Origin: Humidesulfovibrio mexicanus
Lineage (GTDB): Bacteria > Desulfobacterota > Desulfovibrionia > Desulfovibrionales > Desulfovibrionaceae
Reading direction: 5' to 3'
Length of the DNA: 64,000 nt
NCBI RefSeq assembly: GCF_900188225.1
Contig: NZ_FZOC01000004.1
Location: 285,537 to 349,536, forward strand
Shown here: positions 1 to 64,000 of the stretch, one piece after another
Numbering within the stretch: the stretch's first letter is position 1
Layout of the letters: each line of letters starts with the position of its first letter
Position numbers and translations under genes: made by a program
The notes under the pieces: model-generated
Database searches by the model: none
The model's input: the letters and a program-made list of their open reading frames with translations, nothing else
Told to the model about the DNA's origin: nothing

Positions 1-48
1 GAGGAAGGACGCCACCTGAACCGCCGCGTGGAAATCCGCAGCAACTAG
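1..48 (+). CDS. OmpA-family protein, C-terminal end only
   Basis: Only the last 15 codons are inside the window, ending in TAG at 46-48. They read EEGRHLNRRVEIRSN. The segment NRRVEI preceded by a Gly-Arg is the usual end of the OmpA-like peptidoglycan-binding domain found in OmpA, Pal and MotB-type proteins. The full protein would therefore probably be an envelope protein anchored to peptidoglycan, but its N-terminus and exact type cannot be seen. Confidence 0.6.
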   Translation, partial: EEGRHLNRRVEIRSN

Positions 49-126
49 CCACTTGACCCTGGCGGGGCTGCGGGGCACAATGCTCCGCAGCCCCGTATCC
101 CCAGACCCGTCACGCGGAGAATCGCC

Positions 127-645
127 ATGTTCAGCAAAAAAAACCTGTGCTCCCTGGCCCTGGCCTGCCTTTTGCCGCTTTCCCTGGGGGCCACCGGCGC
201 GCAGGCCGAGCACGGAACACAACTCGCCGCCCCGGAAGTGCCCCAGCCCACCCTGGCCGTGGCCCCGGCCCAGGAGCCCACGCCCGTCTACCTGGACCCC
301 GAGGTTATCCGCGAGCACGAAAGCTTTTCCCACTTCGCCCACCGCCGCGTGCGGAGCATGAACGAGGTCATGATCGGCGGCAGGCACAGCATGCAGGTGC
401 ACAAGGGGGCCGACGGCCTCTACCGCGCCAGTTTCCGCGCTATCGATCTGGACGGCGTGGTCTGCCAGGTGCGCCGCTCCGAGAGCAACCCGCACTTCTT
501 CGTGGGCAACCTCATCTACAAGGAGCAGGTGCTGCAGAGCGTAGCCAAAAGCGCCGAGGCCTGCCGCCAGGGCCCCTTCGAACCCGTGAGCGAAAAGCCC
601 AACCGCCTGATCTTCACCTCTGGCCGCGGCGGCGGCTGGCGCTAG
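127..645 (+). CDS. Secreted protein of unknown function
   Basis: The 172-residue product starts MFSKKN and has a clear Sec signal peptide: a basic start, a hydrophobic stretch at about residues 8-22 and a likely cleavage after AQA (about residue 27). A Pro/Ala/Glu-rich segment (about 30-55) follows, then a compact domain with two Cys (in VVCQVRR and EACRQG) that could form a disulfide in the periplasm. I do not recognise the family. It lies 78 bases after the OmpA-like tail and 7 bases before an AraC regulator gene on the same strand, so all three may be co-transcribed. Confidence 0.7.
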   Translation: MFSKKNLCSLALACLLPLSLGATGAQAEHGTQLAAPEVPQPTLAVAPAQEPTPVYLDPEVIREHESFSHFAHRRVRSMNEVMIGGRHSMQVHKGADGLYRASFRAIDLDGVVCQVRRSESNPHFFVGNLIYKEQVLQSVAKSAEACRQGPFEPVSEKPNRLIFTSGRGGGWR

Positions 646-652
646 CCCGGCT

Positions 653-1495
653 GTGTCCGGCGCCCCTCTGCACGACGAGGTGCGCTTCTGGCGCGACAAA
701 GCCCTCCCCGGAGTGGAGGCGCGCAGTTCCACCTACACAAGCAACGCCTTCCGCACCCACACCCACCGCGCCTGCCTCGTTTCCCTGGTGGACAACGGCC
801 GCACCCGCTTCACCCTTGAGGGCCAAACGCGCATCGTACAGGCGGGGCAGATGGCCGTCATCGAGGCCGGACGCCCACACTCCTGCAATCCTGTGTCCGG
901 GTCCGGCTTCTCCTACCGCGTGCTGGCCGTAAGCCCAGGCTGGCTGGCCGGGGCCGCGCAGGAGGCCCAACGCCCCCCCCGCTTCGCCAGCCCGGTGCTG
1001 GACGACCCCGAACTCTTCGCCGCCTGGGCGGAGCTGCACGCGGCCTTTGTGCAGTGCGCGCCCGCCACGGACAAAGAGGCCCTGCTCATGGCCTGCCTGC
1101 GGGAACTTCTGGCCCGCCACGCCGCGCCGTGCGCCGCCGCCGAGCGGACTGCAAGCCCCGCGGTGGAGGCCGCCCGCCGCCACATGACGGACAACGCCGG
1201 AGCCAGGGCGCCTCTGGACGAACTGGCGCGCGCGGCCGGGCTTTCGCCGCATCATTTCCTGCGGGTGTTCAAGGCCGAAACCGGGCTGCCGCCCCATGCC
1301 TTCCAGATCCAGCAGGCCATAGAGCACGCCAAGACCCTGCTGGCGGAAGGCGCGCCCATCAGCCAGGCCGCCCTGGACGCGGGCTTCGCCGACCAGAGCC
1401 ATTTTTCGCGATTGTTCCGCGCGTTCACAGGGGCCACCCCCGGCCAGTACCTCTCCGGCGGCGCGCAAGGCCGCGAGCCGGCCTCCCGCACCTGA
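653..1495 (+). CDS. AraC-family transcriptional regulator
   Basis: The product has 280 residues. The N-terminal half (about 1-165) looks like the cupin-type AraC effector-binding domain: a His-rich start (RTHTHRACLVS) and the segment AGQMAVIEAGRPHSCNP. The C-terminal 100 residues carry the two helix-turn-helix motifs of AraC/XylS proteins: LDELARAAGLSPHHFLRVFK, then ISQAALDAGFADQSHFSRLF with the usual TGATPGQY end. The start is a GTG 7 bases after the upstream stop, without a strong ribosome-binding site, so a later start is possible. An EamA exporter follows 83 bases downstream, and AraC regulators of this type often control an adjacent exporter. The effector cannot be told from sequence. 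Confidence 0.88.
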   Translation: MSGAPLHDEVRFWRDKALPGVEARSSTYTSNAFRTHTHRACLVSLVDNGRTRFTLEGQTRIVQAGQMAVIEAGRPHSCNPVSGSGFSYRVLAVSPGWLAGAAQEAQRPPRFASPVLDDPELFAAWAELHAAFVQCAPATDKEALLMACLRELLARHAAPCAAAERTASPAVEAARRHMTDNAGARAPLDELARAAGLSPHHFLRVFKAETGLPPHAFQIQQAIEHAKTLLAEGAPISQAALDAGFADQSHFSRLFRAFTGATPGQYLSGGAQGREPASRT

Positions 1496-1578
1496 CACCC
1501 CAGCGCCAGCCCCCCGCCAGGCCGCGCAACGGCAATTTCATTCCATACGCGCGCCAGGCGTTGGGGCATTCTGCCGCC

Positions 1579-2532
1579 ATGGACACGCCACGCCTTTCCC
1601 TTGCTCCGTATCTGTGCCTGGCCGGAGCCGTGCTCCTCTGGGGCACCAGCTTCACGGCCATGAAGTACGCCCTCATGGGCTTTGCGCCCATGGTGGTGGT
1701 CTTTCTGCGCATGGCCCTGGCCTCCCTGCTGCTGCTTCCCGCCTGGGGCCATGTGCCCAAGGCCGGACGCCGCCCCGGAGACCTCAAATGGCTGGCGCTC
1801 ATGTGCCTGCTGCAGCCCTGCCTGTACTTCCTGCTGGAGGGCTTCGCCATGAGCCTGACCACCTCGGCCCAGGCGGGCATGATCTCCTCCCTGGTGCCGC
1901 TGCTGGTGGCGGCCGGGGCGTACGCCTTCCTTGGCGAGCCGCTGGGGCCGCGCATGGTTCTCGGCGTGTGCCTGTCGCTGGGGGGCGTGGTCTGGCTGTC
2001 CCTGTGCGGGGCGGCGGAACAGGCCGCGCCCAATCCGCCCCTGGGCAACCTGCTGGAGCTCTTCGCCATGTGCTGCGCCAGCGGCTACATGGTGGTGATC
2101 AAGCATCTGTCGCGGCGCTACGATTCCTGGCATCTGACGGAGCTGCAGGTCTTCGCCGGGGCGGTGTTCTTTCTGCCAACGGCGCTGGCCACGGACACCC
2201 GCTGGCTGGCCGATCCGGCCGGAGCCCTGGCAGTTGTCCCGCTCGAAGCCTGGTTGGGCGTGGCCTATCTTGGCGGGGTGGTGACCCTGGGCGCCTTCGG
2301 CATGTACCACAGGGCCGTGGTCAGCCTGCCCTCGGCCCAGGCGGCGGCCAGCATCAATCTGGTGCCGCTGGTGGCGGTGCTGGCGGGCTGGGCCATGCTG
2401 GGCGAGCGCCTGGCCCTGGGGCAGGTCTTGGCTTGCGGGCTGATTCTCTGCGGCGTGCTGCTGGGGCAGACCAGGGGCGGACGCAGGGCACAGGACGCCT
2501 CCCCAACCGGCGCGCCAACGGCCGACGCCTGA
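1579..2532 (+). CDS. EamA/DMT-family exporter
   Basis: This 317-residue inner-membrane protein has about ten hydrophobic segments arranged as two EamA repeats (about 10-140 and 150-290). Each repeat ends with the characteristic Gly-Glu pair, FLGEPLG in the first and MLGERLA in the second. Drug/metabolite-transporter family members export amino acids, related metabolites or drugs by proton exchange; the substrate here is unknown. I chose the ATG at 1579 because it puts the first membrane segment near residue 12 as in relatives; the open frame extends further upstream through the regulator gene. It probably belongs with the AraC gene before it, and it converges on the MarR gene with only 7 bases between stops. 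Confidence 0.87.
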   Translation: MDTPRLSLAPYLCLAGAVLLWGTSFTAMKYALMGFAPMVVVFLRMALASLLLLPAWGHVPKAGRRPGDLKWLALMCLLQPCLYFLLEGFAMSLTTSAQAGMISSLVPLLVAAGAYAFLGEPLGPRMVLGVCLSLGGVVWLSLCGAAEQAAPNPPLGNLLELFAMCCASGYMVVIKHLSRRYDSWHLTELQVFAGAVFFLPTALATDTRWLADPAGALAVVPLEAWLGVAYLGGVVTLGAFGMYHRAVVSLPSAQAAASINLVPLVAVLAGWAMLGERLALGQVLACGLILCGVLLGQTRGGRRAQDASPTGAPTADA

Positions 2533-2539
2533 GCCTGCC

Positions 2540-3106
2540 CTATTCCGTGCGGGACCGGCGACCCGGCCGTCCGCCCCGCGCAGCGCATTCCCTGCCGCGG
2601 CCCATGCAGCCGCGCCGCAGGCCGCCGCCAGGCCCGAAGCCAAGGCCGTCTCCAAGCCCCGAGGGCTCCCGCTCCAGTGTCTCCACAAGCCGCGACAACA
2701 ACCCGGCAAGCTGTCGGCGCTCGTCCTCGCCAAGGCAGGCAAAGACGGACTCCGCACCCTCCCGGTCCATGTCCGGGCCTGGCGCGACCGCCCCGGCTTC
2801 CCCGCCCGCGACGGACACAAGGAAGCCGCGCCGGTCCTGCTCGTTGCGGGTGCGCGTGATGAGCCCGGCCCGCTCCAGCTTGCCCAGAAGCTCGCTCAAG
2901 GAGGACGAGCGCACGTCGAGCAGGTCGAGCAGCTCGGCCTGGCTGATGGATCCCCGCTCCCGCACGATGCCCAGCACGCGGGCCTGGGCGTGGTGCGCGT
3001 GGTCGCAACGGTGCGAAATCCTGGACATGAACCGCGAGACCCGGCGAAACAGCAGGGCCAGCTCCTGGCCGGAAACCGGCGGCGCGTCCGCGCCGGGCAG
3101 GCTCAC
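2540..3106 (-). CDS. MarR-family transcriptional regulator
   Basis: The 188-residue product begins at a GTG that overlaps the stop of the upstream glycine-rich gene by four bases (GTGA), which implies translational coupling. Residues about 15-120 match the MarR winged helix: RVSRFMSRISHRCDHAH, then VRERGSISQAELLDLLDV, the recognition helix SSLSELLGKLERAGLITR and the wing with the conserved NEQDRRGFLV (DRR). The C-terminal tail is Gly/Arg-rich. MarR proteins are dimeric repressors that respond to small ligands or oxidation. The coupling suggests it controls its own operon, and a palindrome at 3535-3546, just downstream of the predicted start of transcription, is a candidate operator. Confidence 0.85.
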   Translation of the reverse strand: MSLPGADAPPVSGQELALLFRRVSRFMSRISHRCDHAHHAQARVLGIVRERGSISQAELLDLLDVRSSSLSELLGKLERAGLITRTRNEQDRRGFLVSVAGGEAGAVAPGPDMDREGAESVFACLGEDERRQLAGLLSRLVETLEREPSGLGDGLGFGPGGGLRRGCMGRGRECAARGGRPGRRSRTE

Positions 3107-3504
3107 GATTGCCCCCCTGCCGCGTGGCTGGCGGCGTAGGCCCGGCCCTTGCGGCAGCTGGGCGCGCTGAGCGGGCAGTGCTTGTCGCACAAGGGGCACA
3201 GGTCTTCGTCCGGCCGCGCCGCAGCAGTCGAAGAAGCGGCCACGCCCGTTGCCGCGGCGGCAAACTGGGCCGTCGCCATGGTCGGCGCGTTCATGGCGGG
3301 CGCGCCTAAGGCGTAGGGATCTGCGACGGCCGCGCCTGGCACGGGAACCCAGGCGACGCCGCCACCCATTCCCCGCCCAAAGCCGCGTCCTGTTCCGCCA
3401 CCAGCTCCACCACCAGTTCCGCGCCCAGGGCGGCCGCCACGGCCACAGCCCCGGCCAGCTCCACCACGACCGCAATGATTCCGCAATCCGTTCTGTTCTC
3501 TCAT
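3103..3504 (-). CDS. Glycine/arginine-rich protein with a C-terminal Cys cluster
   Basis: The 133-residue product begins MREQNG after a strong ribosome-binding site (AAGGAG, 6 bases before the ATG). The first half is almost entirely Gly, Arg and Cys (HCGRGGAGRGCGRGG and following, with GRGFGRGMGGG). The middle is Ala/Pro-rich. The C-terminus carries four Cys in CPLCDKHCPLSAPSC, a spacing that could bind a metal or Fe-S cluster. The composition recalls the short Gly-rich proteins found beside MarR regulators and Mrp/NifX-like proteins in sulfate reducers, but no such partner is present here, so the role is open. It is the first gene of a two-gene unit with marR. Confidence 0.72.
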   Translation of the reverse strand: MREQNGLRNHCGRGGAGRGCGRGGRPGRGTGGGAGGGTGRGFGRGMGGGVAWVPVPGAAVADPYALGAPAMNAPTMATAQFAAAATGVAASSTAAARPDEDLCPLCDKHCPLSAPSCRKGRAYAASHAAGGQS

Positions 3505-3534
3505 GATGTCTCCTTTTCTGGCGCCTACATTTAT

Positions 3535-3546
3535 GAAGGCACCTTC
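3535..3546. promoter_or_regulatory. Palindrome, possible MarR operator
   Basis: GAAGG-CA-CCTTC is a perfect 5+5 inverted repeat. It lies 12 bases downstream of the -10 box of the promoter for the Gly-rich/marR operon, so it would overlap the first transcribed bases. The octamer ATTTATGA starts just before it at 3529 and recurs at 3603. An autoregulatory MarR site is the simplest reading, but this is inference from position only. Confidence 0.35.
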
Positions 3547-3557
3547 CTTTTGTCGAA

Positions 3558-3585
3558 AAGATACCCACTTCTTCAGCCGTGTCAA
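3558..3585 (-). promoter_or_regulatory. Sigma-70 promoter for the Gly-rich protein/marR operon
   Basis: Read on the minus strand, TTGACA at 3585-3580 is followed after 16 bases by TATCTT at 3563-3558. The -35 box is a perfect match and the -10 box matches four of six. Transcription would start near 3551, about 47 bases before the ATG at 3504. Confidence 0.6.
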
Positions 3586-3719
3586 GATGCAAAGGTACCT
3601 CTATTTATGACGCCCCTTCGTTGGGCTGTGCGGCCTCTGTACGCCGGAACCAAGACGGGCTAGCATGGGCCAAAGACGGAGGACCGCTCCGCCCGCGCCG
3701 CAACCCGGAGGCCGCAAGC

Positions 3720-4841
3720 ATGTTCGATTCCCTGCACCGTCGCATCCGCAAAAAGGGGCTGCCGCCCGGCACCGTGGCCTACGTGGGGCCGGAGCAAAGC
3801 GCCCAGGTGGCCATCGAGCTCATTCACGCGGACGCTGGCGGCGTGCGCCATGATCGCGCCGCCAGCCCGGAGGACTGCCTGAAGGCCGCGCAGACCCCGG
3901 GCCTCACCTGGATCAACGTGGACGGCCTGCATGACCCGGCCTGCGTCACGCGCCTGGGCGAGTTGTTCCACCTGCACCCCCTTGTGCTGGAGGACATCGT
4001 CCACACGGGCCAGCGCCCCAAGCTCGACGAACTGGACAGCGCGCTCTTCGCGGTGCTCAAAATGCTGCGCTACAACGAAGACGCGCGCACCATCGCCGAC
4101 GAACAGGTAAGCTTTGTGCTCATGCCCGGCGTGCTGCTGACTTTTCAGGAAAAGGGCGGCGGCGACGTGTTCGGCGAGGTGCGCAAACGGCTGGTTTCCG
4201 GCACGGGCAAGCTGGCGAAAAGCGGGCCGGACTACCTTCTGTACGCCTTGGTGGACGCCATGGTGGACAACTACTTCGTGGTTCTGGAGCGCATGGGCGA
4301 GGACATCGAGGAGGTGGAGGAGGCGCTGCTCAGCGCGCCCTCGCCCAGGGACATCGCCACCATCCACGGCCTGCGTCGCGAAGCCCTGTTCCTGCGGCGC
4401 TTCGTGTGGCCCCTGCGCGAGGTGCTGGCCCGACTGGAGAAACTCGGCCCGCCGTTGGTGGAGGACGCCACCGTGCTCTACCTGCGCGACCTCTACGACC
4501 ACACCATCCAGGTGATGGACACGGTGGAGACTTTCCGCGACATGCTCTCCGGAATGCTGGACCTGTACCTCTCCAACGCCAGCCTGAAGCTGAACGAGAC
4601 CATGAAGGTGCTGACCATGATCAGCACCATCTTCATCCCCTTGAGCTTTCTGGCCTCGCTCTACGGCATGAACTTCCGGCACATGCCGGAACTGGAGACC
4701 GCGTACGGCTATTATGTGGTGCTCGCGGTGATGGCGCTCACCGTGGCGGGCATGGTGTTGTTCTTCCGGCGCAAGGGCTGGCTCGGCTCCAGCGCTTCCG
4801 GCGCGGACGGCGGGGCCGAAGGCGACCGGGACGGCGGCTAA
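3720..4841 (+). CDS. corA: CorA-family magnesium/cobalt transporter
   Basis: The 373-residue product fits CorA-type divalent metal channels, which form pentamers in the inner membrane. It has a long acidic cytoplasmic domain (about 1-300), a long helix, and two membrane segments at the C-terminus (about 305-328 and 338-357). The first ends in the signature YGMNF followed by RHMPEL, the Gly-Met-Asn selectivity motif and outer loop. The start is the ATG at 3720, since the upstream frame extension does not resemble CorA. It is transcribed divergently from the MarR operon and seems to stand alone; no Mg-responsive leader is evident. Confidence 0.92.
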   Translation: MFDSLHRRIRKKGLPPGTVAYVGPEQSAQVAIELIHADAGGVRHDRAASPEDCLKAAQTPGLTWINVDGLHDPACVTRLGELFHLHPLVLEDIVHTGQRPKLDELDSALFAVLKMLRYNEDARTIADEQVSFVLMPGVLLTFQEKGGGDVFGEVRKRLVSGTGKLAKSGPDYLLYALVDAMVDNYFVVLERMGEDIEEVEEALLSAPSPRDIATIHGLRREALFLRRFVWPLREVLARLEKLGPPLVEDATVLYLRDLYDHTIQVMDTVETFRDMLSGMLDLYLSNASLKLNETMKVLTMISTIFIPLSFLASLYGMNFRHMPELETAYGYYVVLAVMALTVAGMVLFFRRKGWLGSSASGADGGAEGDRDGG

Positions 4842-5060
4842 GGCGCGGCGCGGCGGATGGACCGGGCGGTTCCGCCGCCGTCATGCGGATCGCAATGGGA
4901 AATCCCGGCATCGCCCCTTTCATTATCAGGATTCATTCCTATAGTATCGACTGCGCCCAACCGCACCGTTGCCCCTGCCCGTCCGGAGTGCTACCGTTAC
5001 GGAAACGTACGGCGGGCGGCACGAATATGCCCGGCCACAGCGCCGAACAAGGAGGCTTAC

Positions 5061-5810
5061 GTGTCCACGTTCAAGATCCACCCCATCGTCATGGGCACCA
5101 AGATATTCGACCACGGCATGATGACCTACCAGCACGCCTACGGAAAGCCGTACACCATCCCCATCTACTGCTGGTACCTGGAAGGCGGGGACAAGAAGAT
5201 CCTTGTGGACACGGGCGAAATGAAGCCCATCGTCAGCCAGGAGCGCGAGGCCGCCATCGGCGGCAAGATTTACACCTTCGAGGAAGGGCTGGCCCTGTAC
5301 GGCCTCAAGCCGGAGGACATCGACATCGTGGTCCATACCCACCTGCACAACGACCATTGCGAAAACGACTACAAGTGCGTCAACGCAACGTTCTACGTGC
5401 ACGAGGCGGAGCTCAAGCGCATCCACGACCCGCACCCCCTGGATTTCCGCTATCTTGAGGACTACATCACCGACGTGGAGGACAACGGCCAGGTGGTGGC
5501 GCTCACGGGGGATGCGGAGATCGTGCCCGGCGTACGCGTGATGCACACCCCGGCCCACACCGAGGGCGGCATGACCGTGCTGGTGGACACCGAAAAGGGC
5601 GTGGCCGCCATCACCGGCTTCTGCATCATCATGGAGAACCTCTTTCCCCCCAAGGAAGTGCGCGCCATGGAGATGGAGGTCATCCCCTGCGGGACCGTGG
5701 TGAACAGCTACCAGGCTTATGACAACATCCTCAAGGTCAAGAACGCGGCGGACATCCTGCTGCCCCTGCACGAGCCGCGCTTCGCCGCAACCCCGACCAT
5801 ACCGGAATAG
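5061..5810 (+). CDS. Metallo-beta-lactamase-fold hydrolase, AHL-lactonase-like
   Basis: The GTG at 5061 follows an AAGGAGG ribosome-binding site and gives a 249-residue cytoplasmic protein of the length of the N-acyl homoserine lactonase group. The metal-binding motif HLHNDH is present (in HTHLHNDHCEN), with further candidate His ligands in HTPAHTEGG and near the C-terminus in LLPLHEPRF. The Asp that bridges the two metals in AHL lactonases is not where I would align it: the segment reads AAITGFCIIMEN, with Gly at that place. The enzyme may therefore bind metal differently or act on another ester or lactone. It stands alone, followed by a strong hairpin. Confidence 0.8.
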   Translation: MSTFKIHPIVMGTKIFDHGMMTYQHAYGKPYTIPIYCWYLEGGDKKILVDTGEMKPIVSQEREAAIGGKIYTFEEGLALYGLKPEDIDIVVHTHLHNDHCENDYKCVNATFYVHEAELKRIHDPHPLDFRYLEDYITDVEDNGQVVALTGDAEIVPGVRVMHTPAHTEGGMTVLVDTEKGVAAITGFCIIMENLFPPKEVRAMEMEVIPCGTVVNSYQAYDNILKVKNAADILLPLHEPRFAATPTIPE

Positions 5811-5837
5811 CGCGCCCCCGGCGCGGATTCCCAACGA

Positions 5838-5870
5838 CCGCCTCCTCCCCTCGCGCAGGGGAGGGGGCGG
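5838..5870 (+). terminator. Hairpin after the metallo-hydrolase gene
   Basis: Bases 5838-5851 pair with 5857-5870 to form a 14-pair stem (one wobble pair) around a 5-base loop, ending 28 bases after the stop codon and followed by CCTATCATTTT. It should work as a terminator, although the T run is interrupted. Confidence 0.6.
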
Positions 5871-5888
5871 CCTATCATTTTCCCCGCG

Positions 5889-5917
5889 TTGACGGTTTCG
5901 TCCAAAAAACATATGTT
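5889..5917 (+). promoter_or_regulatory. Promoter with overlapping palindrome, upstream of the DUF169 gene
   Basis: TTGACG (5889-5894), a 17-base spacer and TATGTT (5912-5917) form a good sigma-70 promoter 52 bases before the ATG. The perfect palindrome AACATATGTT (5908-5917) covers the -10 box, and AACATAG recurs at 5924-5930, so a repressor could act here. Confidence 0.55.
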
Positions 5918-5968
5918 AGAAAAAACATAGTAACGCCGCCCGGCGACCGGTGCGGCAAAGGAGCCCCC

Positions 5969-6766
5969 ATGTCCACACCCGATTTCGCCGCCATGCAGGA
6001 ACTGCTCATGCGCGAGCTGCGGCTCATGCACTATCCCGTGGCCGTCACATACTTCTTCGACCAGGCCAATCTGGATGCTTTCCGCAAAAGCCAGCCCCAC
6101 TACGCGCCGGTAAAGCCCGTGACCTTCTGCCAGGCCGAAATCGGCGCGCGCATGGAGGGCATTCCCGTCCTGGTGGAAAAGGACAAGATGGGCTGCACCA
6201 ACGCCCAGTTCGTGATGGGCTGGAAGGGGATGGACGAAGCCGAGGTCAAGAGCCACGCCAAGTACTGCGCCGACCTGGAGCAGGCGAAACGCTTCGTGGA
6301 GACCAAGCCCAGACTGCCCGAAGGCACGCTTTTGGCCGTGGCCGTAAGCCCGCTTGCATTGGCCGTGGGCGTGCCCGACGTGGTGCATTTCTATTGCGAC
6401 AACATGCAGGCCTATCACCTTGTCGACGACTGGATGGCCACCCAGAACGTGCATCCCTTCCAGCCGTCTTTCTGCATGAACTCCGCGGCCTGCGGCGGCT
6501 GCGTGCAAACCTTCAACTCGAAACTCGCCAACATCTCCCTGGCCTGCAGCGGCAGCTACAACGCGGGCAAGACCGAGCGCGGCGAGATCAACGTGTTCAT
6601 CCCCGGCGCGCACATCGCGGACATCGCCGCGCGCATCGCCGCGCGCGTGGCCGAAAAGGGCGGAGCGTCCATCACCCGCATCGGCCACCCGTTCCCCGGC
6701 GCGGACATCTGCAAGAACTGCCCGCTCATCGTGTTCAAGAAGGAAGGCGAAACGGCCAAGGCCTAG
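5969..6766 (+). CDS. DUF169 domain protein
   Basis: The 265-residue soluble protein matches DUF169, a family common in anaerobic bacteria and archaea with no established function. Typical features are the N-terminal PVAVTYFF segment, an early Cys in VTFCQAEIG, the sequence DKMGCTNAQFVMG, and the Cys-containing block FCMNSAACGGCVQTF followed by ACSGSYNAGK. A late CKNCPLIVF adds two more Cys. The many conserved Cys suggest metal or cofactor binding, but that is inference. It has its own promoter and no operon partner: nadD lies convergently downstream. Confidence 0.82.
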   Translation: MSTPDFAAMQELLMRELRLMHYPVAVTYFFDQANLDAFRKSQPHYAPVKPVTFCQAEIGARMEGIPVLVEKDKMGCTNAQFVMGWKGMDEAEVKSHAKYCADLEQAKRFVETKPRLPEGTLLAVAVSPLALAVGVPDVVHFYCDNMQAYHLVDDWMATQNVHPFQPSFCMNSAACGGCVQTFNSKLANISLACSGSYNAGKTERGEINVFIPGAHIADIAARIAARVAEKGGASITRIGHPFPGADICKNCPLIVFKKEGETAKA

Positions 6767-6856
6767 CCGCAAGAAGGAAGAAACCGCCTTGCGCCCCTCC
6801 TGCCATGCAGGAGCAAACGCCGCGCGAAAACGAGAGGGAAAATCGCCAGTCACGAT

Positions 6857-6878
6857 GCCAGCGGGGCGACCCGCTGGC
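6857..6878. terminator. GNRA-capped hairpin between DUF169 gene and nadD
   Basis: A perfect 9-pair stem (6857-6865 with 6870-6878) encloses a GCGA tetraloop. It sits in the convergent gap between two genes, 91 bases after one stop and 87 before the other. No T run follows on either strand, so it would be a weak or factor-assisted terminator, or a transcript-end stabiliser. Confidence 0.4.
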
Positions 6879-6964
6879 CTTGTGGCTGAACGCGCAGGGA
6901 CGGAGCGGAGGCCAGGGCTGCGCACCGGCCGCATGGCGGTTGGGAATGCGGGAAGCCCCGGCGG

Positions 6965-7633
6965 CTAGCCTTCGCCCCGCTGCCCCCAGGCCTGTTCGTA
7001 CGCCGTGCCGCCGCGCTCAAGAATCTCCTCCACGGCCTGGGGCACCAGCATGGCTAGGCTCAGGCGCTCGCGCCAGCGGCGGCGCACGTCCGTGGCGCTC
7101 ACCTCGAACACCGGCATGGACACCAGACGCAGCTCGGTCCCGGTCGGGAAGCGCATGTGCCCAGGCCCAAGTTCCTGCGTTCCGGGCCAGCGCGTCCGGG
7201 CGAAGTCCATGAGGCCCTGCGCATCGACTCCTGGACGCAGGCCAACGGCCACCGAGGCCAGGCCCGGCAATTCGACGCCACGCAGCCAGTTCGGCAAGGC
7301 CAGGAAGGATTCGCTGCCCATGATGAAGGTCAGCTCGTCGCCGGGCATCTTCTCGCGCAGGGCGCAGAGCGTCTCCACCGTATAGGAGGGGCCGGGACGG
7401 GTGCCTTCCAACCCGCTGGCCGAAAGGCCGCTCACCCCGCGCACGGCAAGCTCCACCAGGCGCAGCCTGTGGGCAAAGGGCAGCATCCCGTCCACGGGCT
7501 TGTGCGGCGGCTCGCCCGCCGGCATCAGCAGCACGCGGTCAAGACCCATGGCTTCGCGGGCCTCCACGGCCATGCGCATGTGTCCAGCGTGAATGGGGTT
7601 GAAGCTGCCGCCCAGAATTCCGATCCTGCTCAC
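6965..7633 (-). CDS. nadD: Nicotinate-nucleotide adenylyltransferase
   Basis: NadD transfers AMP from ATP to nicotinate mononucleotide in NAD synthesis. The 222-residue product shows the nucleotidyltransferase signature at its start, GGSFNPIHAGHM (His-x-Gly-His), the segment MPAGEPPHKP, and near the C-terminus VSATDVRRR, equivalent to the ISSTxIR motif that binds ATP. Length is normal for bacterial NadD. It lies 80 bases downstream of proA on the same strand; a proA-nadD pair is a common arrangement, and the two are probably co-transcribed. Confidence 0.95.
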   Translation of the reverse strand: MSRIGILGGSFNPIHAGHMRMAVEAREAMGLDRVLLMPAGEPPHKPVDGMLPFAHRLRLVELAVRGVSGLSASGLEGTRPGPSYTVETLCALREKMPGDELTFIMGSESFLALPNWLRGVELPGLASVAVGLRPGVDAQGLMDFARTRWPGTQELGPGHMRFPTGTELRLVSMPVFEVSATDVRRRWRERLSLAMLVPQAVEEILERGGTAYEQAWGQRGEG

Positions 7634-7713
7634 TGGTGAAGTCCTCTTCGCGTGCCGCCCGCAATGGGTGTGAAGCAGTCTCCAGCCGGGCGGCCGCCGG
7701 AGAATGCGCGGTG

Positions 7714-8982
7714 CTATTGCCTGATCTGCCCCTGGCCCAGCGCCACGAACTTGGCGCTCATGAGCTCCAGAATCCCCATGGGGCCGTAAGCGTGCAGCTT
7801 GGTGGTGGAGATGCCGATCTCCGCCCCGAGACCCAATTCGCCGCCGTCGTTGAGCCGCGTGCTGGCGTTCACGGCCACCATGCTGGCGTCGGCCTCGCGG
7901 GTGAAGCGCATGGCGTTCTTGTGGCTCTCGGTCAGAATGGCCTCGGTGTGGTTGGAGCCGAAGCGGGCGATGTGCTCAAGGGCCTCGTCCAGGTCGGCCA
8001 CCACCTTCACCGCCAGGGTCAGGGACAAGAACTCGCGGCCCCAGTCGTCGTCCTGGGCGGCCTCCGCAGTGGTGCACCGGGCGGCCAGCAGGGGCAAGGC
8101 CTCCGGGCAGCACTTGAAGCGCACCCCTGCGGCACCGAGCCTCTCGGCCACAAGGGGCAGAAAGGTTCCGGCCACGGCCCGGTGGACCAGCAGGCACTCC
8201 AGGGCGTTGCAGGTGCCGGGGCGCTGCGCCTTGGCGTTCAGCACAATGTCCACAGCGCGCGCCAAATCGGCGGTCTCGTCCACAAACGTGTGGCACACGC
8301 CCTTGTAATGCTTCAAGACCGGCATCTTGGCCTGCTCCACCACGGCGCGGATAAGCCCCTCGCCCCCGCGCGGAATCACCACGTCGATGTACTCGTCGAG
8401 CTTGAGGAGTTCCGTCACGGCCTGGCGGTCGGCGGTGGGCGGCGTCTGCACGCACTCGCGCGGCAGTCCGGCGGCCTCAAGGGCGTCGTGGATGGTCGCG
8501 GCGAGGGCGGAGAGGGAATGGAAGGCCTCGCTGCCGCCGCGCAGGATTGCCGCGTTGCCGCTCTTGATGCACAGGGCGGCTGCGTCCACCAGGGCGTTGG
8601 GCCGCGACTCGAAGATCATGGCCACCACGCCGAGCGGAACGCGCATACGCCCCACCAGCATTCCGTTGGGCCGCTTCTTCATGGATTCGATCTCGCCCAC
8701 GGGATCGCTCATGGCGGCCACCTCGCGGCACCCCTGAATCATGGAGCCGAGCACGCCCTCGGTGATGGCGAGGCGGTCGAGCCGCGCCTGGTCAAGGCCG
8801 CGCGCGCGCGCGGCGTCGACATCGCGGGCGTTGGCGGCAAAAAGGGCCTGGGCGCGCGCGCCAAGCAGGTCGGCCAGGCCCAGCAGGGCCTGCCGCCGGG
8901 CGCTGCCCTCCGCCGCGGCCAGACGGCGGGATGCGGCGCGCGCGGCCTGCGCCATGGCGCGCATTTCTGCGGCGATGTCCAT
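7714..8982 (-). CDS. proA: Gamma-glutamyl phosphate reductase
   Basis: ProA reduces gamma-glutamyl phosphate to glutamate semialdehyde with NADPH in proline synthesis. The 422-residue protein has the aldehyde-dehydrogenase fold. The catalytic Cys lies in QRPGTCNALECLLVHR, and the segments MIFESRPNALVDAA, GGSEAFHSL and VIPRGGEGLI are typical of the family. I chose the ATG at 8982 because it follows GGAGGATTT and gives the family length, although the frame stays open for 40 codons upstream. It probably heads a proA-nadD unit. No proB is in the window. Confidence 0.95.
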   Translation of the reverse strand: MDIAAEMRAMAQAARAASRRLAAAEGSARRQALLGLADLLGARAQALFAANARDVDAARARGLDQARLDRLAITEGVLGSMIQGCREVAAMSDPVGEIESMKKRPNGMLVGRMRVPLGVVAMIFESRPNALVDAAALCIKSGNAAILRGGSEAFHSLSALAATIHDALEAAGLPRECVQTPPTADRQAVTELLKLDEYIDVVIPRGGEGLIRAVVEQAKMPVLKHYKGVCHTFVDETADLARAVDIVLNAKAQRPGTCNALECLLVHRAVAGTFLPLVAERLGAAGVRFKCCPEALPLLAARCTTAEAAQDDDWGREFLSLTLAVKVVADLDEALEHIARFGSNHTEAILTESHKNAMRFTREADASMVAVNASTRLNDGGELGLGAEIGISTTKLHAYGPMGILELMSAKFVALGQGQIRQ

Positions 8983-9284
8983 AAATCCTCCCAGTGCTGC
9001 GAAAAGGGGTCCGGGCCACGGCGAGCGCGGGGCCTTGGATTGGCTACCCTTGAAGCGCACCCAAGTCAACGCGGCCGACGGAGAATCTTCGGCACTGCGC
9101 AAAATTGTCAGATTTTATTCCAATTTCCCAAGATTTTACACAGTCTGTCAAGATATTTGCGGCGGCTTCGGGATTGCCCTTTGACCTGATTGACATTTTT
9201 GGGTAAACCTCCTGGGTCCGCACGCGCGCGTGCCGACCGCAAGCCGCAGCGCGCGCCACCCATGATTCCAAGGAGCTCCCCCGA
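8983..9284. promoter_or_regulatory. Divergent control region between proA and the TPR/iorAB operon
   Basis: This 302-base stretch has no gene. Its centre (about 9100-9165) is markedly AT-rich against the surrounding DNA. For the rightward genes, TTGACC (9181-9186), 17 bases and TAAACC (9204-9209) is a plausible promoter. For proA, TTGACT (9069-9064, minus strand), 17 bases and TAGCCA (9046-9041) is weaker. Three copies of AGATTTT or AGATATT start at 9110, 9131 and 9151, that is 21 and 20 bases apart, so they face the same side of the helix. Confidence 0.45.
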
Positions 9285-9977
9285 ATGGACGAGAAGAAGC
9301 CCGCAGAGCAGAACGAACCGCACGTCAATCCCCTGGCCGTTGACCAGCTGGAGCAGATCAAGCGGGCCGTGCCCGACACCTCCCAGCGCTTGTTCGACTT
9401 CCTGGTCACGAACCTGAAACCCATCGCCATAGGCTGCGGGCTGATCATCCTTGCGGCCGCCGGGTACGCAGGGGTTGAAAAGTGGCGTGCAAGCCAGGTG
9501 GCCAAGGCCGGCGACCAGCTCGGCGTCGTCCTCATCGACAAGGACGATGCGGCCGCGCGCACCCAGGCGCTTGAAGAATTCCTGAAGGACGCCCCCGCGG
9601 GCCTTGCGCCCACCGCCCAGCTGGAGCTTGCCGCGGCGGCCACCCTGGCCGGGCGGTACGACACGGCGGCCAAGGCCTGGGCCGAACTCGAAGGCTCCGC
9701 CTCCGCCGACATGCGCGCCATGGCGGGCATTGGCCACGCCAAGTGCCTGCTGCTTTCCGGCAAAAGCGCGGATGCCCTGGCCAAATTGAACGCCCTCAAG
9801 ACCAGCGCCCCGGAGGCGTACGCCCAGGCCATTACCCGGCAGATCGCCGTGGCGGCCGAGGCCGCCGGAGACGCCAAGACCGCCAGCGCCGCCTACGCCG
9901 AACTGGCCCAAAAGGCCGAAGGCGCGGAAAAGCCTTTCTTCGAGTTCAAGGCCAACCAGTCGCAACCCAAGAGCTAG
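9285..9977 (+). CDS. Membrane-anchored TPR-like protein
   Basis: The 230-residue product has an N-terminal cytoplasmic part (about 1-45), one membrane segment (about 46-63, IAIGCGLIILAAAGYAG) and a C-terminal Ala-rich helical domain facing the periplasm. This recalls the YfgM/BamB-associated TPR_21 family, although the short repeats (AAATLAGRYDTAAKAWAEL, then GHAKCLLLSGKSADALAKL) are loose. Such proteins are periplasmic chaperone or scaffold factors in other bacteria; here the role is unproven. It starts after AAGGAGCTCCCCCGA and lies 16 bases before iorA, so it is likely the first gene of that operon. Confidence 0.72.
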   Translation: MDEKKPAEQNEPHVNPLAVDQLEQIKRAVPDTSQRLFDFLVTNLKPIAIGCGLIILAAAGYAGVEKWRASQVAKAGDQLGVVLIDKDDAAARTQALEEFLKDAPAGLAPTAQLELAAAATLAGRYDTAAKAWAELEGSASADMRAMAGIGHAKCLLLSGKSADALAKLNALKTSAPEAYAQAITRQIAVAAEAAGDAKTASAAYAELAQKAEGAEKPFFEFKANQSQPKS

Positions 9978-9993
9978 ACAAGGAACCGAATCC

Positions 9994-11850
9994 ATGGCGC
10001 ATCCCCTCATAGACGGCCAGCCCGGCTCCACGCACCTGCTCCTCGGCAACGAGGCCATCGTGCGCGGCGCGGTCGAGGCCGGAATCCAGTTCGTGAGCTG
10101 CTACCCCGGCACGCCCTCCTCCGAGGTGCCGGACACCTTCTTCCGCCTCTCGCCTGAGGGAAGCTACTCCTTCGAGTACTCCGTGAACGAGAAGGTCGCC
10201 CTGGAGGTCGCCGGAGGCGCGACCCTGGCGGGTGCGCTCTCGCTTGTGACCATGAAGCATGTGGGCGTGAACGTGGCCGCCGACCCGCTGCTGACCCTGA
10301 CCTACGTGGGCAGCCCCGGCGGCTTCGTGCTGCTCTCGGCCGACGATCCCGGCTGCCACTCCAGCCAGAACGAGCAGGACAACCGCATCTACGCCCGCAT
10401 GGCCGGAATGCCCTGCCTGGAGCCGGCAAGCGCCCAGGAGGCCAAGGACATGGCCCGCGCCGCGCTCACCCTGTCGCGCCAGCTGGGGGCCCCGTTCCTG
10501 CTGCGCACCACCACCCGCGTGAACCATCTGCGCGGCCCGGTGGTGCTCTCCGAACCCACCGTGCTGCCCAAGCCCGCCGGGTTCCAGAAGAACCCGTCGC
10601 GCTTCGTGCCCATTCCGGCCTTTGCCCGGCCCATGCACCTGCGCCTGCTGGAAACCATGGACAAGGCGCGCGCCCTGGCCGAAGCCTCGCCCATGAACGC
10701 CGTGTCCGGATCGGGCACGGTGGGCGTCATCGCCTCGGGCATCAGCCGGGCCTACCTGGCGGACGCCCTGCTTGAGGCCGATCTGGCCGGGCAGCCCGTC
10801 AAGCTTCTGAACCTGGGCTTCACCAACCCCCTGCCCGAGACCCTTGTGGGCGACTTCATGCAGGGGCTTTCCACCCTGCTGGTGCTGGAGGAACTGGAGC
10901 CCGTGCTGGAGACCGAGATCCGCGCCCTGGCCCAGCGGCTCGGCCTTTCGCTGACCATCCTGGGCAAGACGCCCGGCCCCCTGCCGCGCTTCGGCGAGTA
11001 CGACGTGGCCATGGTGGCCGCCGCCCTGCGCCAGGCCCTGGGCCTGCCCGAACCCGCCAAGGCCGTTTGCTCCTGCGGGACAGACCCGGCGGTTCCCCTT
11101 CCAAACAGACCACCCAATCTCTGCGCCGGGTGCCCGCACCGCGCCACCTACTTCGCCGTGCGCAAGATCTTCGGCGACTCGGCCGTGTACTCGTCGGACA
11201 TCGGCTGCTACACCCTGGGCATCCTGCCGCCGCTCAGGGCCGCGGATTTCCTCCTGTGCATGGGCTCCAGCGTCAGCGCGGGCTGCGGCGCGGCCAAGGC
11301 GGCCGGGCAGACGGTGGTGGGCTTCATCGGCGACTCCACCTTCTTCCACTCCGGCATCACAGGCCTTGTGAACGCGGTGTTCAACCGCCACGACATCCTG
11401 CTGGTGGTTTTGGACAACCGCACCACGGCCATGACCGGGCACCAGCCCAACCCCGGCGTGGACAAGACCAACCTGGGCGACAACCCCGCCCGCGTGGACA
11501 TCGAGCCGCTTGTGCGCGGCATCGGCATTGAGCACATCCGCAAGGTGAACCCGCTGAACCAGAAGGCCACGCTCAAGGCCATCGAGGAATTGAAGGCCCT
11601 GTCCGGCGTGCGCGTGCTCATCGCCGAGGAGCCCTGCCCGCTCTTCGCGCGGCGCGCCTACGGCAAGAAGCGCACCCAGGTGGCCTATGTGGCCGATGCC
11701 GCCGGAACAGACGAGTGCCTGAACTCCCTGGCCTGCCCGGCCTTCTTCGTCGAGGACGGCAAGATGGCCATCGACCCCATCCTGTGCGCGGGCTGTATGC
11801 TCTGCCTGCAGGTGTGCACAACCATCAAGGCCCGCAAGGGAGACGCATAA
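9994..11850 (+). CDS. iorA: Indolepyruvate:ferredoxin oxidoreductase, alpha subunit
   Basis: IorA and IorB oxidatively decarboxylate aryl pyruvates from aromatic amino acids to aryl-CoA, reducing ferredoxin. The 618-residue subunit has the pyrimidine-binding domain at the N-terminus (SCYPGTPSSEVPDTFF) and the thiamine-diphosphate domain at about 440-520, with GDSTFFHSGITG and VVLDNRTTAMTGHQ. At the C-terminus CAGCMLCLQVC is a full [4Fe-4S] motif. The preceding motif, normally a second complete one, is reduced to ECLNSLACPAFF with two Cys, so one cluster may be missing or altered. iorB follows after one base. Confidence 0.94.
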   Translation: MAHPLIDGQPGSTHLLLGNEAIVRGAVEAGIQFVSCYPGTPSSEVPDTFFRLSPEGSYSFEYSVNEKVALEVAGGATLAGALSLVTMKHVGVNVAADPLLTLTYVGSPGGFVLLSADDPGCHSSQNEQDNRIYARMAGMPCLEPASAQEAKDMARAALTLSRQLGAPFLLRTTTRVNHLRGPVVLSEPTVLPKPAGFQKNPSRFVPIPAFARPMHLRLLETMDKARALAEASPMNAVSGSGTVGVIASGISRAYLADALLEADLAGQPVKLLNLGFTNPLPETLVGDFMQGLSTLLVLEELEPVLETEIRALAQRLGLSLTILGKTPGPLPRFGEYDVAMVAAALRQALGLPEPAKAVCSCGTDPAVPLPNRPPNLCAGCPHRATYFAVRKIFGDSAVYSSDIGCYTLGILPPLRAADFLLCMGSSVSAGCGAAKAAGQTVVGFIGDSTFFHSGITGLVNAVFNRHDILLVVLDNRTTAMTGHQPNPGVDKTNLGDNPARVDIEPLVRGIGIEHIRKVNPLNQKATLKAIEELKALSGVRVLIAEEPCPLFARRAYGKKRTQVAYVADAAGTDECLNSLACPAFFVEDGKMAIDPILCAGCMLCLQVCTTIKARKGDA

Positions 11851-11851
11851 T

Positions 11852-12451
11852 ATGAGCGCGAACGCACACACCCGGCTGCGCATCTTCATGACCGGCGTCG
11901 GCGGCCAGGGCACCCTCACCGCCACCACCCTGCTGGCCCGCGCGGCCCTTGCCGCGGGGCTGCAGGTCACCTCCGGCGAAATCCACGGCATGGCCCAGCG
12001 CGGCGGCGTGGTGGAGTCCACCCTCTTGATCGGCTACATGAGCCCCAAGATCGGGCACGGCGAGGCCGACATCCTGCTGGGATTCGAGCCGCTGGAGACC
12101 CTGCGCGCCCTGCCCTATCTCAAGCCCGGCGGACTGGTGCTCTCCAGCACGGAGAGCCTGCCGCCGCTCTCGGTCGCCACCGGCAAGGAGACCGCGCCCG
12201 GCGTGGACGAGATCCGCGCCACGGTCACCGCGCGCTGCGCCTCGGCCTGCTTCATGCCCTGCCGCAGCCTGGGGCTGCAAGCCGGGGCCGTGCAAAGCGG
12301 CAACATCGCCCTGCTCGGCGCGCTGTGCGCCTTGAACGTTCTGCCCTTCGGCCAGGAGGCCATCGAAATGGCCATCCGCTCCAGCATGAAGCCCAAGGTG
12401 GCCGAAATCAACCTGAAGGCCCTGGGCCTTGGCGCGGCCTGCGCGGCCTGA
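11852..12451 (+). CDS. iorB: Indolepyruvate:ferredoxin oxidoreductase, beta subunit
   Basis: The 199-residue protein is the gamma-type domain of 2-oxoacid:ferredoxin oxidoreductases that binds CoA and completes the IorAB heterotetramer. It starts with the typical MTGVGGQGTLTATTLLARAA, continues with GEIHGMAQRGGVVESTL and has GEADILLGFEPLETLRALPY. Length is normal. The gene begins one base after the iorA stop, so the subunits are made together. In anaerobes the pair allows fermentation or assimilation of aromatic amino acids, linking to the branched-chain amino acid uptake genes further along only by theme. Confidence 0.94.
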   Translation: MSANAHTRLRIFMTGVGGQGTLTATTLLARAALAAGLQVTSGEIHGMAQRGGVVESTLLIGYMSPKIGHGEADILLGFEPLETLRALPYLKPGGLVLSSTESLPPLSVATGKETAPGVDEIRATVTARCASACFMPCRSLGLQAGAVQSGNIALLGALCALNVLPFGQEAIEMAIRSSMKPKVAEINLKALGLGAACAA

Positions 12452-12482
12452 GAACCCCAATCCAGGAGAAGGACAGCCCCAC

Positions 12483-14063
<1,581 letters not shown>

Positions 14064-14087
14064 GCATCGGACAGACGCAGAAACGAC

Positions 14088-14117
14088 AGGGGGGCCGCAA
14101 GGCCCCCCTTCTTGTTT
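14088..14117 (+). terminator. Terminator of the iorAB/activator operon
   Basis: A perfect 9-pair GC-rich stem (14088-14096 with 14101-14109) carries a GCAA tetraloop and is followed by TCTTGTTT. It lies 25 bases after the activator stop codon and just ahead of the higBA promoter. Confidence 0.85.
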
Positions 14118-14123
14118 ACTCCA

Positions 14124-14150
14124 TTGACATGTACACGTCGCACATATACT
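14124..14150 (+). promoter_or_regulatory. Promoter of higBA
   Basis: TTGACA at 14124-14129 is a perfect -35 box. TATACT at 14145-14150 is a close -10 match after a short 15-base spacer. Transcription would begin around 14156-14158, practically at the ATG (14159), so the toxin message may be leaderless. Confidence 0.6.
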
Positions 14151-14158
14151 CGTGGTGC

Positions 14159-14440
14159 ATGATCGTTTCCTTCCGGTGCAGCGACGCCGAACGACTGTTC
14201 AACCGCGAGGGCGTGCGGCGCTTTCCCCCGGACATCCAGCGCGCCGCCCTACGCAAACTGCTCATGCTCCATGCGGCGCAAAGCCTGGACGACCTGCGCG
14301 TGCCCCCAGGAAACCGCCTGGAAAGGCTCAAGGGGGACAGGGTCGGCGCGCACAGCATCCGCATCAACGACCAGTGGCGCATCTGCTTCGTGTGGACAAA
14401 AGACGGCGCGCAGGATGTGGAAATCGTTGACTACCACTAG
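14159..14440 (+). CDS. higB: HigB/RelE-type toxin
   Basis: The 93-residue protein begins MIVSF and has the HigB layout of the RelE/ParE superfamily, ribosome-dependent mRNA endonucleases: a helical N-terminal half, then GNRLERLKGDRVGAHSIR and the strand pair NDQWRICFVWT ending in VEIVDYH. The order toxin then antitoxin, with 12 bases between, is typical of higBA. An in-frame ATG at 14129 lies inside the -35 box and is unlikely to be used. Neither ATG has a ribosome-binding site. Confidence 0.9.
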   Translation: MIVSFRCSDAERLFNREGVRRFPPDIQRAALRKLLMLHAAQSLDDLRVPPGNRLERLKGDRVGAHSIRINDQWRICFVWTKDGAQDVEIVDYH

Positions 14441-14452
14441 GAGCCACCAGTC

Positions 14453-14764
14453 ATGAACACCAACACGCCCGCCCTTCTTCCCGTACATCCGGGAGAAATT
14501 TTGCTGGAAGAATTCCTGCTGCCCATGGGGATTTCACAGTCCAGGCTGGCCATCGCCATCCGTGTGCCCTTGCAGCGTGTGCATGATTTGGTGCACGGCA
14601 GGCGCGCCGTCACCCTGGACACGGCGGCCCGTCTGGCCCGCTTCTTCGGCACCAGCACGGAATTCTGGCTCAACCTGCAGACGCGCTTCGAACTGGACAA
14701 AGCCCACGACGAGGGGCTTTTCGCCAGAATCGCGGACGATGTGCACCCCATGGGCCGAGCCTGA
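14453..14764 (+). CDS. higA: HigA-type antitoxin
   Basis: The 103-residue protein has the XRE helix-turn-helix typical of HigA: HPGEILLEEFLLPMGISQSR, then RVHDLVHGRRAVTLDTAARL and ARFFGTSTEFWLNLQTRFEL. It would bind HigB and repress the operon. It follows higB by 12 bases with a GAGCC-type weak ribosome-binding site. Both genes are intact, with no nearby sign of transfer (no repeats or integrase), although toxin-antitoxin pairs are often acquired. Confidence 0.92.
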   Translation: MNTNTPALLPVHPGEILLEEFLLPMGISQSRLAIAIRVPLQRVHDLVHGRRAVTLDTAARLARFFGTSTEFWLNLQTRFELDKAHDEGLFARIADDVHPMGRA

Positions 14765-14792
14765 ACCGTCAACCTGCGTACCAGCATAACAA

Positions 14793-14824
14793 AGAGGGGG
14801 GCCTTTCGGCCCCCCTTCTCTTTT
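14793..14824. terminator. Bidirectional terminator between higA and hisA
   Basis: An 8-pair G/C stem (14796-14803 with 14808-14815), extended by an A-T pair, has a TTTC loop. On the plus strand the tail is TTCTCTTTT. On the minus strand the tail is CTCTTTG. It serves both convergent transcripts, 30-80 bases from each stop codon. Confidence 0.85.
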
Positions 14825-14847
14825 CCACAGATTCGTTCAAACGACGC

Positions 14848-15588
14848 TTACGCGGCCTGCTGCAGCCCCTTGGTGAAGGCCAAGCCTTGGGCGAAGTCCA
14901 GGGTGCCCGCGTAGATGGCGCGGCCGCTGATGGCCCCTTGCAGGCCCTTGGAGGCCAGCGGCGCAAGGTTCTTGAGGTCGTCCAGGTTGGTGACGCCCCC
15001 GGCCGCCACAACGGGCAGTTTGGTGGCCTCGCACAGAGCAGCCAACGCGGGCAGGTTCACCCCGCTCTGCATCCCGTCCCGGGCGATGTCGGTGTAGATG
15101 ATGAAGGCGGCCCCGGCGGCCTCGATGCGCGGCAGCACGTCCATGACGGTCATGCCCGCATCGGCCACCCAGCCACGGCTTTTCAGTTGCCCGCCCACCG
15201 CGTCCAGGCTGACGCCCACCTTGCCGGGAAGCTGTGCGCACATGCTGGCGAAGAGTTCCGGCTGCTCAAGGGCGATGGTGCCGATGATGAGCCGGGTCAC
15301 CCCGGCCTCCACATAGGCCTTGGCCGTGTCCAGATCGCGAATGCCGCCGCCCAGCTGCACGGGAACGCCCGCCTCGGCGCAGATGCGCTTCACCAGTTCG
15401 AAGTTGCGCGGCAATCCGCTGAAGGCGCCGTCCAGGTCCACCACATGCAGCCACTGGGCGCCCTGGCGCACCCAGGAGAGCGCGCTCTCGGCCGGGTCCT
15501 CGCCGAACACGGTCACCGCGTCGGCGCGGCCCTGCTCCAGGCGCACGCAGCGCCCGTCCTTGATGTCCACGGCGGGGAACAGAATCAC
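14848..15588 (-). CDS. hisA: ProFAR isomerase
   Basis: HisA, a TIM-barrel enzyme, isomerises the ProFAR aminoaldose to PRFAR in histidine synthesis. The 246-residue protein starts [20 protein letters not shown] with the catalytic Asp, followed by [52 protein letters not shown] and [11 protein letters not shown]. The start is a GTG whose bases overlap the stop of the upstream lipoprotein gene (GTGA), so translation is probably coupled. hisB lies one gene upstream; the other his genes are not in the window. Confidence 0.95.
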
Positions 15589-16214
15589 AAGCCCATCTCC
15601 CGCAAGCCCGCCTCGACGCCCTCCTTGGCCAGGGTATCGGCGCTGACCCACTCGCCCTTGCGCTTCACGTACTTGCCGAAATCGAGCAGATTGTCGGAAA
15701 GCGCCTTCTGGGTCTCGTCGTAGTGGTAGCGCGACACCAGCCGCTCGCCCTTCACGTCGATGAGGTAGAAATCCATGACCACCGATGCGGGCTTGCCGCC
15801 ACCCTCCAGCTCCTTCCAGTACAGCACCTGCGGCACCAGCAGGAAGTCCGCGGGCAGGCAGCGGCCAACGCCCAGCCAGTAGGACCAGGCGGACTCGCGC
15901 GCCTTGCCGGAGCGCTCGAAGGTGACGATCTCCTGGCACTGGCGCACGGCGGCCGGGGTGCCGGTGGTGCTGACGCCGTGGGCGCGCAGGGTTTGGCTCA
16001 CGGCGGCGTCCAGGGCGGCCAGCACTTCGGGCTTCACCGGGCGGCCTTCCTCGGGCAGGTAGCCTGCGATGAGCTCCCAATTGTACTTGGGCGCGCTGAA
16101 GGCCGCCACGGCGATGGAGCCCATGGGCCGAAGCTGCGGGGTGACGGGTTTGGGGGCGCAGGACGCCAGGCCCAGGCACAGGGCGACGATGAAGAACAGC
16201 TTGCGTGCGAGCAT
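15585..16214 (-). CDS. Lipoprotein of unknown function between hisB and hisA
   Basis: The 209-residue product starts [20 protein letters not shown], a lipoprotein signal with the lipobox LASC, so it should be lipid-anchored in the envelope. The mature part contains [20 protein letters not shown] and a region resembling proteins that read out envelope or group-specific GNA1162-like functions ([37 protein letters not shown]), but I cannot name a family. The start ATG overlaps the hisB stop by one base (TGATG), and its own stop overlaps the hisA start. It is therefore locked into histidine-gene translation without an obvious role in that pathway. Confidence 0.78.
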
Positions 16215-16801
16215 CAATCCACACTCCCCTTGGTGCTGGGCGCGCCAGTGCGGCTAACCTGAACGGCCTGGCGCAACGCCAAGCCCAGGGCCTTGAAGGC
16301 GGCCTCCAGCAGATGATGGCCGTTTTTCCCGTAGGCGAAGCGGATGTGCAGGTTCATGCCCGCCCGCTGCGCAAGGGACTTGAAGAATTCGCGCCAGACG
16401 TCCTTTTCCTCCCCGGCGATGACGGCGGGCAAAAGAACGTCGTCGTAGACGAGATAGGGCCGGCCGGACAGGTCGACCACCACTTCGGCCAGGGCTTCGT
16501 CCATGGGCACCTTGGCCGAGGCCACGCGGGCGATGCCCGCCTTGTCGCCCAGGGCCTCCGCCAGGGCCTGGCCCAGGGTCAGGCCGATGTCCTCCAGGCT
16601 GTGGTGCGCGTCCACCTCCAGGTCGCCCTTGCAGGAAAGCCGCAAGTCGAACCCGGCCCAGAAGCTCATCAAGGTCAGCATGTGGTCGGCGAAGCCCATG
16701 CCCGTGGCGATGGTGCTCTCTCCCGCGCCAGCCAGGGCGAGTTCGACGCGGATGTCGGTCTCCCTGGTGGTGCGTACGATGAACGCGGTGCGCTCAGCCA
16801 C
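16214..16801 (-). CDS. hisB: Imidazoleglycerol-phosphate dehydratase
   Basis: HisB removes water from imidazole glycerol phosphate in histidine synthesis, using Mn bound by two His clusters. The 195-residue protein has the motifs [36 protein letters not shown] and [16 protein letters not shown]. It is the monofunctional form without the histidinol-phosphatase domain. I chose the GTG at 16801 because AAGGAG lies seven bases before it and the family begins close to the segment [14 protein letters not shown]. It precedes the lipoprotein and hisA genes with overlapping ends. Confidence 0.95.
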
Positions 16802-16920
16802 TGTGTCGCTCCTTATCCCCGGCGCACGCCGGGCTTGCGCTACTCCCATGACCGGGGCCGCGCGGCCTTGTCAAGCCGCCGAGGCCTGAACCGTCGAAAG
16901 AATCCCCCGGGCCGCAGCCC

Positions 16921-18417
16921 CTAGGCCGCCGCCGGAGGCGTCTCGCCCTCCTGCTGCGCGGGCTTGCGCTTCTTGCCGAAGAAGAAGGCCAGCCACACGC
17001 CCACCTCGTACAGCACGCACAGGGGCACGGCCATCATGGTCTGGCTGATGGCGTCCGGCGGGGTGAGGGCCGCCGCAAGGACGAAGGCCGCGAGGATGGC
17101 GTACTTGCGCTTCTTCTTGAGCCCCTCGTGCGTCACCAGGCCCAGGCGGGCCAGGAAGAACAGGAACAGCGGCAGCTCGAACACGATGCCGAAGGCGAAG
17201 AGCAGCTTGAGCACGAAGTCCAGGTACTCGTCCAGCTTTGGCGTGAACACCAGCATGTCGTTGGAGTAGCTGGCGAAGAACTCGAAGCCGAAGGGGAAGA
17301 CCACGAAGTAGCCGAACAGCGCCCCGCAGGTGAAGCACAAAGCCGAGAAAAAGGCGATGGGCATGATCCACTTGCGCTCGTGGGAGTAGAGCCCCGGCGC
17401 GATGAACTGCCAGATCTGATAGAAGATGTACGGGCTGGACACGAACATGCCCGCCACGAAGGCCACCTTCATCTCGGTGAAAAAGGCCTCCGTGGGCAGG
17501 GTGTAGATGAAGTGGCTCTGCTTGATGGCGTCGAGCATGGGCTGCATGAGCACGGTCAAAATCTTCTGGGCGAAGGCGTAGCAGCCCAGGAAGCCCACAA
17601 GAACGGCGATGGCGCTGCGGGTCAGGCGCTTGCGCAGGTCGTTCAGGTGGCCGAAAAGGCTCATGCGCCCGGCCTCCCCCTCGCCCACGGCGTCGTCCCC
17701 CTTGGGCGGCGGCGGCGGCGGAACATCGTCCCCTGCTCCGGCTGCCGGCGGCGCGGGCTCCGCAGCTTCTGCTGGCGGCATGGGCTCAGCGGCCTCGGCT
17801 GGCGGCATGGGCTCCGCAGCTTCCGCTGGCGGCATGGGCTCAGCGGCCTCTGCTGGCGGCATGGGCTCCGCAGCTTCCGCTGGCGGCATGGGCTCAGCGG
17901 CCTCGGCACCGGGGACGGCCTCGGCTGCGGGAGCCTGCGCGGGCTCGACGGGCGCGGCGTCGCCCTGTGCGGGTTCGGCCGGGGCCTCTTCCGCTCCGGC
18001 GCGCTCCACCGGCGGCTGCCCGGGCAGGCCGGAGAGGTCCGGCGCGTCCTGGGGCTCGGCGGCAGACCCGGCCACGGTTTCGTCCGCAGGCTGTGTTTCG
18101 GGCTCGGACGAAGGTTCGGCCGCGGGTTTGGCTTCGCCCCCGGATGCGGTCTCAGTCGAAGGCTGCGTCTCGGGTTCGGCCGCAGGCGTGGACGCGGAAT
18201 CCTTGTTGCCGAACAGGTGCTCCTCGGCCTCGGCCTTGCGGCGCTCGAAGTCGGCCATTTCGGTTTCGCGCTCGATGGTGCGCTTGAACTCGCCGCTCAT
18301 CTGCTTGAATTCGCCGATGGCCTTGCCCACCGACTTCATGAGGTCGGGCAGCTTCTTGGGATCCACCACGAGAATCGCCACAAGGGCGATAAGGAGCATT
18401 TCACCGGTGCCGGGCAT
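16921..18417 (-). CDS. tatBC: TatB-TatC fusion of the twin-arginine translocase
   Basis: One uninterrupted 498-codon frame joins two Tat subunits. Residues 1-70 look like TatA/TatB: a short membrane helix (about 7-18), a Glu at position 6 as in TatB, the PKKLPDL motif (with Asp before the Pro in place of the usual Gly) and an amphipathic helix. Residues 71-250 are a Pro/Ala/Glu-rich linker with six units of AEAAEPMPP (the last AEAAEPAPP). Residues 251-498 are a full TatC with HLNDLRKRL at the start and six membrane segments. Tat moves folded, cofactor-loaded enzymes such as periplasmic hydrogenases. An ATG at 17664 with upstream GGGGGAGG could also start TatC alone. Confidence 0.9.
   Translation of the reverse strand: MPGTGEMLLIALVAILVVDPKKLPDLMKSVGKAIGEFKQMSGEFKRTIERETEMADFERRKAEAEEHLFGNKDSASTPAAEPETQPSTETASGGEAKPAAEPSSEPETQPADETVAGSAAEPQDAPDLSGLPGQPPVERAGAEEAPAEPAQGDAAPVEPAQAPAAEAVPGAEAAEPMPPAEAAEPMPPAEAAEPMPPAEAAEPMPPAEAAEPMPPAEAAEPAPPAAGAGDDVPPPPPPKGDDAVGEGEAGRMSLFGHLNDLRKRLTRSAIAVLVGFLGCYAFAQKILTVLMQPMLDAIKQSHFIYTLPTEAFFTEMKVAFVAGMFVSSPYIFYQIWQFIAPGLYSHERKWIMPIAFFSALCFTCGALFGYFVVFPFGFEFFASYSNDMLVFTPKLDEYLDFVLKLLFAFGIVFELPLFLFFLARLGLVTHEGLKKKRKYAILAAFVLAAALTPPDAISQTMMAVPLCVLYEVGVWLAFFFGKKRKPAQQEGETPPAAA
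17746..17907. repeat. Coding 27-base tandem repeat in tatBC linker
   Basis: Six tandem 27-base units encode residues 171-224 of the fusion. The first five give AEAAEPMPP and the last AEAAEPAPP. Codon choice alternates from unit to unit, so the true repeat is about 54 bases long and present about three times, which suggests a recent two-unit duplication. Copy number could vary between strains without breaking the frame. Confidence 0.9.
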
Positions 18418-18470
18418 AGGCCTTCCTGAGTCTTGTCGTCAGCGGCGGGAGCGCCGTTTCGTCGCCTCTG

Positions 18471-20018
18471 CTACTCCCACTCGATGGTGCTGGGCGGCTT
18501 GCTGGAGATGTCGAAAACCACGCGGTTCACGCCCTTGACCTCGTTGATGATGCGGCTCGACATGCGGGCCAGCACCTCGGAGGGCAGGCGCGACCAGTCG
18601 GCGGTCATGGCGTCGATGCTGTCCACGATGCGCAGGGCGATGACGTGCTCATAGGTGCGGTCGTCGCCCATCACCCCCACGGTCTTAAGGGGCAAAAGCA
18701 CGGCGAAACCCTGCCAGACCTTGCGGTACCAGTCCGTGGCAAGCAGTTCGTGCTGCACGATCTTGTCGGCCTGGCGCAGGATCTCCAGCCGCTCCTCGGT
18801 GATCTCGCCGATGACGCGGATGGCCAGCCCCGGGCCGGGGAAGGGGTGGCGCCAGATGATGTGCTCGGGCATACCCAGTTCGTAGGCGACCTTGCGCACC
18901 TCGTCCTTGAACAGCTCGCGCAGGGGCTCCACCAGCTTCAGGTTCATCTTTTCGGGCAGGCCGCCCACGTTGTGGTGGCTCTTGATGACCGCGCTGGGGC
19001 CCTTGAAGGACACGGACTCGATGACGTCCGGGTACAGGGTGCCCTGGCCCAGGAAGCCGACGCCCTCAATGGCCTTGGCCTCGCGGTCGAAGACCTCGAT
19101 GAAGGTGTAGCCGATGATCTTGCGCTTCTGCTCCGGGTCTTCGACCCCTTTCAATTTGTCGAGGAACTCCTTGCGGGCATCGACGCACTTCACGTTCAGG
19201 TCGAAGTGCTCCTCCAGGAAGGCGATGACCTCCTGACGCTCGCCCATGCGGAGCAGGCCGTTGTCCACGAAGATGCAATACAGGCGCTTGCCGATGGCGC
19301 GGTTCAAAAGCACGGCGGCCACGGTGGAGTCGATGCCGCCGGAGAGGCCGAGGACCACCTTGCCCTCGCCCACCTGCTCGCTCATGGTCTTAATGGAGGA
19401 GTCCACAAAGGAGCTCATGGTCCAGCCGGGCTTGAGGCCCGCGATCTTGAACAGGAAGTTCGACAGGATGCGCTCGCCCTGGTCGGTGTGGGCGACCTCC
19501 GGGTGGAACTGCACGGCGTAGATCTTGCGGGCCGGGTCGCACATGGCGGCGTGCTCCAGGCTGCCGGTCCTGCCGATGCAGGCAAAGCCTGTGGGCAGCT
19601 GGCCCACATGGTCGCCGTGGCTCATCCACACGGTGAGCTTCTCCTTGCCCTCCACCCCGGCGAAAAGCGGGCAGTCGGCAAAGGCCTCGAACTCGGCGCG
19701 GCCGTATTCGCGGTCCTTAGAGCGGGTCACCACGCCATCAAGGGTGTGCGCCAGAATCTGCATTCCGTAGCAGATGCCCAAAATGGGCAGGCCCCAGGAG
19801 AGATATTCCTTGGGCAACGGGGGCGCGCCCTCGTCGTGCACGCTGGAGGGCCCGCCGGAAAGCACAAGCGCGCTGGGGTTCATGGCCCGGATGGCGGCCG
19901 GGTCGCTGGTGCAGGGGTGGATTTCCGAATACACCCCGGCCTCGCGGATGCGCCGCGCGATGAGCTGGGTGACCTGCGACCCGAAATCGATGATGATGAC
20001 CTTGTCCTGCTGCTGCAT
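18471..20018 (-). CDS. guaA: GMP synthase (glutamine-hydrolysing)
   Basis: GuaA aminates XMP to GMP using glutamine and ATP. The 515-residue protein has the class-I amidotransferase domain (about 1-195) with the catalytic Cys in [10 protein letters not shown] and the His in [11 protein letters not shown], the PP-loop ATPase motif [13 protein letters not shown] (about 220) and the C-terminal dimerisation domain ending in the family-typical KPPSTIEWE. It lies 22 bases downstream of guaB, so both GMP-forming steps are in one unit. tatBC follows after 53 bases. Confidence 0.97.
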
Positions 20019-20040
20019 GGAGCGTCCCTTTGCGCGGTCC

Positions 20041-21498
20041 CTAGGACTCGACGCGGTAGTTGGGGGATTCCTTGGTGATGATGACGTCGTGCACGTGGCT
20101 TTCGCGCAGGCCGGCGGCGCTGATCTCCATAAAGCGCGCCTTCTGCTTCAGCTCCTCGATGCTGGCGCAGCCCAGATACCCCATGCCGGAGCGCAGGCCG
20201 CCCACCAGCTGGTGCAGGCTTTCGCCCACCTGCCCGCGGAAGGGCACGCGGCCGACGATGCCTTCGGGCACGAGCTTCTTGCTCTTGTCCTGGAAGTAGC
20301 GGTCGGAGCTGCCCGCGTTCATGGCGTCTATGCTGCCCATGCCGCGGTAGATCTTGTAGGTGCGGCCCTGGTACAGGATGGTTTCGCCGGGGCTCTCCTC
20401 GGTTCCGGCGAAAAGCGAGCCCATCATGCAGGTGTCGGCTCCGGCGGCCAGCGCCTTCACCACGTCGCCGGAGAACTTGATGCCGCCGTCGGCGATGATG
20501 CACTTGTTCGCCTCGCGGCAGGCGCGGCCCGCCTCCAGGATGGCGGTGATCTGCGGCACGCCCACGCCGGCCACGATGCGCGTGGTGCAGATGCTTCCCG
20601 GACCGATGCCCACCTTCACGGTGTCCACCCCGGCCTCGATGAGGGCCTTGGCCCCGTTGTAAGTGGCCACGTTGCCGCCGATGATCTGGGCGTCGGGGAA
20701 GGCGTCGCGCAGGGCGCGGCAGGCCTTGAGGATGTTGGCGGAATGCCCGTGGGCGCTGTCGAGCACGATGAAGTCCACCCCGGCGCGCAAAATCGCCTCG
20801 GCCCGGGCGATGCCGTCCTGGCCCACGCCCACGGCCGCGCCCACGCGCAGGCGGCCCTTGTCGTCCTTGCAGGCGTTGGGGTACTTTTTGACCTTCTCGA
20901 TGTCCTTGATGGTGATGAGGCCTTTCAGCTTGTTCTCGTCGTCCACCACCAGCAGCTTTTCGATGCGGTTCTGGTGCAGGTGGCGCTTGGCCTCCTCGTC
21001 GCTGATGCCCTCGGGCACGGTGATGAGGTTGCGGCTGGTCATGACCTCGGAAACCGGGGTGGCGGGATCGGTGACGAAGCGCACGTCGCGGTTGGTGACG
21101 ATGCCCACGAGCTTGTCGCCCTTGACCACGGGCAGTCCGCTGATGCGGTACTCGCTCATGAGGGAGAGCACCTTGCCCACGTTGTCGTCGGGGTGCACGG
21201 TCACGGGATCGTGGATCATGCCCGACTCGCTCTTCTTGACCTTGTCCACCTCGCGCACCTGGTCGCGAATGCTCATGTTCTTGTGGATGACGCCCACGCC
21301 GCCCGCGCGCGCCATGCTGATGGCCATGCGCGCCTCGGTCACGGTGTCCATGGCGGCGGACAGAAGCGGGATGTTCAGGCGGATTTCGGGGGTGAGCTGG
21401 GTGCCCACGTCAACGCTGTCCGGCAGGACCTCGGAATAATCGGGGACGAGCAGCACGTCGTCGAAGGTGAGCGCCTTTCCGATGATCTTGTCCTGCAT
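20041..21498 (-). CDS. guaB: IMP dehydrogenase
   Basis: GuaB oxidises IMP to XMP with NAD, the committed step to guanine nucleotides. The 485-residue protein is a TIM barrel with an inserted pair of CBS domains (about 95-200, including [20 protein letters not shown]). The catalytic loop [15 protein letters not shown] holds the active Cys and is followed by [13 protein letters not shown] chose the ATG at 21498 after GGAGG, giving [15 protein letters not shown] as in relatives; the frame is open 17 codons further upstream. guaA follows on the same transcript. Confidence 0.97.
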
Positions 21499-21564
21499 GG
21501 ATTCCTCCGGTTCCGGGCGCACGCGCCCTGTTTCGTGTTCAGCCCGCATGTCGCCGGGCCGTTG

Positions 21565-22272
21565 CTACAGGCCCAGGTATGCCTTCTTGACCGCATCGTT
21601 GGCAAGGAGCTTGTGGCAGGCGTCCTCGAGGGTGATGCGGCCATTTTCCATGACGTACCCGCGGTGCGCCACCTTGAGCGCCTGGTTGGCGTTCTGCTCC
21701 ACCAGAAAGATGGTGGTGTTGCTCTCGCGGTTGATCTGCTTGATGATGTCGAAGATCTGCCGGATGATGAGCGGGGCCAGGCCAAGGCTCGGCTCGTCGA
21801 GGAGCAGCACCTTGGGCCGGGCCATCAGCGCGCGGCTTATGGCCAGCATCTGCTGCTCGCCCCCGGAAAGAGTGCCGCCAAGCTGCCTGCGGCGCTCGCG
21901 CAGGATGGGGAACAGGTCGAACACCTGCTCCAGGTCCCGGCCTATGCCGTCCTTGTCCGAGCGCAGAAAGGCGCCCATGTCCAGGTTCTCCTGCACGGTA
22001 AGGTCCGGAAAGATGAGGCGGCCTTCCGGCACCTGGCAAATGCCCTGCTGCACGATCTTGTTGGGCGCCACGCCGTTGATCACGCGGCCCTCGAACAGCA
22101 CTTCGCCCCTGCGGGGGGGCGTCACGCCGCAGATGGTCATGAGCGTGGTGCTTTTCCCCGCGCCGTTGGCGCCGATGAGGGTGATGATCTCGCCCTCGCC
22201 CACGGTGATGGACACGTCGCGCAGGGCCTGGATGTTGCCGTAGTAGGTGTCTATGTTCTTAAGCTCAAGCAT
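21565..22272 (-). CDS. livF: Branched-chain amino acid ABC transporter ATPase LivF
   Basis: The 235-residue ATPase of a LivFGHMK importer has Walker A GANGAGKSTTLM, the ABC signature LSGGEQQMLAI, Walker B VLLLDEPSLGLAP and the switch segment LVEQNANQAL, all typical of LivF. Its start overlaps the end of livG by eight bases. It is the last gene of the livKHMGF set, with guaB 66 bases further on. Confidence 0.95.
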   Translation of the reverse strand: MLELKNIDTYYGNIQALRDVSITVGEGEIITLIGANGAGKSTTLMTICGVTPPRRGEVLFEGRVINGVAPNKIVQQGICQVPEGRLIFPDLTVQENLDMGAFLRSDKDGIGRDLEQVFDLFPILRERRRQLGGTLSGGEQQMLAISRALMARPKVLLLDEPSLGLAPLIIRQIFDIIKQINRESNTTIFLVEQNANQALKVAHRGYVMENGRITLEDACHKLLANDAVKKAYLGL

Positions 22273-23064
22273 CGCTTTCCTCGCCCAGGTAGGCCCGGAT
22301 GACCTGCGGATCGGCGCTGACCTCGGCCGGGGTTCCGGTTGAGATGACGCGGCCGTACTCCATGACGTAGATGCGGTCCGACAGGCTCATGACCATCTTC
22401 ATGTCGTGCTCGATCAGAAGCACGGACACCTGGAACTCCTCGCGGATCTTGATGACCATCTCCTTGAGCTCCAGGGTCTCCTGGGGATTCATGCCCGCTG
22501 CGGGCTCATCCAGAAGCAGCAGGAAGGGGTCCGTGGCCAGGGCGCGCGCAATTTCAAGCCTTCTCTGCGCGCCGTAGGGCAGGTTTCTGGAATACTCCCC
22601 CGCCACATCCTCAAGTCCCACCTTCTTGAGCAGCTGGTAGCTGCGGTCCACCACGTCCTGTTCCTCGCGCCGGGTGGCCGGCGGCCGCAAAATCGCGCCC
22701 AGAATACCGCTTTTGGTGCGGCAGTGCCGCCCGATCATGACGTTCTCAAGGGCGGTCATGCTGGGGAACAGCCGGATATTCTGGAAGGTGCGCGCCATGC
22801 CCAGCTCGCACACGTGGTTGGTGCGCATTCCGTTGATGCGCCGCTCCCCGCCTTCGCGCGGGTAGGCCAGCACATTGCCCTCCGTGGGCACGTAGATGCC
22901 GGTGATGCAGTTGAAGAAAGTGGTCTTCCCCGCGCCGTTGGGGCCGATGAGCGCCACCACCTCGCCTTGGCGGACCTCCAGGTCCACATCCGAGAGGGCG
23001 CGCAGCCCGCCGAAGTTCATACTTATGTTGCGGACCGAAAGGACCGCCTTTGCGTTGGTATCCA

Positions 23065-23065
<1 letters not shown>
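22265..23065 (-). CDS. livG: Branched-chain amino acid ABC transporter ATPase LivG
   Basis: The 266-residue ATPase has Walker A GPNGAGKTTFFNCITG, the LivG-type insert with MARTFQNIRLFPSM, the signature NLPYGAQRRLEIARALAT, Walker B LLLLDEPAAGMNP and LLIEHDMKMVMSLSDRI. The ATG at 23065 shares one base with the livM stop (TGATG), and the gene's end overlaps livF. It pairs with LivF to power the transporter at the cytoplasmic side of the membrane. Confidence 0.95.
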
Positions 23066-24279
<1,214 letters not shown>

Positions 24280-24282
24280 GGC

Positions 24283-25185
24283 CTACACCTTTTGCGCCCG
24301 CTGCTTGCCCAAAAGGCCGGCCGGGCGGAAGATCAGAATGAGCACCAGAAGCAGGAAGGCGAACACGTCCTCGTAGTCGCTGGAAACATAGCCCGCGGCG
24401 AAGCTCTCGGTCCAGCCCAGCACAAGGCCGCCCAGCATGGCGCCGGGAATGCTGCCGATGCCGCCCAGCACCGCCGCCGTGAAGGCCTTGATGCCCGCCA
24501 AAAAGCCGATGACGAAGTTGATCTGGCCGATGTGCGAGGCGATGAGCACGCCGCCCACGGCCGCCAGGCCGGACCCGATGACGAAGGTCGCGCTGATGAC
24601 CTGGTCCACGTTGACGCCCACCAGCATGGCCATTTTGCGGTTCTGCGCCGTGGCGCGCATGGCCTTGCCCATGCGGGTGAACTTGATGAACAGCGTCAAG
24701 GCCACCATCACCGCAATGGAGGTGGCGATGATGAACAGGTCGCTGGTGGCCAGGAAATTTGCGTAGGGCTCCATGAACGCAAGGTCCGGAATGAGCCTGG
24801 GGAAGGGCAGAAAGTCCGGGGTCTGCGCCAGCATGATGTAATTCTGCAGCAGGATGGACATGCCGATGGCGGAGATGAGCGGCGCCAGCCGGGGCGCGCC
24901 GCGCAGGGGCTTGTAGGCGATCTTCTCCACCGTGTAGCCGTACGCCGCGGAGTACAGCACCGCGATGATGAGCGCGATGACCAGGATGGACAGGGCGGGC
25001 AGTCCCATGGCCGTAAGCACACCGGCCACAATGAGGCCCATGAACGCGCCGATCATGTAGATCTCGCCGTGGGCGAAGTTGATGAGCTCGATGATGCCGT
25101 AGACCATGGTGTAGCCGAGCGCGATGAGCGCGTACACGCTGCCGCGGGAGAGCCCGCCGAAAAAGAGCTGAAGAAAATATTCCAT
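24283..25185 (-). CDS. livH: Branched-chain amino acid ABC transporter permease LivH
   Basis: The 300-residue permease starts MEYFLQLFFGGLSRGSVYAL, continues with the family segment ALGYTMVYGIIELINFAHGE and has the cytoplasmic loop FTRMGKAMRATAQNRKMAML, which couples to the ATPase. Eight membrane segments are likely. The ATG at 25185 was chosen over an upstream in-frame ATG because it matches the conserved start of LivH. The 125 bases between it and livK hold a strong hairpin. Confidence 0.94.
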   Translation of the reverse strand: MEYFLQLFFGGLSRGSVYALIALGYTMVYGIIELINFAHGEIYMIGAFMGLIVAGVLTAMGLPALSILVIALIIAVLYSAAYGYTVEKIAYKPLRGAPRLAPLISAIGMSILLQNYIMLAQTPDFLPFPRLIPDLAFMEPYANFLATSDLFIIATSIAVMVALTLFIKFTRMGKAMRATAQNRKMAMLVGVNVDQVISATFVIGSGLAAVGGVLIASHIGQINFVIGFLAGIKAFTAAVLGGIGSIPGAMLGGLVLGWTESFAAGYVSSDYEDVFAFLLLVLILIFRPAGLLGKQRAQKV

Positions 25186-25238
25186 ATGACCGTCCTGCCC
25201 GGGGAAGGAGCTTCCCGCGCGGCCTTTCACTTACAGAA

Positions 25239-25274
25239 CCAGGGGACGGGCGCTTTTTCGCCCCCGCCCCCTGG
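25239..25274 (-). terminator. Intercistronic hairpin between livK and livH
   Basis: Bases 25239-25245 pair with 25268-25274, and after one mismatch 25247-25250 pair with 25263-25266. On the minus strand it follows the livK stop by about 37 bases without a T run. Such hairpins often protect or partly terminate the message so that the binding protein is made in excess over the permeases. Confidence 0.5.
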
Positions 25275-25310
25275 CCGGATGTCACCTGCCCGGATGCCGG
25301 GCGGCGGAGG

Positions 25311-26480
25311 CTACTTCAACAGTTCGAACTTGCCGTCCTTCACCTGGTAGACGGAGAAGCTCACGCCCTCGGCGTCGCCTTTGGCGTCGAACTTGATCTT
25401 GCCCACCGTGGTCTCCACGTATTCCGCGCGCAGGGCGGCCACAACCTTGTCGTAGTCGGTGCTGCCGGCCTTGGCCACGGCGTTCAGCAGGGCCTGGGCG
25501 GCGGCGTAGCCCTGGGCGTAGAAGGAGCCGGGCTTGGAGCCGTAGGCCTTCTCGTGGTCGGCCACGGCCTTCTTGTAGATCTCGTTGTCGGCCGGGATCT
25601 GCGGACCGGTGACGTAGACGCCCTCGGCGTCGGGGCCGGCGGTCTTGATGAAGGTGTCGTCCTTCACGCCATCGTCGGAGACGAAGGCAATTTTGAGGCC
25701 CTTCTTGTGCATCTGGGTCACGATCTTGGAGGCCTCGGGATGGTAGCCGCCAAAAAGCACGGCGTCCGCGCCGGAGGCCTTGATCTTCTGGATCACGGCG
25801 GAGTAGTCCACGCCGCCGGGGGTGATGCCTTCGAACAGCGCCACGGTGGCCTTGCCTTCCTCAAGCGCCTTCTTGGCGCTGTCGGCGAAGCCCTTGCCGT
25901 AGTCGCCCTTGTCGTGCAGCACAGCCACCTTCTTGACTTTGAGCTCGGCCAGCGCGAACTCGGCTGCGGCCTTGCCCTGGACCAAGTCGTAGGAAATGGT
26001 GCGGAAGAAGTTGGGGTAGGCGCCGTCCTGGGTCAACTCGGTGCTGGTGGCCGAGGGGCTCATGACCACCACCTTGGCGTCCTTGTAGATGGGCAGGGCG
26101 GCCTTGGTGGCGCCGGAGCAGATGTGGCCGAGCACGATGCCGACCTTCTCGCTCACAAGCTTGGTGGCCGCGTTGGTGGCCAGCTCGGGCTTGCACTGGT
26201 CGTCCATGGGCAGCACTTCCACCTTCTTGCCGTTGATGCCGCCCTTGGCGTTCCACTCATCGGCCACCAGCTTGGCGGCGTTCAGCGTGGGCATCCCGTA
26301 CGAGGCCAGATCGCCGGAGTGGGCGCCGGCCACGCCGAGCACGATGGTCTCCCCGGTCGGCGCGCCAGCGGTGGCGTTGGCCTCGGCTGCCTGCTCACCC
26401 TTCTTTTCGCCGCCGCAGCCAACGGCCAGCAAACCGGCCAGGGCCACACCAAGAACCGTCATCATCCATTTCGATTTCAT
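25311..26480 (-). CDS. livK: Branched-chain amino acid ABC transporter binding protein
   Basis: The 389-residue protein starts [20 protein letters not shown] and has a lipobox AVGC, so it is probably a lipid-anchored periplasmic binding protein. The mature part fits the type-I periplasmic binding fold (Peripla_BP_6): [20 protein letters not shown], then [20 protein letters not shown] and YAPVLHDKGD-like strands such as [20 protein letters not shown]. The ATG follows GGAGGAGCAGGGAGC. It leads the liv operon, which has a good promoter upstream. Confidence 0.94.
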
Positions 26481-26586
26481 GCTCCCTGCTCCTCCGAAAA
26501 AAAGGTTCGACCGGCCAAGAAATCCAGATATGCCTAGAGGCCGCGAAGTCTGGACCCCGCAGCCTTTTCCCACCTTGAAGGCGGCT

Positions 26587-26614
26587 ATTTTAGTTGAATA
26601 CCCGCCCGTGTCAA
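26587..26614 (-). promoter_or_regulatory. Promoter of the liv operon
   Basis: On the minus strand TTGACA (26614-26609) is followed after 16 bases by TAAAAT (26592-26587). The -35 box is perfect and the -10 box matches five of six. Transcription would start near 26580, leaving about 100 bases of leader before livK. Confidence 0.75.
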
Positions 26615-26644
26615 TATGCGCAAGCCGTCCGACAGATCGGACAG

Positions 26645-27271
26645 CTACTGCCCCTTGCCCGCGGCAAGCTCCTCCTGGGCGCTCTTCAGCACATCGGAAT
26701 CCTTTGGGTTCAGCTGCACGACTCGACGGAAGTGCGCATCGCCCTCGGCCGACTTCTGCATGTAGTGCTTGAGCAGAATGCCCATGTTGTAATGCGCCAG
26801 CGCATCGTCCGGCGCGGCCTTGAGCACGATGTCGAAGGATTTCTTCGCCTCCGCGTACTCCTTGCGCTCGAAGCGCACCATGCCCATGGCCCGGTGCGCG
26901 TCCGGGTTCCCCGGTTCGGCCTTGGCCGCCATTTGCGCAAATTCAAGCGCCTTGTCCCAGGCCTGCATCATCATGAAGGTGTTGGCCAGTTCCAGCAAAA
27001 CCTTGGCGTCGTTCGGATTCTGCTCCACGCGGCGCATGAGCTCACGCAGTTGCTCCATGTCCACGCCCATCATCCCGGCCATGGGGCCGCCCATGGCGCT
27101 GGCGCCGCCCATGCCGCCCCGCTCCTGGTGCACCTCGACCACAAGCCCGCCGCCCTTCATGCGATAGACGAAGGAGCCCACGAACATCGTCACGATGACC
27201 GCAAGAAGCGCAAAAAGGATGAACTTCTGCCCGCCGCTCAAGGGGGCGTGCCTATCTATCGTGTCCGTCAC
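26645..27271 (-). CDS. TPR protein at the end of the ccm operon (CcmI-like)
   Basis: The 208-residue protein has one membrane segment near the N-terminus (about 16-34, FILFALLAVIVTMFVGSFVY), a Met/Gly-rich linker and about three TPR units facing the periplasm (AKVLLELANTFMMMQAWDKA, then AHRAMGMVRFERKEYAEAKK and AHYNMGILLKHYMQK). In System I maturation, the TPR part of CcmI/CcmH holds apocytochrome c for haem ligation. That is a reasonable role here, and no CcmG or CcmH is seen. The GTG start lies inside the end of ccmD, with GGAG seven bases before it. Confidence 0.75.
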   Translation of the reverse strand: MTDTIDRHAPLSGGQKFILFALLAVIVTMFVGSFVYRMKGGGLVVEVHQERGGMGGASAMGGPMAGMMGVDMEQLRELMRRVEQNPNDAKVLLELANTFMMMQAWDKALEFAQMAAKAEPGNPDAHRAMGMVRFERKEYAEAKKSFDIVLKAAPDDALAHYNMGILLKHYMQKSAEGDAHFRRVVQLNPKDSDVLKSAQEELAAGKGQ

Positions 27272-27392
27272 GGAGCGTCTCCAGGTGTTGCAATCTGTTG
27301 GATATCGACCTGCCGCGCAGGCACAGGGCGATGGCATAGCCCGCCAAAAAAATCCAGACCGCGGCGTTGGCCGCAACGACATATCCGTTCAT
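27252..27392 (-). CDS. ccmD: Haem exporter small subunit CcmD
   Basis: This short gene encodes 46 residues beginning MNGYVVAANAAVWIFLAGY. It has a single membrane helix (about 7-24) followed by a basic tail (LRGRSISNRLQHLETLRD), exactly the size and shape of CcmD. CcmD holds the CcmABC complex together with CcmE and helps release haem-loaded CcmE. It starts 9 bases after the ccmC stop behind GGGAGGGG and overlaps the TPR gene by 20 bases. Sequence conservation in this family is poor, so the call rests on position and topology. Confidence 0.82.
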   Translation of the reverse strand: MNGYVVAANAAVWIFLAGYAIALCLRGRSISNRLQHLETLRDGHDR

Positions 27393-27401
27393 TTCCCCTC
27401 C

Positions 27402-28070
27402 CTAGCGCGAGAGCATGAGCGCCTGGGCGCGCTCCTCAGCGCGGCCAAGACGGTAGCGTGCCAAGAGCAACGCCAGCCACAGCACCCCGAAGGCGGCCAG
27501 ATTGGCCAGCATGGCGTGCCACATCTCCGGCTCCATGCCGCCGCCCTGGCTGGCCAGCACGGCCGGGTGCACGCTGCGCCAAATACGCGCCGAGTAGAAC
27601 ACCAGCGGCACGTCCAGAAACGCCACCACGCCCAGCACCGCGCTGACCACGGCGCGGCGCTCGCCGCCCAGGCCCCCGGCCGCGGCCCCGCGCAGCACCA
27701 GATACCCGGCGTACACGAACCACATGACGAGCGTCGTGGTGAGCCGTGGATCCCAGGTCCACCACACGTTCCAGGCCGCGCGGCCCCATATGGACCCGGA
27801 AACAAGCGCCAGACCGCTCATGAGCACGCCGAGCTCCGCGGCGGCTCCGGCCAGGATGTCCGAAGCCGCGTCGCGCTTGAGCAAATGGCGCACGCTGGCC
27901 AGAAACACCACAAAGAAGCTGACCAGCGACCACCAGGCCAGGGGCATGTGGATGTAGAAGATCTTCTGCACCACGCCCATGGTCTCCTCAAGGGGGGCGT
28001 AGCTCCAGATGAACCATTGCCCCACAGCCAGGGCGACGACGGCGAACGCCGCGAGAATTCGAATTGGCAT
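27402..28070 (-). CDS. ccmC: Haem exporter subunit CcmC
   Basis: CcmC delivers haem to CcmE on the outer face of the inner membrane. The 222-residue protein has six membrane segments, the Trp-rich WWD motif (NVWWTWDPRLTT) and two conserved His outside the membrane (in KIFYIHMPLAWWS and RSVHPAVLA). I chose the ATG at 28070, which gives the usual length; the open frame runs on upstream through ccmB in another reading frame. ccmB precedes it by 31 bases and ccmD follows. Confidence 0.94.
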   Translation of the reverse strand: MPIRILAAFAVVALAVGQWFIWSYAPLEETMGVVQKIFYIHMPLAWWSLVSFFVVFLASVRHLLKRDAASDILAGAAAELGVLMSGLALVSGSIWGRAAWNVWWTWDPRLTTTLVMWFVYAGYLVLRGAAAGGLGGERRAVVSAVLGVVAFLDVPLVFYSARIWRSVHPAVLASQGGGMEPEMWHAMLANLAAFGVLWLALLLARYRLGRAEERAQALMLSR

Positions 28071-28101
28071 GGTCGCGCTCCAGATTGCGGCCCTCTCGCC
28101 G

Positions 28102-28779
28102 CTAGTCCTCGCCCGTATACAGATACGGGAACAAAAACGCCCCGGCCGCGGTGAACACCGCGTCGAAGGCCACGATGACCCCGGCCCACAGGCCCTGGTC
28201 CAGGGCCGTTTCGCCGGAAAAGCAGCCCGCGAAGATGCGGATGCCTCCAAGCAGCACGGGCAATAGCAACGGAAACAGAATCACGGAAAAAAGCGACTCG
28301 CGCGCGCCCTGGCCCTGCGCCAGCGCGCCCAAAAGCGCGCCCAGGGCGGCCAGCCCCATGTCCACGCCCACAAGCGCCAGCAACAGAACGCCCCAGTCGC
28401 CCTTGACATCCTGCCCAAGGAACACGGCCGAGGCAGGCAGGAACACGGCCTGGGAAAGCAGCAGCAGCAGCAGCCCGGCCAGCCCCTTGCCCAGCCACAC
28501 GGCGTGCTCAGGCAGCGGGGAGGACAAGAGCCCCAGGCGGCAGCCTTGTCCTTCCTCCAGGCTGAAGAGGTCGTTGAACACAAGCACCAGGCCGAAGGCC
28601 GAGGCCAGCCAGAAGATGGCCGCTGCGGCCTGGGGCGACACCAGCTCCGCCGTGGGCCGCGACAACGAGAACAGGAAAATGAGCAAGAGCCCCAGCAGCA
28701 CGGCCTGCACCAGCCCCTGCCCGCCGCCGACGGCGAGGCGCAGATCCTTTGCCGCGATGAACGCCCCGCGCCTCAGCAT
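28102..28779 (-). CDS. ccmB: Haem exporter permease CcmB
   Basis: The 225-residue membrane protein has six hydrophobic segments and the CcmB-type start AAKDLRLAVGGGQGL. The block FNDLFSLEEGQGCRLGLLSS corresponds to the conserved CcmB cytoplasmic loop. It partners CcmA as an ABC complex that drives release of haem-bound CcmE. The start ATG overlaps the end of ccmA by seven bases. Confidence 0.9.
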   Translation of the reverse strand: MLRRGAFIAAKDLRLAVGGGQGLVQAVLLGLLLIFLFSLSRPTAELVSPQAAAAIFWLASAFGLVLVFNDLFSLEEGQGCRLGLLSSPLPEHAVWLGKGLAGLLLLLLSQAVFLPASAVFLGQDVKGDWGVLLLALVGVDMGLAALGALLGALAQGQGARESLFSVILFPLLLPVLLGGIRIFAGCFSGETALDQGLWAGVIVAFDAVFTAAGAFLFPYLYTGED

Positions 28780-29471
28780 GTCAGCCCCTTGGGGTCGAAG
28801 CCCGCCGCATCGCCGCAGTAGGCGACGCGGGTGTCCCGCAAATGCAGCACGCGCTCGGCCAAGGGCAGGTCGGCCGCCAGGTGGTGGCTCACCCAGACCA
28901 CGGCCGCGCCGCGCGCCTTGAGGGCCAGTATCTCCCGCCGGAGCAGATCCTGCGAGGCCGGATCGAGCCCGGTGCCCGGCTCGTCCAGGAACACCAGCGC
29001 CGGGTCGATGAGGAACACGCGGGCCAGGTTCAGGCGCTGGGCCATGCCGCGCGAGAACGTGCCCGCAGGCTCGCCCGCCACATGCGCAAGCCCCACGCGG
29101 CCAAGCACGGCGTCGATGTCGGCCTGCGCGGGCGAAAGCCCGTACATGCGGCCCCAGAACAGCAGATTGGCCGTGGCGGAAAGGCGCGGGTACAGGAAAG
29201 TGGCGTGGCCCAGGTAGGCGCTGCGCTCCGGCGGCACGCGCACGTCCACCGCGCCCGCGCTGGCGCGGCACAGCCCGGCCATAATCTTGAGCAGGGTGGT
29301 CTTGCCCGCGCCATTGCCGCCCACCACCAGCAGGGCCTCGCCGGCTCGCGCCTCGGCGCTCACATCGCGCAGCACCAGGCGCGAGCCGAAGAACTTGCCC
29401 ACGCCGCGCGCCGCAAGCGCCAAAGCGCCGCCCGGCCCATGGCCCGCATGGTGTTCCCCGGCCCCGGACAC
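28773..29471 (-). CDS. ccmA: Haem exporter ATPase CcmA
   Basis: The 232-residue ABC ATPase has Walker A VGGNGAGKTTLLKIMAGL, the signature FSRGMAQRLNLARVFL, Walker B LVFLDEPGTGLDP and the switch His in VWVSHHLAAD. The block YLGHATFLYPRLSATANL is typical of CcmA. It begins at a GTG four bases after the ccmF stop. It hydrolyses ATP to recycle haem-loaded CcmE with CcmBCD. Confidence 0.94.
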   Translation of the reverse strand: MSGAGEHHAGHGPGGALALAARGVGKFFGSRLVLRDVSAEARAGEALLVVGGNGAGKTTLLKIMAGLCRASAGAVDVRVPPERSAYLGHATFLYPRLSATANLLFWGRMYGLSPAQADIDAVLGRVGLAHVAGEPAGTFSRGMAQRLNLARVFLIDPALVFLDEPGTGLDPASQDLLRREILALKARGAAVVWVSHHLAADLPLAERVLHLRDTRVAYCGDAAGFDPKGLTC

Positions 29472-29475
29472 GGCC

Positions 29476-31359
<1,884 letters not shown>

Positions 31360-31433
31360 AATGGTTCAGGCTCCTGGGAGTCCGGGCGCAACGCGAGGAA
31401 AGGGGGCGCAGGGCGGCCCTTTCGGCGTCGGGC

Positions 31434-31847
31434 CTAGCCCCGGTTCTGCTTCTCGTACTTGGAGGGGCACTTGGTGATGAGCGTGCTGGCGGTGAAGGTC
31501 TTGCCCGCGCTGTCCAGACCGCCTTCGACGATGACCTCCGCCCCGGCCTTGAAGGCGTCCGGAACGGCGCCACGGTAGGTGACGCGCAGGGTCTGGCCGG
31601 GGTTGTCCTTGTCCAGCAGGACGAAACTGACGCCCGGGCCGGGCTGGACGGGCTCGATGCCCTCCGCGGCCACGTTGCCGAACAGCCGCGCCTGCTTGAG
31701 CTTGGAGGACTCGGTGGCGAGGGCCTCGCCAACGTTGAGAAAATAGACGCTGTTCTCCGTCACGCCGGAACCGACCAGATAGCCGACTCCGCCCAGGAAC
31801 AGCACGAGTGCCGCGATATAGATGCCTTTGCCGCCTTTCGTGGCCAT
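31434..31847 (-). CDS. ccmE: Haem chaperone CcmE, Cys variant
   Basis: The 137-residue protein has one membrane anchor (about 8-27, YIAALVLFLGGVGYLVGSGV) and the OB-fold beta-barrel of CcmE outside the membrane (SVYFLNVGEALA through EVIVEGGLD). Classical CcmE binds haem covalently through His in HxxxY; here the equivalent site is CPSKY, a Cys-x-x-x-Tyr. This Cys form is known from Desulfovibrio and some archaea, where it still works. The ATG at 31847 follows GGGAAGACC; an upstream in-frame start would add 19 residues. It heads ccmEFABCD, 67 bases after the CNNM/CBS gene. Confidence 0.92.
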   Translation of the reverse strand: MATKGGKGIYIAALVLFLGGVGYLVGSGVTENSVYFLNVGEALATESSKLKQARLFGNVAAEGIEPVQPGPGVSFVLLDKDNPGQTLRVTYRGAVPDAFKAGAEVIVEGGLDSAGKTFTASTLITKCPSKYEKQNRG

Positions 31848-31914
31848 GGTCTTCCCGCTGTCGGTCCGTTGTTGGCTCTTCACTTCCGAAACAACGCTCG
31901 TCACCCTCTACACG

Positions 31915-32979
31915 TCAAGCGCCCTGCTGTCCACCGCTTCCGACCTTTCCAGTCGGGGCGGCCGCGCTTCTTCTGCGCCGGGCCAGCTCGCGCATATCCA
32001 CAACCTCGTCTGTTTCATCCACAATTTCGCTGCCAAGCAGCTCTTCAAGCACATCCTCCAGGGTCACCACCCCGGCCACGCCGCCGTATTCGTCCAGCAC
32101 CACGAACAGATGCTGGCGGCTTTCCAGGAAGCTGCGCAGGGCCTTGTCCAGGGTCAGGTTCTCCCCCACGAAGCGCACCGGGCGCATAAGCGCGCCAAGG
32201 GCCGTGCCGCCCCTGTCCTCGGCTGCGGCCTCGTACACCTGCCTGCGGTAGACCACGCCCACAATGTCCTCGGAGTCCTCGCCCTCGTAAACGGGCACGC
32301 GGGTGTGCGGCCAGTTCTTGTGGGCTTCCATGGCCTCGTCCACGGTCATTTCCGCGGGCAGGCAAAACACCACCGTGCGCGGGGTCATGATCTCGGCCAC
32401 GCGCTTGCTGTCCAGGGCGAGGATGCTGCGTATGGCCGATTCCTCGTACGGCTTGAGGATGCCCTGCTGCCGCGTGAGCGAAACCAGGGCGCGGATGTCG
32501 TCCTCGTCCGCCTGGGGGGCTTTTTGCCGCTTCCGGATGTATCGCGTGAGGCTGCCCAAGAGCCAGACCACCGGCAGGCAGACGAAGATGAGCCACTTGA
32601 GCGGCGTGGCGAGAAACGGCGCCAGTTGGCGCGCATAGGCCACACCTGTGGTCTTGGGCACGATTTCGCCCAGCACCAGCAACAAAAGGGTGAAGGCCGC
32701 CGTGAACAGGGCAAGGGATTCGTCGCCGAACACCTTGACCGCTGCCGCGCCCGCCACGGCCGCGCCGGCGGTGTTGGCGGCGGTGTTGAAGGTCAGCACC
32801 GCGGTGATGGGCCTTTCCATGTCGCGGCGGAGCTCGGCCAGGATGTCCCCGGCCTTCCTGCCTTCGCGCCGCAGCTGCTCGATGCGGCTCATGGGAAAGG
32901 AATAGAACGCCGCCTCGGTAAGGGAGCAGAGGAACGAGACGCCCGTGGCGAGCGCGACGGCCAGTATGAGTTCAAGCAT
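31915..32979 (-). CDS. CNNM/CBS-domain membrane protein (HlyC/CorC family)
   Basis: The 354-residue protein has the DUF21/CNNM membrane domain (about 1-145, with LCSLTEAAFYSFPMSRIEQL and LVLGEIVPKTTGVAYARQL) followed by a pair of CBS domains (about 200-325: IMTPRTVVFCLPAEMTVDEA, then FVVLDEYGGVAGVVTLEDVL). The short C-terminal tail lacks the CorC transporter-associated domain. Relatives act in magnesium or other divalent metal movement. It lies upstream of ccmE on the same strand and may share the transcript, though a link to cytochrome maturation is not obvious. Confidence 0.9.
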   Translation of the reverse strand: MLELILAVALATGVSFLCSLTEAAFYSFPMSRIEQLRREGRKAGDILAELRRDMERPITAVLTFNTAANTAGAAVAGAAAVKVFGDESLALFTAAFTLLLLVLGEIVPKTTGVAYARQLAPFLATPLKWLIFVCLPVVWLLGSLTRYIRKRQKAPQADEDDIRALVSLTRQQGILKPYEESAIRSILALDSKRVAEIMTPRTVVFCLPAEMTVDEAMEAHKNWPHTRVPVYEGEDSEDIVGVVYRRQVYEAAAEDRGGTALGALMRPVRFVGENLTLDKALRSFLESRQHLFVVLDEYGGVAGVVTLEDVLEELLGSEIVDETDEVVDMRELARRRRSAAAPTGKVGSGGQQGA

Positions 32980-33146
32980 GGTGGGTGCTGCCGCTGCAAA
33001 ACGACCGCTTGCGCGATCCGGTTAGGGTTGTTCTTCACGTACCAGCATCCGTCCGCAGCCGCAAGCGCCTTGGCCCTTGACTTGCCTTCGGTTCCACGCC
33101 ATGTTTCACGGGTCCGGGCGTACAGCTTGGCGGCCAAGACGACGGG

Positions 33147-34178
33147 GTGACGACAATGGTCAGGGACATACCGGACAGATGGGCGGTGTACCGCGCCAGC
33201 GCGCTGGGCGACGTCACCCTCATCACCGGGGTGCTGGCCTGGTGGCATAAATCGCGCGACGCCCGCTTCACGGTCATCACCCGGCACACCCTGGCCCCCA
33301 TCCTCTCCGGTCATCCGGCCGTGGACGAGGTCGTCGGCGTCACCCAGGCCGAGATCAACGGACACGACTGGTGGCGCAAGTCGCGCTCCATCGCCTCCGA
33401 CTTGGCGGGCATGGGCTTCATCGACCTGCACCGCTCCCTGCGCTCCCTTGCCCTCACCCTGCGCTGGGAGGGTCCTGTGCGCGGCTATCCCAAGTTCGGG
33501 ATCGCCCGGCGCATCTACAACCGCTTTCCCTTTCCCGCCCTTGAGCGCCGCCTGAGCGCGCTGAACGTTCCGCAGCGGTATGCGCTGGCCCTGGACGCCA
33601 CGCCTCCCCCGGCGCAGGAACTGCGCCCTGTGATCCACCTCAGCGAAGCGGAACTCGCCGGGGCCGTGCAGCACCTGACGCATGTGGGCCTCACGCGGCC
33701 CTTTGTGGCCCTGCACCCCTTCGCCACCCACCCGGACAAGGCCTGGCCCATGGGCTACTGGCTTTCCCTCATTCCGCTCATCGAGCGGCAGGGCCTGGAC
33801 TGGGTCATCGTGGGCAAGAACCCGGACCATCTGCAGGCGCTGGACGACCCGCGCAACCTCACCGGACGCACGGCCCTGCGTGAAACCTGCGCCATTCTGT
33901 CGCGGGCCAGCGCCCTGGTCACGGGAGATTCCGGCCCCATGCACCTGGCCACGGCCGTGGGCACGCCCGTGGTGGCGCTCTTCGGCCCCACCGCCAGGGC
34001 CTGGGGGTTTTATCCCAGCGGGCCGTTCGACACTGTTCTTGAACGCGACCTGCCCTGCCGCCCCTGTTCCCTGCATGGCACCGCCCGCTGCAAAACCGGC
34101 CGCGAGTGCCTTACGAGCATTGAGCCCGAGGAAGTGGCGGAAAGGCTGTTCGCCACGCTGGAGCGCGCCGGAACCTAG
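33147..34178 (+). CDS. Glycosyltransferase family 9 (heptosyltransferase-like)
   Basis: The 343-residue protein matches GT9 enzymes that add heptose to the lipopolysaccharide core. It has a Rossmann start with RASALGDVTLITGVLAWW, the region VALHPFATHPDKAWPMGYW and the sugar-nucleotide-binding block SALVTGDSGPMHLATAVGTP followed by VALFGPTARAWGFYP. A Cys group (PCRPCSLHGTARCKTGREC) near the C-terminus is common in this family. The start may be the GTG at 33147 or the ATG at 33156. Its stop shares the four bases CTAG with the stop of the convergent PEP-synthase-like gene. Confidence 0.9.
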   Translation: MTTMVRDIPDRWAVYRASALGDVTLITGVLAWWHKSRDARFTVITRHTLAPILSGHPAVDEVVGVTQAEINGHDWWRKSRSIASDLAGMGFIDLHRSLRSLALTLRWEGPVRGYPKFGIARRIYNRFPFPALERRLSALNVPQRYALALDATPPPAQELRPVIHLSEAELAGAVQHLTHVGLTRPFVALHPFATHPDKAWPMGYWLSLIPLIERQGLDWVIVGKNPDHLQALDDPRNLTGRTALRETCAILSRASALVTGDSGPMHLATAVGTPVVALFGPTARAWGFYPSGPFDTVLERDLPCRPCSLHGTARCKTGRECLTSIEPEEVAERLFATLERAGT

Positions 34179-36841
34179 TCCTCCTTGCCTGCATCCACCT
34201 TGGGCGCGGGGCGCTGGGGGATGGGACAGGACGCGTCCAGCACGTAGCGTCCGGAAAGGAAGCACGCGGCCATGGCGTCCACGCTGGCCTCGTCCACCAT
34301 GAGCATGTCCATCTGCCGGGTGAACTGCAGCAGCTTGCCCACGATCCAGAGCTTCTCCAGCACGACATCGGTCTCCCGCTTCTGCAGCCGTCCCACCACA
34401 CGGTCGCCCTCCACCTCCACGCGGAACCCGTTCGCCTCCAGTATGCGGCCTATGGCCCTGGCCCTGCGCGCGCGCTTCAGGTCGTCGGCCGCGCCGCCCT
34501 TGAAGGAGAAGGTGATGTAGTTCTTGCTCACCGTGCTTCCGCAATAGCAGTCAAGCACGCCGTAATGGTACCCCACCCGCGAGCTGAAGTTCACGTACTT
34601 GTCCGAGATGATGGCGTAGCTTTTATCGCCGAAGCGCTCTCCGGCCTGGGCCGGACCTGCCACCACCTGCTGGCTCATCACAGACAGGAAGCCCTTCATT
34701 TGCAGCGGCCTTGGGGTGGAGAGCTGCGCCTGGTCCAGGGTAAGGCCGTTGAGCAGCGCCTTGAAAGGCGCGCCCACGACATCCGAGGGGTCCAGCCCCC
34801 CGCGCGCAGCCGCTCCGGTCGCCACGCCCCCGCCCAGGTCGATGACATGCAGGTCGAGCCCGGTCTGGGCTTTCAGGCGCATGGCCATTCCCGGCCGCGC
34901 AGAGGCCATGTCGCTCAAGGCGAACATTTCACCGTAGCAGCGCTCGTGCAGCAGCCGCATCACGTCGTGCACGGTGCGACAGCCCTTGGGCCTGAATTCC
35001 TCGGCCTTGGGGTTCACGAGGTTCAAGGGAATGATGTGCCGGGCCACACGGGAGAGCACCCCGTGCACGGGCGTATCGCGCATGTGCGCGGTCCGGGGGG
35101 CCTTGAAGGCCATGAGCGCGTCCACCTGGCCCGGGTACACGCGGCGCGAATAGGCGTCCACGGTCAGGATCTCGCCGGTCGTTATGTCTTGCGTGGCGCT
35201 TTTGAGCCCAAGAATGGCGGGCACCCCGAACTCTCGCGCCAGGGACGCCATGTGCCCGGTGATGCTGCCGCTGTCGGTGAGGATGGCCTGCGCCTTGCGC
35301 ATGAGCACCATGAACTTCGGCGACGAGTGCGGGGCCACCAGCACGCCGCCATCGGGAAAGCCGTCCAGGCTGTCCTCGTCCGTCACCACGAATGCCGGAC
35401 CGGATCCGATGCCGGGCTGGGCCGTCTCGCCTCCCGCAAGCACCGGCTCGCGGTCGTTCACTGAAGGCAGCCCGGCGGGGATGGACGTTTCCCCGGCGAC
35501 AACGCCAAGCGGGCGCGATTGCAGGATAAGGAGCCTCTCACCCGGGGTCAGCGCCCATTCCACATCCTGGGCGGCGCCATAATGCTCCTCCAGCCGAAGC
35601 CCGTACCCACCGAGCTGGCGCAATTGCTCGGCGTTGAGACAGGGCGCGTCGCGACGCTCCGGCGGCACGGGCCGTTCCACCAGCACGCCGCCAGCTCCGC
35701 AGGTCAGCATGACCGGCTTCTCGGCCACGCGGAGCTCCTGCGGCTCGAGGGTCTCGCGCAGCAGCGAAACGCTGTCGGGAATCACCACCCCGTCCACGGC
35801 GTACACGCCAAGCCCCCATACGGCGTTGATGAGCACCCGGTCGTCCTGCGGGTGGTAGGGGTGCCGCGTGTACATGACCCCGCTCGCCACGGATTCGATC
35901 ATTTCCAGGCAGGCCACGCTCATGCTCATGTCCTCGTCCACAATGCCCTTGAGCAGGCGGTAGGACATGGCGCGCGCCGTGTACAGGCTGGCCACGACAT
36001 AGCGGTAGGTCGTGACGAGCCTGCGCCGCGGAACGTTGAGCACGGAAAGGTACTGCCCGGCGAAGGAGTATTCGCTGTCCTCGCCGATGGCGCTGGAGCG
36101 CATGGCCACGGGGCACTCGTCTGGATGGCGGCCGCATTCCTTGGCCAGCGCGTCGTGGGCTTCGACGATCGCCTGCTCCAACGCGGTCGGCAGAGGCGCC
36201 GTGATGATGAGCCGCTGGATCTCTTCGCTGGCCGCATCCAAGGAGGCCGGCGCATCCGGCGCGATGCCGAGCTTGATGCGCTTGATTTCCTCCCGAAGCC
36301 CGGCGTTGGCGAAAAATTCGGTGAAGGCGGTGGTTGTTATGGCAAAACCACGGGGAGTCGGCAGCCCCACCCGGTTGCGCACCTCGCCCAGGTTTGCGCT
36401 TTTGCCGCCAACCTGGTCCACCATGTCGCGCGAAATCTCCTCGTAGCCCAAGACCAGGGCCTGGCCATGCGTCGCCGCGCGGTCCTCCAATTCATCCTTG
36501 ATCTGCTGCTGCAACTCGGCCAGCTTGGCCCTGAGCACAGGCTCCGGCTTGCCGGAAAGGTTCTCGTAGCTGGCCACCATGCGCAAGGCGTGGAACACCG
36601 CGCGCGTCGCCTGCGCCCGGATATGCGACATGCCGAAGAGCTGCTCGCCCCGGAGCTTCACTTCCATGTCCGCGACGATCTTCAGCAACTCGGCGTTGGA
36701 GTCGAGCAGTTCCTGAAAATGCCTGTAGCGCCGCCGGAATTCCTCCTGCAGCTCCTCGTGCCCGCCTCCGTCCTCGCCGCGTCCGCACAACAGCCGGATC
36801 AGGCGTTTCAGGTTGGTCAGAATTTCGCTTTGAACCACCAT
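34175..36841 (-). CDS. PEP-synthase-like phosphotransferase lacking the PEP barrel domain
   Basis: The 888-residue protein has a helical N-terminus (1-130), then the ATP-grasp domain of PEP synthase/PPDK (about 135-450) with QVGGKSANLGEV, VAMRSSAIGEDSEYSFAGQY and the end DVEWALTPGERLLILQSRPL. The swivelling phosphohistidine domain (about 480-575) has the catalytic His530 in SGSITGHMASLAREFGVPAI. After that, where PEP synthase has its PEP/pyruvate TIM barrel, a 300-residue region of no family I know is found (GCRTVHDVMRLLHERCYGEM, SYAIISDKYVNFSSRVGYHY). It probably phosphorylates some acceptor other than, or besides, pyruvate. It lies beside, and on the strand of, a sigma-54 activator. The ATG at 36841 follows GGAGCGCGGAG. 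Confidence 0.85.
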   Translation of the reverse strand: MVVQSEILTNLKRLIRLLCGRGEDGGGHEELQEEFRRRYRHFQELLDSNAELLKIVADMEVKLRGEQLFGMSHIRAQATRAVFHALRMVASYENLSGKPEPVLRAKLAELQQQIKDELEDRAATHGQALVLGYEEISRDMVDQVGGKSANLGEVRNRVGLPTPRGFAITTTAFTEFFANAGLREEIKRIKLGIAPDAPASLDAASEEIQRLIITAPLPTALEQAIVEAHDALAKECGRHPDECPVAMRSSAIGEDSEYSFAGQYLSVLNVPRRRLVTTYRYVVASLYTARAMSYRLLKGIVDEDMSMSVACLEMIESVASGVMYTRHPYHPQDDRVLINAVWGLGVYAVDGVVIPDSVSLLRETLEPQELRVAEKPVMLTCGAGGVLVERPVPPERRDAPCLNAEQLRQLGGYGLRLEEHYGAAQDVEWALTPGERLLILQSRPLGVVAGETSIPAGLPSVNDREPVLAGGETAQPGIGSGPAFVVTDEDSLDGFPDGGVLVAPHSSPKFMVLMRKAQAILTDSGSITGHMASLAREFGVPAILGLKSATQDITTGEILTVDAYSRRVYPGQVDALMAFKAPRTAHMRDTPVHGVLSRVARHIIPLNLVNPKAEEFRPKGCRTVHDVMRLLHERCYGEMFALSDMASARPGMAMRLKAQTGLDLHVIDLGGGVATGAAARGGLDPSDVVGAPFKALLNGLTLDQAQLSTPRPLQMKGFLSVMSQQVVAGPAQAGERFGDKSYAIISDKYVNFSSRVGYHYGVLDCYCGSTVSKNYITFSFKGGAADDLKRARRARAIGRILEANGFRVEVEGDRVVGRLQKRETDVVLEKLWIVGKLLQFTRQMDMLMVDEASVDAMAACFLSGRYVLDASCPIPQRPAPKVDAGKED

Positions 36842-36930
36842 CTCCGCGCTCCACCCCGCTCGTTCACTCTGGAGTAATCGTGCAATCATTTCGTGCAACA
36901 AAAAACATGCAACAGCGCAATTGCGCAAAT
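36842..36930. repeat. Cluster of TGCAA/CGCAA motifs between regulator and PEP-synthase-like gene
   Basis: On the plus strand GCAA preceded by T or C occurs at 36882, 36895, 36909, 36917 and 36925. The last two form the perfect palindrome GCGCAATTGCGC (36915-36926). Similar motifs lie upstream of the sigma-54 promoter at 39695. They could be binding sites of the nearby activator. No -24/-12 promoter with correct spacing is seen in this gap. Confidence 0.4.
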
Positions 36931-39558
36931 CTATGCGGACAAGTACCGCGTAGCCGGGCCGTTACCCACTTTTCGCAAGACCCCATTCTTCACCAGCGTC
37001 TGCAAATCGTATTGCGCGGTTCGTTGCGAGATATCCGGCCCCACCGCCTTCTGGTACTCCAATCGCGAAAACGCACCACGCTCCCGGGCGAGGCGCAAGG
37101 CCACGGATGCCCTCTTTCCATCGAATGGCGCGATCGAAGCCGCGTCGCGAATGCCCGGCTCGCGCCCCTTTGCGCTTGCTGCGTCTGCGGGCGAGGCGTG
37201 CGCCGCCTGGCCGTCGGCATCTGGTCCAGAGGCGGTTTCGTTCGCATCGTCCGCGCCGCCCGCGCCGACGGCGCCGCGTGCCCCGGAACCGTTCGGCTCC
37301 TGCCGCGCCGGACGTTCCCGAGCCGCGTCAAGCTCCTCCTGGAAGAATGTGGCGGGACTCACCGCCGCATCGTCGAACTGCAGATCCTCGGCATAGAGCA
37401 CATCCCCCTCGGCGAATGCGATGGCTCTGGTGATGCAGTTCTTGAGTTCACGGACGTTTCCAGGCCAACTGTGGTCCATCAGCTTTTCCAGGGCCCCGCG
37501 CGAGAGGCCGAGTTCCGGTCTGCCCCCGGCAGCCGCAAGCTCCTTGATAAAATGGTTGGCCAACACCGGAATGTCCTCCTTGCGCTGGCGCAGGGACGGG
37601 GTCTGGATGGAAATGACCTTGAGGCGGTAATACAAGTCATCGCGGAATTCCCCGCGCTGCACCAGCTCCATCAAGTCCACGTTTGTCGCGGCGATGACGC
37701 GCACGTTGAACGCAACCTCCTGGTCGCTGCCGAGGGGGCGGATGCGCCGGACCGACAGCGCGCGCAACAGCGCCTTTTGCACCCGGTCCGTGGCGGTGCC
37801 GATCTCGTCCAGAAAGAGCGTCCCCCCGTCCGCAGCCAGAAACGCGCCCTTGCGGTCGGTCCGGGCCTCGGTAAAGGCTCCCTTCACATGGCCGAACAAG
37901 GTGTCCATGAGCAAATTCTCGTCCAGTCCGCCGCAATTTATGGAAATGAACGGCATCGTGGCGCGCGCGCTGAACTTGTGGATGCCCTCGGCCGTCAGCT
38001 CCTTGCCGGTGCCGGTCTCGCCGACGACGAGCACGTCCGCGTCCGCGCCAGCGGCCTTGCGGATCATGCTTTGCAGCGTAACCAGGGGCTGGCTCTGCCC
38101 AACCAGGTCCGGGATGTCCCCCACCAGCCGCCAGCCCACGGAGGCCGGGGCCTCGTTGTCGAAGGAGACCTTCTCGCGCTGCTGCACCTGATGGATTTGT
38201 TCGTCTCTCCGCCGAATGAGCTCCTGCTTCTCCTGGATGGACGAAATCATGCGGTTGATGGTCCGCGCGAGCAGGTCGGTCTCCTTGTCCACCTTGTCCA
38301 GATGAATGGGCCGCAGGGTCCGCGCATCGTACATGCTTCGGATTGCCTCGGCCAGCTGGTGCATGGGTTTGGTGATGACGCGGCTGATGAAGATGGTCAC
38401 CAGAGCCACAAGTCCCATTCCGGAAAGGGTGATGACGAGCATGGCGTCGAGATGCCGGAACTCTGCGGCGTCGGAAAGGCGGCTGCGGTCCACATAGGCC
38501 ACGCCGCCGATGATCTCCGGCCCTTTTGCCGGATTCGCGTTGAACAGCACCGGCGCATAGACGACAAAATGGCTTGGGCTCAAGAAGCTTGATGTCTCCT
38601 GTGACGCCTCAAGCTCGTCCGCGCCGACCTTTCTGGCTTGCACGTTCACCACCATGCGCCAGTAGGATTCGTGCTTCGGCAGCGGCCGAAAGGCTTTTCC
38701 GAACTCCGGGAGCCCATAGTCGCCCATCATGCCCATGCGCGCCGTCTCGGCCGAAAGATCGCGGTCGATGTCCTCCACGTTTTCCGACTGAAACAGAATC
38801 CACCCTTGGTCATCGAAGAAATAGCTGAACCGGGTTTCGCTGGTGCGGCTGAAGGCATAGAGGGGCGATTTCGCTGAATTGTACACAGACAGGATGTTGC
38901 GCAGGGCGTGGGCGTCCACGCCCACCACAAGCTGCCCCAGAAACTCTCCTCGCGCATCGTGCACCGGGGTTGTCAACCTGTAGAGCACGAAGGTCTGTGC
39001 GCCAACCTGGTCGAGAAACGCCGAAGGCGGATACGCCACTTCCGACAGGCGCGAAAGATCCACCACTCCGGGCTCGCGGCCACGCAGCCGCACCGCGTGG
39101 GTCACGGGGCTGCCCTTCACGGCATTGTACTGGTCGGGCCGAACCTCGCGCACGCCCGGCGCAGTGCGCACAAGCACAACGCTGCCCGATGCGTTGGCCG
39201 CGACGAAAGACAGTTCCCTCACGACATTGGGATGGTGCACGTCCCAGCGCGCAAAGGCGGCGAAAAGCCGTTCCCTATCCGGCCCCTCCTTGACCAGCTC
39301 CAGCCCAGCGCGGCGATAGAATTCCAGCAGTTGCTCCATCTCACGCGCCTGCGCGAGGTTTTGCACCTGGGCCGTGCGCTGCAGCGCCTGGTTCAAATAG
39401 CGCGAGGAAAACCAGTTGGTGACATACCCGGCCACCACAAGCACCAGCAACACTGCCGGTATGAGCGAGCACAGCAGCTTGCGGCGCACGCTCCAGGTGG
39501 CGAAATAGCGGCTGCTTGCCGCGCTTTCCGCCTTGGCTCGATAGGATCCCCAGGCCAC
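36931..39558 (-). CDS. Membrane-bound sigma-54 activator with periplasmic sensor
   Basis: The 875-residue protein has membrane segments at about 30-48 and 372-392, enclosing a 320-residue periplasmic sensor of Cache type, then a HAMP segment (about 393-450) and the AAA+ domain (about 480-725): Walker A GETGTGKELTAEGI, Walker B LFLDEIGTA and WPGNVRELKN. The sigma-54 loop reads GAFTEA (560-565) in place of GAFTGA. After a Gly/Ala/Asp-rich linker the C-terminus (815-875) is a winged helix (ISQRTAQYDLQTLVKNGVLR), not a Fis helix. It should sense an external ligand directly and act on the adjacent sigma-54 promoter. The start is uncertain: GTG 39558 (after GGGGAGG) or ATG 39603. Confidence 0.87.
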   Translation of the reverse strand: MAWGSYRAKAESAASSRYFATWSVRRKLLCSLIPAVLLVLVVAGYVTNWFSSRYLNQALQRTAQVQNLAQAREMEQLLEFYRRAGLELVKEGPDRERLFAAFARWDVHHPNVVRELSFVAANASGSVVLVRTAPGVREVRPDQYNAVKGSPVTHAVRLRGREPGVVDLSRLSEVAYPPSAFLDQVGAQTFVLYRLTTPVHDARGEFLGQLVVGVDAHALRNILSVYNSAKSPLYAFSRTSETRFSYFFDDQGWILFQSENVEDIDRDLSAETARMGMMGDYGLPEFGKAFRPLPKHESYWRMVVNVQARKVGADELEASQETSSFLSPSHFVVYAPVLFNANPAKGPEIIGGVAYVDRSRLSDAAEFRHLDAMLVITLSGMGLVALVTIFISRVITKPMHQLAEAIRSMYDARTLRPIHLDKVDKETDLLARTINRMISSIQEKQELIRRRDEQIHQVQQREKVSFDNEAPASVGWRLVGDIPDLVGQSQPLVTLQSMIRKAAGADADVLVVGETGTGKELTAEGIHKFSARATMPFISINCGGLDENLLMDTLFGHVKGAFTEARTDRKGAFLAADGGTLFLDEIGTATDRVQKALLRALSVRRIRPLGSDQEVAFNVRVIAATNVDLMELVQRGEFRDDLYYRLKVISIQTPSLRQRKEDIPVLANHFIKELAAAGGRPELGLSRGALEKLMDHSWPGNVRELKNCITRAIAFAEGDVLYAEDLQFDDAAVSPATFFQEELDAARERPARQEPNGSGARGAVGAGGADDANETASGPDADGQAAHASPADAASAKGREPGIRDAASIAPFDGKRASVALRLARERGAFSRLEYQKAVGPDISQRTAQYDLQTLVKNGVLRKVGNGPATRYLSA

Positions 39559-39571
39559 GCCCCCTCCCCGC

Positions 39572-39643
39572 CGCAAACGGCAACGCATATCACGCAAAAA
39601 CATGGAGAAACGTACCGCGCAAAACACGCAGAAATCATGCAAA
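39572..39643. promoter_or_regulatory. Repeated GCAA motifs, possible activator-binding sites
   Basis: The plus strand carries CCGCAAAC (39571), ACGCAAAA (39592), GCGCAAAA (39617), ACGCAGAA (39626) and ATGCAAAG (39637). They lie about 50-125 bases upstream of the sigma-54 promoter, where enhancer-binding proteins usually bind, and resemble the repeats at 36842-36930. The spacing is irregular (21, 25, 9 and 11 bases), so the assignment is tentative. Confidence 0.4.
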
Positions 39644-39694
39644 GCCTGCTGCACGACTACACCAACCCAAACAAATCCGTCAAGTTTTTTTCTG

Positions 39695-39710
39695 TGGCAC
39701 GCCCATTGCT
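39695..39710 (+). promoter_or_regulatory. Sigma-54 (-24/-12) promoter
   Basis: TGGCACG-CCCA-TTGCT fits the sigma-54 consensus TGGCACGnnnnTTGCW at every fixed position, with GG and GC ten bases apart. Transcription would start near 39721, about 100 bases before the first gene at 39824. It is the only perfect match I found in the window. Confidence 0.92.
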
Positions 39711-39823
39711 CAACAAAAAGCAAACATTGCGGGATCAAACCGGCCAATCGCGACAGCGAGCAAAGACAGGCCGGATGTGCGGCAAGGGAAGTGAGTGTGC
39801 AAACCGTCTTGGAGGAGAAACGC

Positions 39824-40123
39824 ATGAAAAATCGTCTGCTCAAGCTGTTCACCTGGTGCATGACACTGTGCATCGCGCTGCCGGAACTGGCGCTGGCGGC
39901 CGGTGGCGGAAAGGTCGCCAACGTGGTCATCGTGGCCGACACCCGCAAGTTCTCGGGCTGGGAAGCCTGGTGGACCAATCTTTACAACGAGAGCCACCTG
40001 TATTTCGCCATCCTGACCATGGCCCTCATCCCCACCATCGGCGTGATCTTCGGCGTCCTGGCCGACATGATCATGAGCACCATCGGCATTGACCTGAAGT
40101 CCCGCGGCGCGGCTGGCCATTAA
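39824..40123 (+). CDS. Small membrane protein, first gene of the sigma-54 operon
   Basis: The 99-residue product begins MKNRLLKLFTWCMTLCIALP behind a strong GGAGGAG site. It has a signal-like first hydrophobic segment (to about residue 24, ending in ALAAGG), a short loop (VVIVADTRKFSGWEAWWTNL) and a second membrane segment (about 55-78, ILTMALIPTIGVIFGVLADM). I do not recognise a family. Being followed 30 bases on by a TauE/SafE permease, it could be a small accessory subunit of that transporter, which is inference from position. Confidence 0.75.
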   Translation: MKNRLLKLFTWCMTLCIALPELALAAGGGKVANVVIVADTRKFSGWEAWWTNLYNESHLYFAILTMALIPTIGVIFGVLADMIMSTIGIDLKSRGAAGH

Positions 40124-40153
40124 CCGATTGGCAGACAAAGAGGAGTGCTGAAT

Positions 40154-41197
40154 ATGGAATGGTTGTACGTCCTCATGCCCATCGCGGGCGTGAAAATATT
40201 CTGGCCCGGACTCATCATCCTGGGCGTCGGCGTCGGCATCATCGGTGGGTTCTTCGGCATGGGCGGCGCCTGGATGGTGACCCCCGGCCTGAACATCCTG
40301 GGCTTCCCCATGGCTTTCGCCATCGGCACGGACATCGCCCACATGGCGGGCAAGAGCCTCATCTCCACCATGCGGCACGGCAAGTTCGGCAACGTCGACT
40401 ACAAACTCGGCCTGATCATGCTCATCGGCACGGTGGGCGGCTTTGAAATCGGCGCGCAAATGATCATGTGGCTGGAACGAATCGGCAACGTTGAAAAATT
40501 CGTGCGCTACGGCTACCTCATCCTCCTGGCGGCCATCGCCTGGATGGTCTTCCACGACATCAACGTGAAGAAGCGCAAGGAAGCGGCCATGCGCGCCGCC
40601 GGACAGGAAGGCGAGGCCATTGGCGTTGAGTGGCACAAGAAGCTGCACGCCATCAAGATTCCTCCCATGATCCACTTCAACGAGGCCGGCATCTACTGCA
40701 CCATGTGGCTGCCCGTGTTCGTGAGCTTCCTCACCGGCTGGCTGGCCGGCATCCTGGGCATCGGCGGCGGACTCATCCGTATGCCCTCGCTCATCTACCT
40801 CGTCGGCTGCCCGACCCACGTGGCCGTCGGCACCGACCTGTTCGAAGTGGCGATCTCCGGCGTGTACGGCGCTGGCACCTACACCTACAAGGGCCGCACC
40901 GAGCTCGTGGCCGCCGTCATCATGCTCGTGGGCGCCTCCATGGGCGCGCAGGTGGGCGCTGTGGCCACCAAGTACATCCAGGGCTACGGCATCCGCTACG
41001 CTTTCGGTTTCGCGGTGGTTGGCTGCATGGCCTCCATCATCCTCAAGCTTATGGCCAAGGGCATGGGCCTGCCCATTCTTGACCACATGTCCACCGCCGT
41101 GGTGCTGGGCGTCGTATCGAGCCTGTCGCTGTACATCTTCGTCCGCTTCGTGCAGGGCTGCAAGAAGGAACTGGCCGCGAAGAAGGCCAACGCCTAG
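40154..41197 (+). CDS. TauE/SafE-family permease
   Basis: The 347-residue membrane protein has the two-repeat layout of TauE/SafE transporters. Each half has a Gly-rich motif: GGFFGMGGAWMVTPGLNILG followed by GTDIAHMAGKS in the first, and LAGILGIGGGLIRMPSLIYL followed by GTDLFEVAISG in the second. About eight membrane segments are likely. Members export or import sulfite, sulfonates, sulfoacetate, or organic acids. The actual substrate here is unknown; in a sulfate reducer a sulfur compound or a C2/C3 acid is plausible. It is expressed from the sigma-54 promoter, with the AGAGGAG site ahead of the ATG. Confidence 0.92.
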   Translation: MEWLYVLMPIAGVKIFWPGLIILGVGVGIIGGFFGMGGAWMVTPGLNILGFPMAFAIGTDIAHMAGKSLISTMRHGKFGNVDYKLGLIMLIGTVGGFEIGAQMIMWLERIGNVEKFVRYGYLILLAAIAWMVFHDINVKKRKEAAMRAAGQEGEAIGVEWHKKLHAIKIPPMIHFNEAGIYCTMWLPVFVSFLTGWLAGILGIGGGLIRMPSLIYLVGCPTHVAVGTDLFEVAISGVYGAGTYTYKGRTELVAAVIMLVGASMGAQVGAVATKYIQGYGIRYAFGFAVVGCMASIILKLMAKGMGLPILDHMSTAVVLGVVSSLSLYIFVRFVQGCKKELAAKKANA

Positions 41198-41239
41198 GCG
41201 ATGCACGCCAATCGTTGCGAACAACTGAAGGAGACCGCT

Positions 41240-41851
41240 ATGAACATCAAAAGCATCTGGCGCACGCTGCTCGTCGCCCTGCCCGTTGCGCTGCTCTTGG
41301 GCTGCTCCGAACCCGGCAAGGTGGACCAGGGCCGCGTCATCAAATTCGACGAGGCCACCAAGACCATCACCATCATCCGCGACAAGGCCAACGACACGCA
41401 GAATCCGGACTACACCTATCTGCCGCCCATCACCTACACCCTGCCCAGCAACCCGGCGGAGGTGGGCCCCCTGCCCAAGGCCGGCGGCCGCATGAAGATC
41501 GACAACAAGAAGAACCAGGTCACCATCTTCGACCCGGCCACCCAGAACTTCAAGACCATCGACTTCATCATGGTCGACTTCAAGGAGAACATTGACAAGA
41601 AGCACCCGCTGGTGTTCGACAAGGAAGCCGACAAGGCCAAGAAGTTCCCCGTGATCGACAAGGAGAAGAAGACCGTGACCATCTACTCCGGCCGCCAGAA
41701 GACCCTCTCGGTCATCCAGCTGCCCGAGGAGTACTTCGCCATGCCCGACAGCACCTGGGACGCCGGTGACGAAGCCCGCGTCTATTACAAGGAAGACGGC
41801 AAGGCGCTGCGCTTCATGAACATCAGCAAGACCGACATCTACAAGAAGTAG
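41240..41851 (+). CDS. Lipoprotein of the sigma-54 operon
   Basis: The 203-residue product starts MNIKSIWRTLLVALPVALLL and has a lipobox LLGC, so it should be lipid-anchored outside the inner membrane. The mature domain is Lys-rich and looks beta-rich, with repeated short motifs (FDEATKTITIIRDKAND, FDPATQNFKTIDFIMVDF, DKEKKTVTIYSGRQKTL), which suggests internal duplication. I do not know the family. It follows the permease by 42 bases with AAGGAGACCGCT, and may bind the transported ligand or a metal at the cell surface or in the periplasm. Confidence 0.78.
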   Translation: MNIKSIWRTLLVALPVALLLGCSEPGKVDQGRVIKFDEATKTITIIRDKANDTQNPDYTYLPPITYTLPSNPAEVGPLPKAGGRMKIDNKKNQVTIFDPATQNFKTIDFIMVDFKENIDKKHPLVFDKEADKAKKFPVIDKEKKTVTIYSGRQKTLSVIQLPEEYFAMPDSTWDAGDEARVYYKEDGKALRFMNISKTDIYKK

Positions 41852-41925
41852 CTTCCCAAAACGCGTCCACGGCGGGCCGGGACTTCCCGGCCCGCCTCTT
41901 CCACCCCGCGACAGAGGAGAACGCC

Positions 41926-42171
41926 ATGATCAGCAACGACGCCGCAGAAGCACCGGCAATAGCCATGAACGCCCGCCAGAAACTGTTCATCGGCCTTGTC
42001 GACTTGGCCATACTGACCGAGCTGTGCATCGCCATGGCGCGGGCCAGTTCCGTGCAGCCGGAGCTGTTCACCGCGACATTCATGAAGACCTTCTTCCTCA
42101 TGTTTTTGCCTACCCTGGCGTTGGGCTTTTTCGGGTTCCGCAGACTGCGCCGCCATTCCGAGAATTCCTAA
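41926..42171 (+). CDS. Small two-helix membrane protein
   Basis: The 81-residue product has two hydrophobic segments (about 20-40, LFIGLVDLAILTELCIAM, and 52-70, MKTFFLMFLPTLALGFFGF) and a basic tail (RRLRRHSENS). It has an AGAGGAGAACGCC site before its ATG. Nothing in it identifies a function. Its place between the lipoprotein and another membrane protein makes it a likely part of the same module. Confidence 0.7.
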   Translation: MISNDAAEAPAIAMNARQKLFIGLVDLAILTELCIAMARASSVQPELFTATFMKTFFLMFLPTLALGFFGFRRLRRHSENS

Positions 42172-42180
42172 GGCGGCGGA

Positions 42181-42972
42181 ATGGATTTCCGCACGCTCAT
42201 CAACAGGCGCAAAAGCATAGGGCGCCTTGGCGCACTGGCCATCTGCCTGGCCTTGCTCCTGGCCCTGGACGGAATGGTCGCCGGTGGCCGCAAGGATCCG
42301 CACCTCCACGACCTGCTTCCCGGACAATCGCTGAACCTGACCGACCCCCTGCCCCGTGGAGCGGAGCGCCTGGAAGACCTGTCCCTGCGGGCTTCCAGCC
42401 CGAACATCTCCGTACGCCTGGTGGAGACCTTCTCCGGCTTCTGGCTTGGCGGCGTGCTGTGGCGCGCCGAGGCGGCAGTGCCGACGGACGCCGCGCCAGG
42501 CCGGTACACCGTGGCCATGTACTACGCCCACAACGGCACAGAGGCGGCGCCTCCACAGCGCTATGTCCTGCGCGTCCACCCGGACGCCCGCGCCATGCAG
42601 GGCCACGCGCTTTCGCTGGTGCAGAGGACCCTTGGCGTTTCGCCATATTTCCTGGCTGTCTGCCTGTTGCCGCTGGCGCTGCTTTCCATGCTGCTGAGCC
42701 TCGTCATTTCCCGCAACATTACCGTGGCGTTGGCGCAGAACGGCCTGAGCGAGATCTTCCGGGCCTTGGCCAGTCCGGAAGGCCAACGCATCAGCTTTGC
42801 CCGCCCAAGCGAAGCCCCCTTGCCGGAAGGCGCGCGGGTGGAGGTGCTGGACGAGCGCGCGGAGCGGTCGCTCGGCTGGGCGCTGGTGGTCGCCAATCCG
42901 CGCCGCGACGCCGAAGCCCTGATGCAAGACGGCGCGACCGTGCGTCCGGGCACGCTTGCACGGATTACGTAG
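42181..42972 (+). CDS. Membrane protein with extracytoplasmic domain, last gene of the sigma-54 operon
   Basis: The 263-residue product has an N-terminal membrane segment (about 14-34, GALAICLALLLALDGMVAGG), an extracytoplasmic domain of about 120 residues with an immunoglobulin-like or beta-sandwich look (DLSLRASSPNISVRLVETFS; APGRYTVAMYYAHNG), a second membrane segment (about 155-180) and a cytoplasmic tail ending in a compact domain. I know no family. It starts 9 bases after the preceding gene, without a clear ribosome-binding site of its own beyond AAGGCGGCG. A terminator follows. Confidence 0.75.
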   Translation: MDFRTLINRRKSIGRLGALAICLALLLALDGMVAGGRKDPHLHDLLPGQSLNLTDPLPRGAERLEDLSLRASSPNISVRLVETFSGFWLGGVLWRAEAAVPTDAAPGRYTVAMYYAHNGTEAAPPQRYVLRVHPDARAMQGHALSLVQRTLGVSPYFLAVCLLPLALLSMLLSLVISRNITVALAQNGLSEIFRALASPEGQRISFARPSEAPLPEGARVEVLDERAERSLGWALVVANPRRDAEALMQDGATVRPGTLARIT

Positions 42973-43044
42973 GATAATATCCCACCGTCCTCCTTTCTTC
43001 CCCATCCCCACGCAACATCTTCCCGGAACAGGGAAAGAAAGCAC

Positions 43045-43075
43045 ATGTGCGGCAAACAGTCCGCACATTTTTTTT
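43045..43075 (+). terminator. Terminator of the sigma-54 operon
   Basis: Bases 43045-43052 pair perfectly with 43061-43068 around an 8-base loop, followed directly by seven further T. It separates the operon from echA. Confidence 0.88.
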
Positions 43076-43172
43076 ATTTCCCACCGACCTTAGAGATATC
43101 AGGCTTGAGGCTTAATTCCTACCAACTGATTTCTGGAAATTCCGCGCCCCCCCCCTTTCAATGCCGGACGTT

Positions 43173-43200
43173 TTGAGATAATTGGCTCCGTTCATAAAAG
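43173..43200 (+). promoter_or_regulatory. Promoter of the ech operon
   Basis: TTGAGA (43173-43178), a 16-base spacer and TAAAAG (43195-43200) fit a sigma-70 promoter. Transcription would start near 43207, about 23 bases before echA. The octamer TTCATAAA and its variant TTCATCAA lie in tandem at 43191 and 43201. A run of nine C (43147-43155) lies just upstream. Confidence 0.5.
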
Positions 43201-43229
43201 TTCATCAAGTTTTTGAGGGGGTTTCAAAC

Positions 43230-45104
43230 ATGCTTGATGCGTACATTGGGGTTCTTGTCTTATGGCCCCTGGTGGCCGGTCTCGCCTGTCTGGTGCTGCG
43301 AGGCCCAGGCGTGCGTTCGGCACTGGTGTTGGCCACAGCCGCGGCCATGGCCGTGGGCGCCCTGGGCGTTGCCTCCCAGGCGCCTGTGCTTGCCAATCCT
43401 GGCTTCCTGTCTTCCGAAACGGCCCTGCACGTGGCCGAGGCGGCGGCCTTCATCCTGCCGGCCTACTTCCTCTTCCGCGGCCTGATGGCCAAACACCTGC
43501 TGGTGATCGTGTTCGCCACCGCGCAGCTGGCGCTCGCCGCCTACGGCGCAACCCAGCTTGCTCCGGCCGCGGCCACGCAGTCCGCCGTGGTGGTGGACGG
43601 GCTTTCCCTGGCGCTGATGCTGGTGGTGTCCTTCGCGGGTTCGCTCATCTGCGTCTTCGCCCTGCCCTACATGAAGCACCATGAGGAGCATCTGCACCTG
43701 AAGACCTCGCGCCAGCCGGTCTTCTTCCTGGTGCTGCTGGCCTTCCTCGGCTTCATGAACGGCCTGGCCCTGGCCAACGACCTGCGCATGTTCGAGGCCT
43801 TCTTCGAGGCCACCACCCTGTGCTCGTTCCTGCTCATCGGCCACGACCAGACCGAGGACGCCAAGAAGAGCGCCTTCCGGGCGTTGTGGCTCAACTGCAT
43901 GGGCGGCGCGGTGCTGCACGCGGGCATTCTGCTCATCCAGAAGCAGTTCGGCGTGGCCGACATCCAGGCCATCGTCAGCCCGGCCATGTGGACCGGGGCA
44001 AGCCTGCTGCCCATCGCGCTTTTGGCCATAGCCGGCTGCGTGAAGGCCGCGCAAATGCCCTTCCAGTCCTGGCTGCTGGGCGCCATGGTCGCGCCCACCC
44101 CGGTCTCGGCGCTGCTGCACTCCTCCACCATGGTCAAGGCTGGCGTGTTCCTGTGCCTGCGCTTAAGCCCCGTGCTTGCGGGCACCATGACCGGACGGCT
44201 GCTGCTTCTGGCCGGAGCCTTCACCTTCTTCGCCGCCTCGGCCCTGGCCCTTGGGCAGAGCAACGCCAAGAAGATCCTGGCGTACTCCACCATCGCCAAC
44301 CTCGGCCTGATCATCGCCTGCGCGGGCATCGGCACCCCTGTGGCCGTGGCCGCCGGCATCATCCTGCTGGTCATCCACGCCGCCACCAAGGGCCTGCTGT
44401 TCCTCTGCGTGGGCGACATGGAACAGACCATCGGCAGCCGCGACCTGGAAGACCTGCGCGGCATCGTGTCCAAGAGCCCGGTCATCGCCCTGGCGGCCGT
44501 GGCCGGTTCCATGGCCATGGTGCTGCCCCCGTTGGGTATGCTTGTGGGCAAGTGGGCGGCCCTGGAGGCCGCGGCCCAGTGTCCGGTGTCCATGGTGCTC
44601 ATGGCCCTGGGCAGCGCCCTTGGCGTGGTGTGCTGGGTGCGCTTTGCGGGCACCCTGCTCTCCGGCAGGTCCGCCGATCCCAAGGCCCCGTCCCGCTCCT
44701 CGCTCTCCAGCACGCCCATTCTGGCCATGCTGGCGGGCGCCGTGGGCGTGGCCATGGCCGCACCGTGGATCAACGCCCTGCTGCTGCCCGCGGACATCGC
44801 CGCCACCGCCCTTTCCGGCGGCTGGGGGCTGCTGCCCGCCCTGTTCGTCCTGGCCATGCTCTCCTGGATCATCGGCATGAAGGCCTTCTCGCGCCAGAGC
44901 GCGGCCACCCTGGCCACGCCCTACATCTGCGGCCTGCCCTCGGCGGAAAAGGGCAGCTTCATCGGCGCCCTGAACCGCAACTGGACCTTGTCCGAGGGCA
45001 ATGAATACGCCACCGAGATCTTCGGCGAGGCCAAGCTGACCAAACTCCTGGGCGTTCTGGCCGGAGCGCTGCTCATCGCCCTTGTTGGAGGTGCCATCAT
45101 ATGA
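43230..45104 (+). CDS. echA: Ech hydrogenase subunit A (antiporter-like)
   Basis: The 624-residue protein is the large membrane subunit related to NuoL and Mrp antiporters and should form the proton or sodium channel. It has about 16 membrane segments, with the family block PTPVSALLHSSTMVKAGVFL (conserved Lys and His) and KKILAYSTIANLGLIIACAG. The start ATG follows TGAGGGGG. It overlaps echB by four bases. Together with EchB-F it couples ferredoxin oxidation to proton reduction or the reverse. Confidence 0.93.
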   Translation: MLDAYIGVLVLWPLVAGLACLVLRGPGVRSALVLATAAAMAVGALGVASQAPVLANPGFLSSETALHVAEAAAFILPAYFLFRGLMAKHLLVIVFATAQLALAAYGATQLAPAAATQSAVVVDGLSLALMLVVSFAGSLICVFALPYMKHHEEHLHLKTSRQPVFFLVLLAFLGFMNGLALANDLRMFEAFFEATTLCSFLLIGHDQTEDAKKSAFRALWLNCMGGAVLHAGILLIQKQFGVADIQAIVSPAMWTGASLLPIALLAIAGCVKAAQMPFQSWLLGAMVAPTPVSALLHSSTMVKAGVFLCLRLSPVLAGTMTGRLLLLAGAFTFFAASALALGQSNAKKILAYSTIANLGLIIACAGIGTPVAVAAGIILLVIHAATKGLLFLCVGDMEQTIGSRDLEDLRGIVSKSPVIALAAVAGSMAMVLPPLGMLVGKWAALEAAAQCPVSMVLMALGSALGVVCWVRFAGTLLSGRSADPKAPSRSSLSSTPILAMLAGAVGVAMAAPWINALLLPADIAATALSGGWGLLPALFVLAMLSWIIGMKAFSRQSAATLATPYICGLPSAEKGSFIGALNRNWTLSEGNEYATEIFGEAKLTKLLGVLAGALLIALVGGAII

Positions 45105-45958
45105 ACTTGACGACATTCTACCTTGCGGCGGCCGCCCTTGTGCTGGCCCCGGTTCTTGGCGGCCTGGTGGCCGGCGTGGACCGCGTGGTGACCGCGCGTC
45201 TGCAGTCCCGCATGGGCCCCCCGCTGCTGCAGCCCTTCTACGACGTGGGCAAGCTGTGGTCCAAGGTGATTCCCCCGGCCAGCCACTGGCAGGGCATGTT
45301 CGTGCGCTGGGCGCTTGTGGCCTCCCTTGCGTCGGACATTCTGCTGGCCGCCGGGGCCGATGTGCTGATGGCCTTCTTCGTGCAGGCCGCCAGCGCCAGC
45401 TTCGTGTGCCTGGGCGCCTTCTGCGGCAATTCGCCCTACAGCAAGCTCGGCGCCCAGCGCGAGCTCTTCCAGCTTCTGGCCTACGAGCCGGTGTTCCTGG
45501 TGGCCATTCTGTGCATGGCTCATGTGGCCGGGGCCTTCGACGCCTACAGCTTCATGAACGCCAGCGCGCAGCCGCTGCTGTTCAAGATGCCGCTCATCGT
45601 GCCCGCGCTCCTGTTCGTGGTGCTGGTGAAGCTGCGCAAGTCGCCCTTCGACATCTCCGCGTCCCACCACATGCACCAGGAGGTGGTGCGCGGCGTGTAC
45701 ACCGACTACGCCGGACGCGACTTCGCCTTGCTTGAGATCGCCCACTGGGCCGATGTGGTGGTGGTGCTCTGGATCTGCTCCTTCCTCTGGGCCACCAGCG
45801 CGGTCACCATGGTCGCCACCGCGGCCGTGTTCCTTCTCGCGGCCCTGGTCATCGACAACATCAGCGCCCGCCTGACTTGGCGGCACATGCTGAAGGTGGC
45901 GGCGCCCCTGTGCCTGATCCTGGCCACGGCGAACCTTCTTTGGCTGTACATGGAGTAA
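45101..45958 (+). CDS. echB: Ech hydrogenase subunit B (NuoH-like)
   Basis: The 285-residue membrane protein is the NuoH-type subunit that links the hydrophilic arm to the membrane. Typical blocks are VVTARLQSRMGPPLLQPFYD near the start, AQRELFQLLAYEPVFLVAIL and LVKLRKSPFDISASHHMHQE (with conserved acidic and basic residues), ending in WWADVVVVLWICSF-like helices. The start ATG overlaps echA by four bases (ATGA). Confidence 0.94.
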   Translation: MNLTTFYLAAAALVLAPVLGGLVAGVDRVVTARLQSRMGPPLLQPFYDVGKLWSKVIPPASHWQGMFVRWALVASLASDILLAAGADVLMAFFVQAASASFVCLGAFCGNSPYSKLGAQRELFQLLAYEPVFLVAILCMAHVAGAFDAYSFMNASAQPLLFKMPLIVPALLFVVLVKLRKSPFDISASHHMHQEVVRGVYTDYAGRDFALLEIAHWADVVVVLWICSFLWATSAVTMVATAAVFLLAALVIDNISARLTWRHMLKVAAPLCLILATANLLWLYME

Positions 45959-45962
45959 GAAT

Positions 45963-46397
45963 ATGTCATTCCTCAAAACATCGCAGATCAAGTCGCCCTG
46001 GCTCATGCACTTCGACTGCGGCTCGTGCAACGGGTGCGACATTGAGACCCTGGCCTGCCTGACCCCGATGTACGATGTCGAGCGCTTCGGGATCATCAAC
46101 GTGGGCAACCCGCGCCACGCCGACGTGCTGGTGGTCACAGGCACGGTGAACCCGCGCAATGCGCAGGTCCTCAAGAACATCTACGAACAGATGCCCACGC
46201 CCAAGCTGGTCATCGCCGTGGGCGCCTGCGGGTGCTCCGGCGGCGTGTTCCGCGATGCGCCAAACGTCATCGGCGGCGTGGACAAGATCATTCCCGTGGA
46301 CGTGTACGTGCCCGGCTGCCCGGCCAAGCCCGAGGCCATCATGGACGCGGTTGTCACGGGCCTGGCGAAGCTCAAGGGCATTCTGGAGGCAAGCTGA
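45963..46397 (+). CDS. echC: Ech hydrogenase small subunit C (NuoB-like)
   Basis: The 144-residue small subunit binds the proximal [4Fe-4S] cluster. Its four Cys ligands fit the NuoB/hydrogenase pattern: CGSCNGCDIE, then Cys in VGACGCSGGVF and in VPGCPAKPEAI. It starts 4 bases after echB and its stop overlaps the echD start. It pairs with EchE to form the catalytic module. Confidence 0.95.
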   Translation: MSFLKTSQIKSPWLMHFDCGSCNGCDIETLACLTPMYDVERFGIINVGNPRHADVLVVTGTVNPRNAQVLKNIYEQMPTPKLVIAVGACGCSGGVFRDAPNVIGGVDKIIPVDVYVPGCPAKPEAIMDAVVTGLAKLKGILEAS

Positions 46398-46783
46398 TGA
46401 GTATCGAGACCACTGCCGTCACCCCCGCCCAGATCGTGGCCGAGGTGACCAAGCTCAAGGCGGACGGCTACCGCCTGGTGACCATGTCCAGCGTCCTGAC
46501 CGGGCCTGAGTCCATGGACATCCTGTACCACTTCGACAAGGACCTGAAGCTCGTGCACCTGCGCTTGGCCGCCAAGCCCAACGGCTCCGTGCCGAGCATC
46601 TCCGGCGTGCTGTTTGGCGCCTTCCTCATCGAAAACGAGATCCGCGACCAGTTCGGCGTCACCTTCGACGGCCTGGTGGTGGACTATCAGGGCAAACTCC
46701 TGAACGACTGCGGCATGGGCGGACCCAGCTCTCCCTTCTGCCGCATGGTCGTCACCAAAGCCGATGCCAAGGAGGTGCGCTAA
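46397..46783 (+). CDS. echD: Ech hydrogenase subunit D (NuoC-like)
   Basis: The 128-residue protein matches the short NuoC-like subunit of Ech hydrogenases, including the segment FGAFLIENEIRDQFGVTFDG, which resembles the NuoC motif around Glu-Arg-Glu/Asp. It carries no cofactor and lies between the small and large subunit genes, with one-base overlaps on both sides (TGATGA and TAATG). Confidence 0.92.
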   Translation: MSIETTAVTPAQIVAEVTKLKADGYRLVTMSSVLTGPESMDILYHFDKDLKLVHLRLAAKPNGSVPSISGVLFGAFLIENEIRDQFGVTFDGLVVDYQGKLLNDCGMGGPSSPFCRMVVTKADAKEVR

Positions 46784-47859
46784 TGGCCCGCACCGTCATT
46801 CCCTTCGGCCCCCAGCACCCGGTGCTGCCGGAGCCCATCCACCTCTCCCTCGTGGTCGAGGACGAGAAGGTCGTCGAAGCCCTGCCCACCCTGGGCTACA
46901 TCCACCGCGGCCTTGAAATGCTGGCCAGCAAGCGCGACTTCCACCAGATGATCCAGGTGGTGGAGCGCGTGTGCGGCATCTGCTCCATGATCCACGCCCA
47001 GTGCTATTGCCAGGGCCTGGAGGAGATGATGGGCATCGAGGCTCCCCGCCGCGCCCGGATGCTGCGCATTGTGTGGGGCGAACTGCACAGAATGCACAGC
47101 CACCTGCTGTGGCTTGGCCTCTTCGCCGACAGTTTCGGCTTCGAGGCGCTGTTCATGCAGATCTGGAAGATCCGCGAACGCATCATGGACCTGAACGAGG
47201 CCACCACCGGCAACCGCGTCATCGTCTCGGTGAATGTGGTGGGCGGCGTGCGCGCCGACCTCGACGAGGGCCAGATCCGCTGGATCAAGGACACGCTGAA
47301 CGAGGTGGAAGCCGATCTGAAGAAGATCCAGTCCGTCATCATGAGCGATTCCACCGTGTGCCGCCGCACCAAGGGCGTGGGCGTGCTCTCCAAGCAGGCC
47401 GCCTACGAGCTGGGCGCCGCCGGTCCCACCCTGCGCGCCAGCGGCATTGCGCAGGACATGCGCCAGCTCAAGTACGCCGGGTTCGACGAGATTCCCTTCG
47501 AGCCCATCGTCGAGCAGGACGGCGATTCCTGGGCGCGCGGCGCCGTGCGCTGGCGCGAAACCCTGCAGTCCATCGACCTGGTGCGCCAGGCCCTGGACAA
47601 GCTCGACAACTCGCCCCTGGCCGAAAAGGTCAAGGGCAAGCCCGAGGGCGAAGTGGTGACCCGCGTGGAACAGCCGCGCGGCGAGTGCCTCTACTACCTC
47701 AAAGGCAACGGCGACAAGTTCATGGAACGCGTTCGCATCCGCACCCCGACATTCGCCAACATTCCGCCCCTGGCCGCCATGCTGCCCGGGCTCGACTTCG
47801 CGGACGTCCCGGTTGTGGTCCTGTCCATCGACCCCTGCATCAGCTGCACGGAGAGGTAG
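46783..47859 (+). CDS. echE: Ech hydrogenase large subunit E
   Basis: The 358-residue catalytic subunit carries the [NiFe] site. Both Cys pairs are intact: RVCGICSMIHAQ near residue 64 and DPCISCTER at the end. The N-terminal IPFGPQHPVLPEP and the block RRARMLRIVWGELHRMHSHL are typical of Ech and complex I large subunits. No C-terminal extension follows the last Cys pair, as is usual in the energy-conserving group, which lacks proteolytic maturation. It starts with AAGGAGGTGCGCTA before the ATG. Confidence 0.96.
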   Translation: MARTVIPFGPQHPVLPEPIHLSLVVEDEKVVEALPTLGYIHRGLEMLASKRDFHQMIQVVERVCGICSMIHAQCYCQGLEEMMGIEAPRRARMLRIVWGELHRMHSHLLWLGLFADSFGFEALFMQIWKIRERIMDLNEATTGNRVIVSVNVVGGVRADLDEGQIRWIKDTLNEVEADLKKIQSVIMSDSTVCRRTKGVGVLSKQAAYELGAAGPTLRASGIAQDMRQLKYAGFDEIPFEPIVEQDGDSWARGAVRWRETLQSIDLVRQALDKLDNSPLAEKVKGKPEGEVVTRVEQPRGECLYYLKGNGDKFMERVRIRTPTFANIPPLAAMLPGLDFADVPVVVLSIDPCISCTER

Positions 47860-47864
47860 CCGCC

Positions 47865-48245
47865 ATGAAAATGCTCCCCACCGTCATATCGAACCTGTTC
47901 TCCAAGCCCGCCACGCGCAACTACCCGTTCGAGGTGCGCGAGCCCTTTGAACACGCCCGCGGCGAACTGGTGAACGACATCGACCGCTGCATCTTCTGCG
48001 GCATGTGCCAGCGCAAGTGCCCGTCCCTGTGCATCACCGTAAGCAAGGAAGGGACCACCGGCACCTGGACGCTCGACAGCTTCTCCTGCATCGGCTGCGG
48101 CATCTGCGTGGACAACTGTCCGGTCAGCTGCCTGAAGCAGCAGCCCAACCACCGTCCGGTCACCGCCGTGCGCGGCGACATCGTGCTGACCGGCAAGCTG
48201 CCGGAAAAGCCCGCCAAGAAGACGGAAAAGGCCCCGGCGCAGTAG
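47865..48245 (+). CDS. echF: Ech hydrogenase ferredoxin-like subunit F
   Basis: The 126-residue protein has two complete [4Fe-4S] motifs, CIFCGMCQRKCP (about 41-52) and CIGCGICVDNCP (about 78-89), and feeds electrons between soluble ferredoxin and EchC. The N-terminus (LPTVISNLFSKPATRNYPFE) and the Lys/Pro-rich tail are as in Ech. It starts 5 bases after echE and is followed by a strong terminator, closing the six-gene operon. Confidence 0.94.
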   Translation: MKMLPTVISNLFSKPATRNYPFEVREPFEHARGELVNDIDRCIFCGMCQRKCPSLCITVSKEGTTGTWTLDSFSCIGCGICVDNCPVSCLKQQPNHRPVTAVRGDIVLTGKLPEKPAKKTEKAPAQ

Positions 48246-48270
48246 CCGTCGGACCGGCCACGAAACGAAC

Positions 48271-48311
48271 GCGCCCCGCTGGAGCTTTCCGGCGGGGCGC
48301 TCCGTTTTTTT
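48271..48311 (+). terminator. Terminator of the ech operon
   Basis: A 13-pair stem (48271-48283 with 48288-48300, one wobble) with a GCTT loop is followed by TCCGTTTTTTT. It lies 25 bases after the echF stop. Confidence 0.9.
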
Positions 48312-48394
48312 AGGGGAGGGGACGGGCTTGACTGCCGCTTCCCGCCTCCCTACAACGCACTCATCCCGCAACGCCAACTTCGCAGGAGGCAGCC

Positions 48395-48655
48395 ATGAAC
48401 CGCGGCACCCGCGCCCTTGCGGCGCTCACCCTGACCCTGGCCCTGGCAACGCCCGCATCCTCCGCGCTGGCCAGCGATTTCTACACGCCCTCGCCGGTCC
48501 CGTCCTCGCGCGACAAGGTGCAGGTCAAGACGACCGAGACCAAACGGACCAAGACCCGCAACAACACCTATATCCTGAACGAAAAAATCGTGAAGACCAC
48601 CAAACCGACCGAGGGCACGGACACCTCGGCCCGAAAGGTTCCCGGCGCGCTGTAG
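48395..48655 (+). CDS. Small secreted Thr/Lys-rich protein
   Basis: The 86-residue product starts with a clear Sec signal (MNRGTRALAALTLTLALATP, cleavage likely after ALA at about residue 27). The mature part, about 60 residues, is rich in Thr and Lys with repeated KTT/RTKT motifs (VKTTETKRTKTRNN; IVKTTKPTEGTD) and no Cys. It has a CAGGAGGC site seven bases before the ATG. No family is recognisable; it would be a small basic periplasmic or exported protein. It follows the ech terminator by 83 bases. Confidence 0.65.
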   Translation: MNRGTRALAALTLTLALATPASSALASDFYTPSPVPSSRDKVQVKTTETKRTKTRNNTYILNEKIVKTTKPTEGTDTSARKVPGAL

Positions 48656-48686
48656 CGCCGCACCGGGCCAAACAAAGGAGGCCGCT

Positions 48687-49157
48687 ATGATCCTGGACGC
48701 TTTGGAGAATTGGCGGCTGTATGGCGCGGGGCGGGCCTGGGAGCTCGCCTTCGAGCGCCTGCTGTCCCTGGGTCCGGAAGCCGAGCCTGGCGAATACGAG
48801 CTCGACGGCCGCGATGTCTTCCTCATCGTGTTCGACACCACCACCAAGGCCCTGCTCGACACCACACTTGAGGCGCACCGCGTGTATGCGGACATCCACC
48901 TGCCCCTCACCGGGCCGGAGGTCCACGCCCGCTTCGCCCTCGCCGGTCTTGCGGAGACAAAGCCCTATGACCCGGCTGCGGACGCCGCGCACTACGACCA
49001 TCCGGACCGCTTCACCGCGCTCTTCACCCTGCACCCCGGCCAATTCGCCCTGTACCTGCCGGGCGAGGCCCACCTCTCCCAGGGCAAGGTGGACCCCAGG
49101 CCGCAGCCCCTGCGCAAGGCCGTGGTCAAGGTGCGCGCGGACTTGCTGCGCCCGTAG
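48687..49157 (+). CDS. YhcH/YjgK/YiaL-family protein
   Basis: The 156-residue protein fits the DUF386 family (a cupin-like barrel): DTTLEAHRVYADIHLPLTGP with the conserved metal-binding His, then ALFTLHPGQFALYLPGEAHL. E. coli relatives act in sugar or sialic-acid metabolism and bind metal. The substrate here is unknown, and no sugar operon is nearby. It starts after AAGGAGG and lies 31 bases behind the small secreted gene, so both may be co-transcribed. Confidence 0.87.
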   Translation: MILDALENWRLYGAGRAWELAFERLLSLGPEAEPGEYELDGRDVFLIVFDTTTKALLDTTLEAHRVYADIHLPLTGPEVHARFALAGLAETKPYDPAADAAHYDHPDRFTALFTLHPGQFALYLPGEAHLSQGKVDPRPQPLRKAVVKVRADLLRP

Positions 49158-49186
49158 ATAAGGGGGAGATGGCGCGTGCGGCCGTC

Positions 49187-49699
49187 TCAGTCGGCGCAAA
49201 GCTGCAAAGCGTAGAACACGCTGTCCACGGCCATGACCGGGAAGCTGGCGGGCAGGGAGGCCTTGGTCAGGCGCACAAAGCCGTGTTTTTCGTAGAAGCG
49301 GTGCGCGGCCAGGAATCGGTCCGTGGTCCCAAGATAGATTTCCAGAACGCCCGCCCTACGGCACCAGCCAAGCAGCGCGTCGAGCAAGGCGGCGGCAAGG
49401 CCTGTGCCGCGCATGTCCGCGCGCACGAACATCTTGCGCAGCGCGCCCTGGCCCTCTCCAATGTTCAGCAATGCGGTGCAGCCCGCCACCTCGCCCTTGC
49501 CGTCGATGGCCACCAGAAACACGCCCGGCCCCAAGGCCCCGTTTACGTAGAAGCCGGGGATGTCCATGAGGTCAGGCTGGTCCTGCGGGGTGATGGGAAG
49601 ACGGAACTCCCCGCGCTGAATGCCGGAGATGAGCGAGACGACGCCCGCCTGATGCCCCGTTCCCGCAGCGGGGTCGAAGGGGACGATGCGCCAGCGCAC
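49187..49699 (-). CDS. GNAT-family N-acetyltransferase
   Basis: The 170-residue protein has the GNAT acetyl-CoA-binding core: a strand-helix block with LRKMFVRADMRGTGLAAALL (motif A, Arg/Gln-x-x-Gly-x-Gly/Ala) and EIYLGTTDRFLAAHRFYEKH. It resembles YafP/MarR-associated acetyltransferases with unknown acceptor. The start is a GTG eight bases after the stop of the ABC ATPase gene, so it is the last gene of the nucleoside-uptake unit, possibly by chance of position. Confidence 0.85.
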   Translation of the reverse strand: MRWRIVPFDPAAGTGHQAGVVSLISGIQRGEFRLPITPQDQPDLMDIPGFYVNGALGPGVFLVAIDGKGEVAGCTALLNIGEGQGALRKMFVRADMRGTGLAAALLDALLGWCRRAGVLEIYLGTTDRFLAAHRFYEKHGFVRLTKASLPASFPVMAVDSVFYALQLCAD

Positions 49700-49707
49700 G
49701 GGCCCGC

Positions 49708-51237
49708 CTAGGCGCTCAGGCCGGCCATGAGCTGGCCTATCTGGTCCACCTGGGCGGCGTCGCCAGTGGGGAAAAGCCCCATGACCCGCCCGCGGAACAG
49801 CACGGCCACGCGGTCCGCCAGGGCAAGCGCCTCGGAAAGGTCGCCGGTGACAAGGAGCACGCCGCAGGTCGTCCTGGCCTCCAGCAACCGCTGCCACACG
49901 GCCTCTGTGGCGGAGATGTCCAGCCCCTGGGTGGGCTGCTCGGCCACAAGGAGCCGGGGACGGCGCAACAGCTCGCGCCCAAGGACGAATTTCTGCAAAT
50001 TGCCGCCCGAAAGCTGCCAGGCTTGCAAGCCGATGCGGCCAGGCAGCACGTTGTGCTCGCGCACGATGTCCCGCGCGGCCTCCCGGGCCCTGGCGCGGTC
50101 CAGCCACACGCCCTTTGAGAACCCCGCCCGCGTGGTCAAAAGCAGGTTGTCCGTCAGGTCGAAGCTGCGGCAGGTGGCCAGCCCGGCGCGGTCCTCCGGC
50201 ACCCAGGCCAGGGCGCCGTCCCAGTCGTAATGCTTGTAGAATTCGTCCCAGCCGTGGCCCAGCAACTCCACCTGCCCGCCCTGGGGACGCGTAAGTCCGC
50301 AGATGGTTTCCACAAGCTGCTGCTGCCCGTTGCCCGCCACGCCCACCACGGCCAGTATCTCGCCCTGGCGCAGGCTTAAGGACACGTCGTCCAGCCCCTC
50401 GCCGGAAAGCCCGCGCACGTCCAGCACCAGCGGCCCCGGCGCAACGGCCTCGCGCGGGATGTCCAGCACGACGTCGCGGCCCACCATGCGCCGGGCCAGC
50501 TCCGCCGGGCTGGCAACCTCGGAGGCCGTGAACTCGCCCTCGATGCGCCCCTTGCGCAGGATGGCGATCTCGTCGGCCACGGAGAGCACTTCCTCCATCT
50601 TGTGGGAGATGAACACCACAGCCTTGCCCTGGGCGCTCATGGACCGCAGGGCGGCGAACAGGGCGTCGGCCTCCGGCGGGGTGAGCACCGCTGTCGGCTC
50701 GTCGAAAATCAGCACGCGGCTTTCGCGGTAGAGCAGCTTCAGAATCTCCACGCGCTGGCGCTCGCCCATGGAGAGATCGCCCACGCGGGCGCGCACATCC
50801 AGGGCCAGGCCGAAGCGCTCGGCCAGGCCGCCGACGGCCTCGCGCATTTCCTTCGGGCTCAGGAGCAATGCGCCCTCCTGCCCCAGCAGCACGTTCTCGG
50901 CAACGGTCATGTTCTCCACCAGCATGAAGTGCTGGTAGACCATGCCAATGCCCATGGCGATGGCCTGGCGCGGGGAGTCGAAATCCACACGCTCCCCGGC
51001 GATCTCCAAATGCCCGGCATCGGGCTTAAAGCGGCCCGCCAGCATGGCCATAAGCGTGCTCTTGCCCGCGCCGTTCTCGCCCAGCAGGGCCTTGATGCGC
51101 CCGGGCATGATGGACAGGGTGATGGAATCGTTGGCCAGCACCCGGCCATAACGCTTGGTCAGCCCGCACAGGCGCGCCAGGGGCAGGGTGTCGGCGGCGG
51201 CGATGTCGGTGCGCGGGAGGGTGGCGTTGGCGCTCAT
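49708..51237 (-). CDS. Nucleoside-type ABC transporter, double ATPase
   Basis: The 509-residue protein holds two ABC domains in tandem as in RbsA and YufO. The first has Walker A GENGAGKSTLMAML, signature LSMGERQRVEI and LIFDEPTAVLTP. The second has a degenerate Walker A (GVAGNGQQQLVETI) and the segment LSGGNLQKFVLGRELLRRPR followed by LLVAEQPTQGLDI. With the BMP-type binding protein and two permeases it forms an importer, most likely for purine nucleosides. The order binding protein, permease, permease, ATPase is read from upstream, each 1-8 bases apart or overlapping. Confidence 0.93.
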   Translation of the reverse strand: MSANATLPRTDIAAADTLPLARLCGLTKRYGRVLANDSITLSIMPGRIKALLGENGAGKSTLMAMLAGRFKPDAGHLEIAGERVDFDSPRQAIAMGIGMVYQHFMLVENMTVAENVLLGQEGALLLSPKEMREAVGGLAERFGLALDVRARVGDLSMGERQRVEILKLLYRESRVLIFDEPTAVLTPPEADALFAALRSMSAQGKAVVFISHKMEEVLSVADEIAILRKGRIEGEFTASEVASPAELARRMVGRDVVLDIPREAVAPGPLVLDVRGLSGEGLDDVSLSLRQGEILAVVGVAGNGQQQLVETICGLTRPQGGQVELLGHGWDEFYKHYDWDGALAWVPEDRAGLATCRSFDLTDNLLLTTRAGFSKGVWLDRARAREAARDIVREHNVLPGRIGLQAWQLSGGNLQKFVLGRELLRRPRLLVAEQPTQGLDISATEAVWQRLLEARTTCGVLLVTGDLSEALALADRVAVLFRGRVMGLFPTGDAAQVDQIGQLMAGLSA

Positions 51238-51244
51238 GGCGGGC

Positions 51245-52174
51245 CTAGTCCTGCGGCTCGATGTTCACGCCCAAGGCGGCCGGGGCAGCGTCCGCGCGGG
51301 AGGCGCGCCTGCGCAGCGACGGGGCCACCACCGCCACGATGGTCAGGGCGTAGGGCAGCATCATGAGCAGCGAGGACGGGATGTTGGTGCCCGTGGCCTG
51401 CAGCCTGAGCTGAAAGGCCATGACCCCGCCGAAAAGAAAGGCTCCGAGCACGGCGCGGCCCGGCCGCCAGGCGGCGAAGACCACCAGGGCCACGGCCACC
51501 CAGCCGCGCCCGCCGGAAAGCCCCGTGGTCCACAAGTGCATGTGCGCCAGGGAGATGTACGCCCCGCCCAGACCGCCCAGAAAACCTCCGGCCACCGAGC
51601 CCGCCACGCGAAGGCGTCTGGGTCTCAGACCTGCGGCGGCGGCGGCGGCGGGCATTTCCCCGGCCGCGCGCAGGCGCAGGCCAAGGCTGGTGCGGTTCAG
51701 AAAGAACCACAGTCCCAGGGGGAGCAGGTAGCACAGGTACACCAGCGCATCCTGGCGGAAAAACACCGGTCCCAGAATGGGAATGTCGGCGAGCAGCGGC
51801 AGGGAAAGCTTGTCGAAGCCTTCGGTGCCCGTGCCGACAAAAGGCGTGCCGAGGAAGGTGGACAGCCCCACGCCGAAAATGGCCAAGGCCAGGCCGGAGA
51901 CCACCTGGCTGCCCAGAAACACCTGGCAGACCACGGCGTGCAGCAGGCACAAAAACGCTCCGGAAACGCCGCCCGCCAGGAATCCCAGCCAGGCCGAGCC
52001 CGTGGCGAAGCAGACATAAAACCCGGCGAAAGAGGCGAAGGCCATGACCCCCTCCACGCCCAGATTCATGACCCCGGACTTCTCCGAGAGGATTTCGCCC
52101 AAGGTGGCGAAGAGAATGGGCGTGCCCGCCTGCACGGCGGCGGCCAGAAGCGCGATGACCAGTTCCGGGCTCAT
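51245..52174 (-). CDS. Nucleoside-type ABC transporter permease 2
   Basis: The 309-residue permease of the BPD_transp_2 family (YufQ-like) has ATPILFATLGEILSEKSGVM followed by NLGVEGVMAFASF, the loop NRTSLGLRLRAAGEMPAAAA and several more membrane helices. The start ATG overlaps the upstream permease gene by four bases. It pairs with permease 1 to form the channel. The NLGVEG motif is the family's usual mark. Confidence 0.93.
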   Translation of the reverse strand: MSPELVIALLAAAVQAGTPILFATLGEILSEKSGVMNLGVEGVMAFASFAGFYVCFATGSAWLGFLAGGVSGAFLCLLHAVVCQVFLGSQVVSGLALAIFGVGLSTFLGTPFVGTGTEGFDKLSLPLLADIPILGPVFFRQDALVYLCYLLPLGLWFFLNRTSLGLRLRAAGEMPAAAAAAGLRPRRLRVAGSVAGGFLGGLGGAYISLAHMHLWTTGLSGGRGWVAVALVVFAAWRPGRAVLGAFLFGGVMAFQLRLQATGTNIPSSLLMMLPYALTIVAVVAPSLRRRASRADAAPAALGVNIEPQD

Positions 52175-53265
52175 GCCTGGGCCTCCTGTGCCCGCGTGGC
52201 CGGGCGGTCCAGCCCCACGCGGTAGGCGAGGAAGAACTGTCCGGCGATGACGCAGAGCAGAATGGCCCCCTCCATGATGGAGCCGAAGGCGGCGGGCACC
52301 TGCAGCTCCAACTGCACCACCTCCACGCCCACGCGGAAGGCGGCCAGCAGATAGGAGGTGAAGGCGATGGGCCAGGGCTTGAGCCTGGCCAGCCAGGCCA
52401 CGGTGATGGCGGTGTAGCCGTACCCGGCCATGACCGTTGGCTGCAGCCTGCCCAGGGTGGCCGAGGCCTCAATGCTTCCGGCCAGGCCGGCGGCCGCGCC
52501 GCCCAGGCCCATGACCAGCAGGACCAAAAAACCGTAGGGAAGCCTGGCGTAGCGCGCCACGCGCTCGCCCTCTCCGCAGGCCATGAGCTCAAAGCCCAGC
52601 CTGGTGCGCGAAAGAAACACGGCATAGGCCAGACCGGCCAGGGGGCAGGCCAGCACGCCCCAGTGCAGCTTGCCCAGCACGCCCGGGGCGATGCGCGCGA
52701 TCTGCCCGCCGGGGCCGAACTCGGCCGTCATGGGGAAACCGAAGCTGGCCGGGTCCTTCCACACGCCGAACACCAGGAATTCCAGCAGCAGCGCGCCAAT
52801 GTAGTTGAGCATCAGCGTGGTGATGACCTCGTTGGTGCCCAGGCGCAGCCGCAGCACGCCGGGGATGAGCCCCCAGGCCGCGCCGAACAAAAGCGCGCAC
52901 ACGAACATGGCGGGCATCATCACCCAGGCGGAGTGCCCGGCCAGAGAAAGCGCGGCCCAGGTGGCCCCCACCGCGCCCAGGGCGTACTGCCCCTCGGCCC
53001 CGATGTTCCATACCTGCATCCGGAAGGAAAGGGCCACGCCAAGGGAACACAAGAAAATCGGAACGGCCTTCACCAGGCCGTCCAAAAGGGAGTAGCCCTG
53101 CCCGAAGGCCCCCCGGAACAGGATGAGCATCCCGTCCAGGCCCGGCTTCCCCGACAAGGTCAGCAGCAGCCCGCACACAAGCATGGCCGTGGCCAGGGCG
53201 CCCAGGTAGACCACCAGGACGCCCCAGCCCAAAGGCTCTTCACGTTTGCGGACGGCGAGGCGCAT
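52171..53265 (-). CDS. Nucleoside-type ABC transporter permease 1
   Basis: The 364-residue permease (YufP-like) has eight or more membrane segments, the segments VWNIGAEGQYALGAVGATWA and PGVLRLRLGTNEVITTLMLN, and LSRTRLGFELMACGEGERVA as the cytoplasmic coupling loop. It starts 7 bases after the binding-protein gene. It overlaps permease 2 by four bases. Confidence 0.93.
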   Translation of the reverse strand: MRLAVRKREEPLGWGVLVVYLGALATAMLVCGLLLTLSGKPGLDGMLILFRGAFGQGYSLLDGLVKAVPIFLCSLGVALSFRMQVWNIGAEGQYALGAVGATWAALSLAGHSAWVMMPAMFVCALLFGAAWGLIPGVLRLRLGTNEVITTLMLNYIGALLLEFLVFGVWKDPASFGFPMTAEFGPGGQIARIAPGVLGKLHWGVLACPLAGLAYAVFLSRTRLGFELMACGEGERVARYARLPYGFLVLLVMGLGGAAAGLAGSIEASATLGRLQPTVMAGYGYTAITVAWLARLKPWPIAFTSYLLAAFRVGVEVVQLELQVPAAFGSIMEGAILLCVIAGQFFLAYRVGLDRPATRAQEAQA

Positions 53266-53272
53266 CGGCGGC

Positions 53273-54385
53273 CTACTGGACGCTGCCCACCACGCCTTCG
53301 ACGAACCAGGTCATGCCGAGAAGCTCCTTGTCCTCGGCCTTGACCCCGGCGGGAATCTTGACCTGCCCGGCCTGGTCCTTGATGGGGCCGACGAAGATCG
53401 TGTCCTCGCCGCGGACGAGTTCGGCCTTCTTGGCCAGCACCTTGTCCTGAACGTCCTTGGGCACCATGGCGCCAAAGGGGGCGATGTCCACCACGCCCTT
53501 GTCCATGCCCCACCAGAGGGACCGCTCACCGGTCCACTTGCCCGCGCGCAGTTCCTGCATCATGGCCTCGTACAGCGGGGTCCAGTTCCACACCGCGGCG
53601 GTAAGGTGCGCCTTGGGCGCAAAGGCGGACATGTCGGAATTGTAGCCGATGGAGTACTTGCCGCGCTCCTGGGCGGCCTCCTGCGGGCCGGGGGAGTCCT
53701 GGTGCTGGGCGATGACGTCGCAGCCCACGTCCAGCAGGCTTACGGCGGCGTCCTTCTCCAGGGCGGGATCGAACCAGGTCTTGGTCCACACCACGCGCAC
53801 CTGGGCCTTGGGGTTCACGCTGCGCACGCCAAGGGTGAAGGCGTTGATGCCGCGGATGACCTCCGGGATGGGGAAGGCGGCCACATAGCCGATGACGCCG
53901 CCCTTGGTCATGAATCCGGCCGTCATGCCGGTGAGATAGCGGGCCTGGTAAATGCGGCCGAAGTAGTTGGACATGTTCGCCGAAGCCTTGAAGCCCGAGC
54001 AATGCATGAACTTCACGTTGGGAAAGTCCTTGGCCACCTTCATCATGGGATCCATGAACCCGAAGCTGGTGGCGAAGACCATGTCGTAGCCGCCACGCGC
54101 CATGTTCTCGATGACGCGCTCGGCGTCGGCCCCGTCCTTCACGGACTCCACGAACGCGGTCTTGACGCCGCCTTTCGCTTCAAGCGCCTTGCGGGCCTGG
54201 TCGTGGGCCCAGGCGTAGCCGGCGTCGCCCACGGGCGAGGGATAGACGAAGCCGATCTTGAGCTCGCCGGTCTTGGGGGCGTCTGCGGCGGGGGCCGCAG
54301 CCTTGTCGGACGCGTTGTCGCAGCCGGCCAGGGCCAGCGTCAGGGTCAACGCCAGGGCACCTGCGGTGCGCAGCCAATTCTTCAT
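53273..54385 (-). CDS. BMP-family nucleoside-binding lipoprotein
   Basis: The 370-residue protein starts MKNWLRTAGALALTLTLALA with the lipobox LAGC, so it is a lipid-anchored binding protein. The fold is the BMP/PnrA purine-nucleoside-binding type: ELKIGFVYPSPVGDAGYAWA, DMVFATSFGFMDPMMKVAKD, GRIYQARYLTGMTAGFMTKG and GCDVIAQHQDSPGPQEAA. Such proteins bind guanosine, inosine and related nucleosides. It leads the transporter genes, and a phosphoribosyltransferase lies 117 bases upstream on the same strand, consistent with purine salvage. Confidence 0.93.
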   Translation of the reverse strand: MKNWLRTAGALALTLTLALAGCDNASDKAAAPAADAPKTGELKIGFVYPSPVGDAGYAWAHDQARKALEAKGGVKTAFVESVKDGADAERVIENMARGGYDMVFATSFGFMDPMMKVAKDFPNVKFMHCSGFKASANMSNYFGRIYQARYLTGMTAGFMTKGGVIGYVAAFPIPEVIRGINAFTLGVRSVNPKAQVRVVWTKTWFDPALEKDAAVSLLDVGCDVIAQHQDSPGPQEAAQERGKYSIGYNSDMSAFAPKAHLTAAVWNWTPLYEAMMQELRAGKWTGERSLWWGMDKGVVDIAPFGAMVPKDVQDKVLAKKAELVRGEDTIFVGPIKDQAGQVKIPAGVKAEDKELLGMTWFVEGVVGSVQ

Positions 54386-54502
54386 CTCGTTTCCTCCGGT
54401 CGGCCCGGAAGGCGTCCGGGCGGCGTCAAATGGTGCACGTTCAGAGCCGGAGCGATCCGGCTTCGCATTGTCCTGCTCCCCCGCGCGCGGCGGGGCGAAA
54501 CA

Positions 54503-54985
54503 TCATTCCCCGCGCTTGGCGATGGGCTGCACGAACTGGGGGGTGGAATCCCAGGGAAAAAGAATCCACGTGTCCTGGCTCACCTCGGCCACGCAGTCGT
54601 CCACCAGGGGACGGCCCGCGGGCTTTGCATACACTGTGGCGAAAAAGGCCCTGGGGTACAGCGAGCGCACGAGGCGCGCCGTGCTGCCGGTATCCACAAG
54701 GTCGTCCACCACGAGCCAGCCCTCGCCGTCGCCCTCCGGGCGCTTGATGGCGCTGGCCTCGCCCTGGCGCTGCCAGTCGTAGCTGGTCACGCAGATGGTG
54801 TCGATGAGGCGGATGTCCAGTTCGCGCGCAAGGATGGCTGCGGGCGTAAGCCCGCCGCGCGTCACCGCGTAGATTCCCCGCCAGGGGCCACGGTCCACCA
54901 GCCGCAGGGCCAGGGCGCGGCAGTCCGCCTGGAGCTGTTCCCAGCTCACGGGGTGAACCTTGCGGTAGGGATTCGTCTCGTCCAC
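54503..54985 (-). CDS. gpt: Xanthine/guanine phosphoribosyltransferase
   Basis: The 160-residue protein converts xanthine or guanine with PRPP to the nucleotide. The PRPP-binding motif is WLVVDDLVDTGSTARLV. The N-terminal AVTRGGLTPAAILARELDIR fits the loop of Gpt-type PRTases. The GTG at 54985 was chosen because GAGG lies before it and the segment NPYRKVHPVSWEQL starts the family. Together with the BMP transporter and guaBA elsewhere in the window it completes guanine-nucleotide supply from outside and inside. Confidence 0.93.
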   Translation of the reverse strand: MDETNPYRKVHPVSWEQLQADCRALALRLVDRGPWRGIYAVTRGGLTPAAILARELDIRLIDTICVTSYDWQRQGEASAIKRPEGDGEGWLVVDDLVDTGSTARLVRSLYPRAFFATVYAKPAGRPLVDDCVAEVSQDTWILFPWDSTPQFVQPIAKRGE

Positions 54986-55095
54986 GGATGCCTCGCGCCT
55001 GCGACTTGCGTTGGAAGGCAGGTTCCATATCCCAGAGCGCCTTCGGGGGCAAGCCCCGGCCATCTGAGAAAGAAAAAGCCCTTACTGCAATCGTA

Positions 55096-56061
55096 TCAGC
55101 ACATTGCGCCGAAGCCCTCCAGACGCTGCGCGGCGTATTGCGCCGCGCCGTACAGCCCGGCGTCCTGGTTCAGGTTCAAAAACACCGGCATACGGGCAAG
55201 CAGTTCCGAATGCGAGGGCGAAGCGCGAAATTCATCCAAAAAGGCGGGGTGGCGCACCAGCTCCGGGTTGCGGCCGGAGACTCCGCCCGTGATGTACACC
55301 CCGCCCGTGGCCAGGACATACAACGCATAGTTGCGCGCCGCCCGGCCATAGAACCGCGCGAACCGCTCCACCACCTCCGGGACCTGGGGCAGGGCGGCTG
55401 CGGCCTCGCGCGGGGTGGCCCGGACGCCGGACAGATAGCTGTAAAGCCGCGCCAACCCTCCCCCGGTGACGATGGCGTCGCCATGGCAGTAGGCCAGACC
55501 GGTTTCTTCGCGCACCCACAGGCCGTAGGCGTGCTCCCAGTCGTGCACAAAGGGGAAGGCCGCGTGCCCGGCCTCGGAAGGCACGGCCAGCGCGCCACGG
55601 CCAAAACGCACCAAAGCGCAGTGCCCCAGGCCGGTGCCCGCCCCGATGACCGCGACCGCCCCTTCCGGGTCCACGTTGCCGGGCTGCAGGGCCTCGACTC
55701 CCTCCATGGCCCCGCACCGGCAGGCATGGGCCTGGGCGGCGAAATCGTTTATGAGCTCGCTGTCGCCGAACCCCGCGCGGGCCGCATCGGCCAGGTCGAT
55801 GCTCCAGGGGATGTTGGGGGGCTGGCAGAACCCCTGGCGCACCGGGCCGGGAACGGCCAGCACGGCCAGATGGCACTCTTGCGGGCCAAAGGGCCGGGGC
55901 CGGGAGAAGAGCCGGACGAGCAGCTCCGCAAAGGAGCCGACCTCGGCCGTTTTCAGCCTGGCGATGTCCAACAGGCGCGGGGCGTCCGCGTCCGGGGGAA
56001 GCTCGAAAAAGCCCATGCGGCAGTTGGTGCCGCCCATGTCCGCCGCAAGAATCCGCCGCAC
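55096..56061 (-). CDS. glk: Glucokinase
   Basis: The 321-residue protein is a Glk-type (not ROK) hexokinase. It has the phosphate loop AADMGGTNCRMGFF at the start, the catalytic Asp in ELINDFAAQAHAC, AVIGAGTGLGHCAL, the segment EAGHAAFPFVHDWEHAYGLW and YITGGVSGRNPELV near the end. It starts at a GTG with GGGAGGGACT before it. It makes glucose 6-phosphate from glucose released inside the cell or imported; no sugar transporter is next to it. Confidence 0.92.
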   Translation of the reverse strand: MRRILAADMGGTNCRMGFFELPPDADAPRLLDIARLKTAEVGSFAELLVRLFSRPRPFGPQECHLAVLAVPGPVRQGFCQPPNIPWSIDLADAARAGFGDSELINDFAAQAHACRCGAMEGVEALQPGNVDPEGAVAVIGAGTGLGHCALVRFGRGALAVPSEAGHAAFPFVHDWEHAYGLWVREETGLAYCHGDAIVTGGGLARLYSYLSGVRATPREAAAALPQVPEVVERFARFYGRAARNYALYVLATGGVYITGGVSGRNPELVRHPAFLDEFRASPSHSELLARMPVFLNLNQDAGLYGAAQYAAQRLEGFGAMC

Positions 56062-56126
56062 AGTCCCTCCCCAGCGGTCAGCGCCGCTTGAAAACCCCTA
56101 CAGCATCGGCGGACAAACGCAACGCC

Positions 56127-59123
56127 CTAGGGCACATTCTCCCAGCGCACGGCCGCGCCGGACTCCACAAGCGCCAGGGCCTCATCAAGCCCCATGGGCC
56201 GGGCGAACAGGTAGCCCTGGCCGTAGCGGCAGCCAAGCTCCCGCAGGAAGCCCAACTGCTCCGGCGTCTCCACGCCCTCGGCCACGACCTTGAGCCCCAG
56301 GCCAGCGCCCAGGGTCACCAGGCTGCGCACGATGGCCTCGCTGCCGGGATCCACCTCCGGCAGAGACAGCCCGGCCACAAAGCCCTTGTCGATCTTGATC
56401 GTGTCGACGCTGAAGCGCTGGATGTAGGACAGGGAGGCGTAGCCGGTGCCGAAGTCGTCGATGCACAGCCCCAGCCCCAGATCGCGCAGCTTGGCCGCCA
56501 CCTCGCGGGCGCTGGCGAGGTTGTCCAACAGCACGCTCTCGGTGATCTCCAGCGCAAGGTCCGAGGCCTTGGCTCCGCTGGCGCGGATGCTCTGCTCCAG
56601 ATGCCCCACCAGCAGCGGATTGCGGAAATGCTTGGCCGAAAGGTTGACGTTGGTGACAAAGGCCGCTCCAGGGGCGACGCGCCGCAAAACGGCCATGAAC
56701 CGGCGCGAAACCTTGCACGCCTGGGCGAACACCCAGTGGTCCAGGGGGTAGATGATGCCCGTCTCCTCGGCAAGCGGGATGAACTCCGCCGGGGGGATGT
56801 GACGGCCGTTGTCGCGCTGCCAGCGCACCAGGGTCTCGAAACCGGCCAGGCGGCGCTCCTGAATGTCCACCAAAGGCTGGAACGCCAGCGTCAGACTGCC
56901 CTGCCCCACCGCCCGCCTGAGCTCGATCTCCATCTCCATGAGTTCCTGGGCCTGGTGGTGCATCCGCTTGTTGAACACCTTGAAGCGGCTCTTGCCCTGC
57001 GCCTTGGCGTGGTACATGGCGGTGTCGGCGTCGCGCAGCAGGGCTTCGGGCCGTTCGTAAGCCCCGGTATGCAACACGATGCCTAGGCTTCCGGAGGTGG
57101 TCACCTCGCGTCCGTCCAGCTCCAGCGGCCGGGCAAGCTCGTCCAGCACGCGGCGCGAAAAGCGGATGGCGTCGCGCGGGGCGGTCAAGTCCTCCAGCAG
57201 GATGGCGAACTCGTCGCCGCCGAAGCGGGCCACGGTGTCGGTGCTGCGGGCGCAGGCCACCAGCGCGCCGCTCACGTGGCGCAGCAGCTTGTCGCCGATG
57301 TCGTGGCCCAGGCTGTCGTTGATGATCTTGAAGCGGTCCAGGTCCATGTACAGGACGGCGAAGCGGAAGTCCGCGCGGCGCCGGGCGCGGTCCATGGCCA
57401 TGCGCAGGTGGTCAAGGAACAGCAGCCGATTGGGCAGCCCAGTGAGGGGATCGTGGAAGGCCTGGTGCAGCAGCCGCCCTTCGGCCTCCTTGCGCAGGGT
57501 GATGTCCTCAACAAAACCTTCATAGTGCAGGGTCTTTCCGGCCAGGTCCACCACCTTGCGGGCATTTTCGGAAACCCAGATGATCCGGCCGCTCTTGCGG
57601 CGCACCTGGGATTCGAAGGCCTTGACCTCGCTGTCGCGCTCCATGGCGTCCAGAAAGGCCTGCCGCCGCCCGGGCTCCAGGTAGGGGCTGTGTTCCGAAA
57701 GGTAGACCACCAGCTCCTCTGGCGAGGCGAAGCCCATGATGGCCGCCATGGCCGGGTTCGCCGAAAGATAGCGCCCCTCGGGCGAAATTTGGAAAATCCC
57801 CTCCACCGCGTTCTCGAAGATTCCACGGAACTTGGATTCTGCGCGGCGCAGGGCGTCGCCCACCACCTTGCGTTCGGCCACCTCGATCTTGAGCTGGGTG
57901 TTGGTGCGCGAAAGCTCGCGGGTGCGTTCGGCCACCATGCGTTCCAAAAGCGCCCGCGACTCCTCGCGCTCGCGCTCCTGCCGACGGGCCTCGGTCACGT
58001 CGCGCAGGATGCAGACGCTCGCCGCACCGCCGGTCAGGGGCACGCGGGCCACGGTGATCTCCACCGGGAAGCTCTGGCCGTCGCCCCGGCGCGCCAGCAC
58101 CTCGGTCAGGCGGGCAGGGGTGGAGTCCAAGACCGCGTCCGCTTCGCCGGGGGCATCGTCCTCCTCGGCCTGCGCGGCCACGCGGCCGACGCCCGCGCCG
58201 AACACCTCCTCGCAGACCCGGCCAGTGTAGTCGGCGTTCTCCAGCCCGAAGATGCGCAGCAACGCGGCGTTGTGTTTCAGAATGCGCCCCTTGCGCGCCA
58301 CCAGCAGGCCATCGCCGATGTTGCCCACGATGGCCGAAAGCGAGCCCAGGGCGTCCTTGAGTTCGCGCGTGGCCTCGGCAACGCTCTGCTCCAGCTGGGT
58401 CACATGCCCGGCGATCTGCCCGGCCATGCCGCGCATGGCCTCGGCCAGGGCGCCGATCTCGTCTCCGGAGCGCACCTCACAGTCGCTGGAAAAGTCGTGG
58501 GCGGCCACCCGTTGTGCGTACGCAGCCAGGCTGGCCAGCTTTGCGGCGATGTTGCGGATGAACAGAAAGGCCACGGCGAGGCAGACCATGAACACGGCCA
58601 GGGTCAGCAGATGCTGCCGCAGGATGGCCGAAGCCATGGCGTCCTTGATGGGCGCGGTGCTCATGCCGATGTGCACGAAGCCCGCGCGGCCGCCCAGCAC
58701 GGGCTGGACCACGTGAATGACTTCCGCCCCGTCCTCCAGGGCCAGGGTGCGAATCTCCGGCTTGAGGCTTCCGTTCTCCCCGGGCCGCATGGCGGCCATG
58801 AGCCCGCGCACCGTGTCGGGCACTCCGGGGGTGAAGGTGTGGGCCACCACGTCGCCCTGGGAATCGACCACGGCGATGTAGGACAGGTCCCCCATCTCCT
58901 GGTGCTGGTCGATGGCGGCCTGGATGTTGCCCGCGCTGCGCTCCAGCAAGAGATCGGTATTGCCGTCGGCGATGCTGCGGGCCAGGGCCAGGGCGCGGGC
59001 CTTGTATTCATTTTCAAGGGCCTGGGCGATCTCACGCGAGGAGAGCAGGGCCGTGGCCGTGGCCATGACGCCGAACACCACCATGAGGAACAGCAGCAGG
59101 CGCGTGAGCAGGCGGCCCTTCAT
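56127..59123 (-). CDS. Membrane GGDEF/EAL cyclic di-GMP enzyme with PAS domains
   Basis: The 998-residue protein has two membrane segments (about 8-26 and 171-189) enclosing a periplasmic sensor, a HAMP (190-245), a PAS (about 260-380), a coiled coil (380-430), a second PAS with PAC (430-550), GGDEF (550-715) and EAL (735-985). GGDEF is intact at 635-639, with the inhibitory RSTD site before it (626-629). The EAL motif reads ETL (763-765), but DDFGTGYASL and the rest of the phosphodiesterase core are present. It starts with ATG overlapping the upstream binding-protein gene (ATGA). It should make and perhaps degrade cyclic di-GMP in response to a signal. Confidence 0.93.
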   Translation of the reverse strand: MKGRLLTRLLLFLMVVFGVMATATALLSSREIAQALENEYKARALALARSIADGNTDLLLERSAGNIQAAIDQHQEMGDLSYIAVVDSQGDVVAHTFTPGVPDTVRGLMAAMRPGENGSLKPEIRTLALEDGAEVIHVVQPVLGGRAGFVHIGMSTAPIKDAMASAILRQHLLTLAVFMVCLAVAFLFIRNIAAKLASLAAYAQRVAAHDFSSDCEVRSGDEIGALAEAMRGMAGQIAGHVTQLEQSVAEATRELKDALGSLSAIVGNIGDGLLVARKGRILKHNAALLRIFGLENADYTGRVCEEVFGAGVGRVAAQAEEDDAPGEADAVLDSTPARLTEVLARRGDGQSFPVEITVARVPLTGGAASVCILRDVTEARRQEREREESRALLERMVAERTRELSRTNTQLKIEVAERKVVGDALRRAESKFRGIFENAVEGIFQISPEGRYLSANPAMAAIMGFASPEELVVYLSEHSPYLEPGRRQAFLDAMERDSEVKAFESQVRRKSGRIIWVSENARKVVDLAGKTLHYEGFVEDITLRKEAEGRLLHQAFHDPLTGLPNRLLFLDHLRMAMDRARRRADFRFAVLYMDLDRFKIINDSLGHDIGDKLLRHVSGALVACARSTDTVARFGGDEFAILLEDLTAPRDAIRFSRRVLDELARPLELDGREVTTSGSLGIVLHTGAYERPEALLRDADTAMYHAKAQGKSRFKVFNKRMHHQAQELMEMEIELRRAVGQGSLTLAFQPLVDIQERRLAGFETLVRWQRDNGRHIPPAEFIPLAEETGIIYPLDHWVFAQACKVSRRFMAVLRRVAPGAAFVTNVNLSAKHFRNPLLVGHLEQSIRASGAKASDLALEITESVLLDNLASAREVAAKLRDLGLGLCIDDFGTGYASLSYIQRFSVDTIKIDKGFVAGLSLPEVDPGSEAIVRSLVTLGAGLGLKVVAEGVETPEQLGFLRELGCRYGQGYLFARPMGLDEALALVESGAAVRWENVP

Positions 59124-60499
59124 CGCGTGGCTCCCTGCCCGGGGTGGGCGGCGGACCGGGCATCGCCCCCGGCCAGATGCGGAACGGGGACCGGCCCGCG
59201 CCAGGCCAGCTTCGGATCAATGCAGTCCACGCCCTTGAAGCGGCCGTCCTGGAAAACCGTCAGGTAGGTGCGCCGGAGCCCCTGCCCCGGACCGGAACGC
59301 AGGTCCACCTTCGCGTCCAGGCCCAAATCCACCGGGCCGAGCGACAGGAAGGCCTCGCGCAGACGCTGCCGCGAGGGCGCGTCGCCCATGCGCGCCACGG
59401 CCTCGGACAGGGCCATGCCCGCCAGAAACCCCTCAAAGCCGACAAAGCTCAAGCGATGCGGCACATACTCGTCCGGGGTGAGCTGCGGCGGCCGCGTGGC
59501 CTTGAGCCGGGACATGGCCTCGCGGTAGGCGCGCGCGGCCGGGAGGCGCGCATCCTCGTAGCAGGGCACGGCCTGCGAGAACACCAACCCGGAGAGCAGA
59601 TTCCGCCTGGATTGTTTCTCCTGCGAAAGCAAGAATCTGGCTATATTATCGGCATCGGCGAAGGAAAGGGTGGCGGCCACGCCGGAATAGCCCGCGCCGC
59701 GCAGATCGCGCACAAAGGCCGCGCAGGCCGGGGCGGTGCCCACGGTGACGACCGCGTCCGGGCGCCCCTTGCGGATCATCTCCACCTCGCGCCGGAAGTC
59801 CTGGCCGAAGCCGGCCCCGCGCCTGTAGGTGGCCTCGGAAACGATGCGCAGGCCACGGGCGGCCAAGGCCCGGCGCACCCCGTCCCAGCCGTTGCGGCCG
59901 TAAACGTCGGCCTGGTGGAACACGGCCATGCGCCTGCGTCCGCTGGCATACAGCGCCGCCACCAGATTGTGCGTCTCCTCCAGATAGGAGGCGCGCAGAT
60001 TGTACACGCCCTGGCGGTTGGCCTGGCTGCGCAGCATGTCCGCCCCGGTGAGGGGAAAGAGCAGCAGCATGGACGAGGTCCGGTAGTGCCTGACCAGCGG
60101 CAGCACCCGCGCCGTGGTGGGCGTGCCCACATAGCCCAAAAGCGCGAACACGCGGTCCTGCTCCACAAAGGCGATGGTGTTGCGCATGGCCGTGGCAGGA
60201 TCGTAGGCGTCGTCGCGCGGGGAGAGGGAGAGCCGCCAGCCCCCGGCACCGCCCTGGGCGTTCACCTGCTCGAAAGCGGCCAGAAGTCCCCGGTGATATT
60301 CCATGCCAAGCCCCCGCGCCGGGCCGCTGAACGCGGCCGACATGCCGAAGACCAGTTCGCCTCCGGCCAGCGCCGCCTGCGCCCACAGGCACAGGACAAG
60401 ACAGAGCGCGCCGACGCTTGCCAGGCGAGACCAGACGGTCGCGACCGTCAACCGTTCAGGGCCGGTGCGGCGTGGGGGGATTGGACGCAGTTCGGGCAT
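59120..60499 (-). CDS. Periplasmic binding protein coupled to the GGDEF/EAL gene
   Basis: The 459-residue protein has a long N-terminus before a Sec-type signal (about 20-45, ending in AQAALA), then a type-I periplasmic binding fold (Peripla_BP_6): LVFGMSAAFSGPARGLGMEY, the segment RDDAYDPATAMRNTIAFV, ALLGYVGTPTTARVLPLVRH and RMAVFHQADVYGRNGWDGVR. Close relatives feed amide or amino acid ABC transporters, but none is nearby. Its stop overlaps the start of the GGDEF/EAL gene by four bases, so it is most likely the ligand receptor for that membrane enzyme. Confidence 0.88.
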   Translation of the reverse strand: MPELRPIPPRRTGPERLTVATVWSRLASVGALCLVLCLWAQAALAGGELVFGMSAAFSGPARGLGMEYHRGLLAAFEQVNAQGGAGGWRLSLSPRDDAYDPATAMRNTIAFVEQDRVFALLGYVGTPTTARVLPLVRHYRTSSMLLLFPLTGADMLRSQANRQGVYNLRASYLEETHNLVAALYASGRRRMAVFHQADVYGRNGWDGVRRALAARGLRIVSEATYRRGAGFGQDFRREVEMIRKGRPDAVVTVGTAPACAAFVRDLRGAGYSGVAATLSFADADNIARFLLSQEKQSRRNLLSGLVFSQAVPCYEDARLPAARAYREAMSRLKATRPPQLTPDEYVPHRLSFVGFEGFLAGMALSEAVARMGDAPSRQRLREAFLSLGPVDLGLDAKVDLRSGPGQGLRRTYLTVFQDGRFKGVDCIDPKLAWRGPVPVPHLAGGDARSAAHPGQGATR

Positions 60500-60587
60500 G
60501 GCATCCTGCAGGTACGGCGGCGGCTCGACATCGTTACAATGAACCTGCCTGAATCATGCCCGAATTTCGACAAAAATCAATGCTTCA

Positions 60588-61340
60588 TCACAATTTTTCC
60601 CCATTGGCGGCCCGCGCCGCCACCCCGCGCACCTGGCGGCAAATGCCCATGAGCAGGTTGAACTCGTTCCTGCGCAACCGAAAGCGGGAGAAAAAGCGCC
60701 GCACCGGCAGCATCCAGTACTCCGGGTTCTGGTCCTTCAGAAAATCTATGGAAACGAGGGCCTCGCGCATGTTGTCAAACAGCGCCTGCCGCTCCTCGAA
60801 ACTGGCGTCGCGCTCGATGGGCGGCCCCTTGGGCGCAAAGGGCCGGTCCAGGGCCTGCGTGTGGCATTCGTAGAGGAAAACGAGCACCGCCTGGGACAGG
60901 TTGAAGGAGGTGCACTCCGGGCTGGCCGGAATCATGGCCAGCTGGTCGCACAGGCGGGTCTCCTCGTTGGTCAGGCCGCGGTCCTCCGGGCCGAAGACGA
61001 TGGCGGCGGATCCGCCGTCCTCCAGGCGGGCAAGGATTTCCGGCGCGGCCTTGGCCGGGGTGAGCAGCCCCTTGCGCCAGCCGCCGGTGCGCGCCGTGGT
61101 GCCGATGACGAGGTTCGTTCCGGCCAGCGCCTCGGCCAGGGTGGGCACGATGCTGGCGCGCTCCAGGATGTGCCTGGCGTGCACCGTGGCCAGGGGGGCC
61201 GCGCGGTCGATCTCGTAGCCCTGCGGGTCCACAAGGATCAGTCGGCTGGCCCCCAGGTTCAGCATGGCGCGGGCCACGCTGCCCACGTTCTCGGCGTACT
61301 TGGGGCGGAAAAGCACCACTGCAAGCGCATCAAGCGTCAT
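60588..61340 (-). CDS. trmJ: TrmJ-like tRNA/rRNA 2'-O-methyltransferase
   Basis: The 250-residue protein belongs to the SpoU/TrmH knot family. Its three motifs are present: NVGSVARAMLNLG, AIVFGPEDRGLTNEE and SFNLSQAVLVFLYE. The length and the C-terminal helical extension fit TrmJ, which methylates the ribose at position 32 of tRNAs. The start ATG at 61340 gives MTLDALAVVLFRP. It is transcribed away from malic enzyme and lies 88 bases upstream of the binding-protein gene. Confidence 0.9.
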   Translation of the reverse strand: MTLDALAVVLFRPKYAENVGSVARAMLNLGASRLILVDPQGYEIDRAAPLATVHARHILERASIVPTLAEALAGTNLVIGTTARTGGWRKGLLTPAKAAPEILARLEDGGSAAIVFGPEDRGLTNEETRLCDQLAMIPASPECTSFNLSQAVLVFLYECHTQALDRPFAPKGPPIERDASFEERQALFDNMREALVSIDFLKDQNPEYWMLPVRRFFSRFRLRRNEFNLLMGICRQVRGVAARAANGEKL

Positions 61341-61475
61341 GTCGCCTCCCGGCGGGGCATGGTGCGCGGGGCGGACGACCCTTGACGCGGCCCATGCGGC
61401 AATCTAGTGTTCCGGGCCGTGCCGTGCAAGCGGCGCGAACCCCGGATGAACCCTTCAACCCAGACGGAGCATTCC

Positions 61476-62792
61476 ATGGCGCTGTATACCAAAGAAGAGG
61501 CCCTCAAGTACCATTCCATGAAACGGAAGGGCAAGCTTGAGGTGATCTCCATGAAGCCCTGCAAAACGCAGAAGCACCTGACCATGGCCTACAGCCCCGG
61601 CGTCGCCGAGGCCTGCCGCGCCATCCACGCGGACGTGGAGCAGGTATACGAATACACCAACAAGGGCAACCTGGTGGCCGTGGTCTCCAACGGCACGGCC
61701 GTGCTCGGCCTGGGCAACATCGGCCCCGAGGCCGGCAAGCCCGTCATGGAGGGCAAGGGCGTCCTCTTCAAGATCTTCGCCGACATCGACGTTTACGACC
61801 TGAACATCCGCGCCCTTGAGCCGGAAAAGGTCATCGACTTCTGCAAGATGCTGGAACCCACCTTCGGCGGCATCAACCTTGAGGACATCAAGGCCCCGGA
61901 GTGCTTCAAGATCGAGCAGACGCTCATCGGCGAAATGAACATTCCCGTGTTCCACGACGACCAGCACGGCACGGCCATCATCTCCGGCGCGGGCCTGCTG
62001 AACGCCCTGGACATCAGCGGCAAGAGCATCAAGAACATCCGCCTGGTGGTTTCCGGCGCGGGCGCGGCGGCCATCGCCACCAGCCGCTTCTACGAATCCA
62101 TGGGCCTGGACAAGAGCCAGATCTGGATGTTCGACTCGCGCGGGCTCATCCACAAGGGCCGCACGGACCTGAATCCCGAAAAGACCTACTACGCCCAGGA
62201 CAAGCCCTGCACGCTCGCCGAGGCCATGAGCGGGGCCGACGTGTTCCTGGGCCTCTCCGCCAAGGACATCCTGTCCCCGGAAATGGTCAAGAGCATGGGC
62301 AAGCACCCGGTGATCTTCGCCTGCGCCAACCCGGACCCGGAGATCGACTACGCCGTGGCCAAGGAGGCCCGGCCCGACTGCATCATGGCCACGGGCCGCT
62401 CGGACTATCCCAACCAGATCAACAACGTGCTGGGCTTCCCGTACATCTTCCGCGGCGCGCTCGACGTGCGCTCCAAGGTCATCAACGAGCAGATGAAGAT
62501 CGCCGCCGCCAACGCCCTGGCCAAGCTCGCCAAGGAGCCGGTGCCCGCCGAGGTCTGCGCCGCCTTCGGCGTCAAGGAGCTCACCTACGGGCTCGACTAC
62601 GTCATCCCCAAGGCCCTGGACCCGCGCGTGCTGGAGTCGGTCTCCCCGGCCGTGGCCGAGGCCGCCATGCGCTCCGGCGTGGCCCAGAACAGCCTGGACC
62701 TGGCCCAGTACAAGAAGGATTTGGCCGCCCGCATGACCGAGTCCAAGCGCCGCACCGCGCTTGTGGTCGACAGCTTCGGCTACGACCTCTAG
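61476..62792 (+). CDS. NAD-dependent malic enzyme
   Basis: The 438-residue protein decarboxylates malate to pyruvate. It has the short bacterial form, with [40 protein letters not shown], the metal-binding [11 protein letters not shown] and the nucleotide-binding [20 protein letters not shown], followed by [21 protein letters not shown] chose the ATG at 61476, which has ACGGAG seven bases before it; an ATG at 61446 would add ten residues. In sulfate reducers this enzyme links C4 acids to pyruvate. A strong terminator follows. Confidence 0.95.
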
Positions 62793-62816
62793 ATTCGGGC
62801 CACGCACGCCCCCCCC

Positions 62817-62846
62817 AAGGCCCGGAGGAGACTCCGGGCCTTTTTT
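62817..62846 (+). terminator. Terminator of the malic enzyme gene
   Basis: An 11-pair stem (62817-62827 with 62832-62842) with a GAGA tetraloop runs straight into six T. It is the strongest intrinsic terminator in the window, 24 bases after the stop. Confidence 0.95.
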
Positions 62847-62862
62847 GTGGCATACCGCAGCC

Positions 62863-63336
62863 ATGACGCGCACGATCACCCCCGCCGCCCCGGAAGACGC
62901 CGCCGAGATTTTGGCCCTGCAGCGCCTGGCCTACCAGTCCGAGGCGCGCCTCTACAACGACTGGAGCATACCCCCCCTGACCCAGACCCTGGAGGAGCTT
63001 CGCGCGGACTTCTCCCGCATGACCATCCTCAAGGCCCTGGACGAACACGGGGGCATCGTCGGCTCCGTGCGCGGGGAAATGGACGGCGGCGTATGCCGCA
63101 TCGGCAGGCTGGTGGTCCGGCCGGACAGGCAGCGCCAGGGGCTTGGCGCGGCGCTGCTGGCGGCCATCGAGGCCGCGCACCCGCAGGCCGCACGCTTCGC
63201 CCTGTTCACGGGCTCGCACAGCGTCGGCAACCTGCGGCTTTACGCCCGCGCGGGCTTTGTCGAGACCGACCGGCGGGAGGCCAAGCCTGGGCTCACCCTG
63301 GTGTTTCTGGAAAAACCCGGCAAGGCCGCTTCCTAG
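62863..63336 (+). CDS. GNAT-family N-acetyltransferase
   Basis: The 157-residue protein has the GNAT core: an N-terminal TRTITPAAPEDAAEILALQR, then CRIGRLVVRPDRQRQGLGAA (motif A, with RQGLG) and GNLRLYARAGFVETDRREAK. The acceptor is unknown. The ATG lies 16 bases after the terminator of the malic enzyme gene and has no clear ribosome-binding site, so expression may be low or depend on readthrough. A short start further on cannot be excluded. Confidence 0.86.
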   Translation: MTRTITPAAPEDAAEILALQRLAYQSEARLYNDWSIPPLTQTLEELRADFSRMTILKALDEHGGIVGSVRGEMDGGVCRIGRLVVRPDRQRQGLGAALLAAIEAAHPQAARFALFTGSHSVGNLRLYARAGFVETDRREAKPGLTLVFLEKPGKAAS

Positions 63337-63490
63337 GGGCGCAAGCGGTGTGCACGCAAACGTCCCGGTGTGGGCGATTCTTGCGCACCCGCCCTGGCAC
63401 GGCGAACACGATGCAACCGCAACACTCCGTTTTCATGGTTAAAAAAAATTGGCCCAGTGTTTGCTGAAACCAACCGGAAGTGCCCACGTC

Positions 63491-63518
63491 TTGACGAATG
63501 CGCCAGAACGCGTATGTT
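63491..63518 (+). promoter_or_regulatory. Promoter of the glycine-zipper lipoprotein gene
   Basis: TTGACG (63491-63496), a 16-base spacer and TATGTT (63513-63518) fit sigma-70; the boxes equal those of the DUF169 promoter. An inverted repeat CAAGA/TCTTG (63523-63527 and 63536-63540) lies just downstream of the start of transcription. Confidence 0.55.
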
Positions 63519-63598
63519 CAGGCAAGAGCTCGCATTCTTGAGCCAGAGGAATACTACCCCGGAATCATGCGGGTTTCCCCCGCGCCAAGGAGGATACA

Positions 63599-64000
63599 AT
63601 GAAACGCTTCATCGCCTCGGCCATGGTTTTAAGTCTGCTCGTGGCCTCGCTGGCCGGCTGCGCCAACAAGGCCCAGACAGGAGCTGGCCTGGGCGCCCTC
63701 ACTGGCGCCACAGTGGGCGCGCTCACCTCCAAGAACAAGGTCTCCGGCGCGGCCATCGGCGCGGGCATCGGCCTCTTGCTCGGCTACATGGTCGGCAACG
63801 AGATGGACAAGTACGACAAGGAGCAGATCAACCACGCCCTGGAAACCCAGCCCTCGGGCAAGCCCATGGCCTGGAAGAACCCCGACTCCGGCGCGCACTA
63901 CGAGGCCACTCCCAGCCCGGCCTACGTGCAGAACGACAAGATCTACCGCGACATCTACATCAAGGCCAACGTGGACGGCCAGGAAAAGGACGTGAAGGCC
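63599..64000 (+). CDS. Glycine-zipper lipoprotein, cut by window end
   Basis: The gene runs off the window after 134 codons. It starts MKRFIASAMVLSLLVASLAG with the lipobox LAGC behind AAGGAGG, so it is an envelope lipoprotein. A glycine zipper follows (about 29-68: GAGLGALTGATVGALTSKN, then GAAIGAGIGLLLGYMVGNEM), as in SlyB/17-kDa-antigen and OmpA-associated proteins. The following part (EMDKYDKEQINHALETQPSG) fits the surface-antigen family. The end is not visible, so it could still carry an OmpA or other domain. Confidence 0.85.
   Translation, partial: MKRFIASAMVLSLLVASLAGCANKAQTGAGLGALTGATVGALTSKNKVSGAAIGAGIGLLLGYMVGNEMDKYDKEQINHALETQPSGKPMAWKNPDSGAHYEATPSPAYVQNDKIYRDIYIKANVDGQEKDVKA

Follow-up and report, generated by a model that had tools for sequence, protein, structure and literature searches.

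The closest described system to the locus reported here is the TatBC receptor of the twin-arginine (Tat) pathway of Escherichia coli, (TatBC)3, seen by cryo-EM (9dzz and 9e01; PMC13323110) as an assembly in which TatB and TatC are two chains. From that work, a structural study of 2026, a working E. coli core of composition TatA1B2C3 has been inferred, in which TatA takes the place of one TatB. TatBC fusions built in the laboratory from the E. coli proteins, with the C-terminus of TatB joined to the N-terminus of TatC in one chain, support transport, but in a tat+ strain they act in part as dominant negatives (PMC5102672, where Bolhuis et al. 2001 is cited for them). Covalent Tat core subunits are also found in haloarchaeal TatC2 (PMC13186574), but there the joining is archaeal and of TatC to TatC. 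Working fusions made in the laboratory are in this sense already known, and what appears to be new is a natural fusion in a bacterial genus; in the literature, mainly that outside subscription papers, a natural TatB-TatC fusion was not found.

The window, that is the whole analysed stretch of 64,000 nucleotides from Humidesulfovibrio mexicanus, carries such a fusion between two genes that we take, by recognition, to be guaA and hisB. The features of the locus are as follows.

18471..20018, minus strand: guaA, upstream neighbour, in conserved synteny
18423..18428, minus strand: ribosome-binding-like CAGGAA ahead of the tatB start, -4.3 kcal/mol
16921..18417, minus strand: fused tatB-tatC gene, a single open frame of 498 codons plus stop
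18208..18417, minus strand: TatB domain, residues 1-70, a block conserved at 0.83 mean pairwise identity in 12 fusions
18367..18408, minus strand: TatB transmembrane helix, residues 4-17, from the structure model
18361..18363, minus strand: codon of Asp19, which replaces the hinge glycine (E. coli G21); D in 12 of 12 fusions
18211..18351, minus strand: TatB amphipathic helix, residues 23-69, from the structure model
17665..18207, minus strand: disordered linker, residues 71-251, net charge about -34, from alignment and model
17742..17907, no strand given: 27/54-bp tandem repeat coding for the linker run (AAEPMPPAE)n
17672..17679, minus strand: GGGGAGGC, resembling a ribosome-binding site, 7 nt upstream of the TatC internal ATG, -10.4 kcal/mol
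17662..17664, minus strand: internal ATG, Met252, a possible start for free TatC
16978..17664, minus strand: TatC domain, residues 252-480, with F338/E347 and T452/Q459 retained
16214..16849, minus strand: hisB, downstream neighbour, in conserved synteny

The frame runs from the ATG at 18417 to the stop at 16921-16923, and the 498-residue product, originally predicted to hold TatB and TatC in one protein, is confirmed exactly in frame, length and coordinates. Both Pfam domains lie in-frame, TatA_B_E (PF02416) at residues 3-51 with 39.7 bits against a cut-off of 21 and TatC (PF00902) at residues 257-465 with 261.1 bits against 25.1, and the protein scores 241.4 bits with TIGR00945 (cut-off 132.7). 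The two domains are detected in all 12 intact fusions of the genus, PF02416 being taken at E 0.001. Between them lie 181 low-complexity residues rich in Ala, Pro and Glu, in agreement with the predicted linker of about 180. Across the 12 fusions linker length ranges between 152 and 290 residues with the frame kept and not a single stop, and mean pairwise identity falls from 0.83 in TatB to 0.24 in the linker, rising to 0.65 in the stretch before TatC and 0.85 in TatC. Preservation of the frame at such variable lengths would be hard to explain unless the whole of it is translated. The tandem repeat within the linker is likely to differ in length between strains.

We consider it very probable that the gene product is a covalent TatB-TatC subunit of the Tat receptor, one uncleaved protein that would accumulate, assemble and work as such. 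TatB has its N-terminus outside and its C-terminus inside, and TatC begins inside. The fusion therefore keeps the normal topology: the TatB helix would span the membrane, the amphipathic helix would lie on the cytoplasmic face, and the disordered acidic linker would cross the cytoplasm to a TatC that starts inside. Three fused chains may then form a receptor of the (TatBC)3 kind, in which Glu6 would hold TatB in the polar cluster of TatC and the signal peptide would bind at F338/E347, with TatA supplied by separate genes. The findings are read most simply as a (TatB-TatC)3 receptor that draws its TatA from other loci. Three observations stand against a covalent receptor, namely a strong internal start, an Asp at the hinge and a score of 56.4 with TIGR01410, whose cut-off is 56.5; moreover, since the E. 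coli fusions are partly dominant negative, fusion may not be without effect.

An AlphaFold2 model built on a 75-row alignment (mean pLDDT 75.6, pTM 0.59) has a helix at residues 4-17, a long helix at 23-69, mostly low-confidence coil and then the TatC bundle, with helices at 254-280, 308-326, 348-382, 395-412, 437-451 and 456-480, whose placement in the membrane is inferred. In Foldseek searches the TatC part matched six TatC entries, from E. coli, Nitratifractor and Myxococcus together with two older TatC crystal structures, all with E below 1e-10. The fold is that of TatC in the E. coli receptor structures 9dzz and 9e01 (E 1.6e-12 and 4.1e-12; PMC13323110), with which the fusion also shares a TatB helix followed by an amphipathic helix, and the residues for the signal peptide and the polar cluster. 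By alignment, F94 and E103 of E. coli TatC, which serve the signal peptide, correspond to F338 and E347, and T208 and Q215 of the polar cluster to T452 and Q459, while M205 is replaced by Ala449. The E. coli complex differs in having two chains and a glycine at position 21, where the fusion is one chain with D19 and a long acidic linker. The laboratory fusions share the order and the single chain, but are artificial with a short junction, whereas the genus fusion is natural, conserved and joined through 152-290 residues. No usable placement of TatB on TatC was obtained from the AlphaFold2 model. The expectation that the fusion would tell which subunits touch is not supported, as the linker is long, mostly low-confidence coil and only 24% identical between species, so that TatB could bind its own TatC or a neighbouring one; in solved complexes each TatB already lies between two TatCs (PMC13323110).

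A 1:1 ratio of TatB to TatC in the complex is plausible, but the internal ATG, with its strong site, could yield free TatC; the two parts would be made in equal amounts only if neither internal initiation nor cleavage occurred. The sequence GGGGAGGC, placed 7 nt upstream of ATG252, reaches -10.4 kcal/mol, stronger than the -4.3 kcal/mol of the gene's own start; about 1% of linker positions match this -10.4 kcal/mol. In this species the gene might accordingly give two products, the whole fusion and free TatC from Met252, and such a mixture would restore fewer TatB than TatC, as in the TatA1B2C3 core inferred for E. coli (PMC13323110). Compared at the same Met with 39 separate tatC genes, the 12 fused genes are also stronger (mean -6.3 against -4.7 kcal/mol, p 0.006), although that p is too small because the rows are related, and purines before ATG252 are partly expected from the conserved E-G residues of the protein motif. 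A strong internal start conserved in the genus was rejected when the 12 fused genes were scored: it is strong in the source species only, the other 11 having -3.3 to -7.0 kcal/mol and mostly a spacing of 11-12 nt. The internal ATG itself is ancestral TatC sequence. On balance we regard the production of both proteins as unlikely, though worth keeping in mind.

It is rather improbable that the whole chain is made and then cut in the linker, leaving ordinary TatB and TatC. Such processing would suit the length, disorder and low conservation of the linker, but by eye its alignment showed no conserved cleavage motif. The run PPPPPPxGDxAV ahead of TatC is conserved in 12 of 12 fusions. To our knowledge it is not a known cleavage site. 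A linker of this kind has precedent in the family, since many separate TatCs of Desulfovibrionales (for example, loci L090 and L095) bear very long, disordered-looking N-terminal extensions.

Taken in isolation, residues 1-70 of the N-terminal domain match the NCBIfam model TIGR01410 (tatB) best, with 56.4 bits, just below the cut-off of 56.5, against 43.8 for tatAE; the whole fused protein scores 53.2 with TIGR01410. The best model is tatAE for the other four TatA/B genes of the genome and for a congener's copy of one of their types. Glu6, originally taken to favour TatB, is present and aligns with E8 of E. coli TatB. Its distance from the hinge position is 13 residues, the spacing also seen in 71 of 71 scorable separate TatBs. 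The hinge position itself is Asp in 12 of 12 fusions and Gly in those 71 separate TatBs, a count in which L165, lacking its start, was left unscored and a few rows duplicate one contig. The inter-helix glycine (G21) has been termed invariant, and sequences lacking it were removed from a co-evolution study (PMC5201420), so that proteins with an Asp hinge like the present fusions would have dropped out of it. Asp in place of this "invariant" glycine in all 12 fusions is a new observation. Of the motifs described in the same source, the TatB X-G-P is absent, with V-D-P in its place, the L-P dipeptide (25-26) is present as L23-P24, invariant in the 12 fusions, and F37, also invariant, corresponds to TatA F39, normally missing from TatB. 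This phenylalanine, together with the ability of TatA to occupy the same TatC site, would suit a domain functioning as TatA, the gene then being a TatA-TatC fusion. However, Phe at the place of F37 is also found in many separate TatBs of Desulfovibrionales, and the best model, Glu6, the L-P dipeptide, the long amphipathic helix and a tatB position beside tatC all fit TatB, while the remaining four genes prefer tatAE; we find a TatA function highly improbable.

The genus was sampled with 15 genomes, the source genome included. Separate genes are not what its close relatives have: the same locus carries an intact fusion in 12 of the 15, and in the other three (G168, G280 and G281) the gene is cut by a contig end with the frame open at the edge. 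Outside the genus separate genes are the rule, which might suggest an assembly or frameshift artefact over truly separate genes, but the intact fusion recurs in 12 genomes assembled separately, with many linker lengths and no stop, which refutes this for the genus and leaves it practically no weight. Because all 12 uncut genes of the genus are fused and the linker varies with the frame kept, the fusion is neither chance nor assembly error.

A search of Desulfovibrionales covered 278 genomes, 273 of them with TatC, and the locus was inspected in 75 outside the genus. There, 69 have separate adjacent tatB and tatC and six lack tatB in the fetched stretch, with no fusion in the 75. These separate pairs, for example in the sister genus (G217, loci L173/L193), belong to the same families and stand at the same guaA-tat-hisB locus, many of their TatCs with long N-terminal extensions like the linker; they differ in having an intervening stop codon, different frames and a glycine hinge. 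In a TatC tree of 87 rows, in which some long branches elsewhere are unsure, the 12 fusions form one clade (100/100) adjoining the sister G217 (99/88). Across the order, guaA and hisB flank most of these genes, fused or separate; where one of the two is absent, the stretch retrieved was often a short one. The fusion arose once, in the ancestor of the genus, in place within the guaA-tatB-tatC-hisB cluster. In 10 of 11 relatives' loci, out of a set of 13, the tatB TGA overlaps the tatC ATG, L043 ending in TAG, and the overlap is found in the sister genus. The origin was probably this overlapping tatB stop and tatC start (GC-ATG-A) brought into one frame, for which a small length change at the overlap could suffice.

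Length of the frame was discarded as a sign of fusion, as TatC frames of Desulfovibrionales often measure 380-660 aa; the long ones read outside the genus had a long N-terminal extension, or a tatC frame that continued through tatB in another phase. Wider samples of genomes, which were small, gave no other fusion in the long frames read. Among 168 Desulfobacterota genomes, at least 160 with TatC, nine long frames outside the order were inspected: in seven, tatB stands as a gene of its own, in one no tatB match turned up, and L186 was rejected, TatB and TatC appearing joined there only across a run of N. In the phylum of Steroidobacter (150 genomes, 147 with TatC) none of 18 long frames (at least 335 aa) is fused, and none of 126 matching plasmid records has 80% of the query at a single site. 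Other peculiarities of separate tatC genes were noted. In L088 and L089 (G179 and G180) the frame opens with about 60 residues that, by eye, resemble a winged-helix DNA-binding domain, before a disordered extension. In L173/L193 (G217), L160 (G220) and others of g32/g33 the first periplasmic region of TatC is longer by about 50 residues, which most relatives lack. In L154, L158, L170, L178 and L180, whose five genomes cluster in the TatC tree, no tatB lies within about 1.5 kb of tatC, which in the first three follows a gene named by eye as secF-like.

Taking into account the bond between TatB and TatC and the lost hinge glycine, it is possible, although we hold it doubtful, that the genus has a re-engineered Tat receptor that changes or bypasses the asymmetry of the TatA1B2C3 core inferred for E. 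coli (PMC13323110). Since a tethered TatB is unable to leave the complex, TatA would have to enter beside it, or a symmetric B3C3 core would work, or free TatC from the internal start would supply the imbalance. With TatB made joined to TatC, the genus is a natural case constraining the exchange of TatA and TatB, making the need for unequal TatB and TatC directly testable, and the fusion offers a natural test of the assembly rules of a machine exporting folded cargo in sulfate-reducing bacteria. A second departure open to test is the change from Gly to Asp at the hinge (12 of 12 fusions, 0 of 71 scorable separate TatBs).

The source genome has a single TatC gene and five TatA/B matches, the fusion included, which makes the fusion its sole gene of TatB type and its sole tatC. 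As originally stated, the window holds no separate tatA, nor any other TatA/B match, and four TatA-like genes were found elsewhere in the genome. Five Tat signal sequence matches in the genome suggest that the pathway has cargo. In the genus the TatA-like paralogues comprise up to four further types: F-G-P is found in two, and the hinge is altered in the other two. The altered hinges, T-G-x-x-K-L-P and F-N-W-R-K-L-P, were seen in L003, L004, L123, L136, L144 and similar loci. The F-N-W type carries a Glu near position 6 and is conceivable as a spare TatB. Two genomes with the fusion and 100% completeness, G172 and G175, have only four TatA/B matches each, without the F-N-W type, and there the fusion is independent of it.
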